Below are positions 1 to 64,000 of a DNA stretch of 64,000 nucleotides, in pieces. The translations under genes and the position numbers were made by a program. The stretch lies in NCBI GenBank assembly GCA_010094045.1, contig ML986587.1:620001-684000 (forward strand). The letters are read 5' to 3'. The stretch comes from Lojkania enalia (lineage: Eukaryota; Ascomycota; Dothideomycetes; Pleosporales). The notes below the pieces were generated by a model. It saw only the letters and a list, made by a program, of their open reading frames with translations, searched no databases and was not told the origin of the DNA. Positions within the stretch are counted from its first letter, which is position 1; every line of letters starts with the position of its first letter.

Positions 1-119
1 CACAAGGGGCAAGTCTAGATATCAATCCTTCCTCAGTGGAGCACGGGGGTACGCTTTGGTCATGCTATACTCTACGAAAGCGTCTGAGAGTGGTTTCCGG
101 GACTATTCCGTCTCCCGCA

Positions 120-3100
120 ATGTCTAGTATTCCTTCGACAAGTGCTTCGACTGATTTTGCTATACCCTCGTCCTCATCCGCCTCGCTACCACTAAGCAAT
201 GGATTGGAACCACCCTCGGCGATCGTGGTTCAGAATGAGCCCCAAGATTATTTTGGGAATTCAGTTCCCCCCATAACCGAAGACCCGCGCATTCAGCCAA
301 CACCTCCACCTATAGTACCCCAGAGCTCTGTCGATCTATATGATGCTGTGAGCACGGACTCTACAACTATGGGGGTTCCAAGACCCGACAAGCTGGATAT
401 ACCACCTTTCGGTGGAGATTCAACCTTCACCAACGAGTGCGTTCTCCGGGCTCAGAGTGCGGGTGATATTGACCGCTTTTATAGAGAATCGAGCCTTGCC
501 CATGATCACGATGTCGGCTTTTTTGATTGGACAAGATTGTCTATGTCTCCCTCTCTTCCCCGTCATATTCAGTTCGCACGGAGTGTCGACTGGAGCGCAA
601 CCCCCCTTGGGCCTATTGAGTATTGGTCCAACGACCTTAGGGCTATGTGCAATCTAATAATGTAGGATTGCAATAACTTTTTTTTTTTTGGCCCCCCTTC
701 CGTGCGGAGTATTACTAACTTTTCAACAGGGCAAGTCCCCATCCGGCAGCAATGTACTGGGGAGATGAGCTTGTGGCCATCTATAATGAAGCATATATCG
801 GTGCGAATTCAGTTATTCTTAGGGATTTCCGTCTTCTAATCAAGCATTGTAGGGCTGGCTGGCCAGAAACACCCAACTCTGATGGGCCAAAGCTACAAAA
901 TAGCCTGGGCCGAAATTTGGGATGAGGTCAAGGATGTTTTTGACCATGCGCGTTCAACGGGCCAAGCTACCATGAAGGTGCGTCCTTTGACAAAAGCGCA
1001 ATATCTCGGCTGACATGACTAGGACGACGACTGCTTGTTCATGAAAAGGAACGGATTCCTTGAGGAGACCTACTTTTCGTGGTCAATCATTCCGATGGTC
1101 GGCGAAGATGGCTCTGTGATGGGGCTGTATAATCCTGCATTCGAGAAAACACGCCGAAAGATAGCGGAACGGCGAATGCTCTCCTTACGGGAGGTCGGCG
1201 AACGGACTGCGGCTGCACGAGATGTTAAGAGCTTTTGGGAACAGGTCTTGGCTGCCCTCACTGAAAATGAGTTCGACACTCCTTTCGTTTTATTGTACTC
1301 TGTGTCGGACGACAACGATAGCGATTCTTCGTCATTACATTCTAGTAGCTTGTTTGGTACAAAACGTTGCTATTTAGAAGGCTCCTTGGGTGTGCCAAAC
1401 CATCATCTATGCGCGCCAGAACATATCGACCTCAAAGAAGGAAATGAAGGCTTTGGTCCCGTGTTCCGAGAAGTCATGAAAACAGATAAACCCGTTGTGC
1501 TAGGTATTGGGTCCGGAGATCTCCCGTATGAAATGATGGACGGTCTTCTATGGCGAGGTTTTGGGGACCCTTGTCGGGATGTGGTAGTGTGCCCTATTCA
1601 TCCCACAACCGGCGAGACCAACCTTGGTTTCCTGGTCATGGGCGTTAATCCTCGCAGACCATATGACGACGATTATAACCTCTTTGTCCAATTGCTGAGC
1701 CGCCAGTTAGCAACATCGTTAGCATCCGTCGTACTTTTCGAAGAGGAAATCCGCCGAGGCCAGAAAGCCGCAAAGCTAGCCTCTGAAGAACGCTTCAACC
1801 TTTCCGAGCAACTCGCTGCCCGCACACAAGAAGCTAGGGATAGTGAAACTAGGTTCACGAGAATGGCAGAATACTCACCCGCTGGCCTTTTCATTGCTGA
1901 CCATGCAGGACGCATCACATATTGTAATGATACATGGTACGAAATAACTAGAGTCCCTAAAGAACCAGACAAGACGGATAGATGGATAGAGTACGTGAAG
2001 GAAGACGACCAGACCATAGTCCGAGAACACTGGAAGAGGCTCGTCGAGAATGCCACGCCCATCAATGTTGAGTTCAGATTCAAAGCACGATGGGAAGACC
2101 GGAATGGCAACAAAGGCGATACCTGGGTTCTCTTTAGTGCATTCCCAGAGACCTATCTCGACGGGATGCTCAAGAGCGTCTTCGGCAGCATCACAAACAT
2201 CAGTCCGCAGAAATGGGCTGAAGGGTTCCAGAAGAGGAAAATGGAGGAAGCAGTGGAACTCAAGCGGCAGCAGGAGAATTTCATCGACATTACAAGTCAC
2301 GAGATGCGCAATCCATTGAGTGCCATATTCCAATGCGCAGATGAAATTTCGACCATCCTAAGCGATTATCGAAGCTCCGGTGTAGTTCCTGTACCTTCCA
2401 ATATTATATCGGATAGCATCGATGCAGCACAGACAATAGCATTGTGTGCGCAACACCAGAAACGGATCGTTGACGACGTGTTGACGCTTTCGAAGCTTGA
2501 TAGTGCCATGCTCATGGTATGGATTATCGACGTGTTAGCATGGATATGGAGATATACTAATTCTTGTTCATAGGTGACTCCTGTTGATGCACAGCCATTA
2601 CAAGTGGTTCAGCGTGCCCTTAAAATGTTTGAGGGTGAAGTGCAAACTGCCGGTATCCATATGGACTTCGTTGTAGACGACTCCCTTAAGAAACTGAACG
2701 TCAACTGGGTGAAGATGGATCCCTCTCGCGTACTTCAGGTGAGTGTATCTAATGAGCAGCAGCGTAGTAGATGTTAATAGCAGCATCTCAGGTACTCATA
2801 AATCTGACAACAAATGCCATCAAATTCACTACGAACGAGTCGCAACGAACGATCAAGGTGATCATTTCGGCATCCTTGGAAAGACCTTCTGAGCGTACCT
2901 TGCCGGTGGTTAGCTACTTCCCCTTTAGACAGAAGCGTATGGACCAAACTCTTGGACCGGATTGGGGCGACGGTGAAGAAATCTTTATAGAATTCGCGGT
3001 TCAAGACACGGGACGTGGACTCAATGCCGAGGAGAAAAAACTGTTGTTCCAGAGGTTTTCCCAAGCGAGTCCAAGGACCCATGTACAGTATGGAGGCTCT

Positions 3101-4013
3101 GGATTAGGCCTCTTCATTTCACGCGAGTTGACAGAACTGCAAGGTGGTGAGATCGGTGTTTCTTCCGAAGCCGGGAAAGGAAGCACATTCGCGTTCTACG
3201 TAAAGTGCCGCAGGACCACAGAGCCGAAAGAACCAACAGACGGTCTTCCTCTATCATTGATACGCCAATTGTCTGTCACGAAGGACAGGGCCCATGCAGA
3301 TGCGACAAAGGTCAAAGATTTCGCTTCTCCTTCAAAAGACCTAGTAGTGGATAAGATCAAAGCACAACAAGCACATCTGAAAGTTCTTATCGTAGAGGAC
3401 AATCTTGGTAAGTCGTAGGCGACAACCACTAGTACGATAGCTAACACCGCGAAGTTAACCAGAAAGTGCTTCGGCGCCAACTGGAAAATCACGGTTTTAC
3501 AACGTACGTAGCAAACCATGGCGGCGAGGCCCTTGACCGGCTCAAGGAGTCTGTGTATTGGAAGGGCCACGGGCCTGGCGCCAAAGATATCGGCGTTGTA
3601 CTTATGGACAAGGAAATGCCGTAGGCTTCCCGCTCATCCATACCATTCTAAACTAACCTATCAATCCAGCGTCATGGATGGACTACAATGCACAAGTCGT
3701 ATTCGTGAGTGGGAGAAAGAGGGGCTTCTCACAAGTCACGTCCCCATTATCGCGGTCACGGCGAATGCTCGGAGCGAACAGATCGCAACGCTCTTGGATG
3801 CAGGCATGGTATGACTATTCCCTCTTCAATTAATCACATCATATTAATTAATTGTACCAGGATGATGTCGTCTCCAAGCCCTTCCGCATCCTGGATCTGA
3901 TCCCTAAGATCAAAGAACTTTCGGCTAAGTGTCCCGACACCCTTATCGCCGACCCACTGGGTTTGGTCATCCCTTCTAAGCCCGAAAATAGCTCATCTTA
4001 TTCTTCTTCTTAG
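120..4013 (+). CDS. Hybrid sensor histidine kinase (9 exons)
   Basis: Two-component hybrid kinase: it autophosphorylates a His and passes the phosphate to a C-terminal Asp receiver, normally for relay through an HPt protein. Exons read 120-661, 730-800, 853-977, 1023-2516, 2574-2738, 2792-3407, 3455-3620, 3670-3808 and 3861-4013, all in phase, giving 1156 aa. A Ser/Pro-rich N-terminus is followed by a PAS-like module (WSATPLGPIEYW, then GQKHPTLMGQSYKIAWAE), a GAF-like region, a second PAS near residue 523, the H-box DITSHEMRNP (His about 672), the N-box INLTTNAIKF, the G-box GSGLGLFISREL and a receiver. The receiver has IVEDN, the phospho-acceptor in VLMDKEMPVMDG (Asp about 1056) and Lys in VSKPF. 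No transmembrane segment is evident, so it is probably cytosolic. The frame is open to the left window edge, so the true start could lie upstream; ATG 120 is the first in-frame ATG. The fungal HHK group was not assigned. Confidence 0.9.
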
Positions 4014-4645
4014 TCTTCTATATGAATAGTTTGACTCTAATTAACGTCTGTCCCGGGTTTTTTCCGGATTTTATTGTTCTAGAGGTAGAGGCGCATTTAA
4101 CAAAAATGTATAGCTTGACATGTGTCACGGCAGGAAAGCAAGGTGTTCTGGCGTTTGAATTGTTTGCTGGGCATTTGTAATATATACACCAAAATATTTT
4201 GGCGAGCTTTGGGATGGGATATTTGGGATAGGAAAAATGGTATGGGAAATTATTATATTGGAATATTGGGAGGATAAATATTTTTTTAATTTTTTTTTTT
4301 TTTTTAATTTTTTAATTTTTTTCCTTTTTCCCGGGAATAACATGGCATGGTAGGATGGGAAAGTGGGTTTGGGCTGTTCAAGGATAGAGAAATGGGTAAT
4401 GAGTGATTAGTGGCATGGCTGGGAATATACAAAGTTTTCGGCTGATAGACCATTCTTTCGTTTGGTCTCGCATTGTTTATCAAACCAAACTTAGCCTTGG
4501 TGGTAGGTATACTTTACGTCATCATCAGAAGGGAGCGTCTAGCCGAGCTTGGCATGCGCGACCTCGGCCTAGCCGCTCATTCATGCCACTTGCGCAATTC
4601 ACTCACAGACGAACGGAGAACGCCAAATTGCCCCCCCACACAAAG
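4014..4645. other. Intergenic, AT-rich tracts
   Basis: This is the spacer between the histidine kinase stop and the Clr5-type gene. It holds low-complexity A/T tracts, mainly long T runs around 4280-4325. I see no coding sequence. The right part should contain the promoter and 5'UTR of the next gene, but I recognise no specific element. Confidence 0.6.
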
Positions 4646-6797
4646 ATGGTGTATAGTTGGGACGGGAAGGAGGAAGAGTGCTACAGGCTGTATGTCAGCG
4701 AGAAGAGGAGCTTGGACGAGGTGATGGGGTATTGGGAGCAGAAAGGGTTTACGCCGAGGTAGGTACTATGTCCTGCGCATGTGCATGTTCGGGGCGCCGT
4801 AGAATGATATATCCGACTGCGAGCATATGTGGATGAGGGTTTTCTATGTTTATGTTATGTGGATGTCGGACTGATTGGGGGGGGTAGTAAGAGGGCCTTT
4901 CAGACGCAGTTCAGAGTACGTGGTACTGTTCCTTCCTTTCTTCCTTTCGCTTATATGTTATATCCAGCTAACGCTTTGGGGTTTGCAGCGATGGAATTTC
5001 CCGTCGAAGCGCAACGCGGCACACAAGAATGAGGCGCTGGTGGCGAGGGTGAAGGAGCTGTGGGGACAACATGTTATGCACAAGGATATGGGGAGGGTGT
5101 TGAGGGAGGAGGGGTGGAGTGTTGGGGAGAGGGAGTTGCTGAGGTTGAGATTGAGGTTTGGATGGCTATTGAGGGAGAGAAGGGGGGTGGATGGTGGCGG
5201 GGATGAGAGAAGGAAAGGGGGAAGAGCGAAGAATAGAGAAGGTGTGCCTGGACGCGGTTCGATGGATCAACTTGAGGAGGCGATGCTACAAGGTGATGCT
5301 CAGAACGAAGAACGAGGATCTGAGGATGAGAACGAGAATGCGGCGCATGATTCGGACGGACTTGCTGTTCCACAGGCTTTGGGTTCGATAGCCGTCCAAC
5401 CTATGGAGCCTGAGGAGTTGGAAAGGAGACAAGCGAGGCTCGAACAGCTTCAATTGGAAAGCGATGAGAAATGGCGGACGAGGAAACGTCGGCGGCGAAC
5501 AAAAGGCTGGGCTGGCTTGCCGGCAGATGCTCCTGAAGAACCTCCAAGATTCCCTTCAGAGACCACGCTCGATGAAGCGAAAGCATACCTCAGCTTGGAT
5601 AATCAACGATATTGTCAGGTTCGGGAACAATTCTCCGCACTATGCGAGACCTATGCAGTTGCGAAGAAGTCACTTGCCGGTCCAGACAAATGGACGCGAA
5701 TGAAGGAGGAATTGATCCAGGAGAACGCGTATCTAGCGAACGTCTTCCAGCAAGATCCTGAGGCGAGGCAACAACTTGCTCAAATGACTCCAAACAACTC
5801 CAAAGCAATATCGCTCGATGTTATATGTATGGATGTCACGAAACGTCTGCGCACATCGGAGACTAGAATGGGGCTCGCTGAAGCCAAGAACCTCCTAGGC
5901 TTCAACCCCGACGAGACTCGTCAAGTCAGGAACGAATTAACAACCAAGCTCCACGCAGCCCACTTCAATACCAAACTGGAACTCGGCAATGAGCGCTGGA
6001 ACGAGATCAAGCAAGCTTGGCTCCATGAGTCCGAGCTCTTGACGCGTACCTTTTCCGGGGGAGAAACAGATCCCAAATATGCAGAGAAACTGCGAGCCGT
6101 TGATATGCTCTCCATGGACGTAATGAAGCGCGTCCGATACGAGAAGAAAAAGTACATGCCCGCCTTCAAACCCGTGAACCGGGGTCCTGGTCCCGGTCCC
6201 GCCCCCCGCCGGGCACACGTCAGCAACAAGAATAGTAGTTACAAGAATTCAAGCATCACATCGCAAGCAAGCAATAATAATAGCCTACAAATGGCCAACG
6301 CTCCAGACTTGCAAATCGACCCCTCGCTTCTCCTTGCCGTCAGCGATCCCTCCTTGCTACCCACCCCGCTCTACCAAACTCCCACCATGCAGACCAACGC
6401 CTTCCAGACCACTACGCAGCACACCGCCTACCAACCCGTTACTTCCCACCCACAGCCTGTATACTTCCGCCTACATCCTCACTCCTCGTCCCCGTTACCC
6501 AACAAAACCCTCTGGCTCTCCATCCTCCAATCAGGCACGCTCTCTGAACTCAAACAGTTGGCCATGAGAGAGCATCCTGGGACGACAGTGCTGAGGGTTG
6601 AGGGATTGATGGTGTGGAAGGGGGGTAGTGAGGTTGGGATTAGTGGCGTAAGTAGTATGGATGGGAATAGGGAGAGGGAGAGGGAGATTGGGGTGCTAAT
6701 TGAGAGGGAGGAGGAGCTGAGGGCTTATTTAGAGAAGGTTAGAGGAGGGAAGGCAAGTTTTTTGGTGCTGATGGGGGTCGCCGGGGGTTATGTGTGA
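4646..6797 (+). CDS. Clr5-domain protein (3 exons)
   Basis: Exons 4646-4758, 4888-4915 and 4989-6797 join in phase to 649 aa. The 28-bp middle exon is required, because without it the N-terminal domain is broken. The joined N-terminus (MVYSWDGKEEECYRLY, SLDEVMGYWEQKGFTP, then SKRAFQTQFRRWNFPSK) fits the fungal Clr5 domain (Pfam PF14420), a helical and probably DNA-binding module found on many regulator-like proteins. A second helical segment rich in Leu/Arg follows (VARVKELW to LRLRLRFGWLLRERR). After an acidic/basic linker with the run RKRRRR comes a middle region containing two similar helical repeats (MKEELIQEN...LSLDVICMDVTKRLR and IKQAWLHES...LSMDVMKRVR). The C-terminus is rich in Thr/Pro/Gln. 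ATG 4646 has a good Kozak context. Its target and role are unknown; a transcription regulator is an inference from the domain. Confidence 0.8.
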
Positions 6798-7352
6798 GCT
6801 GGTGGGTAGGGAGGCGGTATATGATGGAGGCTTGGGGAGTGTTATTAGGGTATTGTGAGATTGTGGTTGGGATGGCTCCTGGGGAATTAGGTAAGCGGCT
6901 CTGAGGACTGCTCGTTCACGCTAGAGATTACGGTGAATGGAATGATAGCATTCCTACTCGTGAGTCTTCATTATATATTGTCAGGAACAAAAAGGCCGAC
7001 CTTCTTGCTGCTAAAGCATGAAGGCTTATATAGGCGATAATTCCGGCTGACAAATATAGGATTCCTAGTATGAGATGCTGATAGACGAGGGTCTGTTTGC
7101 ACGGGATTCGGTACATAGCGTTCGTCAATGTTGTTAAATATATACAAATCGTGACAACATACATTAAACTGTGTCCATGGACTTATCCTCCATTCCGCAT
7201 TCCATGGACATCATAACCGGCATTCCCCGATTCGTAAACGAAATCATCCATCCGTATTCATCATTCCACACACCCAGTCCAATCCCACCAAAATCTCTTA
7301 CAACTCTTCCCATCATGAGTACCACATATCACATTACACATACAGCGTGCCA
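6798..7352. other. Intergenic spacer between convergent genes
   Basis: This 555-bp stretch lies between the stops of the convergent Clr5-type and aquaporin genes. It should hold both 3'UTRs. No ORF with family resemblance and no RNA gene was seen. Confidence 0.6.
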
Positions 7353-9284
7353 TCATGCTTTCTCCATCATCTCCTTATCATCAGCATCCTGTCCCGGGTT
7401 TGCAACCTCGTATTCGAGGATCTTTATGAATTTGTAGAAGGTGACGGCGAGGATAGCGCCAAGGCCCGGTCCGACCCCTGTTTTTTTTTTTTTTTTGCTC
7501 TGTGTTAGTTATATATTTCGTGAGTAGCATCGTATGCGAGTAGATGGAGCCTTGGGTTTGATAGAGAGGCGATATTGATGCGGGTCGGGCAAGGAAGTCT
7601 AGGAAGAGGGAGCGGGGAAGGTTGGGGCTGGGAATGAAATAGAGAGAATGGAGGAAGAGAGACGGGCAACGTACAATAGATCCAGTGCTCGCGGTCGAAG
7701 ACGCCGGTGACGACGCAGGGGCCGAAGGAGCGGGCGGGGTTGAGGCTGCCGCCTGTGTAGTAGACGCCGACGAGCTCGGCGATGAAGAGGGCGAGGCCGA
7801 TGCCCACAGGGGCTATGTACGTCGCTGCGTATATGATCAGCGCCTTGATTAACCAACCATTCACGACAGCACAAAAAGAAAGTAAGAAAGAAAATATTTT
7901 TCAGAAGATGTATGGGATTGCCGGAACCTAGAAACATACCCTTATGCTTCTCTTTTGCTAACATGAAAATCGTAAACACCAACTCGGCCGTCAAAACCGC
8001 CTCTATGAACACCCCCCTCGCCAGACTCGTCTCCCTGCTCAATGTCGTCCGTACATTCAAGCTCGTCGGAAAAAAGACTTTCACCAGGAAACTCGCAAAA
8101 ATGCTGCCGCCCAGCTGCGCCGACAGTAGCAACGTAAACCGCACGGGCGTCATGGCGCGCGTGAGTAGCATGGCAAACGTGACGGCGGGATTGAACAGGC
8201 CACCGGAGATGCGGAAGAAGATCCAGACGTTGACCATGAGTGAGAAGGCGAAGACGAGGGCAATGTACTGCAGAACCGGGGGTGAGAAGCCCGTGGTGGC
8301 GCCCGTGGTGGTGTTGGGCGTTGAGTCCGAGGCCGAGGACTGGATGTTGGCGACTTGAGTGACGGAGAAAGCGAAGAAGAGGAACATGGTCGTGCCGACG
8401 AACTCGCCGATGAAGGCCACAAAGTCTAGCATAAGAAGAGGATTAGCGGTTGGACCGGGAGACTGAGTGTTTCGCCAGTTCTAAGACTCAGCCGGGGAAG
8501 AGGAGGGTCGAGGATAGTCTGGGGCTTGGATGTGGATGTGGTTGTGGAGCGAGATAAAGGCTGGAAGTATGACCTACGATTCTTTGCGTTGGAATTCATC
8601 CACATTGTCCATGGGAGTCGGAGGACATCGTCTCCTGATGGCGGACGTCTGGGTGGCCCCCTTTGATCCTGCACCACCGTCGCTGGGATAGTAGTGATCC
8701 CTCTGGGATGGCTCGTCCTCACTTCCATAATGGTAGTGTACCCTCGGTTTTATCGGATTGTCTGGCTCATACTCGCCGCCACTATCCACGCTGGCTCTCT
8801 GTCCATCGCCGGAAAACCGGGCCTGATATCTGCTGTGGGGTTTCTGGTAGGAGAGCGGAGGCCTAGAGTACCGGCATATTGGACGGCGATACGCGCGAGA
8901 GTAGTCATCTTCGTAGTATTCTTCGACGAAGGGTCCTCGGTTTTCGGGATACGGTTCATATCTGTGACTGTGTCGTCCATACTCGTGTTCGTCGCCATGG
9001 TCCGGATACGTTATGTAGCGACCCTGACCTCCGACGGAACGCTTGGAAGCAGAACGGGACTGCTGGCCTGGCGAGAGTCCTAATCCGTCGGCATGTGGGG
9101 CTAGGCTAGCAGGAGGCATCATGTGTGAGTCCAAATGTGCTTTGTTAGGCTGTTGGATAGGAAGACGGAGGAGTGCGTCTCGGCTGTCACTCTTGTGAAC
9201 TGAAGGGTGTTCGACTATCGAATCATATTTCAATCGCTCTCCATAGTACTGTGGAAGGGAGCCAGGGCCTGGCTCCTCTGCCAT
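7353..9284 (-). CDS. Aquaporin/MIP channel with long N-terminal extension
   Basis: Membrane channel of the MIP family (water or small solutes). Core exons are 8425-7940, 7824-7675 and 7477-7353, joined in phase. They carry FIGEFVGTTMFLFFAF (helix 1), the first Asn-Pro-Ala box GGLFNPAVTF, EKEKHKATYIAPVGIGLALF across an intron, the second box GGSLNPARSFGP and HWIYWVGPGLGAILAV across the next intron. The cytosolic tail ends ANPGQDADDKEMMEKA. ATG 9284 opens a hydrophilic exon of about 235 codons, rich in Tyr, His, Asp, Pro and Ser, which is an unusually long N-terminal extension. Its natural donor at 8577 (GTAGGT) and the core acceptor at 8426 leave the phase off by one base, so the first junction is unresolved: a missed micro-exon, another donor or a sequence error. 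The last intron carries a T16 tract. Confidence 0.85.
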
Positions 9285-10401
9285 GTAGCTAATAGTGGTG
9301 AGGCCGGAATCTGGAGATAGATAGACGGAGATGCGGGGCTTGTAGACGCGGTAGATGAATGATGATATATGGAAATACGTTTTGAAAGAATAGGTAGATG
9401 TCTATTGGACTTGAAAGATAGAGTGTTTTGATGTGATAATCTTTAGCAGGTTAATAGCTGGAATGAACGGCCGTCGAGAGGTAATATAAGTAGTCCTGAG
9501 CAACCCGCCATTGCATCTACCACGCAGGGCTTCCTTACCGCCTTGCCAGTCTCTTATGGTAGTTGTTTATGCCTGACTATCTGCATGCTATACGCACATC
9601 ATCTTTGATTCGTCGATCGAGCAACCACGAGGCGCTTAAATCCAAGGATCTAGAGATCGTATTTCTAGGAGCAAGTACAAAGTGACGTCGGAAAAGGAGA
9701 AAATAAGCAGTAGCTTGCTGGGATATTATCATGCAAGTCCACGTCTACAGTACGCGCTGGGAAGAGGTCCGAGGTCGAAGCATCCGTTGTTGCGGGCTAT
9801 TTTCCTTTGCGATTCAGAAACGCTTGTGAACTGGGAAGTTTTATACTGTAGGACAAGGTGAAGCCATGTAGTTGTATCGTGACTAGGGATTAGATGGTAG
9901 GAGTACTGCTTAACAATTGGAAAGTATTGGTGCCACGTGATAAGTGTTGAAGGGAGACCCCTGTTTTCAGAAGAGCATGCTCCCTGTAGCCTCGGCCGAA
10001 AACATAAAATCAGGTCATGTTTCAGGTCTTATGAGGAATTTCTTTTGTAGATGAATGATGACGAATAGAGGGGCTTAGTCCTTAGTGATGTCATTCAGAC
10101 AGAACAGGTCCAAGATTAAATTTCCCGGAACTGATCTGGCATAGAACACGGTTAAACTTAAGGACAAGAATATAGAATGAGTAGACGACGCGGCCTAGTG
10201 ACCTAACTACTGGAGTAGAATGTTCAGGATAAGATAACGACGACAAGCGCTTGAGAGAAACAAGAAAATTTAAGGTTTTTCAAGTATATTTGGGAATTCA
10301 TATGCTTCTTTCCTTTGTCCAGGCACGCCAACCTTTCGAGCCTAGGAATTTTAGTTTTCATAGCTTAATGTTACCATCGACTCCATACCCCTTGCGTTTA
10401 A
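9285..10401. other. Intergenic, aquaporin promoter side
   Basis: This 1.1-kb stretch lies upstream of the aquaporin start and downstream of the ROK1 stop. No ORF with recognisable family features and no RNA gene was seen. It most likely contains the aquaporin promoter and the ROK1 3'UTR. Confidence 0.55.
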
Positions 10402-12618
10402 TTAATTCTCAAATCCCTCAAACTCACTCTCCCCGCCAGCCCCCCGCATAGCCAGCCTCTCCTCTCCACCTCTCCACTTCGTCCCGATCTTAGCGCCCTT
10501 CCTCCGGTTCTCCAACTTCCTCTCATATCCGCTCTTCGTACTTATTCTCATATTCCCTTTGCCCTTACTATCCTTAACTTCCCGTCTAGCCTCGACTCCT
10601 CTCCTCTTGAGCAACTTTTTGTCCCTCTTGGTCGGCGTTGGTAACGCATCAATTAACCACTGCTTAACACTCTGTTCCTCTTCACTCCTGCCCCTCAACT
10701 TCTCCGCTGCACGAATCACATTTGCAATCCCCTTGACGTACGGCACATCCTCCTGCGTATAATACGTCACCGCGATACCGCCCTCCCTTCCCGCTCGCCC
10801 CGTCCTACCTACACGGTGAATATAGGCGGCGGCAGAGTTCGGAACATCGTAGTTGACAACACCGTTTAGGCCGCGGAAATCTACTCCCCGAGCGAGCAGA
10901 TCAGTAGTTATGAGGACCCATATTTCGCCGAGGCGGAAGCGGGTCATTATGGAATCTCTGGCGGATGAGGAAAGATCGGCATGGAGCACGGCAATGCGTG
11001 ATGAGCCGCCAGCTTCGGGTGGAATATCGTAGAGGAGCTCAGAATGGAGTGCTATTGCCCGAGGAATTGTTTGGGTGAAGATGAGGAATGGGGGTCGGAG
11101 CGAAGTTTTATCTGTGGAGCTAGCGGTTGGGTGTAGGAGTTGTCGTAGACCAAGCAGCTTCCCTTGTTCGGTTGCGGCGTAGATTAGTTTGTGGTTTATA
11201 TTTGGGATGGCAGTGTCCTTTAATCCAACGACTAGCCGGATGAAAGGAGCTCGAGATGGTAGTGATGACGAAGAGAGACTGCTGCAGCGCTCGCTGATGG
11301 TGTTGATCGCGAGAGACTCGATGCTAGAACTCATCGTGGCAGACCAGAGGCCGACTCGCAACAGAGGATTGGTGCACGCATTCCAGACAGCGAGGGTTTG
11401 TTCGCGAAAGAGAGGATCTAGGAGAATGTCGGCTTCGTCGAGGACCAAGTGTCGGACGGTTGGGAGAGAGACGTTGCCGTTGCAGCTTTTGATAGCGTTC
11501 AGGAGGGCGAGAGGTGTTGCTACAAGAATTCCAGCTTTAACTTTTTCGGCCCTTCGTCTTTTTGATTTCGGCGGTATTGCTAGAACGCCGTCGTTATCTG
11601 AGTTATCACACTCCTCATCGGCAGTGGATGCGTCCTCCTGTTCTGCGTCCTCTTCTAGGGGCTTGTCGTCTGGCCTATCAACAATCTCCATCCCCTTCTT
11701 CATAAGTGCTGCATAAATCCCAGTCCCCTTTGCCAATTTGCGTGTCTCATTCATGATTTGTGAAGCTAGTTCCTTAGTTGGTGCAATAATGACCGCGCGG
11801 ACGCCTTGCTTGCTCCGCTCTGATGCTGTACTCCTATCAGAAAGAAGTGAATTGATAATAGGTATCAGAAAGGCAATCGTCTTCCCACTCCCAGTAGGCG
11901 CAATAGTGAGAAGGTCAACACCCTCTCGAGCCATTTTCCCAGCCAAGCCATTCCCATCCCCAAGCAACAACGGCAAAGCCCCAATCTGCACCTCCGTTGG
12001 CATCCTATATCCCTGGGCCTCAATATTATCCGCCACCCTCCTCGAAATCCCATATCTACTCCTCAACTGCTTGAAACTCATCAACGGCCGCGGGAACAAC
12101 TGTTGCTTGTGCTTCTTCTCCTCTCCACTCTCCTCCTTCTCCCGCTTTCGCTTTTTTGATTTCTTCTTCTCTTTCTTCGTTTCTTCTCTCGCCGCGAAGT
12201 CCTCCAGGACGACAATCTTCAGCTTGTGCGATCGTAGAATGCGCTTTGCCTCATCCTCGCCATACACATCCGCCGTATCCGCATTATCTTCCAGCTCCCG
12301 CTCATCATGCTTTATCCGCTTTCCAATCGCTTCACATTTCGGCTGGCGATCAAGCTCGATTCCATTCCGCCTCTCGCCCGCCACCTCGTGCCTCGCGCCG
12401 CTGAAGAAATCTAATTCGGGAGGAAGCACTGAAGACGGCTCCGCCTCATCTTGCCCTCTTTTTCGTTTTCTGCCTTTCTTCTGATCGTTTGTCTGCTTAG
12501 GTGTTTCTTCATGGCCGAAGAGCTGCGGATTCGCAACGGCGCCGGAGGAGGGAACCTTTTGAGCCGGCGATGGGAGCGACGCTTTGGACGAACGATTGAG
12601 CAATTTAAAGACGTTCAT
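10402..12618 (-). CDS. ROK1: DEAD-box ATP-dependent RNA helicase ROK1
   Basis: Nucleolar helicase of the Rok1/DDX52 family, which acts in 40S ribosome biogenesis (pre-18S rRNA processing). Single exon, 738 aa from ATG 12618 (MNVFKLLNRSS, a typical Rok1-like start). A basic, low-complexity N-terminal third with Lys/Arg runs is followed by the Q-motif region (GYRMPTEVQ), motif I APTGSGKT near residue 245, Ia PTKELASQI, II LDEADILLD (DEAD), III SATMSSS, then IV-VI ending YIHRVGRTGRAGREG. The insert between motifs Ia and II is acidic (EDAEQEDASTADEE). The C-terminal tail is basic. All helicase motifs are intact. It faces the same way as the ATP synthase and glutathione reductase genes beyond it. 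Confidence 0.88.
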   Translation of the reverse strand: MNVFKLLNRSSKASLPSPAQKVPSSGAVANPQLFGHEETPKQTNDQKKGRKRKRGQDEAEPSSVLPPELDFFSGARHEVAGERRNGIELDRQPKCEAIGKRIKHDERELEDNADTADVYGEDEAKRILRSHKLKIVVLEDFAAREETKKEKKKSKKRKREKEESGEEKKHKQQLFPRPLMSFKQLRSRYGISRRVADNIEAQGYRMPTEVQIGALPLLLGDGNGLAGKMAREGVDLLTIAPTGSGKTIAFLIPIINSLLSDRSTASERSKQGVRAVIIAPTKELASQIMNETRKLAKGTGIYAALMKKGMEIVDRPDDKPLEEDAEQEDASTADEECDNSDNDGVLAIPPKSKRRRAEKVKAGILVATPLALLNAIKSCNGNVSLPTVRHLVLDEADILLDPLFREQTLAVWNACTNPLLRVGLWSATMSSSIESLAINTISERCSSLSSSSLPSRAPFIRLVVGLKDTAIPNINHKLIYAATEQGKLLGLRQLLHPTASSTDKTSLRPPFLIFTQTIPRAIALHSELLYDIPPEAGGSSRIAVLHADLSSSARDSIMTRFRLGEIWVLITTDLLARGVDFRGLNGVVNYDVPNSAAAYIHRVGRTGRAGREGGIAVTYYTQEDVPYVKGIANVIRAAEKLRGRSEEEQSVKQWLIDALPTPTKRDKKLLKRRGVEARREVKDSKGKGNMRISTKSGYERKLENRRKGAKIGTKWRGGEERLAMRGAGGESEFEGFEN

Positions 12619-13083
12619 GGTGCGATCAGTCAAGGATTCGGTACATGCTCACTCCGTTATGTTCCTGTTCTCCCGTTTAAGGTGTGGGAAGTATGCCGTG
12701 GAGAAGGGTTGCGGCAAGTTCCTGTCGCTACTAAAAAATATTTAGGATCGGGGCTTGGCGAAGAAGCCCCCATTATCATAGCACATTTCATAGTTTATCA
12801 AGGTTATGAGCGGATGGAAAGATGGAAAGATGCATTGCCAATAGTTTCACAGGATAAAGCAAGGGAATCTAAATCAGAGTATGTGCAATAGTACAGTGGA
12901 GGATCCATCCCATGCGCCCTGCTTTCCCGAACACGCAGTTCGCCAACCTTTCTCCTCGCCCTCAAAGCATTTTTGGGAACCACCCTTTCTTTCGCCGCAA
13001 CTCACGGTCCATGTATTTAGTTCTGCATCCGCAGCGCTGCTTCAACCCTATTGCTACAGCATCGAAGATCCATCGTTACGTAT
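12619..13083. other. Intergenic, ROK1 upstream region
   Basis: This 465-bp stretch lies between the ROK1 start and the ATP synthase subunit g stop, both on the minus strand. It should hold the ROK1 promoter. I see no gene in it. Confidence 0.55.
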
Positions 13084-13978
13084 CTAGTGGTGCTCTGCGT
13101 GGGCTTTGGATCGGTATCCAACGAGCTTTAATCGGCCGATCATCTCACCAACGGAGAAGAAGCCGATGACTTCGGCAGCAACTACACCAGCACCGACCCA
13201 TTGCGCGGTGGTCAAGTTCCTTACGCGGTTTAGAATGTTGACTGGTTGTGCACCAGCAGAAGCGGTTCGGCTAAGGAGCTGGCCGGGATGACGGAGGGCG
13301 GAGAGGTAGCTCAAGAAGTAGGTCTGGAAGGTTGCTAGATCACTACATGTGTTGATAAGTACGTGTAGTCTGAGGATAACCGATTGTACTGAGCGTGACT
13401 TACGGAGGGCTGAACTTCCTCTGCTGGGCGACGAGCTTGCCGAGCTCAAAGGCAACCTTTGAGTAGTAAATGGTCGGAGGGATGAGTGCTACAGAAATCT
13501 ACTGTCAGCGATTGATGCTATTAGAGATAAGTTGCGACTGCGCGTGAACCCGTTGGCCCGAGCCACATCAATTGCGAAGCGGCATTGTGCACAAAAGACA
13601 TTCAGCTCCAACACTGCCTAGGGAGACAATGAAAACGTCTGCTCGAGCTATCGCGTGTTTGGCTGAGAGTCCCCGACGGTGCCGAATGCTAATTGATCGA
13701 GCCATTGTCCAGTGAGTTGGGAACTGACATTGTATGCCACCAATGAGGCGCCCTGTGCGTCCTCCAACCTTTCCTAGAGCACCACCAACTCTTGACAGGG
13801 CGGATCCAGCCGAAGAGGTCACGCGGGACAGGCCTTGCGCTGCTTTGGACTGGGCATCGGCGGTCTTCTCCTTCGCTGTGTTGGCGACGTCGGACGTCGA
13901 CGAGGCATTGCGGACGCCCGCGCGTCGGACGGCGAATGTCGAGTGCCGCAACACGGCGCGTGATGCAGCGAGAGACAT
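13084..13978 (-). CDS. ATP20: Mitochondrial F1Fo-ATP synthase subunit g
   Basis: Small Fo subunit of the inner membrane that supports ATP synthase dimerisation and cristae shape. Three exons, 13978-13729, 13488-13404 and 13342-13084, join in phase to 197 aa. The N-terminus (MSLAASRAVLRHSTFAVRRA) is a basic, Ser/Ala-rich presequence-like stretch, followed by a Ser/Ala/Gln-rich linker. The conserved core runs across the first intron as LIPPTIYYSKVAFELGKL and across the second as FSPPDLATFQTYF. A single C-terminal membrane helix follows (AGVVAAEVIGFFSVGEMIGR) with the Gly-rich pattern expected for dimer contacts. The ending is LVGYRSKAHAEHH. Size and layout match filamentous-fungal Atp20. Confidence 0.88.
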
Positions 13979-14400
13979 TATGACGGGCTATGGTACGGGA
14001 GAGGAGATGCGGGTAGTTGATGGTGCCGCGGTGATGATGGAGGTTGGAGCTCTCGTTCCGGGTATCGACTGAGGATTTTGCCGGCTCGACTAAACTAGCC
14101 GTCAGTGCTTTTCCAGCCCGGACCAGGGCGCGACCCCTAGCTCAACACCACCACAGCTTCACTTGCGTAACATTCGCCGTAAACATCAGTTCATCATTGC
14201 ATTTCTTCTAGATTCTAGATTCTATGGAATCATCATCATGTGCTCGGATAATCTAATGAAGGCAAAATCCCCGGTATCACTGTCCGGACCAAACATTGCA
14301 AGAATTGCCATCTGTTGAGGCAAGAGGAGATCGCGTGATAGACTTGAAGGACTGCTCCAAGCGTTGCACAAAGTTTTCCAAATTAAGCACTCCATTGCCT
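13979..14400. other. Intergenic, ATP20 upstream region
   Basis: This 422-bp stretch lies between the ATP20 start and the glutathione reductase stop. It is likely promoter for ATP20 and 3'UTR for the reductase. No coding or RNA feature was recognised. Confidence 0.55.
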
Positions 14401-16428
14401 CTACCGCATTGTGACTATCTCTTCTGCAGATGTGGGGTGGATAGCGCTAAATTCATGTTAATCGTAGCCGCTAGGAGGATCGGGTGAGAGCTTACACGCA
14501 GCGGTCGAAGTCTGCCTTCGTAGCGCCCATCTTGATTGCTACACCAAATCCCTGAAGCATCTCGCCGGATGACTCGCCTAGGATGTGGAGTCCTACAACC
14601 TTCTCCTCTGGGCCCGCACAGATTATCTTGTACCTAAGATTAGATTAGCACACCTTGAATATGTCAAGCTGGGGGAGAGTTGAAAAAAGGGTTTTCACCC
14701 GTTGCCAAGATGATATTTTTCTCTTTTTTATTTAATTATGGGCAACTAGGATATATAGGGATAGTGCTATGGAAATTCTGGGGCATTACCGAGTGAAATC
14801 ATGACTTACTGGGTAGGATGCTTAGACTTTTCCTCAGCAGGGAAAACATCAAAATACATTGCGGCGAATTTAGTCTTGTATATCTGCATATCATTAGCTC
14901 TATTTTCTTCTAACCAAGTACTATTACTACCCACCTTGATGTTCTCTTGGCCGTACTTTCCGATGGCTTCCGGCTCCGTCATGCCAACGGTGCCGACCTC
15001 AGGGTGGCTAAAAACAACTGTGGGAACATTTTCGTAAGAAAGTCGGGAAGACTTCAGTTCGGGCGGGCCGAACAGCCGGTTGCCTAGCTGCCTGCCAGCG
15101 GCGATTGCCACTTGCAGAAGGCCATGTTAGGCTATGGCAAGAAAAGTTGTAGTAGGGTGAATCTTACCAGGAGTCAGTTCTGACTGACCCGTGACATCGC
15201 CAAGCGCATATAATCCTTCCACATTTGTATTTTGAAACTCATCGACTGCAATGTGACCTGTCTTAGAAAGCTGTACCCCGGCCACATCAAGGTTTAGATC
15301 CTTGATCTGAGGCGCTCTCCCGATAGCCCAGAGAAGCTCGTTGAACTCAAAAATCTCGCCATTGCTGTCTGTGATCTTCAAACGCTTGCCTGGAGATGGG
15401 CCTTCGGTAAGTTTCTCATGAGAATTACCGTCATAAGCTAAAGCAGAGCCGCCATCTAATCGTTCAATCTTTTTGAAGCCTGGAAACTTTTTGTGGATGA
15501 TGACCCCAGCTTCCTCGTACGTCTTCGTCATAGTTTCCTGGATCATAGGATCGAACTGTCGGAGGAAAGTCTCGTGACGGATGAACATATGCACTTCCAC
15601 TCCAATGGCGTTTAACACCCCAGCCAATTCCACTGCGATATAGCCAGCTCCCACCACGGCAATCTTCTTTGGCAAGTGCTCCATGTCGAAGAACCCGTCA
15701 CTTGTGATGCCATGCGTTGCACCCTCTACATTTTCGGCAACTATTGGATAGCCACCAGTAGCGATGAGAATATGTTTCGCTGTGTAGGCTGCCTTTCCAG
15801 ATCCATCCACTAAGTCCACTTCAATCTCTTTCTGCCCTATAAATCTTGCCGTGCCCTGGACCAGGTCAATGCCCTCTCGGTTCCAGTTGCGCTCATAAGC
15901 CCCGTTCAGTCTCAAGATCTGCTCATCTCGCCGCTTCTTAAACTTGTCGAAGTGGAATCGGACATTATCAGGGATATCGTAGAAGTAATGCTTGGCACCT
16001 TTAATAGTCTCATTCACAGATGCGAAATACCAAGTCATTTTTTTGGGCACACAGCTGGAGCAAGGCTTGTCAGTGCTCAAAACTCCCCTTGACTGTCCCC
16101 AGCCCCTGCTTACCCTACGTTCACACATGTTCCACCGGACCTATAGATTCATTAACCGGTTGCTCATTCCTTCGCCGGATCTCACAGACCTGCCATTCTC
16201 CACAAGCAGGGTCTTTGCACCATACCAACCTGCCGCCCGACGGGCCGCTCCACTACCTCCACTACCGCCGCCGATAACAATATAATCATACGACCTTGCT
16301 GCCGGAGCCATGGTGACGGGTGAATCTGTAAAGTGGCGAACGAAGTGGGCAACCCGAGGCGCTGTTGGACAGACTTGTGAAACGCGTCGTGAACTGCTGC
16401 TGAAGAGGCCTGGCCGCCGGGAGATCAT
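14401..16428 (-). CDS. GLR1: Glutathione reductase, 7 exons, possible dual targeting
   Basis: FAD-dependent NADPH:glutathione-disulfide reductase. Exons 16428-16190, 16140-16114, 16054-15168, 15110-14935, 14883-14810, 14633-14496 and 14446-14401 join in phase to 528 aa. The FAD-binding Rossmann motif is [19 protein letters not shown]. The redox-active disulfide [13 protein letters not shown] is split over a 27-bp exon. Also seen are the NADPH-site [14 protein letters not shown] with the downstream Arg in [11 protein letters not shown], the second FAD motif [10 protein letters not shown] and the C-terminal catalytic HPTSAEE. ATG 16428 gives a 39-residue Arg/Ser-rich extension resembling a mitochondrial presequence. 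The second ATG, 16311 ([10 protein letters not shown]), gives a 489-aa cytosolic-size enzyme. Yeast GLR1 makes both forms from two starts, so the same is inferred here. Confidence 0.92.
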
Positions 16429-16457
16429 GCCGCTCAAGGGAACGAGAAACGGATTTA

Positions 16458-16463
16458 TCACAT
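16458..16463 (-). promoter_or_regulatory. AUG-stop minimal upstream ORF before GLR1
   Basis: On the minus strand, ATG is followed at once by TGA (positions 16463-16458), 30 bases before the first GLR1 start at 16428. If it lies in the mRNA leader, it would be a minimal start-stop uORF that could stall or bypass ribosomes and so affect the choice between the two GLR1 starts. Transcript start data are lacking, so this is an inference from position only. Confidence 0.3.
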
Positions 16464-18305
16464 ACTAGCTCGAGATGCAGAGTGAGGAGTTGCGATGGGG
16501 CAATCAGCTGAGGAACCGTGAGTAAGCCTGCGTTAGCGTGCCACTTTCGGCTGGATTCAGAGCGACGCAGAAATGGAGAATGCACCTGCACGCCCTGGTC
16601 GACCTCACCTGTTAATCACTGTTCAGCCTGTCTCCCCGCACACAGCGAGTAGACGCATCCTCACTCGGCCTGCCCGGCCCAATTGCGGACTGGCGATAAC
16701 GGTGCTGCTCTGGCCGTGAGGAGAGAAAAAAAAAAAGCGCGATGTACACTCTTGAACTGATCACCAGTCCGCCAGAACCTCCTCGCGATGCGTACTGCAA
16801 GTAGTGCAAGCGGTGGAACATTGCAGAAACCTCCTTGATCGTATTCGCAAGCGAGTCCCGTTGATAGGCACTTGCTTGTGATCCCCTCGTTCTCTGGGAC
16901 GCTATCGCCTAAGCCACATGCCCATGTCCCACAGCCAAGAAACGTGGAGGAGGTTATGCATACGCTATATCTCGCCGTCTCCTCTTGCAGGATTGCATGC
17001 TTGACACCAAAGGCGCCAGCTTCGCCGAAGCGGAACAGAATACGAAGGGTCGAGATGCCGGTCTTGGTTCTTGCTAAGACGTCTCCCCGCTTGATACTCT
17101 CCTGCTTTCGGTCAACTACTTCCCAAGTCCCTTGCAGGATCCATATACGGCTTTCCTCACCACGGAAATCGAAATCGTGGGGCAAGGATCTTAAGCGACA
17201 TGTCTCCCCTCTATAGCTCTGCTAGCTGGCTCCGCTCTTGTGGTGGGCAAAATACCGACATTGCGGAAAGTTGTATTGCGTGGAGGGGAAGGAAGCTATG
17301 AACGTCCGCCGAGGGCGCTGTCAAACGCAAGAGGGGCAAGCTCGAACCCTTTTCAGCGCTCATGAGATTTTAGTCCTGACAGACCCTCGGGTCTTGTACA
17401 CCCTCAAACTTTGCTATGACTCGCGTCCGTGGCGGTTAAATCAATCGTTGGGACTCCGGAAGAAGCACCCAGGGGCGCTAGCTTCAGCACTGCACGATCT
17501 TGTTTTATGACTTGCATAAGATGACGCATCCCGATCGGTCTATGCCAATGCCGGCCACGAGGGGTACCGTCTAGAGTGTGCGATGCCCAGCGAAGAGAAC
17601 TGACAGCAAAGACTGGCAATAGCAGTGCGACTCCGTTGTTTGTTTGCTATCTGTGGCGCATCTTGGCCCAAGTAAAATCACTGACAAGACTTAGTCTATC
17701 AATTGCAAGGGTGAGCTATTGACAGTGATGGGAGTAGTATCGTGTTGTATGTGTGTGTCTGGCCAAGTCCCATCCCGAGAGGTCATGCTGCACCGCAAGG
17801 GTGGAGCAGATCGATGGCTGTCGATCATCATCGATCGCTTGAATTGGTAGATATGTACTCACCATCTTTGAGCTGTACTCAAGATATAGATAACCGCACT
17901 AATGTGAGAGTATTTCGACACTTATCTTCAATCGATTAGGCTGAACTGGCAGTCCGATAAGTTGGAAGGTTGTTCCGTTCATTAGTTCAGCCCACCACAT
18001 ATGATCCGGTAGTGGCAAGGCTAAATGTGAGTCCTAGTCTTCTCCGAGGAATGTAAGGCATGGGACAGTTCCGAGTTCTTGAGATGTACGGAAATTCCCT
18101 GGTAGGGACCAAGGAGACGCAATTGCGGTGCTTTGGGCCTTTTAGGTGCTATTCTTGCAGCGAAGGGACTTGAACACTAATTGCCAAAATTATCATGTCA
18201 GTAAGCAGACGTCATCGGACGATAGTAGAACAAATTTCAACAGTGCGTTCGAAGAGTATCAATCAACGCGGAGCTGAAGTAAGCCGACAGAACAGGGAAA
18301 GAGTC

Positions 18306-18339
<34 letters not shown>

Positions 18340-21300
18340 ACATATACTACAAGCACAGCATGTCCAATGGGCAGCTTCCTGTCATACTATTACCGTCTAT
18401 GGAATGTCCGAATGGAGAACCATCCATTTTCGCGCGATGCTGCATGCTCCCAACAACAGATATCAGGGATACTGCATTGGAGGACGTAGTCTGGTCACAA
18501 GAGAATCGAATTGGTTTCCTAGAATAGAATGCACATACATGGACAAAAGATTGCGTGCTTGACTACGCCGCAGCGCTGCAAATTTAGAAGGGATTCGTAG
18601 GCGAGTATGATGGACTGGCCCTGCAATTGTTGCGGAGGCTCACCGTTCAGAAAGATTCCATCCACGCATGACAGCTAACGGGAGGGAAATTTCCAGGGAT
18701 TTCCAACCTCTATCACACCGAAGGCGACTGCCCGTATATGCAGGGCGCACAAAGCGGCAATCTGGCCGTCGCTCAAAGTTCTCTCGACTCTTGGCCTAGC
18801 TCCCGCGGGATTTCGGAAAGTTTTCTCCCACCTCCGTACAAATGGCCTGCTGATTTGGGATAATTGCTTACGAGAAATGGGAGCTAAGTGGAGCCCGTAG
18901 CCGCGCAGCTGGGGAAGCTGCATGAGGACTGTGTTCCGAGGAGCCTATGGCGACAGCAACGTGAAGTGTCTTCGCGGTGTCACAGAACGCCTTCGAAGTT
19001 CTCCAACCGCCACCATGTGTCAGCCTATGGGCAGCCGGCACATGCCTAATGTTCAAGGCCCGGCCGCTTGGCGATGACATCTTGTGGTTGCGCGATAATG
19101 TGGGGGAGTCAGGGCAGTGACCAGGTGTTCTTCGCCCACTTCACCCGCGGTGCGAAACATGGCGCGGGTGTTAACTTATCGACGATACGAGACTGGCCGA
19201 CCCAGGGCCTTGGGGACAGAGGGACCAGGGGCACTCTGGCCTTGCATCTGAACCAGGAGACCGACCCCTGCACCTTCAGCTTACGGCGGCGGCAAGTAAA
19301 TATTTGTTGTCAACGGTGACTTTTTGACCAGTCCTCGGTTGGAACATTCCATAAGGATGGGTTGGCCGCATCGGGGCTTGTTGATGGGCGGTTTTCGAGA
19401 CGACTGCGCTTCGTACCGTTTCGCCGAAATCGTAATAATAACGGTAAAATACGCTAGTTGCAAGCGGGCGTACGCGCTGTTATTTAAGCCAATGTCGTCG
19501 TATTCTGGAGAATGTGGGGCTCACGGACTGTCGTTCTCTTACCTGCTGCTCACTTCCAAGTTTTAGCGCCTCTCGTCCAGACAGCTGCACAAGAACATGC
19601 CGGGAAACCTCCTCCCAACTCTGTTCAGTCGCTTCAGAGGAGTCTCAAAGCCTTTATTAATCAGCTCTCCTGCCTTCAGATTCCGCCGGCAGATGGGCTG
19701 CGTCTAACCTCGGCACGTCTCGGAGGACAGTGCGCGAGACAACCCTTCTAGAGATAGGTGAACCACTCATTGGAAACGCTGACAGTTTCTTCGATCGTGT
19801 TGGTTGGTATGGCTGGAGTTCGAGATACGTAGGCGCGTTGCCTAGTGGCTATGGATGTGACCAAAACCCTATGGACCACTTCATCGCACAGCAGCTATCA
19901 ACACACGAACGTGCTGAACGAGTAATAGAACACCGGCCACTAGGCGTTTTCACGTAAGTCACCGTGAGACGCATTGCCGCGGACGTTTTCCGATTGTTAT
20001 CGACCTAGGATTCAATCATCAGCCAACCTTTTGCAAATTCTGTGCCGTCTTCAAAAAAAAAAAAAATTAAAATAAAATAAAATAATTGCATTCCAGCAGG
20101 AAGTTTTGTTCGGTAATCGAACAGCCTAGAGGACTATACATTCCCCAGTCGAGGCTTTTGGTACTCGCACCCTTAGTGATGAAACCGCCATTTCCCAGTC
20201 CCCCTTTTCTGGATTATGGATTATGTTTTGCGATCTAAGAGGTGGCAAGCGTGGCATGGCATAAGCAAATATTGCTCGAAAGCTCTTGTTGACATAGAAG
20301 CGGTCTCTGCCCTACCCCTCCACTGAAGATTCACGAAGAGATAGCAGTCTGCGCTGTCCTGTTAGGGGCCTGTTCCTGTTAGCAACCAGAATACGTCTAG
20401 TCTTCGTCTGTGTCCTCTTCTTCCAAGTCCAACACTTATTCAATTCTCTATTTCCTGCAAGATGCAGGTCCAATTAGCCGCCTAAAGTTTCTAAACCTGC
20501 AGTCGTTCGACTCCGCTCACCCTTATCTTAATTTCTTGCCTCTTTTAAAGAAAACTTTGACTTAAGAGGATACCGCACGATTTATCCGGTTAATCAAGAG
20601 CCTTTTTCAACGGGCCATTGTGGGAAGATAATCCAGGTTTATTGAAAAAAAAAAATTTTTTTTCGTTCCGGTCCAGGAGGAGTGAGCCCGTCTTGAGGCA
20701 GAAAGACCCAGCAGCGTGTCACTTGAGGTGCTTCCATATTAGTGACCCTTGCACTCTACTTCTGGAACAATGCACCATGCCATAAAAACCCGACGCCACT
20801 GCAGAATCGGTTCCTAGATAAGCTTCCGCCTCGTCCAAGCCGACGTCCATCGCCGAACGCATGACCGATGTGTCTCAAATCCCCACCAAAACGGCGACCG
20901 CCACTTCGCGGGCCGCGTTCAGGACCGTGAGACCGGATCGGTGTAGGACAGCAGCATGCGCGCCCGCTAGAATCATTCGGCTTCGAGATGAATGGCAGCC
21001 GAATCGGGCCAGCTGTCGTGAGATCTTGTCCTCTAGAGAAACAATTGGGTATATTCTGACGCAGCATAAAAACCATTCCGTGACCTATCCAGTTCAGGCT
21101 CCAGTTCGTGATCAGAGCCCTTTGTCGAGGCGTTGCCGGGGTGAATACCTAGGTAGAGAAAGTGACAATAACTCCTTTGAGACAAAGTCGAGGGCCCTAC
21201 ATTGCTCCACACTGACCAGCCATTAGTCTGTAAGAGATAGAGATTGCGAGGTCGCTCAGTGGACGTGAGGCCTGGTTGGGTTGCAGGCTTGTAATTCAAC

Positions 21301-23809
21301 TCCTGTGCTCCTACCGGAGCTGGTACGGGGACAATACGTTGGTATAGGCGACAAGAACGGGAGTACTTTCAGAACGCAGAAGGTACCCTCCTGCCCTGTT
21401 TGCTACGGCTATCGGGGATGCGGGAAATGGGGCTCCTATGCGGGCGGCAGGGGCCGCAACTTTGTTTCTGCTGGGGAATGACGCAAGACATCTCAGGGTC
21501 CGAGACCGTGCATCTTGATCTCTCCCAGATCCAAGCGTACGATATTTGCTCGGGCTGTAACAGGACCCCTTGGCCTTCGGCGGGTCAAGGTACTTGTGAT
21601 ATCGCTACACATGATGGGCGCTGAGTAATCCGGTCGTAACAAATTTCGGATTACGTGAGTTCTTCGTATAGAGTCTACATATAGTACCAAACGAGCCTCC
21701 TCCAAGTGCAAATGTAGCACAAACATCCTCGACTCACTTCAACACAGCACGCGAGTATCTACCTTCCCTGTTAGAATGCCCTGCTTGACGCCTCGAGGAA
21801 AGCATGAGGCAAAAGCCATGCAGCGGAGAAAGTTCAATTGCACACAAGACTCTGGCGACGAAACACTCTCGATCGCTTGCATTGGGCGGGAGCGCTACAT
21901 GCACACCGCCCACCTATATTCGCAACATATCTTCTTTTTTCCATGCACGAGCAGGGCATCGACATGGCTCAGGGCCTCCTATAGGCCGGGGAACAGCATC
22001 CTGCGGCCCGATGCCTCTGATCTGCAAGAGCAAGGCACCCCCGTAGATGCAGGAGACATGAGCTTGAATTAGTATTGCTGGCAGATGCAGGACGCCCTCT
22101 TCAGCCGACGCCAGGTACATCGCCAGCAGTCGTCATTCCCGTTGGCTCCAGAGATATTGATTACCGTCAATCTTGAGAGGGAACGGCAGCGTCGCAGGCT
22201 CAAGACAGCACTCCGGAAGCTGCCTCTTCGGCTGCATCTGGAAGGCTGCCCGGCGAAGACCAGGCAGGCTTGCATTTTAGGAGTTGGCATTCGGGCAGAT
22301 GATGATGACGACGATGCCCCAAGCCGCAAGCCACACGCCACACGCAGATGTCGAAACACATGGCATTGATTTCTTCGACGTCGAGCCGTTTGGCGCGGGC
22401 AATGCCCTGTATGTATGCATGTACGGTACTCCGTACGTACATATTCTGCTCGGATACGCGTCTCCAGCGTCCAACCCACCGTTCGGCAACAAGCCAGACC
22501 CCCGGCCGGTGCGCGCAATAACGTCTACCATCACCGTAGTCACCAACAACAACAAGCTTCAACAAGAACGCCGGCGGCTGGCCCTGGAAAACAATAAATC
22601 CCACCCCCGTTGGCCAGCGATTTTCGGACAAATTCGAGGGCTGGCGGCGCCTCTATTGGCGAGCAGCAGGGTGGTGCGAGCGAATATGCGATGTCGAAAG
22701 ATACAATATTTGGCTGGTATTAGTGGTATTAGCCGACGGCACGGCACTATGTAGAATGTACGCACGACGCGCCAGACGATAGCATCAAGGGAACGCCAGC
22801 CCTGCGCCTATCGGTCATTACGCCACGGGTCCGCTTGCCGTCAAGGAGCTTGAACGGAGCCTGGTGGTCGACGCTTGCAGCGGCTAGTGCATGGCACTCT
22901 ACGGGCAGTGCGCAATTGGGGCCTAGAGCCTTGATCTCAGATGCAGATTGACGCGCTCGGAGGGCGCCAAGGAGGGGCATGATATATTGGCCCTTCGATC
23001 ATCAGCCGCATCCAGTGAGTAGTGGCCCGGCCCCCGTTCGCCTGTCGCCTGTTGTCTGTCGTCTGCACACGCGCCCGCATGCTTCTTCGAGCAGCCCCAG
23101 GACCAGTCGGACCAGTCAAATCAGCGGCCAGAGGGGGAGAGAGATGAGAGAGAGCGCCAACGCCTGTCATCTCGCTCGTACCGCTCGTCTCGCGCCGCCA
23201 TGGGCTGATGCTGGCGCTTGTATGGCGGACGCGCGGGGCATCACGTCTCGTGCCCAGTCCACTGTGCCAGTGTGCCAGTGTGCCAGCGTGCCAGTCCAGC
23301 GTCCTCCCAGCAGTGCTAATGGCCTGTATGTAAGTGCGAGGGCAGGCCCCAGCGAACACGGCGGGGCGGCTGCACCACCACCTGGGCAGGCCGGTCGACG
23401 AGCGCGCTCGATGATGCAGACGATCCCTGGCCGCTATGTGCGCCAGGGTGGCCCGAAATATGCGAGTATTCAACGGCTTGCGGGATCCTCTAAGTGGGCA
23501 CGTCTGCTAGCCCCGAATCGGCGGCAGACCCATGCATGCAGCTCTGGGAATTTTGCAACTACCTCATGCTCCAGCCAGCTTAACACTACCCCAAACTCTG
23601 CTAAGAGAAATCTCCTGCAGCTTAAACAGCGCCGGGAAGCGAAACATCCATCACTTCTCCGCCCGGGCCCGTGAACATGTGGCTTAACTATTTAGTCCCT
23701 CACACGCCCACCCGGGGAACCATCGGCTTCTTCCCCTCCATCGATGTGATCTTCGTCCTCGTTTCCCTCCGTTAGTTCCCATTTTCCGTCCCGGCCGTCG
23801 GTCGTTGCC
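16464..23809. other. 7.3-kb gene-free stretch
   Basis: No convincing gene was found on either strand. The longest open frames (for example about 174 codons on the minus strand at 16661-17185, and 231 codons on the plus strand at 22979-23674) show no family motifs, no coherent splicing and composition like random sequence. Base composition looks fairly normal, unlike the AT-rich island further on. Notable items are an A31 run at 18307-18337, other A/T runs near 20053 and 20645, and a short tandem array of TGCCAGTG-like units near 23260-23300. Functional RNA or very old decayed repeats cannot be excluded. Confidence 0.5.
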
Positions 23810-25489
23810 ATGTTTCCCTTTTCATTATGGACGCTTAGCAATTGGAGTTGGTTTTGGATTTTTGTAGCTCTCTTGTATGTGGCCGTTATTGCCACCCGCC
23901 CTAGCTCACTGAGTTTTCATCATTGCCGCCCTCATGCACTAGATACTGATCGATCATGGCAGTTTGTTCCGCTATGTCAGACTATGGGTCAATCTATGCG
24001 CAAATTTCTTGTATATGCCCATCATGCCCATCGATGAACCCACAATCACCGCCCAGGACATGACCGTCATTATCCCCACCGTTGCCGAGGATATACAGCA
24101 GTTGAAGGAGACTGTTGAGACTGCCTACCGGCTCGAACCTTTCGAACTCCTCCTCGTCACCCCCGAGGCACAAATCAAGCGTTTGTACCGGATGGTCGAG
24201 GAGATGGGCTGCCCAAAGCTCATTCAAGTCTTATCCGTCAGCCAGGCCAACAAGCGGCGTCAGCTGTGCCGGGCCATTCCGGAGGTTCAGACCAAGATTA
24301 CGCTTCTTCTGGATGACGATGTGTGGCTTCCCGAGAAGTTCACAAAATGGATACTTGCTCCTTTTGAAGACTCGCGAGTGGGCGGCGTGGGGACTAATCA
24401 GACCATCCGGCGAAAGGATCGGTCAAACATCTGGGAGTTTCTAGGGTCCATATACCTGGTCAGGAGAAATTTCGATTGCACGGCTTGCAACTGGATTGAC
24501 GGAGGGCTACCATGCCTCTCTGGGAGGGCCGTTGCATATCGCTCTGAGATTCTGCAGGACCCGAAGTTCACGCACGGTTTCACTCACGAAACCTGGGGGA
24601 GCGACCATTTTCTGAATGCCGACGACGACAACTTCATTACGCGCTGGCTCTTCTCGCATGATTGGAAGATTCAGATCCAAAACCACCGCGAGTGCGAGGT
24701 AGAGACGACGCTAGAGAACGACTCAAAGTACCTGAAGCAGTGCCTTAGATGGGTGCGGAGCAACTGGAGAAGCAATCTGACCAGCTTGAGCGAGCTGCAT
24801 ATGTGGTTGTAAGTTGCCAATTGCCGTCCACACGTCCCCCGTTTTTTCGTGTCGTTCCCCGCCAAGCCCCTGCCCCCTCCCCCTCCTCTTCAGCCCACGA
24901 CCAGGGCTATTCATCGCTAACCCCCGTGCGCACGACAGGAAGTATCCGTGGTCCCTCTACGCTGTCTTCCAGACAACAATCACGCAGTGGGCTTTCTTCT
25001 ATGACTGCTCGCTATTGACCTGCTTCTACTTCACGCTATGCGACGCTGGGTACTACGGTGGCCCGCGCGCTGGGGATAAGGAAGCTGAGCGGCGGCAGCT
25101 CGCCCTACTGTGGGCTGCCTTCCTAGGACACATTGCGTTCTCCAAGACGATCAAGCTTATTCCGCATTTGTTAAGAAACCCGGGCGATGTTCGCTTTGTC
25201 CTTGTCTCGATCCTCTTTGGTTACTTTCATAATCTCATTAAGTTCTACGGCTGCATTACCGTCACAGAGGTACGGTAACCCCGCATCCTGCCGCCCTCAA
25301 CACAATTTACTGACAGCAGCTTTGCCATCACAGACGACCTGGGGTACGCGTGAAGGAGCGGACGCAGACGATAACCTCAGAATGATTCCCATCCCGTACA
25401 TGTCCAACATGACACCTCCATTGACACCCCCGCCGCAGAAACGGATGCTTCGCGAGCGAGGGACGGCCATCCCGGCCGCCGTGAGCTGA
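23810..25489 (+). CDS. Family-2 glycosyltransferase, Cps1 type (4 exons)
   Basis: Membrane glycosyltransferase (GT2 fold) of the fungal Cps1/polysaccharide-synthase type; relatives act in cell-wall or surface polysaccharide and in hyphal growth. Exons 23810-23874, 23963-24808, 24939-25269 and 25334-25489 join in phase to 465 aa. An N-terminal membrane helix (WSWFWIFVALLFLFRYVRLW, across the first intron) precedes the GT core. The core has MTVIIPTVAEDI, the nucleotide/metal-binding triad LLLDDDVW (about residue 140), ADDDNF (about 242) and the product-site QCLRW (about 282), all intact. Two to three further membrane helices follow (SLYAVFQTTITQWAFFYDC and after). The C-terminus has the proline-rich TPPLTPPP. 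It stands alone in a 14-kb gene-poor stretch. The substrate cannot be told from sequence. Confidence 0.85.
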
Positions 25490-27662
25490 GAAGGTAATGT
25501 AGCTTTAGCACTGAACTGGTCACCAGATCCCGGCCAGTAGTAGTAGCAGCAGCAGGTGGGCGCCCCGCTTGGCGCGCCCCATAGGAAGCAGTAATTTTAG
25601 ACATTTCGATGAAGTGATCCCCGCGCGCGCTCTTTCACACCTCATCGCCAGATGACACGATAGAGTCGAGTGTGCGCCTTTTTGGATGACGGGTCTTCCC
25701 ATTAGGTGAGCATCAGAAGAAACGATGCTCTTGGATTATTCAAGGATTATTATTATTTTTTTCTTTCCAAAATGGAGGTAATGGGGTGGATAAACTGGCG
25801 TCATACGGTTTTCTTTTTTGGCCGGGAGTCTTTATTCCTCTTTTAAATTTTTTTATTTTTATAAAGGTTTTTAGGTTTAAGATTTTTTGTGCGAAGCAAA
25901 AAATTGAAGCGTAAAGGTTTCCTAGTCAGGTATCATAAGCACGGCAGACAGATGGAATGTCGCGCCCATGTAGTTCTATATGCGCAAAAAAAAGTTGAGT
26001 TTCTTGTTTGAGGCCACACGACGCGTATGCTGTTGTGGTGGACTAGTATACCTTTTTTTTTTCCTATTTTTTTTTTCTTTTTCTGTTTTCGCGCAAGTTC
26101 GTTCTGTAATATCTTGATTCTGGATGACCGAGATGGTTGTGCAACTCTAGGAATGACGCCATGTCACGAGGCTAGCTCATGGTCGCACCGAGGCGGGCGA
26201 TACAAACCTAATTCGGACCTCAAGGACGATCGAAGACCTTTTCACGATGTCCATGCATTTCTCTCCTAAGCGCACCGTGTCTCTAGTGACCATCTGAGGC
26301 GTCGCACGGGCCCTCGATTGCGCGAACCATCCTTCCCTCGGCCGTACCGGCAACGATGCAATGGATATCGAGGAGGGTATGCCCACCGACCAACATACTA
26401 TTCTAGTCTGGTAGGCGGATGGATGGGTTCTAGGAATGATTTCTGGCAGAAGCATGGTTGGGTGGGGGTGGGAGGCTGGCTCCAACTGTGTTATTGTGTT
26501 GCCATATATGGCTGCACAATAATAATAAAGATTGTATACCATCTAGCAACAACCACTCGAGTCCGGCAGGTGGACGGGTGGGATCTAGGAATTATGTCTA
26601 ACCTGAGCCTGGTTAGGACATTGCCGGCGCTCAGGATCGCCTCCCGGCGAGTCTCCACTCGTAGCAGAGGACGGAACAGGACAGGGACGCTCAGAGCGTC
26701 AATCTGGCCGTGTTGGACAATAAAATGGGGTTTATGGCGCGCTCGAAGCCTTTAGCTTCGACCCCTCTGCGCCATAGGCGTCCGCTAGGACTCGCAAGTC
26801 CAAGGGCTGGACTACTCCAACAAACCAACAACACCTCGTCCCTGTGAAGGGAGGGGCGGGGCCAAAGTCATGGCATGGCTTTGCCTGTCTATTGCCCGTG
26901 CCCAATATCGTCGCCCAACCTGGCTGCTGGCTATCTTGTGCGTGACGAACGCGAACAGTGCGCCTCCCAGTTTTGTCCGCCGCACCCTTTAACCAAAGTT
27001 TATGCCCGTCATCTCCCGTCCCGCTCTCATAAGGTCGATGGCCTCTGCTCAAGTGCCTGCGCCGGACTGAGGCCGGACGCGGCGCGGTGCTAGTTAGCAG
27101 CCTCGTCATACATAGCCTGCTTGCTTACAGCCTGCTTGTTACAGCACAAAACGACCCGTCCGTGGCGGAAACAACTGCATCATACATATTGCCTCGAGAA
27201 CGTCTGCCGCCCTGACTGCATGCAGGCAGGTGTCCCGGGTCCCCGAAGCGCTCAAGCGGATGCCGCGTTGCAAAACAGCATACATAAATATCGCGTGCCG
27301 CCCGAAACAGGGTCTCCACAAGTCCCACATGCCAATGGGAAAGAGCAGGACGCGCCGTCCAGAACCTGTGTGTACTGCGTATGTAGATCGTCTATGCAAA
27401 AGAGACTGGAGCGGGCACACTTTTGGTTGCATCCGCTTGCTCAAGGTCAAGCCCGCCACGCTCTGACGAACCGTTGGCCCAGTCTAGGATGTCATCGGTG
27501 ATGCACACGGCAACTTGTTGGCCCAAGTCCTCTTACATACGCGTCTAGACAGCATGCGCAGATGTATGTAACTTGGACGTGTGACTCCGCCGGCCCTGAC
27601 GCATACGGGTTGGTAGGTCGGCACGCTCGCCTGCCCTCTGCGAACCAAAAATATTTTTTTTT
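25490..27662. other. Gene-free stretch left of the assembly gap
   Basis: No gene was recognised. Low-complexity T/A tracts lie near 25740-26080. Two imperfect copies of a segment of about 55-60 bp sit at about 26404-26462 and 26557-26615. A nested hairpin lies at about 26726-26768. Open frames on both strands lack family features. Confidence 0.5.
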
Positions 27663-27727
27663 NNNNNNNNNNNNNNNNNNNNNNNNNNNNNNNNNNNNNN
27701 NNNNNNNNNNNNNNNNNNNNNNNNNNN
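27663..27727. other. Assembly gap (65 N)
   Basis: A run of 65 N, preceded directly by a T homopolymer. The true gap size is unknown. Anything inferred across it is unsafe. Confidence 1.
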
Positions 27728-30391
27728 TCCCTTCCTATATCCACATCTCAATGGATGCCATAGTGCTGGGCCCCATGCAAAAATTATCCCTCATGGAACT
27801 ACCGGATTGGACATTTCAAGGAGTCGAAAACCATCTAACAATCCGTTTCATCTTAGTCCTAGTTCTCTTCCCTGCGCTACATAACTAGGCGGACGACTGT
27901 GTACCTGTTTCTAATACTTGGCCCAATGCTTAGTCTGTGTATTGTTACTTATGTCTTTGAACAGGAAATGCTACCAGGTTTTGCAGGAAAGCTATCCCTT
28001 CTTGCTTTCTGATGGTGTGAAAATACCTCAAAAATCGCATATTGGTTCCCCATAATTTGGCCCGGGCACACGTTCGTCTCCACAGCCGCATCTTTCTTGG
28101 TCAAGCGAAATGAGACCGCTCTGCTTGTCGCCTCATGCTCACGTTACATTTAACTGATCCAAAGGGCTAGGAAACTGGCGGCATCACCTTGAGGGTCTAC
28201 AGCTCTAAAATTCATGACTGGAGTCATAATGCGAACTATTTCTATAATATCTGTAACTACTGCAGCTCAACGTGGAGGGATATACATAAGACAACCGTTG
28301 GAGACCGGGCGCGACGTTGAGACAAGCCAAAGTAAGCAGGAGGACGACAATCGGGCCGGCCATTGAAACGTCTTCTCTACATGGTAAAGAGGCCGGGGTC
28401 GGTTTCTCAACAATGCATGGTGGCCTCGGGAGATATAGGCTCGGTTGTTTCCGAGTGCTGACTCGCAAATCGTATCGGGTATCGAGATTGTTCTCCGAGA
28501 GGGTCGAGATACATATATACGAGCCCACATTATTATTGTACCTTACCACGCCAAAATAGCGCTTGGCGTCCACGGAAGCTCCAAAGTACATTTATGCCTC
28601 AAGCCGAATTGATATAGGTCTTCAGCCCTGATACGTCTGCAAGCATGCTGATGTTTTTGTGGACTATAAGTACAGATCCCAATTCTATATGGAAGTAGAT
28701 CCAGCCTCACCAACATGAAGACGCCGTCTAGATAAGCATTGATAATGCACCTAAAGAGTTGCTCTTTCTATAGGCATTACCAATTCATCTAAATAATTGC
28801 ATAGTCGTCGATAGTCTTAGCGAGAGCACATGTCCAGTCTAATATTCCACTCTCAGCCCCATAGCGGACAAACGGGTGCTCGCCATTAAGCCTTAATGGA
28901 GTGTGCTCGTGTCAATCAATTAGAAACACTTGTCTGGACGAAACGATTCTAGAATCGCACGCGCCCTTGGTACCCAAAATGTTGCTCGTTCCTCAGTATC
29001 GAAGAGGCCTAGAGCTGAGCATCAATCTACCACACAGAAGTGCCTGCGACGCGTAAAACCATTCGACACTCGCATTGTCCTTCCCTTCCGTACTTCGCCA
29101 AGGAGCGCCAAGCTACCCGTTTCGACCAAACACGTACAACCCTATGCAGTGGAGTGACAGAACAACATTGACGAATCATCATACATAAACATCAGACTCA
29201 CGCACACCATACGCAGGTCATATTCTTCCTTGCAAAGATTTGAAAATGAATAACTCTCGAGCACTAAAGCCCCATTTGCTTACCGGGGCAACCGTAAGAG
29301 AAATGTAGTCGCCATTTTATAGTCATTCGATGGGGGCCTGGCGCACTAGCTACCTATGCTAGGCTGGACTATAGTATGGGTACTTCCGGAGCCAAACGGA
29401 GTAGTGGAACCTCTGCAAACGAACTACTAACCTCCGACCGCCTAGATCATTATCGACAATTTTGATTTACTACCAGGAACAGATTTGTGCCACTGACCGC
29501 CCACAACACTGAAGTAATGGACTAGAAACCCTAATCAACAGTACTACTGCTCCCTCCCCCCAACGAAGCTCTCTGACGATAAATAGTTATTAGCAACCGT
29601 CTCCGAAACTATGGACACGTGACCCGAGAGAAACATTTCCGGCCTCGGCCGCATCTCCTCCGATATTACCTGCCCCTCATTAAGCTCGAAGGATATCCCG
29701 AATGGCTCGGGCGCCTAGCTTGGTACCCCACTTCCGGTGATAGGAGATAGGATACGTGGAATACACGCCATCTTCAGCTTTCGTTTTGACCGAAAGAGCA
29801 ATCGGTTCCTTAAACTTGCTAGTGGTTCCGGCCTCCTGCCTAATCTCGCATCTATGGGATTGTGCTTGTGTTTGCGAGTGAGAATACGGGAAAGAGAAGG
29901 AATTCCTGGTAACCGGTGCGCCTGTGAATACTAGCTGGACCTTGAGAGACAATAGGACGGGCCAATTAGCAGCAGGAAGGATCAAATCTGAGCGGCGAGA
30001 CTTGTGGTGACGGGTCTCGGTTATTCTTTTTGGATGGGTTTGGGGATCTCGCGGTTTTGGGGACCGAGAACAAGACGCTCTGCCTAGCTCTTCGTAGCTT
30101 TAAACGCCGAGGCGGATGAAATCATTCTAAACAAACATCAGAGAGTAATCAATTCGGGCAAAAAGTCATATTAGAGTATATCATCTCCTCTACGACTTCC
30201 TCAAGGCTAGGATTGAGGAAGACAAGGTACCCAAATCCAAGAAATAAGCAACGAACACTCCCACTTCACATCTCCGCGCAATCTTCAAACCCCCCAAATC
30301 ACCCAATTACCAATACCCACATTCAACAACCTGTCAGTCCGTCACTCCAAAGCCCCTCTAATCGCCAGACATCAGCCCAAGCACACAAATC
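27728..30391. other. Gene-free stretch right of the assembly gap
   Basis: No gene was recognised with confidence. One minus-strand open frame at 29985-29680 (about 100 codons, ending ARAIRDILRA) looks more protein-like than the others, but I know no family for it and saw no splice partners. The right end should hold the promoter of the amidohydrolase gene. Confidence 0.45.
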
Positions 30392-31628
30392 ATGCCACCT
30401 CAAAAACTCCTCGACACGCACGTCCACCTCTGGCCCTCAACGTCCACCTCCCCAACCCACCACCCCTGGATGACACCCGGCCACCCCCTGGCAAAGCAGC
30501 AGTCGATATCTGAATACAAAGCCGCAACCTCAACCTCCCCCATTCAACCCTCCGGCTTCATATATGTGGAAACAGACCGGTACCTCCCATCTCCCTCTCC
30601 TTCCTTCCCCCCCAACCCCGCCTCGTCAGAAGAAGTTGCGGCAAAGTTGAAAGCGTGGGCGAAAGAGCCGTTAGAAGAATTAAAGTTCCTGAGACGTATT
30701 GTAGAAGGACAGCCCGCGGCCGTCGACGGCTTCGAGGAACCCGATGCGCAATTGATGAAAGGCGCTGTTATCTGGGCGCCATTCCACCTCCCCACTCCCC
30801 TCTTTACCCACTACCTCCAAATCGCTGAGGAAGTCTGCGGACCGTGGCTCTGGAGCAAAGTCGTCGGGTTCCGGTACTTGCTGCAGGGGATTAAGGATGA
30901 GGGGTTCCTGAGAGAGCTGGTGCTAGGCGAGAATTGGTTGGGAAATGTTTTAAGGTTGAGGGAGGGGAGGGGACGGACGTTTGATGTGGGCGTTGATGCG
31001 CATGCGGGGGGGTTATGGCAGGTTGAGGTTGTTAAGGATATGATTTGTAAGATTCGGGGGATGGAGGGTTTGGGGGAGGAAGGGAGGGTTGGGTTCGTTA
31101 TCAGTATGTTGTTCATTTATCCTCTCCTCAAACAATACCGTTTCCCTTTACTTTTCTCCCTTTTTCTAGTTTGGTCCAGAGTGCCAGCTTTTTGGGCGCA
31201 GTTTGAAGATGTGTGACGGCTGATTGTTTGCGATAGATCATCTCTGTAAACCGGACCTCTCCCTGCCCCTTTTCTCCGAACAAGCACAAATACACACAAC
31301 TCTCCTAGCCACCCTCTCACTCGACCAAAACACTGCAATCAAATTCTCGGGCGCTTTCTCTGAATTCTATCCCTCGCCCACACCCGCGGATATCCCGACC
31401 CTAGCCTCCCGCCTCTTACCCTACGTCTCCTGTCTCGGTCAGAAGGCACTAGAAACTAGGGTCATGTTTGGGTCCGATTGGCCGGTTTGTAATGTGGGGG
31501 GCCCGAAGGGAGAACGAAGTTGGGTGGTATGGAGGGAGGTGGTTGGGGAGGTGTTGAGGAGGTTGGGGGTGGAGGAGGAAGGAGTGTGGTGGAGGGCTGG
31601 GTGTGAGGTTTATGGGGTGGAGGCTTGA
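30392..31628 (+). CDS. Amidohydrolase-2 family, L-rhamnono-lactonase type
   Basis: TIM-barrel metal-dependent hydrolase (Pfam PF04909 type). Exons 30392-31103 and 31237-31628 join in phase to 367 aa. The first strand carries the metal-binding LDTHVHLWP (His-x-His). GFIYVETDRYLP follows, then VGFRYLLQGI, a conserved NHLCKPDL across the intron and MFGSDWPV near the C-terminus, which supplies the late metal/catalytic Asp. Fungal relatives with this ETDRYLP pattern are annotated as L-rhamnono-gamma-lactonases, the second step of non-phosphorylating L-rhamnose catabolism. The exact substrate is inferred. The neighbouring SDR, tail to tail with only 98 bp between stops, would fit the first step of the same pathway. 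Confidence 0.8.
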
Positions 31629-31726
31629 TGAATGGCATAGTGCATGTAGGGACTGTATCATTTGCCGGCGTTTCATATCATGAGAACCACTAATTACTAT
31701 ACATCAATGACTCAATTTCTAATCAC

Positions 31727-32591
31727 CTACTGCAAATTCACAAACAATCCTCCGTCAACTAATAACTGCGCCCCCGTCACATATCCGCTCAACTCCTCGC
31801 ACCCCAAAAATACGGCTGGCCCCGCCAAATCCTGCACCGTACCCGTGCGCCCCAACGGTATTCTACCCTCCATATACGTCCTCTTGCCCTCATCCTGCAG
31901 ATCCTGCTCATTAAGCTGCGTCCGTATTGTCCCGGGCAACAGCGCGTTGCACCGGATATTGTAGCGGCCGAGCGCGCAGGCACACGACTGCATCAAGCTC
32001 AGGATCCCGGCTTTCGTGGGTGTGTAATGCGCTTGCTGGGAGCCACCGACCAGCGCCGAGATGCTAGATATGCCGATTATGGAGCCGCCGGGGGGGGATT
32101 GGGTGGACATTTGTGCGGCGGCGGGCTGGATGGAGTTGAATGCTCCGGTGAGGTTAGTTGTTAGGGTTTGGGACCAGAGGGAGGGGGTGATTCTACACGT
32201 GTTAGGTTGGTTTGCGAGGTTAAAGAGGGTGAGGGAATATGCACTCGAGGAATTCTTTGAACTCGCAGATCCCGGCGTTGCTGATGAATATATCTAATCT
32301 GCCCCATTTCTCTACCACTTTCTCCACAAGTCTTTTGCCAGTTTCCGCGTCGCCGACGTCCCCAGGTACTTCGATTAGTCTATTACTTATTTCTTCTTTG
32401 CTGGTGGGCGGGTTTCGAGAGGCTTCATCGATCATGGTTTGGAATTGCGAGCTGGATTGAAGATCGTCGAGGTGGTTGACGGCGACGTTGGCACCGTGCG
32501 AGATGTAGGCCAGGGCGATGGCCCGGCCGATGCCTGTTACGCCGCCTGTTATCGCCATTGTTTTGCCTTCTAGGAGTTTTGGAATTGCCAT
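31727..32591 (-). CDS. Short-chain dehydrogenase, L-rhamnose-1-dehydrogenase-like
   Basis: Classical SDR oxidoreductase. Exons 32591-32245 and 32192-31727 join in phase to 270 aa. The cofactor motif is ITGGVTGIGRAIA near residue 15, NAG lies in IFISNAGICEF, the Ser is in IGISSISALVGG, and the Tyr-x3-Lys pair is in HYTPTKAG. The ending GYVTGAQLLVDGGLFVNLQ is typical of the family. The start MAIPKLLEGKTMAITGG resembles fungal L-rhamnose dehydrogenases as I remember them. That assignment rests on resemblance plus the adjacent lactonase, so it is moderately sure. The alternative is a 3-oxoacyl reductase-like SDR of other specificity. Confidence 0.8.
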
Positions 32592-33368
32592 GATGCTGCT
32601 CTAGTCTGTTCGGTCTGGTTGCGCGAGAGGTTCTATGTAGGATGGAAGGAAGCGGGGTCGTTTGCGGGATTCAAGGTGGGTGGAAGTTTGCGATGCACTT
32701 CTGGTGGGAGAAGAATAGGTATATAATTTGGCATGGTGAAGCTAAAAGAGGTGCCATTGTGGACTATATGGCGGGGAGCGGAGAGGGTGGTTCGGAAATA
32801 TCGTAGATTGATGCTAGGCTGATGGACAGGTCTAGAGCTCGGGGTAATGTAGGCCGAGGGCACGTGCTATGCTCACAAACAGGGTAGAGCCACTTTGATA
32901 TATTCATGCTAGTTGCATTGTTGAAATGTAAATATTCTACCTACTTTATATTACTGGCACTACGCACGAAGTTAGAATCAATGACTTGTATTCTAGAAGT
33001 CGAGCGGTCGTCCCTCTCATGCTCTGTCTTCAAGTCCTCTTTGGGAACGGACGTTGAAAGCTGGCACTTTCATTTTCACAGACTTTTACCCTTAAGTTAG
33101 GAATACTTCCAGAAGATAGCATATAGTCTAGGTATTTACTACTATCTGAAAGGATTTATTTAATGCGAAGTGTTCCTCTGAGTTTTAACAATCATCCTCC
33201 GGCTTCGCAACATGGATTGAGGCTGCACTGCACTTATTCAATAAAGTGACATGAGAATGACAACTCAAATCGTACTACTAAACAATCACAGTTACATGTA
33301 TATGCCTACAATATCTAGTTTGATCCGTAGAAAGTATGACTTTCTGTCATTCTGAGGTCCGTCTAACT
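32592..33368. other. Intergenic, SDR promoter side
   Basis: This 777-bp stretch lies upstream of the SDR start and downstream of the MFS permease stop. It probably contains the SDR promoter. No coding or RNA gene was seen. Confidence 0.55.
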
Positions 33369-34965
33369 TCAGACGTTCTCACTAACACCTTCCACTGGTG
33401 CTTTCTCATTCATTCCGGGGATGCCATCCTCCTTCTCACTAACTGTTGTAATAGCCTCAATCTCCCTCCTCTTTTCTGTTCTCACATGCATCCAAACCAG
33501 AAGTCCTGTCCACATTGCCATGGCGATACTAACCGCGATCATTGCCCACATACCCCTAGTAAACTGGGGCGCAAAATTCGCACCGTAGAAGAGAATGCTC
33601 CACCTAAACGAAATCGCATTAGCATTGCGCACTAAAGTGGTCACTAGGCGTTATATGTACCATGCATTAACGGCATTGCTCCCCATATTCATACTCGCGA
33701 TGACCACCGCCCGCAAACTATCCTCTTCATACCTGAGCACATCGTTCGCCCATGCGAAGAATGTCGCTTGACAGGCATACACGCTACCAGCCCAGTAGTA
33801 TGCGCCGAAGTGTACGCTAGTATTGTTCGGGTAGGCGAGGATCAAGGCAGAGGTTATTACACCCGTGATACCAATCCAATATCCAACCAGGTACCGTTTG
33901 CCGGACAAGAAGTCCGTTAGCGTAGCCCAGAAGAGGGTCGACAAAATACCGACTGCGGGGACTCCGGTGGGGTAATTGTTATTTTGAGAAACTGTGTACG
34001 TCTTAGTAGGGTGCGATTTCATGTAGAGCGCTAGCAGGGCATTGGTGGAGAAGGATTCCGTCTCGCCGGCGATGATCCAGAGTACGGTGAAGAAATACCA
34101 GTACCAGGTGCTGAAACAGTGCCTGAGGAAGGACCAGGAGATTGGTGTACGCTCGGAGACCTCAGGGACGCGAGAAATCGCTAGCGCTTTCTCTTCTGCT
34201 GTTAGGTAAGGGGCATTAGTGTTCCGCGGTGTATCGGGGAAGAGGAGGTATCCGTAGATGGCAACGGGGAGTGTAATGATCCCATCGATGATGAACAGCC
34301 AGCGCCATCCCGTGAGGCCATGGCGTCCGTTCATGCTCTTGTGGATGCCGGTTTGAATGAAGCCTCCGATCATGGTACCTGCGAGCCCGGAAGATGTGAA
34401 GATACCAGAGCGTTTGCCGAGCTCTTTTTCTGTGTACCAACTGCCTAGAATGTAATGTGTTCCTACAAATGTGGATGCCTCAAAGATGGCCTGTCTCTGT
34501 TAGTATTTCCGGGTACAGTAGGAGCTTTGAAATTACCTGGAAGAATCGAATGGCCATGATATCTCCGGGACTGTGCGCGCCGGCGGTTGCCATGGTGAGG
34601 CCAGCCCATACAACCTATGGAATTAATACAACCCAGTGAGTATACGTCTTCAGAGGCCTTACCATGCAGGTAGGGAAGAAGATCCTGGGCTTTATATAGT
34701 ATAGCGCTATATTGCAAGGCACTTGGCCAACCGTGTACCCAACAGTAAAGACCGTATTAATTTGATTGAGCTGATTTCCATGAAAATTGAGGTCTTCTTT
34801 CATCCCCGAAACGTATGCGTTGTTCAGATTCGTTCTGTCGAGATAGTTTAGGAAATACATGAGGCAGCAAAACGTCAGGATGAAGAAATCTAGTTTCTGG
34901 ACCAGCTTTCTTTCTCCAGGAGCATTCTGGTCGCCCTGTAGGTATTGGATGAGTTTGTTCACCAT
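33369..34965 (-). CDS. MFS permease, anion:cation symporter (Dal5/Liz1) type
   Basis: Plasma-membrane major-facilitator transporter. Exons 34965-34663, 34614-34537, 34490-33661 and 33603-33369 join in phase to 481 aa, a normal size for this family with 12 helices. Characteristic pieces are KLDFFILTFCCLMYFLNYLD with DRTNLNNAYVSGM (helix 1 and loop), GYTVGQVPCNIALYYIKPR, the MFS loop LGKRSG, WRWLFIIDGIITLPVAIYGY, FPDTPRNT and AVNAWWSILFYGANFAPQF across the last intron. Dal5-family carriers import organic anions such as allantoate, pantothenate and sugar acids. Next to the lactonase and SDR it may import the pathway substrate (inference). The ATG follows a cag, so an upstream non-coding exon is possible. 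Confidence 0.85.
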
Positions 34966-35549
34966 GCTGGACCCAATCAACAGGAATCAAAGCTGCCGGC
35001 GGTGTGCTCGAGGCGTGAGGTCCGGCTTCCGTCTTATTGAAATGAAAGTGGGAGGATCATGTTGGAGGGGCGATAGTCCAATCGCAAATGGATCGACACA
35101 GGGTCCGAGATACCGTTCCACGAGCCGTATCACAACGATAACTGGAGTTATCCGGCACTTGATGCATATCTTACCGCAAATGTACCAGGTCCGTCGACAT
35201 ACTTAAACGAGTAAGTCGAGCCGACATCGGAAGGTCTGGATTGGATACAAAAAAGGAACGGCGCGGTTGAAAAGAGGATATATGGAGATATGAACAGGGT
35301 ATTAAGCTTCATAATGTGCCATTCACCGTATTCTAGTAACATAGCGCTGTTGGACTGCGGGGTTGCAGAGATAGCGGGCCACAGAAGGATTTAGGGCAGC
35401 ATCACGTGGTTTGGACCGAGGCGGGTCTCGGGGTTCTACGCTGGCTGACGGAAGACAGCGCACTACTACCTTGGTTAATGATTGAATAAGAGAAAAGTAT
35501 AGTAGAAACGCTTGCTTCGCGACACCTGAAGTGTTTGTCCTGCATTTGA
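34966..35549. other. Divergent promoter region, MFS permease and amidase
   Basis: This 584-bp stretch separates the divergent MFS permease and amidase starts, so it must hold both promoters and could co-regulate them. I see no coding sequence or known binding site that I can name with confidence. Confidence 0.5.
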
Positions 35550-37412
35550 TTGATGATGGCATCCAAGTGGGAGCAAGTTGCCGAGGCTAAGCGCGCGGCT
35601 GTATTCGCAAACATCACACCGGAGTACATTATTCCTCAGCACCTTGTACCGCCGTCTTCACAACTCGATGTTACAGTATTTCCCAAAGAGTCGGGATGGT
35701 TTTCGCAAAAAGAACTTGACATCACGGGCAGCACGTCAACGCAAATCCTCCAGAAGATCGCCTCGCAAACATGGACGTCAGAGGAGGTTACGAGGGCGTT
35801 TTGTAAGCGTGCCGCAGCAGCACACCAACTGGTACGTCGCGGAACTTCATTCACGCCAAGGTATTGTCCCGGTTTCTGATAGTGTACGGCTTTTAGACCA
35901 ACTGCCTCTCCGAGATATTCTTCACAGAAGCTATCGAGGCCGCAAAGTCTCTCGATGAATATCTCCACAAAACGGGAAAGGTCATCGGGCCTTTCCATGG
36001 CTTGCCTATCTCTCTCAAAGACAACTTTAATGTAGTAGGAAAGGACAGTACGGTTGGATTTACATCGCTGGTGGATGACCCCGCCTCGTACAATTCGACT
36101 CTAGTGGATACGCTGGAGAAGCTAGGAGCTGTCCGGTATTGCAAAACCAATGTTCCAACAGCAATGATGATCGTATGTCAAGTGTAATCAAGAGTGCTTC
36201 CTGGGCTAATAAAAGCCAGCCTGAGTCTGTCAATAATGTGTATGGCAGGACCGTTCATCCATCTAACCGGAAATTAACCTCAGGGGGTTCGTCAGGAGGA
36301 GAGTCGGCCTTGATTCTCTTCGGTGGTAGCCCACTAGGTGTTGGGACAGATATCGGTGGTAGCCTGCGTATTCCTGCTGCATGCACAGGCATCTTCACTC
36401 TTCGACCGTCTTTTGGGAGGTTCACAACTCAGCGTTGTAGATCTGGTCTAGCCGGCCAGGAAGCCGTCATGAGCGTGAACGGCCCATTGGCGAAGACCTT
36501 TGAAGACATTATATATTTTTCGAAAACGATTGTGGATACCCAACCTTGGTTAGTGGATCCCAAATGTCTACCTATTCCATGGCGGCCTGTTGAACTTAAG
36601 AAGAAGCTAAAAATCGCTATGCTTTGGAATGACTCCATGGTTGTTCCTACGCCGCCAGTGACTAGGGCTCTAAAGGAAACTGCGGAAAAGCTAAAGAAGG
36701 CGGGCCATGAAATTGTAGATTGGGATCCGGTACTTCATCCCCAAGCTACGAGACTTTTGGTAAGTGTACTTGAGCCTACTTGTCACAATATTCTCATCGA
36801 GCACTAGGGACGGATGTTCATTGCAGATGGGGGCAAGAGCATAAGAAAGCTATTAGCGCCAACTGAAGAACCATTTAGGCCCGAGATGAACTTCTACGAG
36901 AAGGCTACTGAGCTGGGTTCTTACGAAATGTGGCAGCTTCATCTCGAACGCTCCGAGCTTCAGAGACAGTATCTCGAGCAGTGGAGGTCATACGGTGGCC
37001 TAGATGCGATCTTAGGTAAGCTTAGACAACTAGACTCTCTACACTGTGTTGATTTAGATTAGGACCTACTACACCGTATTCTAGCGTTGAAAACGGTGGC
37101 TTCAAGCATGTTGGATACACAGGCGTTTTCAATGTTTTAGACTATTCCGCAGTTTCTTTCCCTTGTGGAGTCATGGTTGACAAGGACAAGGATCGACCAC
37201 TTACTAACCACAATCCGCTTAGCGAGACCTGCAAGGAAATACATGCTGAATGTAAGTCAGTGCTTAGATCATCAGATAATGGCTGACCTGCTATAGACAA
37301 CCCAGATCTTGTCCACGGGATGCCAGTTAGCCTCCAGCTCGTAGCTAATAGACTTGAGGAGGAGAAAGTACTTGAAATGACCAAGATAGTCCTTCAGGCC
37401 TGCCGTCTTTAG
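35550..37412 (+). CDS. Amidase-signature hydrolase (acetamidase-like), 6 exons
   Basis: Amidase of the Ser-Ser-Lys fold. Exons 35550-35831, 35897-36172, 36220-36759, 36808-37015, 37063-37251 and 37297-37412 join in phase to 536 aa, the usual length of fungal acetamidases. The catalytic triad is complete: Lys in LPISLKDNF (about residue 135), cis-Ser in LTSGGSSGGES (about 211) and the nucleophile Ser in GVGTDIGGSLRIPAA (about 234). The C-terminal half shows SAVSFPCGVMVDKDKD and LVHGMPVSLQLVANRLEEE. There are two adjacent in-frame ATGs at 35550 and 35553. It is divergent from the permease, so it could share regulation with it. The substrate (acetamide, formamide or another amide) is unknown. 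Confidence 0.85.
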
Positions 37413-38001
37413 ATAGTATTTTGATGGTGGGCATTCGACGGCGATTGCAGGGTTTGGAATCTATCCGCAGCATATAGTAGAATAGAGAATATCTAATCTG
37501 AAGCCCTCTATGGCTGATCGCCCATGGCTTTTGATGAAGTCTTTTGCGGGATGTTCCTTCCTGGAGCGTGCGAGGAAGGAACACCTCGATAGGAACCCAA
37601 CAACATGCCTGAATTTTTTTCATTTCCTCCTCTTAATTGTAAAACCAATCAAATTCATACCTCTGTCACCTTCACTACCTCGACGCCTAGCACTTTCGTC
37701 AGTCAGCCTCAATTCCTATGCTATATTATCTGCCTATACCTCCTTGCAATCTACGAGGAGCTTGTCGTTACCCTCACCATATCCAGAGACACTTGATTAC
37801 TCTCAATTATCGTATTACCTCAGTACCTTTGAGTCTCTCATCGGCACGATTTTCAGCTACCAAACTCGAGCTTATAACAGGGTTGGGAAAGACTCATACG
37901 CCACTAGCTGAGCTGGGGACGATATCCTGAAGCTATCCACCGTCACTTCTTACAACAATTTATAAAGAAGCTCTGCACTATTTCTGCAGGGATTGCAAAA
38001 T
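37413..38001. other. Intergenic between amidase and large MFS gene
   Basis: This 589-bp stretch shows no recognisable gene. An open frame at 37510-37911 has no family features. A TTTCTGCAG at about 37981-37989 just before the next gene could be a splice acceptor for an unseen upstream exon of that gene. Confidence 0.5.
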
Positions 38002-41000
38002 ATGTACTCAGCCGCGAGGACAAGGGCTGGTGGCAGTATGGCAGAGGGTCTAGCACAGCGAAATAGTGCCGTTGCCAAACCGACAGGCTCTCCAGGGCCT
38101 GCTCATATCGATAGTGACCAGGAGAAGAGAAGACTTATGCCTGGGGAAACTGCAAGAAAGCTTCCATGGCTTGACGTCAAATGTACCTCGACTGCTTCAT
38201 CAAATAAGCCTATTTCTAGGGCGAGTACTCCGAGTTCAACCCCAAAAATCAGCAAACCCCTTCCAGTTACACAACGCTCACGGAATAGCCGGACACCTTC
38301 TTCACCTCTACCTAGACACCTCTCAACGCCGTTTCTCAAGGCCATTCCTGTGTTAGATTCAAACTCCAGTTTGCGCTGCGGCTCATTGAAAGCTCCAATT
38401 AAGCGGCATCCATATCCTACAGAACTCAGTAGAGTACCTTCTATTCCGAGGAGGGTATCACAGCGTCGTAATTATCCGATGAAGTCAGAAGTGCCTACCC
38501 CCCAAGATGAAGGAACCTCTGCTTTTCCTTTGGATAAACAAGGACCTTACGCGGTTAACTTTTCAAATGTGAATCAGTATGACGGCCAAACTAGTGATAA
38601 AGCTAAAACTGAAGACCTGGCGCCAGTTCCAGAACATCTGGAAACAGAACGCCTGGAGCCTGAACATCAAGGCCAAGAACATCAGGACACAGAACATTTG
38701 GAACGATCTACGACATCTGAGACCGTCCAAAGTTCTGTTCACCGCGAGGTACCGGCTATTTCATCTCCGCCGCGAGTTATCAAATCTGTTCAGATATCTC
38801 CTAGTCAGCCGATTCCACAACGGAAACCCCTTGGAAACACGAGTAGCCGAACGATCAGAACCACCATCGAAGACCTAGAGGATCTAGTCCAACAAGCAGT
38901 GCATATTGCAGAAGATACCTCAGATGAGGAGCATGTGGAAAAGTTGTATATTATCGTCGAAAATGCAACCAGAGCTGTACGAGAAGCTGCGGCGTTTCCG
39001 GAACTGTCTTCGATATTCAGGAGAACTTCTTTACAAGTACGTGGCTCTTGTGAAGAGGTTATTTAAAATTTGGCAGTATCTGATCACTCCCAGGAGTTTG
39101 TTCCAAAGTACGATGAGACCCAAAGCCTTTACAAGAACCCGACACCGACAACGTCTCCGAAACTACGCCTTCATGAATTTGGTGATTCAGTAGCCTTTGA
39201 TTGGGTATACAGAAATCGACAGAATAGAGAGCAGAGACGGACTTCTATTTCATCTGCTAATTCCAACTACTCACTTAGTTCACACAGTGACCTTAATATG
39301 CTTCTACCGAAGCCCGTTCAGACTGCATCACGAGAGCATGTCGACCATCTCAAGCGACCAGGTATATCCCGTGATGGCTCCAGGGGGCGAACAAGCCAAC
39401 GGATGGATAGTGTTCGAGCCACTGATGAAAGACATCGTCACTACCATAGGAGTGTTGGAAGTGTAGAAGATGGTTCAAGGCCGCGGCGTCGCGACGACGG
39501 TTCTTCCAGCTCCAGTCAATATGAATCAACGCCGAGTGGAGAAAAGGATATGGTAGTTCACCATGGTCCTCACAAGAGGAAACGATATACGAAAGACCTC
39601 AGCGTGCGTGAACAAATGCGCCATCACACATTTAGTCTCCACCGGCAGCATCGTAGACAACCTATTGCCAGGAACTGGGAGACTAGTAAGAAGCGTATAA
39701 CTGCAACTATTGCCTGCATGAACACATCGTTGCTTGGAATCATTGTTGGGATCTATGTAAGTGTTCATCTAGCTTGTCACCATGTTTTATCTCACAATAT
39801 CAAAGGCTGGCGAAGTACCACGCATTCAGTATGTACTGGCTGATGAGCAACATCACCACGTAATAGTAGGGAATGTTGTGTAAGTCATGGTTAGATGGTT
39901 TTAAAGAATTTGCTGACTGTGGTAGTTTGTATTTCGGTCTTGCTATCACTACTCTTGTTTTCTGGCCGCTACCCCTTCTTCATGGCCGGAAACCGTATAT
40001 ACTGGGTTCACTAGCGATAGCATTACCTTTGCAGTTTCCGCAGGCAGCTGTCGTTGGCGTCACGCGGTCACCAGCGTATGCACGTTTTCGGGCAGCATTA
40101 CTGGTAGCTCGCGCAGTCACGGGTCTTGTGCTCGGTTTTGCCAATGTTAACTTTGTCACTACTCTCCTAGATCTGTTTGGAGCTTCGTTACAAAGTAAAA
40201 ATCCGCACCAAGAAATTGTTTTAGCCAGCGATGTCCGAAGACACGGCGGTGGCATGGGTATCTGGCTCGGCATATGGTCTTGGTGTTGGATTGGATCTGT
40301 CGCTATCGGATTTCAGATCGGTGCTGCCATCATTGAAAATTTGACCCCGGATTGGGGCTTCTATATCACCGTCATCATCCTGGGCGTTGCACTACTCCTC
40401 AATATCCTTGCTCCTGAGACTCGTCGCTCTGCTAATCGACAATCTATAACCGAAGTCTATGATCGTGATGAGAACTTTATTGCCCGGAGAGTAAAAAGAG
40501 GTGAAATCAAGTTACATTTGGGCCCAGAAGGCCCGAAATACTGGTTCGAAGAAGTTTGGGCGGGCTTGAAGCTGACAACCATGATGATGTGCCAAGCGGG
40601 CTTTGCGGTCCTGGCTTTCTATCTCGGCTGGATATATGCTCAGATTGTGCTGGTCATTGTTCTTCTCGGCTCACTTCTCTCGCGGGACTATAGATGGTAT
40701 CCACGGTATGTCGGCGCGGGAGTCATCTCGATCGCAATCGGCGCCCTCCTCGCAGTACCCCTTACTAAAGCTGGCCTCTTCTCCCGCGAACGCAAAACTC
40801 CGTTTCGCACTGATAGTATGACTTTTCAAAAGCAAGTAACCTGGTCCTCGCATCTCGTCCGCCGCATTATCTTCACCCTTGCTTTGCCTCTCATGGGCAT
40901 TGCGTATACCGTCTCTTCAGCCGGGCGTCCAAAACCCTATCTAGTCCCTATAGTTTTCGCCGGTGCGGTGGGCTTCCTAAGTGTCCTTGCTATCTCGGAA

Positions 41001-41531
41001 TGTCATGGGATCATCATGGAAACGTTTGATACTTGCGACCTCCAACCCGGCGTCAATACACGGCATCGCCTCCAATCTATGGCCGTCCAAGACCGACGTC
41101 GCCGCACAAACTACTCCTCATTCCCGCGTATCACAGCCGGAATCTTCGCATCTCAAACCCTGGCTTTCGTGTTCGCCGCCGTGGCCACAGAAGTCGGCGG
41201 TATTATGACTCGTCGTATGGGTGCGCAGGCTTCTACCGGCGTCACTGCCGGCATCCTCCTCGCATTAACGATTCTCCTGACTGCCGTCTTGTGGCGGTAT
41301 AAAAATGTCCAGGTCATCCCCAATTATACATTTGGGACGAAACGGGACTCAAGAGCTTGGGCGGAGTTTAGGGAACTGGAGAAGAAGGATTGGAAGCCTG
41401 TTGTTATTGGAAATCCGTCGGGCAAAGTAAGGAGGATGAGTGTACTTGAGCTGGGGGGATTAAGTAGGTGGACGGAGATTAGGAAGCTGAATTTTCTTGT
41501 TCGGAGAGATGGTGGAGGTGGGTGGTGGTAG
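38002..41531 (+). CDS. Large fungal MFS transporter with long cytosolic N-terminus
   Basis: Exons 38002-39036, 39094-39756, 39806-39879 and 39926-41531 join in phase to 1125 aa. The first half is hydrophilic, rich in Ser/Pro/Arg and probably disordered, with an acidic helix (EDLEDLVQQAVHIAEDTSDE), a degenerate EHL/EHQ repeat and a basic patch before the membrane domain. The transporter half begins ITATIACMNTSLLGIIVGIY and AGEVPRIQYVLAD, then FWPLPLLHGRKPYILG (MFS-type loop), LGFANVNFVTTLLDLFGASL and RRHGGGMGIWLGIWSWC. Later come FSRERKTPFRTDSMTF, AISECHGIIMETFDTCDL and AQASTGVTAG. This matches a conserved Pezizomycotina MFS group often labelled polyamine or multidrug transporter; the substrate is unproven. 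The first ATG is 38002; an upstream exon is possible. Confidence 0.82.
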
Positions 41532-42818
41532 GATATTCGATCGGCCTGGACGGTATGGTGGAGGATATGAGAGTAGGGGATACGTTGAGGTTGGGTTGGA
41601 AATTGTAGCTCGTTGGAGATGGATAGGCTATACTTTTATTATATTTTTATGCCGAGGAGAGGCCTTCGAGCTCAATTTTAGAATCCTCCCGTGTACATGT
41701 TCCCAGTATGTGATTCGCAGTAGCGGTCATTCGCTATTGCATGATTGGACTAGCATCGACACCGGCATGTTGATGTCTATATATAATCAGAAAAATTTGA
41801 GATACGTTGCTTCCATGCAAATACTACCCAACGCACATCCTATCTGAGATATCTCTGGATATTGAATCCACCTATTAATAATTCCACCCTCCCCCCGCCC
41901 CTGTCAAATTCTTCAAAATCTATGACCCGCATTCCAGAGAGACAAGGAACAATACCTCACCATAGAATAGGCTGTCACTCATAAGATGTAAATATTCCAG
42001 ACACCTCCCGAGTAGTACTATCAATCTAGACCGTAATTTATTAACGCGTTTGTACTTCCTCTAAATAGGAATTAATATATCTGTGTCTACTTGCTACTTT
42101 TAATAAGCTGTTAACGCCCCGCCTGGCAGTTAATTGCGATTTGTGTAGAAGCGGTTCAGTAGCTTGAAACAGTGTAACGAAAATGATATTGGTTTCTAAT
42201 GTAATACGGAGGATACCCGAGGTTGCGGAGACGAGGGGGCCGACGTCGGTGCTAGTGCCCGCTGCTGATGATGGCGTCGATGTGAGTTATTTTTGTTGGG
42301 GGATTGAAGGATTTATAGAGCGCTTTCGGCGTCAGTCTTGATGAAATTATCAAGTTTGATGTGATGAGCTTGCTTCCTCCGGCTATAGGGATTAGAGTGA
42401 GTTCCTTTGAAACTAGGGTACTGGAGCCTCAGACGACATTAATGATCATGTTATCTAGGCAGGTTAGGAATGCTCCGAGGATGCTGGAGCCTATTTCCAT
42501 GCTTATACTTAGCTTGGGTGGAATTCGGGTAATGTTGATAGTGATATAACTCGGCTAGGGACGGCGATGAATGTAGAGCCTGACATAGGGGATGTTTAGC
42601 TAGATTATTGCATTTTTGTAGAGGTAGGAGTGTTGTTTTAAATATGTATCGCATTTCCCTTACTGTGTTCAAGATAGAGAGATATTAGGCGGTATTAGTA
42701 AGGGGTGCAGCATTCACGGTAGAGAGTCTCCTTTAAGGAAATTATTGTTAAGAGGAGTCAGAGGGCCCTTCTACATAATCAACGTAGTTGATCACTCTTT
42801 AATATCTTCATGACCGGC
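41532..42818. other. Left edge of AT-rich island, no gene
   Basis: Base composition shifts to AT-rich and stop codons become dense. No coding sequence was recognised. This marks the border between euchromatin and the decayed island that runs to about 56.7 kb. Confidence 0.55.
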
Positions 42819-43207
42819 CTATAACGCGTTCCACTAGTTAGCTGCGAACCCCACTAAAACCACAACGCGCTTTCTACCAGAACTATTATAGCACCACAAC
42901 GACACAATTAATTGCTTCAAAAAGGAGGGAGGCTATCCTTTACAGCTAGTACTTACTCTAAGGATCTATATTAGAGCCTTAACAGGCTAGCATACCTATA
43001 TAATGTGCTAGAATTGACGCTTGGAACGCAAGTAAATAGTACTTAGCCTTAATATTAAATACGCTTAGGGAAGCGAAAGTTTCTAGAGATAGAGGGACAG
43101 TCTCTAGTAAGCTGGATCCTAACTCTCGATTAACGCAGTTTTCTACTTATATTATTAATATACAATATATAGTAGATACGCTACTTACTACTCACGGCTA
43201 GATTCTC

Positions 43208-43380
43208 CCTACTTACTGTAAGGGTATATATACTATTCTACACCCAATGATCAGCGATATTGATTATTATGTTAGAAGTACGGCTCTACACCACTATACT
43301 ACTGCAACCAAAAGGTACGAATAATTAATATTGCCGATTATTGGGTGTAGAATAGTATATATACCCTTACAGTAAGTAGG
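43208..43380. repeat. Palindromic MITE-like element, copy 1
   Basis: This 173-bp element has two inverted arms of about 60 bp (from 43208 and to 43380) beginning CCTACTTACTGTAAGGG and differing only by a few transitions. A spacer of about 50 bp lies between them. The spacer, read on the minus strand, contains GCAGTAGTATAGTGGTGTAG, which resembles a tRNA D-arm/A-box. It has no coding capacity. It lies inside the Fot1-like element. Confidence 0.75.
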
Positions 43381-43511
43381 TAACAGCTATTAAATATATT
43401 AAGGTAACTAGCTAGTATATCCTATTCTTTCTAATCTACTCTACTAAACATTATTAAAATATCTAGTATAGGCTACTACTAACTAGTTAGAAGCTAACTA
43501 TAAGTAGTAAT

Positions 43512-43714
43512 TGTGGTGAGAGGCGAATCTTGTCTTAGGGAGGGAGATGAGGAGCTGAACTGGTTGATTGAAGAGGGGCAGTGGGCTATATTTATGTACA
43601 TGAAAAAGGGTATATCAGCTAATATCCAGCGTGATATCCGGCGTGATATCGACCGTGATATCGTACGTCGATATCTGATACAGCTCGGCAGACTAGCCAA
43701 AAATCCCCATAACA
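43512..43714 (+). mobile_element. Solo LTR, copy A, with 5-bp target duplication
   Basis: This 203-bp unit begins TG and ends CA, with GTAAT directly before it (43507-43511) and directly after it (43715-43719). That is a perfect 5-bp target-site duplication, as LTR elements make. A TATATTTATG box lies inside at about 43587. Three 12-bp CGTGATATC units lie at about 43630-43665. No internal retrotransposon region is present, so it is a solo LTR or a very small LTR-like element. It is inserted in the Fot1-like transposon. Confidence 0.8.
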
Positions 43715-44304
43715 GTAATAGCTAATTTATAGCTAGGTTTAGCATATAAATAATTATATAAAAGCTTGTACCTAGAGAGCCTATTATCTACTTATCTTGG
43801 ACAGCTATAGTAGCTATGCTATAACTAAGTTTAACTAGTACTATATAGAATATAAGATAGTTATACTCTATATCCTAGCTTATACGTCGTATCGCCTACA
43901 GCCACTTAACGTTAGCTACTACTTACCTCTTAAGACTAGTATAATAGACTAGTATAATGGATCATAGCGTAGTAATAATAGATAGAGTAGCAGGGCTAAA
44001 ATGTCCGTATATTCTCTATTCTCAGAGCGGACATAGATGAATCGCTACCGTTACTGCGGGGTACAATTCGGCTATTTCAACCCGTGACTCAGAACTATAA
44101 GATATTACAACTAGCTACAACCTTAAGGTAGTAGAGCTAGCTTACTAAGGCATCTATCATGTTAATAAGAAGGAATTCTTAGTCCTATATATAAGAGCTT
44201 ACCCCTCTATCTTCTCTAAGTAGAATATGAAGAGTAGATTTCTAGCTACTTAAAATTAGAAGCTATGTAAGGCCAAATACTATAAAACTTAGAAGAAACA
44301 GCAG

Positions 44305-44409
44305 CCTACTATAAGGGTATATATACTATTCTACGCCTATAATCGGTGATATTAATCATTCGTACCTTTTGGTTGCAGTAGCGCAGTGGTGTAGAGCCGT
44401 ACTTCTGAC
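44305..44409. repeat. Half copy of the palindromic MITE, copy 2
   Basis: One arm plus the spacer of the 43208-43380 element, in the opposite orientation (CCTACTATAAGGGTATATATAC, then GTACCTTTTGGTTGCAGTAG and so on). The second arm is absent: homology stops just after CGTACTTCTGAC. The sequence beyond forms CTTCT-GACACCT-AGAAG, a 5-bp stem with a 7-nt loop like an anticodon arm. Differences from copy 1 are mostly transitions. Confidence 0.65.
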
Positions 44410-45329
44410 ACCTAGAAGGTATATAGCTAATAACGGTATCCCAAGTAGTAAGGAGGGTTGGCTTCTAATTGAAATTACTGAATAAGCTAAGGAGAAGGAG
44501 GGTTAGAGAGAGGCTACTTAGGTGCGCTAGCGCGCACTATGAACCTGTTTAAACTGTTATGTACAAGGCTATAATCGGCTACAATACCCTATTAGGTAGA
44601 GAAGCTATATACTTAGTTTGAATTTATTCTATTGCAACACTGAGCAATTCACTAAGGCGCGTTATGATTTTAGCAGGGTTCGCAGCTGACTGGTGGAACG
44701 CGTTATAGGAAACTGAGTAATGTCTAATCAACAGTGATTAACTCTTTGTGAAGGCTATAGCATAGCTACATTTGAGTATCACTTCTGCTTAAGGGCTTAG
44801 TGCGGTACCTGCTCTGTAAGAATTTCATAGAAGGGTCGGCCTTACAAGACATATGGCGAACTCATAATTGGAAGAAAGGCATCCTTAAGTAGCCTTTCGC
44901 ATGCCTAATATGCCATCATAAAGGAAAGGGATCGATGGAACTGATGTATGGTATAATTATGTTGCGTTAGTTTATGGCAAGATTAAAGCCCTATACTTTC
45001 CATCTAATTAACTCTACTCGCCCAATTTATTGTGTGAGAAGCAAATAAGACCTCCATATAGGGAAGCAAAAGGGAATGGGTATTTATAAATGAAACTGGA
45101 ATCGCGCGAAAGGGATCTACAACCCACTTTCTGGAAATGGACAAGTTCTGAGGTGCTACTTTACTGACACTCTTTTTCCTTGACAAAATTGTACCTGGGA
45201 AAAGAGATGCAAGATTATCGATAAGGAAGAAATTCGAAACTCGTCATTTCAAATTGCTTCTCCGTTACTAGGAGTAGCAAGGGTAAGAGCTTTGTTTCGA
45301 GCTTACGATTTCTGCGGAATAGAATGAAA

Positions 45330-46690
45330 CTACTCGCTGCCTTTATCAAGTAACGTGAACTGCCTGGTGTTAATTGACTTCTGATTCCCCTGGATCATTT
45401 CACTCGTCGCCTTGCCGCCTCCCGGTCCGAGTGTGAAGCGGTCGAGGAGGTGCCCGAAGCTCGAGAAAACGCCGCCTTCGGAAGGCGCGTTTATTGAGTC
45501 CATAGCTGAAAACAGCTTCTTTGATGGGACTTTCATCATCACTGGCAAACTATTAATTGCCTGGGGCATATATACCCTTCCGCTTGATAGCGGACCTTGA
45601 GAATGTTTGCTAAAATTGCTGTACTTGCCAGTAAGTCGCTCCAGGTCTTCCAAGTCCTTAGAACTTGGAGTTACATCCTCCGGAAGCAGTGGTAGCAAGC
45701 TAGACTCCACGAATAACTTTGTAGAGAACAGTTCAACATCGGTAGATTAAGAGAGATGGGGATCCTGATCGCCTTAAAGTGCACAGCTGAGCTAGACTTG
45801 CTTGGAAACGTACGGTTGCATTTCGTCGTTTGTCTCCAGTATTAGAAGCCAGCTTTAAGCTAGTTGCTTCTCTCGCATTGGTATCCTAAATTCAGCATTT
45901 TAGAAGAGAGCGCTAAACACTCGGTCTAATTAAAAACCGGGCGATATAACCGGATTGTGGCGAGGAACGTTCGTACTCGATTGTGCGCTTCCGGTCTAGA
46001 TCGGAACAAAGGAGAGTACGATAGAGTTGGGTTCGGTATAAACTTTCGTCGCGGTAGAGTTGAGCATGAATCTGGCGTTAAGGTTTATGGACCCATCTTT
46101 AAGGAAATTGTAGAACTTGCGGGCTTAGATATGTTAATCTTACGTATCTTGTGAAATCTAGGGAAAGAGGTGAGGAGGGATTCGACCCACATTATTACTG
46201 CGTCAGAGCCATCAGATATTAAACTGGCTTGCCAACTAGAATCTGGCTTGAACCACTTGGTTATATCCAAAGAGGCTTCTTACCACTTTACAGGAAATAG
46301 AAGCTTCGGGTAGGATGGGTTATATCCGCTAGAGAAGACAGTATGGATTTTTAAAGTGCAGTACCCGAAGCGGTTTTGGTTATCGTTTTCGGACGTTGTT
46401 GAAAAGAGATTATACGAGAGTCTCGCGGGGGATTTTGTCTTCTTGCTAAAGGCGTATGTTCCAATTACTCCCTCGTTTTACCCCGAGGCCCCGGCACAGA
46501 TTGTAGGGGAGGGGTCAACGAGGAGAACGCGACCTTGAGCCCTAGTATAGGTAGACCGGGTTTCTGCTCTTTCTCCGCAAGCGCCAAATAATACGCCGTA
46601 GAGAGTCTAGTAATACCACCACCTAAGATTATAGTAGATTTGAGGTTATCCTGTAACAAAGCCGCCGTGCTATTGGATTGGAGCAATTGT
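45330..46690 (-). pseudogene. FAD-dependent oxidoreductase (DAO-type) pseudogene
   Basis: Broken gene of the D-amino-acid-oxidase-like FAD oxidoreductase family (PF01266 type). The N-terminal Rossmann motif TIILGGGITRLSTAYYLAL lies at about 46640-46590. A shift of frame follows, then VLLVDPSPTICAGASG with an in-frame stop just after it. The middle part is badly degraded. The C-terminal third is still open (about 45710-45330) and contains YMPQAINSLPVMMKVPS and FTLGPGGGKATSEMIQ, matching the family's substrate loop and second FAD motif. Frameshifts and stops rule out a full product. It was probably an ordinary host gene caught in the decaying island, not a transposon gene. Confidence 0.65.
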
Positions 46691-47269
46691 TGGAGGAATG
46701 GCTAGGAGACAGGAGCCGAGGAAACAGTGAATGAAGGCGATATAATATAGCACTCGACAACATGCATTGAGTATCTAGATGAAGATGGGAGGATACCAGA
46801 TACTCCGTGATGGATGGCTTGGAGAATCGGTCATAGCCTTGGTACGGTTACGGACCAACCTCTCGTATCTCACGCAGAGTATAAGCACCCGCCCCAGATG
46901 CAGATCAAATATTATCACCCTATTTGCCTTCTTCTCCTTCGCCTTTATTGCGGTTGGCTAATGCTAATATGTAGCCTTGCGACGACACGCAGGTTCACTC
47001 AGGTACTTGGGGTAACATCCGCTTAGTGGAGATAAGCCAAATCTAACGCGTTAATAGAGACGTATGCTCATGCTACTCCTAAAGATGGTGATACCTTGCC
47101 TGAGCGCTCGTGTACTTTTTGGCGTAGGCGGATTTCGATCGCAGTCCCTAGAACGTTGTTCGAATATTAGCGTGACTAACGATTAGTAGAGTACTTCTCG
47201 GATCGGGCTGCTATAGGTAGCCGGAACCCTCCGTCTGTCATTTACCCTTTCGAGGTTTTATTACCTTCT

Positions 47270-48600
47270 TCCACTCGAGAAATATAAGATCGTAAACCCT
47301 TCCATATCAACGTTTCCAAAGGAGGTATACCAGGCGGAGCTCACACAACGAAGAGTCGCAGCTTCCTGACGGCTCAACGAGACCGTAATTCTTATAAGTA
47401 AGCTACATTACTGCTTCTTAGACACTCAGGGTGCTTTTGTTCGCCATATACTAACAGTCTAGTCAGGTCGTGCTATATAATTATCCTAGAAAACTTATGT
47501 GTGAGGGCGAATATGAATCACTTAAAGCTATGTATGCCGTAGTACTTTTATTCATCCCTGAGGTGTACGGTTGGGGAGCTAAGAACAATCCGGGATACTT
47601 CTTGCCCGCAAAATTTTAGGGAAGTCGGGCAGCAACTATCAGATCTACCAAGACTTACTGTGTGGCTTGCGGAGCCACATAATTTAATACCCCCCCGGAC
47701 TAGAAAATTTGGATTTCATGTAACAATATGCCATGGCAATTTGTCTCAATTTATTGGCTGGGAAGAACCTTTAACTGTGATGTTCTCAAAGATTCTTGCG
47801 AGAGCTATAGATCTTGATAAGGAGAAACGTGGGTATTGGTCCGAGTTTAGCGCGTATCGGAGACTGCTGTTCGACTACGTTATTCTCTGGCTGTTAAAGC
47901 CGCTTGAGTCCGAAGGAAGAAGTGTTAATCCATACCTTATTTGTCAGAGCTGGCTGGCTCTGATGAGGGTTGGAAAAAACTGCGTCTATTGACTAGAAAT
48001 GCGAGACATGCTACATATATATCCCTGGACCTGCCAAGGGGCTAACTGTAAATAGCTTAGCCGTAACATTATTCACGGCGATATCTGGGACGAGAACTGT
48101 GCTGATGATATGAACACCGGTGAGCCATTTGTGTTTGATGCTAGCTTACTCTATGCTCATAATGAGTACGAAATCGGATATTGGCGACTACCGAGGCATC
48201 GCCTTAGCAACAGAACCTATGTTCGTGAATATAAGAAACATCTTCCTGTCTCCGAGCCTGGTAAGATCGCCTTCCAATCTAAGCACATGCCCTAATGTTT
48301 CAGTAGAAGAGGATTGGGACGACCGAGATTTTCTCTATTTAATGCGTTTCAGCATCTTCTGTTCCGTATTGATAACTTCGAGCGGTTAGCGCCCAGTGTA
48401 AGTTAGTATGATTTGATGATCACTGCATTCAATATTACTAACGATATTATAAGTGTCTTCGGAGACATGAAGACATTGTGTAAGAAATTTTGTCCTAAGG
48501 AAATCAAGAAAGTAGAAGCGCAATTCTACACCCGCGGTGTACGCCTATTAACTGATGGTGCAAATGTCGAAGAGGAGGAAGAGGAAAGCGATGAGAATTA
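47270..48600 (+). pseudogene. Fructosamine-3-kinase-like pseudogene
   Basis: Relic of the fungal fructosamine/ketosamine-3-kinase-like family (PF03881 type), which phosphorylates protein-bound or free Amadori sugars. Recognisable pieces in order are QLPDGSTRP (about 47360), LKAMYAV with IPEVYGWGAKNNPGYFLPAKF (about 47530-47619), FGFHVTICHGNLSQF (about 47700), the catalytic loop NIIHGDIWDENCADDMNTGE (about 48065-48124), then FDASLLYAHNEYEIGYWRLP, RHRLSNRTYVREYKKHLPVS and EDWDDRDFLYLMRFS. The tail ends EEEESDEN at 48600. Stops and frameshifts lie between pieces, for example TAG after LPAKF. An intron-like stretch ends near 48055. The catalytic HGD is intact, so decay is recent relative to the flanks. 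Confidence 0.75.
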
Positions 48601-48879
48601 GCCTATGATATTTTTATCTGTAAAGTATCGGGGTAGATGAGGAGAAGACCTGTGTTGATTCATATCTATTGAGGATAAGGGCTATTTATACTGTCTATCC
48701 TAGGTATCACATAATATTAGGGCTAATCTATAATAGGGATAGTGCGATATATATAACGTTGCACTATCTTTTAGCTATGAAGAACTATAGGCGTAAATAG
48801 GTAACTTGTAGACGGTTTTCTTTACATAGCTCGAATTTTACCAAGAATACATCTTACTCTTAGGGATCTGTGTGGTATT

Positions 48880-49880
48880 TCGTTCTAAACTTATCACAAC
48901 AAGCCTAATTTTGGGACCGCTATAAGTCGAAGGACCCCGGCACTCCGCACGCTCTTCTAATGGCAACTTATCCTTCGCTTAATCTTTTGATAGCTTCCGT
49001 GAAAGTAATAATAAGGAGCTATATTCTCGTATTTCTTCAATACTCAGTCGAGTACTTAGTAGGATGGCTTCCATCATTTTGGTAAGGGGTCAGGACACCC
49101 CAATTAAGTCGCGCAGGACATTGACCAAGAATACTACCTCAGCTAGAAGCGCTACTACAATAACACGACCCACGATAACGTGACGTTAAGTGAAGTTCTT
49201 AGGATTAACGGTGAGAGAGACTTAGATATTCTATTAGAGTAGAAATTAAACATACCTAGCCTAGGCAGAATCTAGGGGGATTTTAGTCTGAGTTCTTTTA
49301 GACTGTTTCCTGGGCAGCAGAGAAATCTATCCAACTAAACCTCTTCGAAGCCATCCAGATTCCTCTATTACAACTTCAAGAGCTTATAAAAAAGCGGCAC
49401 ATTACTTTTCGGCCGGGAGATATATTGTTCACCCGAACAGGCTTTACGGAGGCCTACGATGTACTTATAGAAGCGGGTCAAGTAGCGCTTTCGCAACGCT
49501 TAACAGCTAGTTTCTCTGGTGTAGAGTTATCAGAGGCGACATTTCGCTCTCTTTGGGAAAGCCAATTTGCTGTAGTTGCTGGAGATTCATCTTCATTCGA
49601 GTGAAGCCCACCAGTCGGCTCGGATGCAGACGATAGATTTGTGCTGTATGAGTGGCTTTTAGCAGGACAAGGAATGTCGATTGGGGAGATGTTTGATCTG
49701 GAAAGGCTCAGCGAAACTTGCTAGAAGCTTGGAAGACATAGCCTTTTCGTGAACAGTATGCCACTCAAGGTCAGCCCGTCGAGGTTCTTCTAACCTTTAT
49801 AGTGTTGCCAGTAGGTTAATTCCATTCTAGGTTCCCGGAGGTGTAGCTAGCCCGCCTAATGCCGTTGACATATTTTAGTG
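48880..49880 (+). pseudogene. Cyclase-family (kynurenine-formamidase-like) pseudogene
   Basis: Relic of the metal-dependent cyclase/formamidase family (PF04199 type). Near 49071 the reading gives GFHHFGKGSGHPN, then a TAA where CAA is expected, then VAQDIDQEYY and YYNNTTHDNV. A long open segment at about 49370-49600 reads LIKKRHITFRPGDILFTRTG, FTEAYDVLIEAGQVALSQRL, FSGVELSEATFRSLWES and QFAVVAGDSSSFE. EWLLAGQGMSIGEMFDLERL follows a short gap. VPGGVASPPNAVDIF, the family's usual C-terminal motif, lies at about 49828-49876 after an intron-like insert. Stop codons (TGA, TAG, TAA) interrupt it, so it is inactive. Confidence 0.7.
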
Positions 49881-50700
49881 TGCCACATAACTTAATAAAA
49901 GTTTTAATACATCAAATAAACTTTGGTTATCTAGTCTAGTAGTATCCGGTCTTTCTCTAGGCGCCTAAGCTTTCTAGTGTGCTTTTGGATCTTACAAAAC
50001 TAAGTAAGAGTCTATCCGCTATTTAGCTAATATAGGTGACTATTTAGTGGCAAAAACGGCGCTTATAACACTAGTGAAGTCTGGAGAATTCGCCAGGCAA
50101 TATTTAAGAGGTATATGGAAAGTAGAAGCGTCAATTTCGGTTCCGGAGCCTGTGGTGAGCAAACCCACGATCAGATGTCCTATACTATACACCCCCCATT
50201 AACTTAAGCTCGGCAAGGAAGCGAATAGATGTATTTACCTTCTGTAGACGTAGATATATTAATTGTGAAGGTTGCTAGTTGTTCGTTAATCCTCGTATAT
50301 ACTAGTTTGGTGTATTTTATAAAATGCTCCTTCATTCTATAGGCAAACCCATGTGCTAGCATCGTAGTGACTTTAGCTTGTGCCGGTTAACCTTTCACTT
50401 AGAATCTCGTCTTAGGGCTGAGTCACCGAGCCCGATCCCACCGTCTAAGTCGTTGTTAAGGCTCACGATATTGCACAATTCGTAGAATAGGCTTATTATA
50501 CTTATAGATTATAGGCTGGTTCTATTTAGGGATCTTTTATAGGCTTTAAATTTATAAATTTCTCTAGTCAAAATATTGTAGATTGACATTTCTACTCCGT
50601 AGCTACTAGGTGCGGTAGAAGTCATGTTACTAGCAGGAATCTTAGGTTGCAGGTCAGCCCACTACGCTAAAACCTCGATTAATTTTTTTAGGCCAGCTCA
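49881..50700. other. AT-rich spacer, no gene recognised
   Basis: Degraded sequence between the cyclase relic and the many-intron element. Two imperfect copies of a GGTCAGCCCACTACGC / GGCCAGCTCACCATGC segment lie about 38 bp apart near 50653 and 50691. I identified no coding fragment. Confidence 0.45.
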
Positions 50701-50702
50701 CC

Positions 50703-52163
50703 ATGCAAACCCTCAGCCTACTAATGAAACTCACATCTTCATTTCACCTCGCCTCATTTTGTCTCTCACCAACCTGTTCACATCATGTGAACGCAACTAG
50801 AAGTAGGCGTAGAATACCACTTCACCCCGTTCTTGAGCTGTTCTAATAGCGTTTAGATTGCCTACAACGCATACTCAGACCTGGGTTGCTTACTATTTGG
50901 CTCCAAAAAATCTAATAAGGTAAAATTCGACCTATTTTAAACATATTCAGGACTAGAATAGACGAGTACATGTCTACTTAGGAGAGCTGTATTGCCCTGT
51001 GGACCTGGGATATAAGCTATGCGGAGTAAGTCTAAACGGATTCTCGACGAATTCTCAACATGCTTATATAGGGTTTACTATTATTTGAATTAATGCTAAC
51101 ATGTTTTGAACATTTTTAGAAGAAATTCAAGATCTGGGGAACCCTTATTACCCACACCCACAAATACCATGCACAACTGAAGGTTGCTACTGCTGAGTAG
51201 TCTAGGAACCCGTCTATAGAGAATATAGGAGATGCACGTCGTAAGTAGCCTTTAACAAGATCTCAATATGTTCTAATGGTATTTAGAGTTCTATTCGAGC
51301 ATATTTTGAGATATAATGAATTGTACACTGAAAAACAGTGTATAAACACGCTGGCAACATCTTTCGTTCTAGAAATGCCGCTACAGAAATCCCACCGCAA
51401 AGGCAAGCAAAAGGCTGTTCTAGACGCGTCCTTAACGGCTTTAGAACACGTTTAAAGCAAGTCTACATCAAAGCAGAAGGCGAACGTGTCCTCATCGGCT
51501 TCTCAACATGTTCGGCCTGAAAATGCAAGCAAAGATGAAAATTCTGTTATATGCTCGCAGCAAACAAAAAAATATGTAAAAAAAGGAGACATAAGTTATA
51601 TTTGTGGTGAGAGGCGAATCTCGTCTCAGGGAGGGAGATGAGGAACTGAACTGATTGATTGAGGATGGCCAGCGAGCCATATTTATGTGCATAGAAAAAG
51701 GGATATATTAGCTGATATCCAGCGTGATATCGAGCGTGAAATCGTACGACAATATCCGATACAACTCGGCAGACTTGCCAAAATCCCCTATCACAATATT
51801 TTTCTACACATGTTCATATGGTGTTAAAAAGGTGTTCAGAAGAACTACAACACAATGGTCCAGATGGTTAAGAAGGCAGGCGGTAAAATACCTTGCGCTG
51901 TCTGTGCTGCAAAGAAAAACAGATGTAAGCATATTCCGAACGCGTCCTTAACGTGCTTCGAACATGTTCAACTTGCATCTAGGATGCTTAGTGCCTTTTA
52001 AGCAACTCGCCGGTTTAGTTGATTCCAATTTAGTTAGTAGTCTGGTACACGTTTTAGACCATAGTTCCGATGAGTCTGAGCCAGAACATGGTGAGCCAGA
52101 GCAGCAGGTAGAGCATTAGCCAGGGCATGATAATAAGACTGGAGCGGAGTAATAATTATCTAA
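50703..52163 (+). pseudogene. Decayed multi-exon gene with zinc-finger-like CxxC motif
   Basis: A string of short open exons joined by intron-like gaps. Pieces include AYNAYSDLGCLLFGSKKSNK (about 50860-50920), RRVHVYLGELYCPVDLGYKL (about 50957-51025), KKFKIWGTLITHTHKYHAQL (from about 51119, followed by TAG where CAG is likely), MPLQKSHRKGKQKAVLDA (about 51374), GGKIPCAVCAAKKNRCKH (about 51880-51930) and an acidic tail with LDHSSDESEPEHGEPEQQ ending about 52163. The Cys spacing C-x2-C-x6-C is that of half a Zn2Cys6-type finger, so DNA binding is possible. Solo LTR copy B sits in one of the introns. I know no homologous family by name; it may be an accessory gene of the transposon. Confidence 0.4.
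51603..51795 (+). mobile_element. Solo LTR, copy B, with 5-bp target duplication
   Basis: This 193-bp unit is related to copy A at 43512-43714. It begins TGTGGTGAGAGGCG, ends CACA and is flanked by a perfect 5-bp duplication ATATT (51598-51602 and 51796-51800). It carries two of the 12-bp CGTGATATC-like units where copy A has three. It lies inside an intron-like gap of the plus-strand gene, so that insertion is younger than the gene. Confidence 0.8.
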
Positions 52164-52701
52164 ACACGCCGAGAACGTGTTTGCATAACGATTATGATTT
52201 ATTGGCTAGTGGGTTCTGAAGATGTTCTGAACACTTTCAATTTCGCAATTCTGGGTTTTCGGGTCTTAATGAGTTCTCAAATAGCTTTTAAAATGTTCCG
52301 AACATCTTGAATTCTCTGGTCAATACTTTTAGAGGCTCTTTATAGCCTTTAAGAAGCTAATCGGATGCTACTTAGAAGCTATTCTAAATATATTCAGATA
52401 CTTAATTTAAACGTTCTTCAAATTTCGCATATAAAAATTAGTTTAACTATTAACAATATTACTTAGTGTATACTTCTTTACTACTTTAAACTTTTTAATT
52501 TAGTAACGCCAAAAGATATCTACATAAAAATATAATATAATGATTAAAAGTAGCTTTAGATTTTTTTACTATATAAGGTTTAGTTAACTCCTAAAAGTTT
52601 GTGCACACAAAATTTATTATAATATTAATATGTTTACAATACAATTAAATATAGAATCTTATAGAGCGTTGAACGCAATATAAACAATATTTGCAACATG
52701 T

Positions 52702-55700
52702 TTATCTCTGTAATACTCTCTTTCTTTCTTCTAGTTCGATCTCAAGCTTTACATTTTCTAGCTCTTACTTTTTAATTTCAGCTTCTTTTACTCTTAATTC
52801 TAATAGAGCACGCTTACTTTGCAAGTCTATATTATTGTTAAGCGCTTAGCACTTAATAATTTCTACCTCTGGAGAAATAGTCCTAATAACATATTAGTGA
52901 AATGCTGTTAACGTGTTCAGAAGGCAATATACTTAGTAGAGCTTCTTTGAACTTGCGGTGACCTAATCCTAGATGCTGGGCGAGATCTTAAGGATCCTCT
53001 TAACGTAGATCTACTGCCTAGAGCGTGATTGAGCACTTATAACGCCTGAAGAAGATACTTAAAACAAAATTGCATCTTGAATAGCATTTATTAAAAAGCT
53101 AGATGTATTAGATGTTAGATGCTCTCCAGCATAGTGTTCTAAACACGTTAGTAGGACGTTACTAATATGTCAAGAATATATACGTACTATCTCGTGCTAA
53201 ATGGTTAATATACCATGCTGATAATGAGGTTGATCGAGATAAGTGCCGTACACCTAGTTCTTCTCGTACTTGGTGCTGGTCTATATCTCGCAAGTCCAGC
53301 TTTTATGCCCTAAACATATTAGCATTATGTTCCTAACATGTTGTGAAGGTTTTGTACATTTGGATAGTTGGTAATAGCGCTAAGTTGGTCCCATACGAGT
53401 TAGACCTATTCACGCTTTGTTCAACGGCATTTAAATTCTTGGATAATTTACCCCAATCATTAAATGGCATAAGTGAGCAGTACTTGTTTAACCCAGCTGC
53501 AATTACTGGGTTTTTTTTTATGTAAAGCCCAGCTTTTAACTGCTAGAATTTCATGTTCTTTATATAATGTTAGTAACGCCTTTGGAACAGGTTTAGAACA
53601 TAATAATACCTATAAGAAGATTGTATAAAGTCATATACTCTTCTAAGCTTTAACAAGTAAGAAGAGCTCGCATGTGATGATGTACAGAGTACTCTAACTC
53701 AAAATGTCCTCTACAGTTGTTGTAATACTTCTAGCAAAGTGATCTTGACAGATTATTACAGTATTTCGAAGTTGCCATTGCGATAGTCGCTGCTGGGGGT
53801 CAATTGATGAAAGATATCGGCCAAGACCTTGACAACATATTAATATTATAACAAGAAGGTAATGTTAAGACCCACCTCTCATTTGCTTGCTATCCATATC
53901 AATAGTTACTTCAATAAACCCCACTCCGTGAAGGTGCTTCCATTGAAACTCTTTTTCAATACATTGAGAAAGCGTTTCAAACAAAAGCTGAAAACACTTT
54001 TCATAAGCTCACCTTTTGTTAGAGTTAACAAGGATGCGAGCGAGAGTAACAGCTATAACGTGTTACCAACATGTTAAGATTAGTGATAGATTGCGTTTAC
54101 ATACGTTTTCCATGGTTTTCGTGGAATGCTGCAAAGATAAGCTCGTTAAAGCCATGAGAAACGCGCTTAAACGACAAATCTACTTGAAATATTTCTTGTT
54201 GGGCAAAACAATAAACCTGCCTTTTACAAAAGCAAATTGCAATTGTCCCAAGACTAAAAACACGAAGATTCTAAATGTGCGCCCAATATTTACATAAAAT
54301 CAAAATTTAAATACGTTAGAGATGTTAACATGCTGTTGATGATTCTTGATGGTTTTTTTCCACTCAAACTCCACTTCTGCAACATCTTGCCCATATGGAT
54401 AAGTAATAAGTTTCTCCTGGTATATAGCCTGAGAAAGGCGATCAAGATTTGCAAGGGGCGTGTGAATTTCAATGAAAGATGACTTCTGATGCTTTCGACA
54501 GAACTTATCTAAGAAAGGATTCCGTAAGAACTTGGCTAGATTAATAACACGTTAACAAGGTCTTATAAACTAAACGTACCAGTTGCGAGACTTGGATCAT
54601 TCATTCTTCGAATTAGGTCAACTATTTCTTCAGCAACCTTTTGAGGGGTCTTGTGTGGAGGTGGAGGGAAATGCGTATGCACGCCGTGCGACGTAAAAAG
54701 GTAGTGAGGAGTTTCCGCTAAGTCATTAGGAATAAGAATGTCAAAAGTAACGTTACACTCTTGGTGAATTAAACACCCTCATCCTTGTGGGTGATAAACG
54801 TCTTAAGAAGTGGATTAGAACATAACGGAAACGTGTTCTAGACATGTTGACGTACCACAGTGTTTGAATCATGATAGTGTTGTCTCTATAGTACTACACG
54901 ATTCTGGCTGCTCTTGCTGTTGTTCTAGTCCACTTTCAAAGAGCTTTTGAAGATACAATACGTTGTATTTATCTCCAAGAGTTCTAAAAAAGTGCTTTTG
55001 GTTTTGATTGTGCCAACTCCATCCTGCACAACCAATATACCAAAGTCGAACTCTAGTTATAGTCTAGAATGTGTTAGCAACATGTTAAGACGAGTATAGT
55101 AAGGTGTTAAGAACTACTTCTCGGCTCATTTGGCGCTCTACTGGCGCGCATTGTGCAGTTTGATTTGGGCATGCAATGCCAGCTTAAAAACAGTGAGCTG
55201 TAGCTAAGTACGAGCTAAAATAGTTAAAAATAGCTCTTACACAACTGTATATAACTTACCTAGTTGAGTTTTTTTTTGCTTATCTGGTTCACTTCTATCA
55301 ATACCCTGCCGAGCATGTCGCATCTCCTCCCATGTCTCTGCGTTGACATGATGATGGGAATGCGTTGCTAACGCGTTGTTTAAATATTCACAACGTTTTA
55401 CCCCTGTACATTGGTATCGGTGTCGAACCGCAGATCCTCCAAGGAACGGACAACTTGTAGGCTTAGATGGGCCTTTTTGGCGCCGACAGAATTGGAACTG
55501 AACACGTTACTAAAACGTTAATAACTTTATATAGTGTTTATACCTGTAGTGCATTATCCAGCACTTCTGCTTTTGTAGCGGTATTGCTTTGTTTCACGCA
55601 ATAAGTGCACCCATTTCCTAATGTTCTTGGGTATTCAGGCAAAAGCAATACGTGCTTAATTATACCGGTAGTAAGAGGACGGGTTGTCCCAGAAGTAAGC

Positions 55701-56160
55701 AACGAAATTTCAGATGTTTCCTATAACAAGTTAGGAACGTATTAAAATCGTGATGAGCACATGTTACATAATTTAACTTCCTCGTTTTATTCGCCTTCCA
55801 CCCCAGATTCAATACTAGGCATAGGCCTATCCTCAAGCTCTAAAGTTGCATATTCTGCCTCGCTATTGTACGCGGATTCTGTGTTGTCTAAACGGCCCAG
55901 CAGCGGCTGAGCGAGGTTTAAAGAGTCTACAATAGTAAGAACATGTTTACAAAGTGTTAACGTAATTACTCATGTTTGTGCGGTAAAATCATGTAAATTG
56001 TGAACAGGAAGACAAAGTGCAGGGTTTTCTAAAGTTGGGGCTAAAATATGAAACAACCAACAAAGTTGTTGGGCCACCAATTGGCAGGGGTCTGCATTAG
56101 CGTTAGTAATGGCCCGGGGTTTAGTATGGTTGGCCGACGTGTAGTCTCGGAATCCATGAG
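52702..56160 (-). pseudogene. Decayed many-intron transposase-like gene
   Basis: Read right to left, open exons join in phase: 55926-55768, 55720-55544, 55497-55260, a short exon near 55140, 55063-54856, 54801-54580, 54535-54330, 54270-54105, 54052-53876, from 53827, then pieces down to a coiled-coil end at 52702. Motifs include a Cys-rich N-terminal region (FQFCRRQKGPSKPTSCPF, ACPNQTAQC), LFTSHGVHTHFPPPPHKTPQ, EKLITYPYGQDV, FQVDLSFKRVSHGFNELIF (like the first catalytic Asp strand of MULE-type transposases), RGLGRYLSSIDPQQRLSQW and NLNAVEQSVNRSNSYG. The VHTHFPPPP and DLSFKR patterns are those of a fungal transposase group I remember from database proteins, so the family name is tentative. Stops are of the CAA-to-TAA or CGA-to-TGA kind; an A9 run near 53517 shifts frame. 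The first exon join (about 56160-55970) is unresolved. Confidence 0.65.
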
Positions 56161-56200
56161 GTTAAGATGTTTTTAGGGGTTTGAACGGAAGGAATAAACT

Positions 56201-56784
56201 AGAAGATCAAGACTAGAATGGAGGAAGAGAAACAGTGCACTGTATATAGTTAATTGAGCCAAAAATTCGTAGGCCGCCGTCGCCAATTAAGCAAACCGCG
56301 TAGTGATGGAGCTCGTACTGAGCGTATTGGTGTCGTTTCGGCTACACAACGGGTACTAGTCCGCCCTATGCTGCACTCATCCAAGACCACTCTGGGGTCC
56401 CACAAATTGGCAAAAAAGAGGCAAAAAGAACATACGACAGTGGGGATTCGCTGATTGTCACCAACTCAACTACTAATCCACCGGTCAACTCCTTCAGTAC
56501 CGGAGAGCGGACGGGAACCGCTGTTCAAAGCTGCCTATGGTCGTATGTGGAAAAAACTGATGTGTATGAATAACTTGTAGATAGAAAAAAAAAAGTGTTT
56601 CCCGAGACTTTATGAGTAAGACAAAGTTTTGTGGTTCGCAGTGCACTCTCTCTGGAATGCACTAGTCTAAATTTGGCACAGATCTTGGCACGACTTATCG
56701 ATTCTGAAATTTGGGAGCTTGTACGAATTTCAAGTGTACACCACACAACCTTTACAACGCGAATTTGCGGAAAAATTAGTCAAG
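56201..56784. other. Right edge of AT-rich island / UTP11 promoter side
   Basis: Sequence between the many-intron element and UTP11. Composition returns toward normal. No gene was recognised. An A10 run lies at 56584-56593. The right part should hold the UTP11 promoter. Confidence 0.5.
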
Positions 56785-57690
56785 ATGTTTCGCAGCAATG
56801 CGGCGCATATCCAGCGGCGCAATCATAAAGAGCGTGCGCAGCCGCTTGAGCGCGAGAAATGGGGGCTCTTGGAGAAACGAAAGGCAAGCCTATGTCCTCC
56901 GGCGTTCCGCTCCAGAATTTACAAGGCATGCATGTTCTAACAGTAGATATAGGACTACAAGCTGCGAGCCGCGGACCACAAGGAGAAAAGAAAGCGCCTT
57001 AAGCTTCTCAAACAAAAAGCGCAAGACCGCAACCCCGATGAATTTTCCTTCAAGATGATGAGCTCGTCTGTTGATGCGTCGGGCCGTAAAGTCGCGGATC
57101 GGGGCAATAAGGCGTTGAGAACGGATGTGGTCAAGTTGCTTAAGACGCAAGATGTCGGCTACGTGAGGACAATGTTACAGGTTGTTAGGAAGGAAAGGAA
57201 GGAGCTTGAGGAGAAGGTTTTGTTGGGCGACGAAGAGGTGCACACGTTGAGGGATGGGGAGGAGGCGAGGAGGGGAAAACATACAGTATTTGTGGGGGAT
57301 AAGGAAGTACAGAGAGGATTTAAGGCGGAGGAGTGGTTTGGGACGAGTGGGGATGGGGTGGAGAGGGTGTGGAATAGGCCGAGGAAAAGAATGGTTTTGG
57401 CGAAGGCGGATGATGAAGATGAAGATATAGATGAGGTGCAAGCTAATAGGTTGTCGAAGAAGCAGCAGGTGGCAAAAATACTAGCGCAGAAGGAAGAGAG
57501 GGTTATACTGCAGAAAAGGGAGCGGGCACAGGAGAGGATAGTGGCCCGTTTGGAGGCTGTTAGGGCCAGGGAGAGGGATTTGATGATTGCGGAAGAGGAG
57601 TTAGAAAATCAGAGAGCGAAGATGAACAACACAGTCGGTGGTGTCAACAAGAATGGCGTCAAGTTTAAGGTTAGGGAAAGAAAGCGATAG
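56785..57690 (+). CDS. UTP11: U3 snoRNP (SSU processome) protein Utp11
   Basis: Nucleolar protein needed for 18S rRNA maturation. Exons 56785-56883 and 56953-57690 join in phase to 278 aa, normal for Utp11. The N-terminus RRNHKERAQPLEREKWGLLE is the family signature. It runs into EKRK and, across the intron, DYKLRAADHKEKRKRLKLLK. Then come QDRNPDEFSFKMMSSSVD, GRKVADRGNKALRTDVVKLL and KTQDVGYVRTMLQVVRKERK, and a basic, coiled-coil C-terminus ending KFKVRERKR. The first intron starts GCAAGC, not GT (donor AAG|GCAAGC at 56884), and ends ATAG at 56952. Using GC-AG restores the conserved KRK-DYKLRA join; the nearby GT does not. Confidence 0.88.
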
Positions 57691-57847
57691 GCATGCATTC
57701 GGGGAATCATGATCCCTATTACACTAGATTTCAAGGCATATACGGCAGAGTATAATAGATGCGGGTGTAGGTCTGAAATGCATCATGGTTATGATAGGCC
57801 TTGCTGACGTCTTGTAGTTCCTACAATACTGTACATAATATACCCCA

Positions 57848-58636
57848 TTACAATCTCGCAGGCATCCTCATTGCCCCATCCAACCTCAAAACCGTCCCAT
57901 TCAACATCATATTCTCAATACTATCCCTCACTAGCCTCGCAAACTCCTCCGGTTGCCCCGCCCTCTTTGGGAACTCCATCGCCTTCTCCAAACTCTGCCT
58001 CACCTTCACACTCATCATCTTCGTCATATTCGACTCGAACAAACTCGGCGCAATCGTCACCGCTCGAATCCCATATCTAGATAAATCCCTCGCAAGTGGC
58101 AAAGTTACGCTAGCTACCGCGCCTTTACTCGCTGCGTATGCGACTTGGCCCATTTGTCCATCGAACGCGGCAGAACTAGCTACCATGACTATGACGCCGC
58201 GTTCGCCGTCAGGAGTATCCGGCGTGTTGATTGTCATATGCGGAATAGCTTGACGTATCAAATCCAGCGTCCCGCGCAAATTAATATTGAGTACAAAATC
58301 AATGCTTTCCATGCTTAGCGGCTCATTCTTCTTATCGACAATCAGCCCTGGCAATCCTACTCCAGCACCGGCTATTACGCCTCCAATAGCTTTTCCTGTC
58401 TCTTTTACCCATGCTACTGTGCTTTCGACGGCTTTTTGTATCGACTCGGTGGAGGAGACATCGGTTTCGTAGAATCTGGCTCGCGAACCGAGGGCTTGGG
58501 CGGTTTTTATGCCGGAGGATGCATTGAGATCGAGCAAGGAGACGTAGGCGCCTTGGGAATGTAAGTCTTTGGCTGTTGCGAGACCGAGGCCGGAGGCGCC
58601 GCCCGAGATTATGAAGGTTCGATCTGCTATCTTCAT
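57848..58636 (-). CDS. Short-chain dehydrogenase, HSD17B10-like
   Basis: Single-exon SDR, 262 aa from ATG 58636. Rossmann motif FIISGGASGLGLATA, acidic LLDLNA after the second strand (NAD preference), GAGVG in place of the usual NAG, Ser in VMVASSAAFDGQMGQ, the catalytic YAASKGA, then PSLFESNMTKMM and a substrate loop with EFPKRAGQPEEFARLV. This set resembles type-2 3-hydroxyacyl-CoA dehydrogenase/17beta-HSD10 proteins, which oxidise short-chain 3-hydroxyacyl-CoA, usually in mitochondria. No presequence is evident here. Earlier in-frame codons upstream include no ATG. It is divergent from CMC1, with 387 bp between starts. Substrate by resemblance only. Confidence 0.82.
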   Translation of the reverse strand: MKIADRTFIISGGASGLGLATAKDLHSQGAYVSLLDLNASSGIKTAQALGSRARFYETDVSSTESIQKAVESTVAWVKETGKAIGGVIAGAGVGLPGLIVDKKNEPLSMESIDFVLNINLRGTLDLIRQAIPHMTINTPDTPDGERGVIVMVASSAAFDGQMGQVAYAASKGAVASVTLPLARDLSRYGIRAVTIAPSLFESNMTKMMSVKVRQSLEKAMEFPKRAGQPEEFARLVRDSIENMMLNGTVLRLDGAMRMPARL

Positions 58637-59023
58637 TGCGGGGTGTGTATTAGGCGTTAAATGGAAATGTTCCGATAGTGAAATTGGTGGACGAAGATGC
58701 TTCAAAATGTGTCTGAATTCGAAGTAGAGTGGCTCGATATGTGACTGAGGGAGATATATGTGAAGTGCGAGGTGAAGATCTAACGAACGTTAGGTCGTTC
58801 GAACATGTGCGTCAACCTCGGCCCATTCATCACCCACTGCATCGGCGTTCCGCCCGCAACCGTTCCGACCTAACCTGCTCCTAATCCGCCCACTCACTCC
58901 CCAGCACGTCAATCTCGAACCACCACAAGCTCCATAGCTCCCACATCTACTCACAATTAAACGGCGACGTAATCCTCACGTCCTGCTATTCCATTCTCTC
59001 TCAGCGTACTAGCCACTCTGGCA
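58637..59023. promoter_or_regulatory. Divergent promoter region, SDR and CMC1
   Basis: This 387-bp stretch lies between the divergent starts of the SDR and CMC1 and so must hold both promoters. A short near-palindrome, AACGAACGTTAGGTCGTT, lies at about 58782-58800. No known factor site is claimed. Confidence 0.45.
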
Positions 59024-59566
59024 ATGGCGATGGCGATGCCAAAGAATCAAACTATATCGACTCCAGGCCCAACCGCAAATGATACCACACCAAAGCTCCC
59101 CAGCAATCCAACACCGCTTTCTGCACCGCAGGAGCAGCAGGTGCGCGACCTATATTACAAAAATGTTCGCGAAAAGTGTGCTGAGGAAGTCAAAGGTATG
59201 TACTTCCCCTACTCAAGCCTCCCCTTTCACCCCATTAGTAAACCAATCCATCCATCCAACCCCCCAACACATACATAGCCTAACGGTGCCTCAGCCTTCG
59301 CGGCCTGTGCCACTGGCCGCACATTAACCCTCACCTTCGCCTGCCGCGCCCAGAAACTGGCTATGAATGCCTGCATGCTGCAGTTTCAGAACCAGGATGA
59401 AATGGATCGGGCGCGGGCGCAGTGGTTTCAGCTGGCTGGGGAAAGGAAGAGGGAGAGGGAGGAGCAGAGAAGGAGAGTGGAGGAGGCGAGGGAGAAGCAT
59501 AGGGAGTGGTGGGGGTTGGATGAACAGGGGAGGTTGCAGGGGAGGAGGGCGGAGAGGGATAGGTAG
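59024..59566 (+). CDS. CMC1: Twin Cx9C mitochondrial protein Cmc1
   Basis: Intermembrane-space protein of cytochrome c oxidase assembly, folded by the Mia40 oxidative pathway. Exons 59024-59195 and 59295-59566 join in phase to 147 aa. Across the intron the twin Cx9C pattern is exact: KCAEEVKAFAAC and ACRAQKLAMNAC. It is preceded by QVRDLYYKNVREKC and followed by MLQFQNQDEMDRARAQWF, as in Cmc1. The C-terminal 45 residues form a charged Arg/Glu helix. The start MAMAMPKNQ has several close ATGs; the first is used. No cleavable presequence is expected. Confidence 0.87.
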
Positions 59567-60004
59567 ATGCGTTGCTTGGGAGATTCGGAATTGATGACTA
59601 GATTGGTGGGGAGTGAGCAAGAGCGCGAGATTTTTGCATTTCATGGCGTTGAGGTGGGAAAATGTTGTAGCGGGAGCGCTGGGAATCGAAATTTGATTGT
59701 ACATTGTATTACTACGAGTAGGGAAAGATGGAATGGGTTGGGTTTGTGGTAAAATACTTGTATATATAGCATTTGGTCTCGGCTTTTTGGATAATATGCC
59801 GTTTGGTACGGTCGAAGAATTCAGCTCTGGTATCTCCGCATCCAGTGATCCCAAACGCAAAAAAAAAAAAAAAAAAAAAAAAATTATATGCTGGACTGCA
59901 AAACGCCAATCTTCAAATACACCATCCGATGCTTAACATGAGTAGTATAGAAAAAAAGAGGTTCTCCCCTCTAGCAATCCCCTCTCAATGATGTATGTGA
60001 AAGT
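59567..60004. other. Intergenic between convergent CMC1 and TAF9
   Basis: This 438-bp stretch holds both 3'UTRs. It has an A25 homopolymer at 59859-59883, prone to assembly error. No gene was seen. Confidence 0.55.
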
Positions 60005-60841
60005 TCAAGCATCAGCCATGCTCGCATCCCCCCGCAATCCCATAACCTCTTCAAATTCATCCTCATCCCCCTCCTCCATCCCGCCCATCACCGTATCCCC
60101 GCCCACCGGACCCCCCAGTACTTCCTCTTCCTCACTACTCGCATCCTCTTCCCATGAATCCCGTACGCCCCACCCCACGCCCGTAAAACAGTACCGCTCG
60201 GGCGGCAAGCGGATCCCAAACTCGCGCTCGACCCTCGGCAGCGCAATACGGTTCCTCTCCGCTGCAATATCGCTCATGAATTCCTTGGGTAGCGCCGGGG
60301 AGAACTGGTTCGCGGCGCGGCTCGCAACAGCCGTGCGCAGTGCGTTCAGCGACACTCCATCCTCGTCCCGCACACCCTTTTTCGAGGCCGAGTGGCTTGG
60401 TGGCTCGTATGCGAGTGCGTCGCTGAGCACGCCGCTCGTGTATCTGTAGGCGAAGTCGAGGAGTTGGAGGGGAACGCGCTCCGTGTAGGCGTGCACACCC
60501 ATGTGCGCAAGGAGGAGGTGGATCAGGCGGGCGTCACGGGGGCGTTTGGAAAGCCCCGTGTCTTGGAGCGAGGTTGAGGGATGTGAGGGGAGTGGGTTTG
60601 TGGGGTGCCCGTTGATGAGTGGTTGTGATTGCGACTGCGACTGCGACTGGGATTGTGGGAGGGCTTGGGTAGAGGATGCTGTCGGTGGCGACGGGTTGGG
60701 GCCCCCGGGTGCGGTGGTCGGTGGCGTGGATATGCCGTTTGGCATGTCAGCGGCGGGTGAGGCCATGGCGCGCTGATTTGGATGCGCGCGCTCGTACGCT
60801 GGTCGTGGGATCTGGAGGTGGAGGTTGATGTTGCGCGCCAT
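60005..60841 (-). CDS. TAF9: TFIID/SAGA subunit TAF9
   Basis: Histone-fold subunit shared by TFIID and SAGA, pairing with TAF6. Single exon, 278 aa from ATG 60841; an internal ATG at 60766 (MASPAADMPNG) could also be used. A Pro/Ser-rich N-terminus includes a short (SQ)n repeat. The histone fold begins SKRPRDARLIHLLLAHMGVH and continues YTERVPLQLLDFAYRYTSGV, LNALRTAVASRAANQF and LPKEFMSDIAAERNRIALP, the family's highly conserved end. The C-terminal tail is strongly acidic (EEDASSEEEE, EEGDEDEFEE). It is convergent with CMC1. Confidence 0.88.
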   Translation of the reverse strand: MARNINLHLQIPRPAYERAHPNQRAMASPAADMPNGISTPPTTAPGGPNPSPPTASSTQALPQSQSQSQSQSQPLINGHPTNPLPSHPSTSLQDTGLSKRPRDARLIHLLLAHMGVHAYTERVPLQLLDFAYRYTSGVLSDALAYEPPSHSASKKGVRDEDGVSLNALRTAVASRAANQFSPALPKEFMSDIAAERNRIALPRVEREFGIRLPPERYCFTGVGWGVRDSWEEDASSEEEEVLGGPVGGDTVMGGMEEGDEDEFEEVMGLRGDASMADA

Positions 60842-61123
60842 GTTGGATGGGAGGGTAGGGCTTGGCGGCGATACGGCTCGTGCGTAGGGCTAAACTTACA
60901 GTGAGCGTGGGCGGACAATGGCCACAGTGAAAGTGGCGCCGCATCGTTATGAACACTTCGCGATATGGTGATTATGGCATTAAGCAGATAAGTATAAGGT
61001 CTCAATTAGTGAGTGACAGATGCCTATCGACTCCGGTCCCTGCTATCCTGAAATTGTGGTATCATCCAAGACCTAACGGACGAAATTAACAAGCACACCT
61101 TCATCCCATGCCCAAAATTATAT
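60842..61123. other. Short spacer upstream of TAF9
   Basis: 282 bp between the TAF9 start and the stop of the large minus-strand coiled-coil gene. It should hold the TAF9 promoter. Nothing else was seen. Confidence 0.5.
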
Positions 61124-64000
61124 TTATGCCGTGCCTGGAACTCTCTCAAAATGATCCTCATCGTCATCTCCAGTATTTTCACTCGCAATACTCTCGTGTA
61201 AACTGGGGGTCTTGTCACCCCTCTTACTCATGCGTTTAAATGAGCTCCAGCTTAAGGCGCTAGACCTATCTTTCGGGGTACCAATAGACGGGCTGTTACC
61301 GGCGCTTTCTCCTCTACCCAAGAAGCCGACGGCATCTTCATCAGTCTCGTCAGGCGTGACCGCGTCATTCGTCTTCTTTAAAAAGAGCGACGACTTCCCT
61401 TTTCCAAAAGACAAAAATTGGCTTGAGCTGCTCTTTCGAGACAGCTTCTGCATGAAAGATTCCTTTCCAATAGAACTTGGCGCTTGTGACTCCGAGAGAG
61501 AGTGAGAAATCGACCGTTCGAGCGACTCGCGTGGGGATGCGTCCGACACATCTGCGGTCGAGATAGACCGGCCATCCCTAGACCGGCGTGGATCTGCTGG
61601 TGAAGATGTTTCTTTCATGGAATCGTTAATCGACGTATCTGAAGTTAGTATTCTCTCCTTCTCCTTTTCTTTACGAGACGCCTTCTCTGACTTTTCAGCC
61701 TTTGCTTTCTTTTCGGCCTTTTCAGCCTTCTTGGCTTCCTTTTCGGCAGCCTTCTCAGCAGCCTTATCCGCAGCTTTCTTTGCCTTCTCAGCTTTGTCTT
61801 CTTCAGACTTTTTGGGAAGTGAAAAGATACTCTTGAAATTGGGGGCAGCCGGATTCAACTGCTTAGGCGGAGTAGGGGGTATCATAGCTGATGGCGGTAT
61901 ATGCGAGGCGGACGATTGAGGACGTGTTCCGATGGGAGCTTGTGTTGGGGACCTGGTAGTCGACGGAAAGTCTGGGGCATCACCCTGCAATAGCTCGTCA
62001 TGTATAAGACTGACAGTGGAACCATGTTGAAGAGATGGACGGCGCGACGGTAGCCTCGACCAAGAAGTCCCATTGCTCGTACTCCAGTCAACTCCAAGTG
62101 GACTGTTTCGAGAACCAAAGGTATCGATTGACCAGCCAAACCGGGTATGGCTCTCTGTTGAAGGCCTGGGAAGAGCATTTGCATCACTGGAGTTGGTCGA
62201 TCCTTGGCGTGGAGATGAAGGCCTATCGAGCCCTAACGCTGCGGTTAGCCATGGGTCACCTTTCGATCCAAACATGTTAAACGGCCGCCTTCGGGTAGTC
62301 ACATGCTTTGGACTGCTTGATGATTCCGCTGGCTGCGTCTTCGTGCGCACAAAGTCGTACCAAGCACCACCCGAATGACTCCCTCGCCGCCGTTGTGCCC
62401 CTATTGCATCTTGTCCAAACTCCTGCCGCGGTAGCGACTGGCTTTGGGAGGCCTTCAAGGAGCCCAATGGCGGCCCTTGGTCCAATGTCTTACCTCTCTG
62501 CCTGTTCAAACCAAAAAGGCTACCGAACCGTGTCGTTGGCGGATTGACGAATGAGCTAGATGTCGAGCGTGTTGAGCGCTTGTCGCTGTCAACCAAGTTG
62601 TCGTTGGCCGGAGAGAAGGGAAGTTGCCCGGCACTATCATGGGGACTCGCAAATACGCTTGGAGAACGGCTTTGCACTGACACTGGTGAACTCGGGCTTT
62701 GCACTTGATCAAGCGTCCCAGGTGCCCCAAGACCCGGCAGTACATGGCGAAGATTAGGTGAAGGATCTAGACTGCGTTGTGGTGGTGCTAAATTATTTTC
62801 GTCTTCGGTGTCGGTGTTACCTACATCGTCTCCAAATAAGCCGGACGGTAGAAGAGCCCCCGCTGTGGGACTCATCGGGGCGCCACTGGTTAGACTCTCG
62901 ATCTCGGCATGAGAGAAGGAAGAGATCTTATTGTCAGGAGGAGGCAGAGCCATGCCATTGTTAATGTTGAAATAAGGCGTAGCATTCGGGAAATTCGGAG
63001 AAACATTCGGAAGGGTACTATTGAACGGGGGGGCCGTAGAGTGAACGAATCCTCCTGGAGCTGAAGCTGTGATGGGCTCGCGCATGCTGACAGGCCGCAC
63101 ACGCTGATGACTATTTCTCCTCATTGGAATGAGTTCCTGGGATGACACGCCAGTAAATAATTGAGGCTGGCTCAATCGACGCTGCTGCAAATACGCTAGC
63201 CTCGTCTGGGCCTCTGAATGGGTTCGTTCGGCTTCTGAGAGTAAGGTCCAAGCATGAGCGTAGCGTTGCTGCAGAGAGGTATAAGTTATTAACCATCGGC
63301 GGTCTTCCTCTGCTTCCGCATTCTCTGTTGCATCTTGAGCTTCTCCGGCCTCCTCGCCCTCCTCTAATTTCTTTCTCTCCTCCTCTAACAGTTTGATTTG
63401 CGTCCCTTTCTCACGGATGACTTCCTCAAGGCTCTTATTGGTTTGAATCTCCTCAGCGTAGGTATCTCGGAGAGCCTGAATCTTGGACTCGGACTCGGAC
63501 TCGCATTCAGCGCGCTCCTTTTCGATGTGTTCTGCCGCTGCCCGCAATTCGACTGCCTCCCGTGCCCATCGTGCGACGTCATCCTTTATCTTCTTCCTCT
63601 CAGCTTCCTTTTGATGCAGCAATTTCTCCTGCTGGGTTCTTCGCGTTTGCGCTGACGTATTGGCGCGCTCCAAGCTTGCAACCTCCTTCCTCAGATCCCG
63701 ACTAGCATCCTCTTTCTCTTTCAAGGCCGCCTTCTTCTCATCCCGTTTTTCCAATAGGCCGGATTTAGATAACTGGAACTCCTTCTCTTCATCCTGAATC
63801 TGCTTTTCCATATCGTCGATTTCTCGTCGGAGGGCGTCTAGCTTTTCCGTTAGCTGCTTGATTGTCGCTGAAGAATCTGCTGCTTCTTGGGCTGAGCGGG
63901 CTAGATCTGCAGTCTGTGATGCCGGGGAATTCCGCCGGCCAGTTTCTGAACGTCTTGCGCGGGAAGTGCTATTGCTGTGCTCCCGGGTCATGACCGGTGC
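61124..64000 (-). CDS. Large coiled-coil protein, AcrB-like, 5' truncated by window
   Basis: Open frame of more than 950 codons running off the right window edge; the first ATG inside is 63991, but the frame stays open beyond it, so the real start is outside. From N to C: a long coiled coil of about 230 residues (KQLTEKLDALRREIDDMEKQ and on) and WLITYTSLQQRYAHAWTLLS. Then comes a Ser/Pro-rich disordered half with FVNPPTTRFGSLFGLNRQRG, SWSRLPSRRPSLQHGS and NPAAPNFKSIFSL. An Ala/Lys/Glu repeat follows (AEKAEKKAKAEKSEKASRKE), then FMQKLSRKSSSSQF and an acidic tail. From memory these resemble the C-terminal part of fungal AcrB, a coiled-coil protein of the ubiquitination network linked to CreD in Aspergillus; the missing N-terminus would hold its membrane segments. 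The assignment is tentative. Confidence 0.6.
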   Translation of the reverse strand, partial: APVMTREHSNSTSRARRSETGRRNSPASQTADLARSAQEAADSSATIKQLTEKLDALRREIDDMEKQIQDEEKEFQLSKSGLLEKRDEKKAALKEKEDASRDLRKEVASLERANTSAQTRRTQQEKLLHQKEAERKKIKDDVARWAREAVELRAAAEHIEKERAECESESESKIQALRDTYAEEIQTNKSLEEVIREKGTQIKLLEEERKKLEEGEEAGEAQDATENAEAEEDRRWLITYTSLQQRYAHAWTLLSEAERTHSEAQTRLAYLQQRRLSQPQLFTGVSSQELIPMRRNSHQRVRPVSMREPITASAPGGFVHSTAPPFNSTLPNVSPNFPNATPYFNINNGMALPPPDNKISSFSHAEIESLTSGAPMSPTAGALLPSGLFGDDVGNTDTEDENNLAPPQRSLDPSPNLRHVLPGLGAPGTLDQVQSPSSPVSVQSRSPSVFASPHDSAGQLPFSPANDNLVDSDKRSTRSTSSSFVNPPTTRFGSLFGLNRQRGKTLDQGPPLGSLKASQSQSLPRQEFGQDAIGAQRRRGSHSGGAWYDFVRTKTQPAESSSSPKHVTTRRRPFNMFGSKGDPWLTAALGLDRPSSPRQGSTNSSDANALPRPSTESHTRFGWSIDTFGSRNSPLGVDWSTSNGTSWSRLPSRRPSLQHGSTVSLIHDELLQGDAPDFPSTTRSPTQAPIGTRPQSSASHIPPSAMIPPTPPKQLNPAAPNFKSIFSLPKKSEEDKAEKAKKAADKAAEKAAEKEAKKAEKAEKKAKAEKSEKASRKEKEKERILTSDTSINDSMKETSSPADPRRSRDGRSISTADVSDASPRESLERSISHSLSESQAPSSIGKESFMQKLSRKSSSSQFLSFGKGKSSLFLKKTNDAVTPDETDEDAVGFLGRGESAGNSPSIGTPKDRSSALSWSSFKRMSKRGDKTPSLHESIASENTGDDDEDHFERVPGTA

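What the first reader, a model, noticed from the sequence alone, without database searches (positions are those of the whole stretch)
50700..56200. Introns sharing a conserved 3' end across a two-gene transposon: introner-like elements?
At least nine 43-54-bp introns on the minus strand end in variants of CTAAYRYGTT-TAG (for example GCTAACACATTCTAG, GGTAACACGTTATAG, TACTAACGTGTTTAG, GCTAATATGTTTAG). Many also carry AACATGTT/AACGTGTT just before. Gaps in the convergent plus-strand gene carry related text (AACATGTTC, GAACACGTT, with CGCGTCCTTAACG at three 5' ends). Unrelated introns should not resemble each other this way. Either introns spread by copying, or the element's own protein recognises the palindromic motif many times along its length.
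Basis: partly seen in the sequence, partly recalled or inferred. Interest (0 to 1): 0.75.

Follow-up and report, generated by a model that had tools for sequence, protein, structure and literature searches.

The report
Phased binding-site arrays inside transposon introns
In a fungal jumping gene, most of its tiny introns carry an evenly spaced row of the same 8-letter palindrome, most likely a docking site by which one of the element's own proteins recognises it along its whole length.

Summary
Window 50644-56157 holds a decayed MULE-like transposon of a 58-Mb fungal genome: a minus-strand transposase gene with 12 short introns placed by homology, convergent with a small plus-strand zinc-finger-like gene. 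The shared motif is an 8-bp palindrome, AACRYGTT, recurring at exactly 11 bp, about one DNA helical turn (lags 11, 22, 33). The element has 23 three-site arrays, against 0 in 58 kb of other window sequence and 0.1 after shuffling. Five diverged relatives share most intron positions and phases, but the intron sequences no longer align; yet across all six loci 42 of 48 introns have a significant 11-bp array, against 3-5 of 48 at four neighbouring spacings. Introns of one element resemble each other no more than introns of different elements. The last site often overlaps the putative branch point. Arrays also lie outside the transposase gene; tests for RNA pairing and folding were negative. Best explanation: DNA binding sites for an element-encoded protein, kept in whatever is non-coding, working like the VANC motif arrays of Arabidopsis VANDALs but in a fungus, in short introns and in strict helical register. 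Which protein binds, and why, is untested.

The parts
50644..50682 (+). left terminal sequence, similar to both ends of the C89 relative and to both C72 ends
   Evidence: p 0.005, 0.005, 0.005 and 0.010; 200 shuffles each
56121..56156 (-). right terminal sequence, similar to the C89 left end only (1 of 4 ends tried)
   Evidence: p 0.005; direct left/right alignment within this copy not significant; no target-site duplication found
52700..55910 (-). decayed MULE-like transposase gene, 12 introns by homology; the relatives end in a stretch predicted as one long helix
   Evidence: (P0001 guide: 9 stops, 4 frameshifts)
55498..55543 (-). intron at protein position 110, array score 20/24
55215..55259 (-). 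intron 190, no significant array; boundaries differ between guides
   Evidence: p 0.478
55064..55117 (-). intron 222, array 18/24; acceptor differs between guides
54802..54855 (-). intron 292, array 20/24
54536..54579 (-). intron 366, array 17/24
54271..54314 (-). intron about 437, no significant array; acceptor differs between guides
   Evidence: p 0.10
54053..54104 (-). intron 493, array 18/24 with AACATGTT-GGT-AACACGTT
53828..53875 (-). intron 552, array 15/24
   Evidence: p 0.005
53558..53609 (-). intron 625, array 20/24
53310..53357 (-). intron 691, array 21/24
53139..53187 (-). intron 732, array 20/24
52883..52932 (-). intron 802, array 20/24; acceptor differs between guides
55736..55765 (.). 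array 20/24 in a possible further intron (about 55716-55762, by eye)
55929..55958 (.). array 19/24 between the start of protein homology and the right terminus
51108..51236 (+). second gene: conserved stretch with C2H2-like finger half
   Evidence: C72 E 2.6e-9, C89 E 0.002; zf-C2H2 E 0.0044 on a typed join with the preceding piece, below cut-off
51822..51941 (+). second gene: conserved piece with CX2CX6C cysteines (Zn2Cys6-like by eye)
   Evidence: C72 E 2.6e-9; no Pfam match
51026..51071 (+). candidate second-gene intron with array 18/24
   Evidence: the scan required an array
51241..51286 (+). candidate second-gene intron with array 18/24
   Evidence: the scan required an array
51925..51982 (+). 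candidate second-gene intron with array 22/24
   Evidence: the scan required an array
51423..51512 (.). two arrays, 51423-51452 and 51483-51512 (20/24 each)
52163..52308 (.). three arrays (18-19/24) between the conserved parts of the two genes
51602..51799 (.). unrelated dispersed repeat lying inside the element, 41 further matches listed in the genome

Best explanation
This is a decayed two-gene MULE-like DNA transposon of a fungus, probably of the Pleosporales. Its non-coding DNA (most transposase introns, the flanks, the second-gene region) carries arrays of an 8-bp palindrome, AACRYGTT, in 11-bp helical register, which I take to be binding sites for an element-encoded DNA-binding protein: the transposase's own zinc-finger-like part or the small zinc-finger-like protein of the second gene. 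Introns are used because they tolerate non-coding sequence inside the coding region; the last site often doubles as the putative branch point. Shown: element, introns by homology, motif, phasing, near-confinement of three-site arrays to this family, persistence after the introns stopped aligning. Inferred: protein binding, selection, and the purpose, either sequence-specific self-recognition against silencing (VANC-like, my first choice at about 0.4) or coating of the element for transposition or regulation (about 0.3).
For: Lags 11/22/33; 23 arrays in the element, 0 in 58.3 kb of other window sequence, 0.1 in 20 shuffles, 0 in 40.4 kb of ten other loci. With no motif assumed, intron bases match at lag 11 (0.407) and 22 (0.377) against 0.23-0.30 at the other lags from 5 to 29. 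42 of 48 introns significant at lag 11; 4, 5, 3 and 5 of 48 at lags 9, 10, 12, 13. Five elements: sites of 7/8 or better 27.4 per kb in introns, 9.6 outside the gene, 3.4 in exons; arrays 34 intron, 40 outside, 12 exon. Genome-wide the 3-site pattern (up to 3 mismatches) has 12 matches forming 10 distinct arrays, its reversed control 1; spacers of 2 or 4 give 0 (their reversed controls 1 and 2). Nine of the 12 matches are in four transposase-bearing loci; a motif-only hit (C16:394436) proved to lie by a transposase fragment not listed by the protein search. Adjacent sites pair as RNA no better than shuffled partners (5.922 v 5.911 of 8).
Against: No binding, expression or splicing data. 7 of 51 introns have p over 0.05. 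12 arrays fall in sequence classed as exon; introns longer than 70 nt or not mapped are counted there. The second protein rests on reading by eye and sub-threshold Pfam matches to 2 of 3 finger pieces; the MULE match is one protein at E 0.089. Adjacent spacers are slightly more alike than chance (0.90 v 0.77 of 3; 0.034 of shuffles reach it), a hint of tandem duplication. Neighbouring sites are not homogenised (5.032 v 5.019 of 8), unlike VANDAL repeats.
Confidence: 0.7

Rival explanations
1. Introner-like elements: the introns are copies of a short mobile intron that spread through the element.
For: Many introns share motif-rich 3' ends; introner-like elements are known in Dothideomycetes (PMC4457414, abstract and passages).
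Against: 37 of 54 introns at positions and phases shared exactly by three or more loci; no within-element excess similarity; arrays also outside introns.
Confidence: 0.05
2. RNA-level element: the palindromes form hairpins or bind a splicing factor and so aid or regulate splicing.
For: The last site often overlaps the putative branch point: in 22 of 50 introns the 8-mer at the last TAAY scores 6/8 or more; 11 of 50 have no such TAAY. Sites are densest in introns.
Against: No pairing preference between adjacent sites; intron RNA folding z -0.28 on average, 8% below -2; 40 of 86 arrays lie outside the transposase gene; 11-bp register points to the DNA helix.
Confidence: 0.12
3. Sites for a host DNA-binding protein or for nucleosome phasing: the element exploits a host factor rather than its own protein.
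For: 11-bp register; introns fairly evenly spaced, median 250 bp.
Against: The 3-site pattern is almost confined to this family in 58 Mb; of 35 intron-like strings elsewhere 0 reach 17/24.
Confidence: 0.15
4. Relic of tandem duplication of an 11-bp unit without present function.
For: Slight spacer similarity.
Against: Adjacent sites are not more alike than random pairs; the site columns are kept while the spacer columns are near random; arrays persist in relatives whose introns no longer align.
Confidence: 0.05

Closest known systems
VANDAL elements and VANC anti-silencing proteins, Arabidopsis (PMC5735166, PMC10398659; passages read)
   Same: Short motif dense in the element's non-coding parts including introns, intergenic and terminal regions, rare in coding parts and in other transposons; arrays of sites
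   Different: Motif YAGTATTAY arrayed in one orientation, in tandem repeats that evolve together; here an 8-bp palindrome at strict 11 bp, sites not homogenised, in most of the roughly 50-bp introns of the transposase gene; no VANC homologue was sought
Two-ORF MULEs: Mutyl of Ascomycota (second ORF MutB in antisense) and Spectre (C2H2 ORF plus transposase), PMC6446971 (passages)
   Same: Transposase plus a second ORF, zinc finger, terminal inverted repeats (22 bp in Mutyl)
   Different: No dispersed phased motif is described in the passages read
Fungal introner-like elements (PMC4457414; abstract and passages)
   Same: Introns sharing sequence within Dothideomycetes
   Different: Those are newly gained introns that share sequence; these sit at shared positions and share only the phased motif
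Spm/En TnpA and Ac subterminal motifs, MetJ met boxes (recalled, no call)
   Same: Repeated short sites bound by an element's or regulator's own protein
   Different: Recalled as confined to ends or operators, not spread through introns

Membership tests
MULE transposons | DDE/RNase-H transposase of MULE type | tested here: inconclusive
MULE transposons | terminal inverted repeats | tested here: inconclusive
   short ends above shuffles in C89 (41 v maximum 35) and C72 (44 v 33), not in C10 (35 v 37), C16 (39 v 48) or C58 (29 v 45); ends like those of C89 and C72 found at both sides of C10
MULE transposons | 8-11-bp target-site duplication | tested here: inconclusive
   none in C10, C72, C89; one 9-mer with a mismatch in C26; tips uncertain
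Introner-like elements | introns similar along their length through copying | tested here: not met
Introner-like elements | recent gain at new positions | tested here: not met
   37 of 54 introns share exact position and phase with at least two other loci; no outgroup DNA was available
VANC-type self-recognition | short motif dense in the element's non-coding DNA and rare elsewhere | tested here: met
VANC-type self-recognition | motif copies evolve together by tandem repetition | tested here: not met
   adjacent sites no more alike than shuffled; spacers slightly so
VANC-type self-recognition | an element protein binds the motif and removes silencing marks | not testable with these tools
   needs binding and chromatin experiments

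The most novel reading that the evidence does not exclude
A fungal transposon family independently evolved a self-recognition code that is nearly unique in its genome: helically phased palindrome arrays kept in most of its many short introns, where the last site doubles as the branch point, so that one of its own proteins can mark the element along its whole length, including the coding part, and counter silencing.
Probability: 0.35. Interest if true: 0.88.

Novelty: new variant of a known kind. Interest (0 to 1): 0.74.

Why it matters
If right, introns here are kept as carriers of protein-binding sites: a concrete, testable reason why a mobile gene has about a dozen tiny introns. It would give fungi a counterpart of plant VANC anti-silencing and a DNA-binding specificity nearly confined to one transposon family in 58 Mb. 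It also shows how shared intron ends can mimic introner spread when the real cause is a repeated binding site.

Tried and rejected
Introner copying: rejected on intron positions and similarity. RNA hairpins: no pairing preference, no folding excess; no Rfam match in 50600-56300. Spacer controls of 2 and 4: no match genome-wide, their reversed controls 1 and 2. Pfam and NCBIfam: nothing above cut-off for the element's pieces or the relatives. First structure model too poor (pLDDT 37.8); second 57.1, Foldseek not significant. PDB by sequence: chance-level rows only, kinesins first. Searches for relatives with flanking DNA in viral, bacterial/archaeal genome and plasmid collections found none, so arrays could not be checked in other species. 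Target-site duplications: none convincing. End comparison: 8 of 16 pairings reached p below 0.06, the others were not printed. Tandem Repeats Finder gives only 4 weak rows, three with period 11. Paper searches 'transposon, anti-silencing, fungal, transposase, introns' and 'Mutator-like element, Pleosporales, introns' returned 0 papers; four broader listings showed no title of this kind. The host-intron control is only 35 intron-like strings, not annotated host introns.

Full report
What is there. A query built from exon translations of the minus-strand gene found 5 proteins, of Bimuria, Pleomassaria and Lindgomyces, 47-52% identical over 51-99% of the query; profile searches brought the list to 14. 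The six named species are all Pleosporales; two proteins (P0007, P0014) have no organism. The host is therefore probably of that order; this was not tested directly. P0007 (854 aa from a 2775-base contig) leaves about 210 bases beside the coding sequence, too few for a dozen introns, and may come from a transcript; its source is not documented.

Gene structure. Spliced alignment to P0001 (879 aa) and P0002 (859 aa), given only splice dinucleotides, a donor score and the protein, places 12 introns of 44-54 bp (P0001 guide), with 9 stops and 4 frameshifts; with P0002, 7 stops and 9 frameshifts, and four introns get other boundaries. The copy is therefore decayed. Terminal sequences at 50644-50682 resemble both ends of the C89 and C72 relatives, and 56121-56156 resembles the C89 left end (1 of 4 ends tried), which bounds the element at about 50644-56157. 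Left and right ends of this copy alone do not align significantly.

The motif. AACRYGTT occurs 23 times in the window, 17 within 51098-55940. Sites matching 6 of 8 or more in 51050-55990 recur at lags 11 (36 pairs), 22 (20) and 33 (15); shuffles give 1.1-1.4 and the other lags from 8 to 44 show 0-7. There are 23 non-overlapping three-site arrays of score 18/24 or more, against 0 in 58.3 kb of other window sequence and 0.1 on average in 20 shuffles, and 0 in 40.4 kb of ten other loci. Without any motif, bases in the mapped introns match at lag 11 in 40.7% and lag 22 in 37.7%, against 23-30% at the other lags from 5 to 29.

Relatives. Protein searches of the genome give loci on contigs 72, 89, 16, 58 and 13; their candidate lists are capped, so there may be more. 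Spliced alignment of each to the same guide protein gives 54 introns with this copy's 12, of which 37 sit at a position and phase shared exactly by three to five of the six loci (positions 110, 190, 222, 292, 366, 433, 493, 552, 625, 691); the other 17 are shifted, in another phase or unique, mostly after position 690. In each of C72, C89, C16, C58 and C13 lags 11 and 22 are the top two. Three introns longer than 70 nt were dropped; of the other 51, 44 have p at or below 0.05 for a three-site array. Of the 48 of 45 nt or more, 42 have p at or below 0.025 at lag 11, against 4, 5, 3 and 5 at lags 9, 10, 12 and 13. Exceptions: C10 190 and 437, C89 183 and 281, C16 493 and 718, C13 226.

Not copies. 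Mean similarity z: same element, different position 1.24 (223 pairs); different element, same position within 12 residues 1.30 (82); different element and position 1.19 (970). For the 5' part the means are 0.20, 0.11 and 0.28. So introns at the same position are no more alike than any others, and introns within an element are not copies of each other; what they share is the array.

Where arrays lie. In five elements (C10, C72, C89, C16, C58; bounds of C16 and C58 set by hand), sites of 7/8 or better: 59 of 2156 intron positions (27.4 per kb), 79 of 8240 outside the transposase gene (9.6), 39 of 11428 exon positions (3.4); arrays 34, 40 and 12. Window background is 1.1 per kb. For this copy an earlier count gave 37.9 per kb in introns, but used two further intron-like segments placed by eye, one of which now looks like upstream sequence. 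Introns are fairly evenly spaced, median 250 bp over 44 distances.

Specificity. The three-site pattern with up to 3 mismatches has 12 matches in the genome, 10 distinct arrays since two pairs overlap, and 1 match for the reversed control; spacers of 2 or 4 give none, their reversed controls 1 and 2. Nine of the 12 are in loci C10, C16, C58 and C72. Of the other three, C16:394436 lies by a transposase N-terminal fragment that the protein search had not listed (tblastn E 1.9e-5 to 6.5e-4); C26:85866 lies in a small element with inverted stretches of 46 and 31 bp at 91 and 97% identity; C331:19119 has weakly similar end sequence. Close pairs are less specific: of 26 places with two exact sites within 25 bp (reversed control 8), 5 have spacer 3, four of them in family loci, and 15 belong to another repeat with spacer 4. 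Intron-like strings outside the elements: 0 of 35 reach 17/24, against 36 of 48 mapped introns.

DNA or RNA. If the palindromes worked as RNA hairpins, adjacent sites should complement each other's variable centre; they do so no better than shuffled partners (5.922 v 5.911 of 8), and intron RNA folding is ordinary (z -0.28). The 11-bp step is close to a helical turn, so sites face the same side of the DNA. Adjacent sites are not more alike than random pairs, so I infer that each site is kept by selection rather than by recent duplication; a slight spacer similarity leaves some room for duplication.

Candidate binders. Conserved C and H-x-H patterns in the transposase look to me like WRKY/FAR1-type fingers (by eye; no profile match). 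The second gene is conserved in C72 (E 2.6e-9) and C89 (E 0.002), perhaps C58 (E 0.017 to C72); its finger half matches zf-C2H2 families below cut-off in this copy (E 0.0044) and C72 (E 0.05), not in C58, and a CX2CX6C piece that I read as Zn2Cys6-like has no Pfam match. Three of its candidate introns carry arrays, but the scan that found them required an array.

Noticed in passing
window 51602-51799: A dispersed repeat of about 190 bp sits inside the element; the search listed 41 other matches (40 at 86-95% identity, one at 82%) and says such counts are lower bounds.
   Followed up: no
G000 contigs 12, 15, 31, 77, 80, 138, 139, 160, 177, 219, 236, 259, 326: A separate repeat with two AACRYGTT sites at spacer 4 (mostly AACGCGTTTTTTAACGTGTT) accounts for 15 of 26 close site pairs in the genome; relation to this family unknown.
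   Followed up: no
L027 5554-6310 (C26): Short element with inverted ends that hold tRNA-like text by eye, three arrays inside, and a roughly 100-bp repeat with 46 further matches listed.
   Followed up: partly
mapped introns of five elements: Intron centres are about 250 bp apart (quartiles 230 and 270, 44 distances), so arrays recur at near-regular steps along the transposase gene.
   Followed up: no
window 50644-56157: The variable centre RY spans GC, GT, AC and AT (9, 14, 12 and 19 of 54 exact sites in six loci) and many weaker sites differ by C to T or G to A; six of nine stops are TAA and three TGA, three TAA standing opposite Gln of P0001, as decay by deamination would give.
   Followed up: partly
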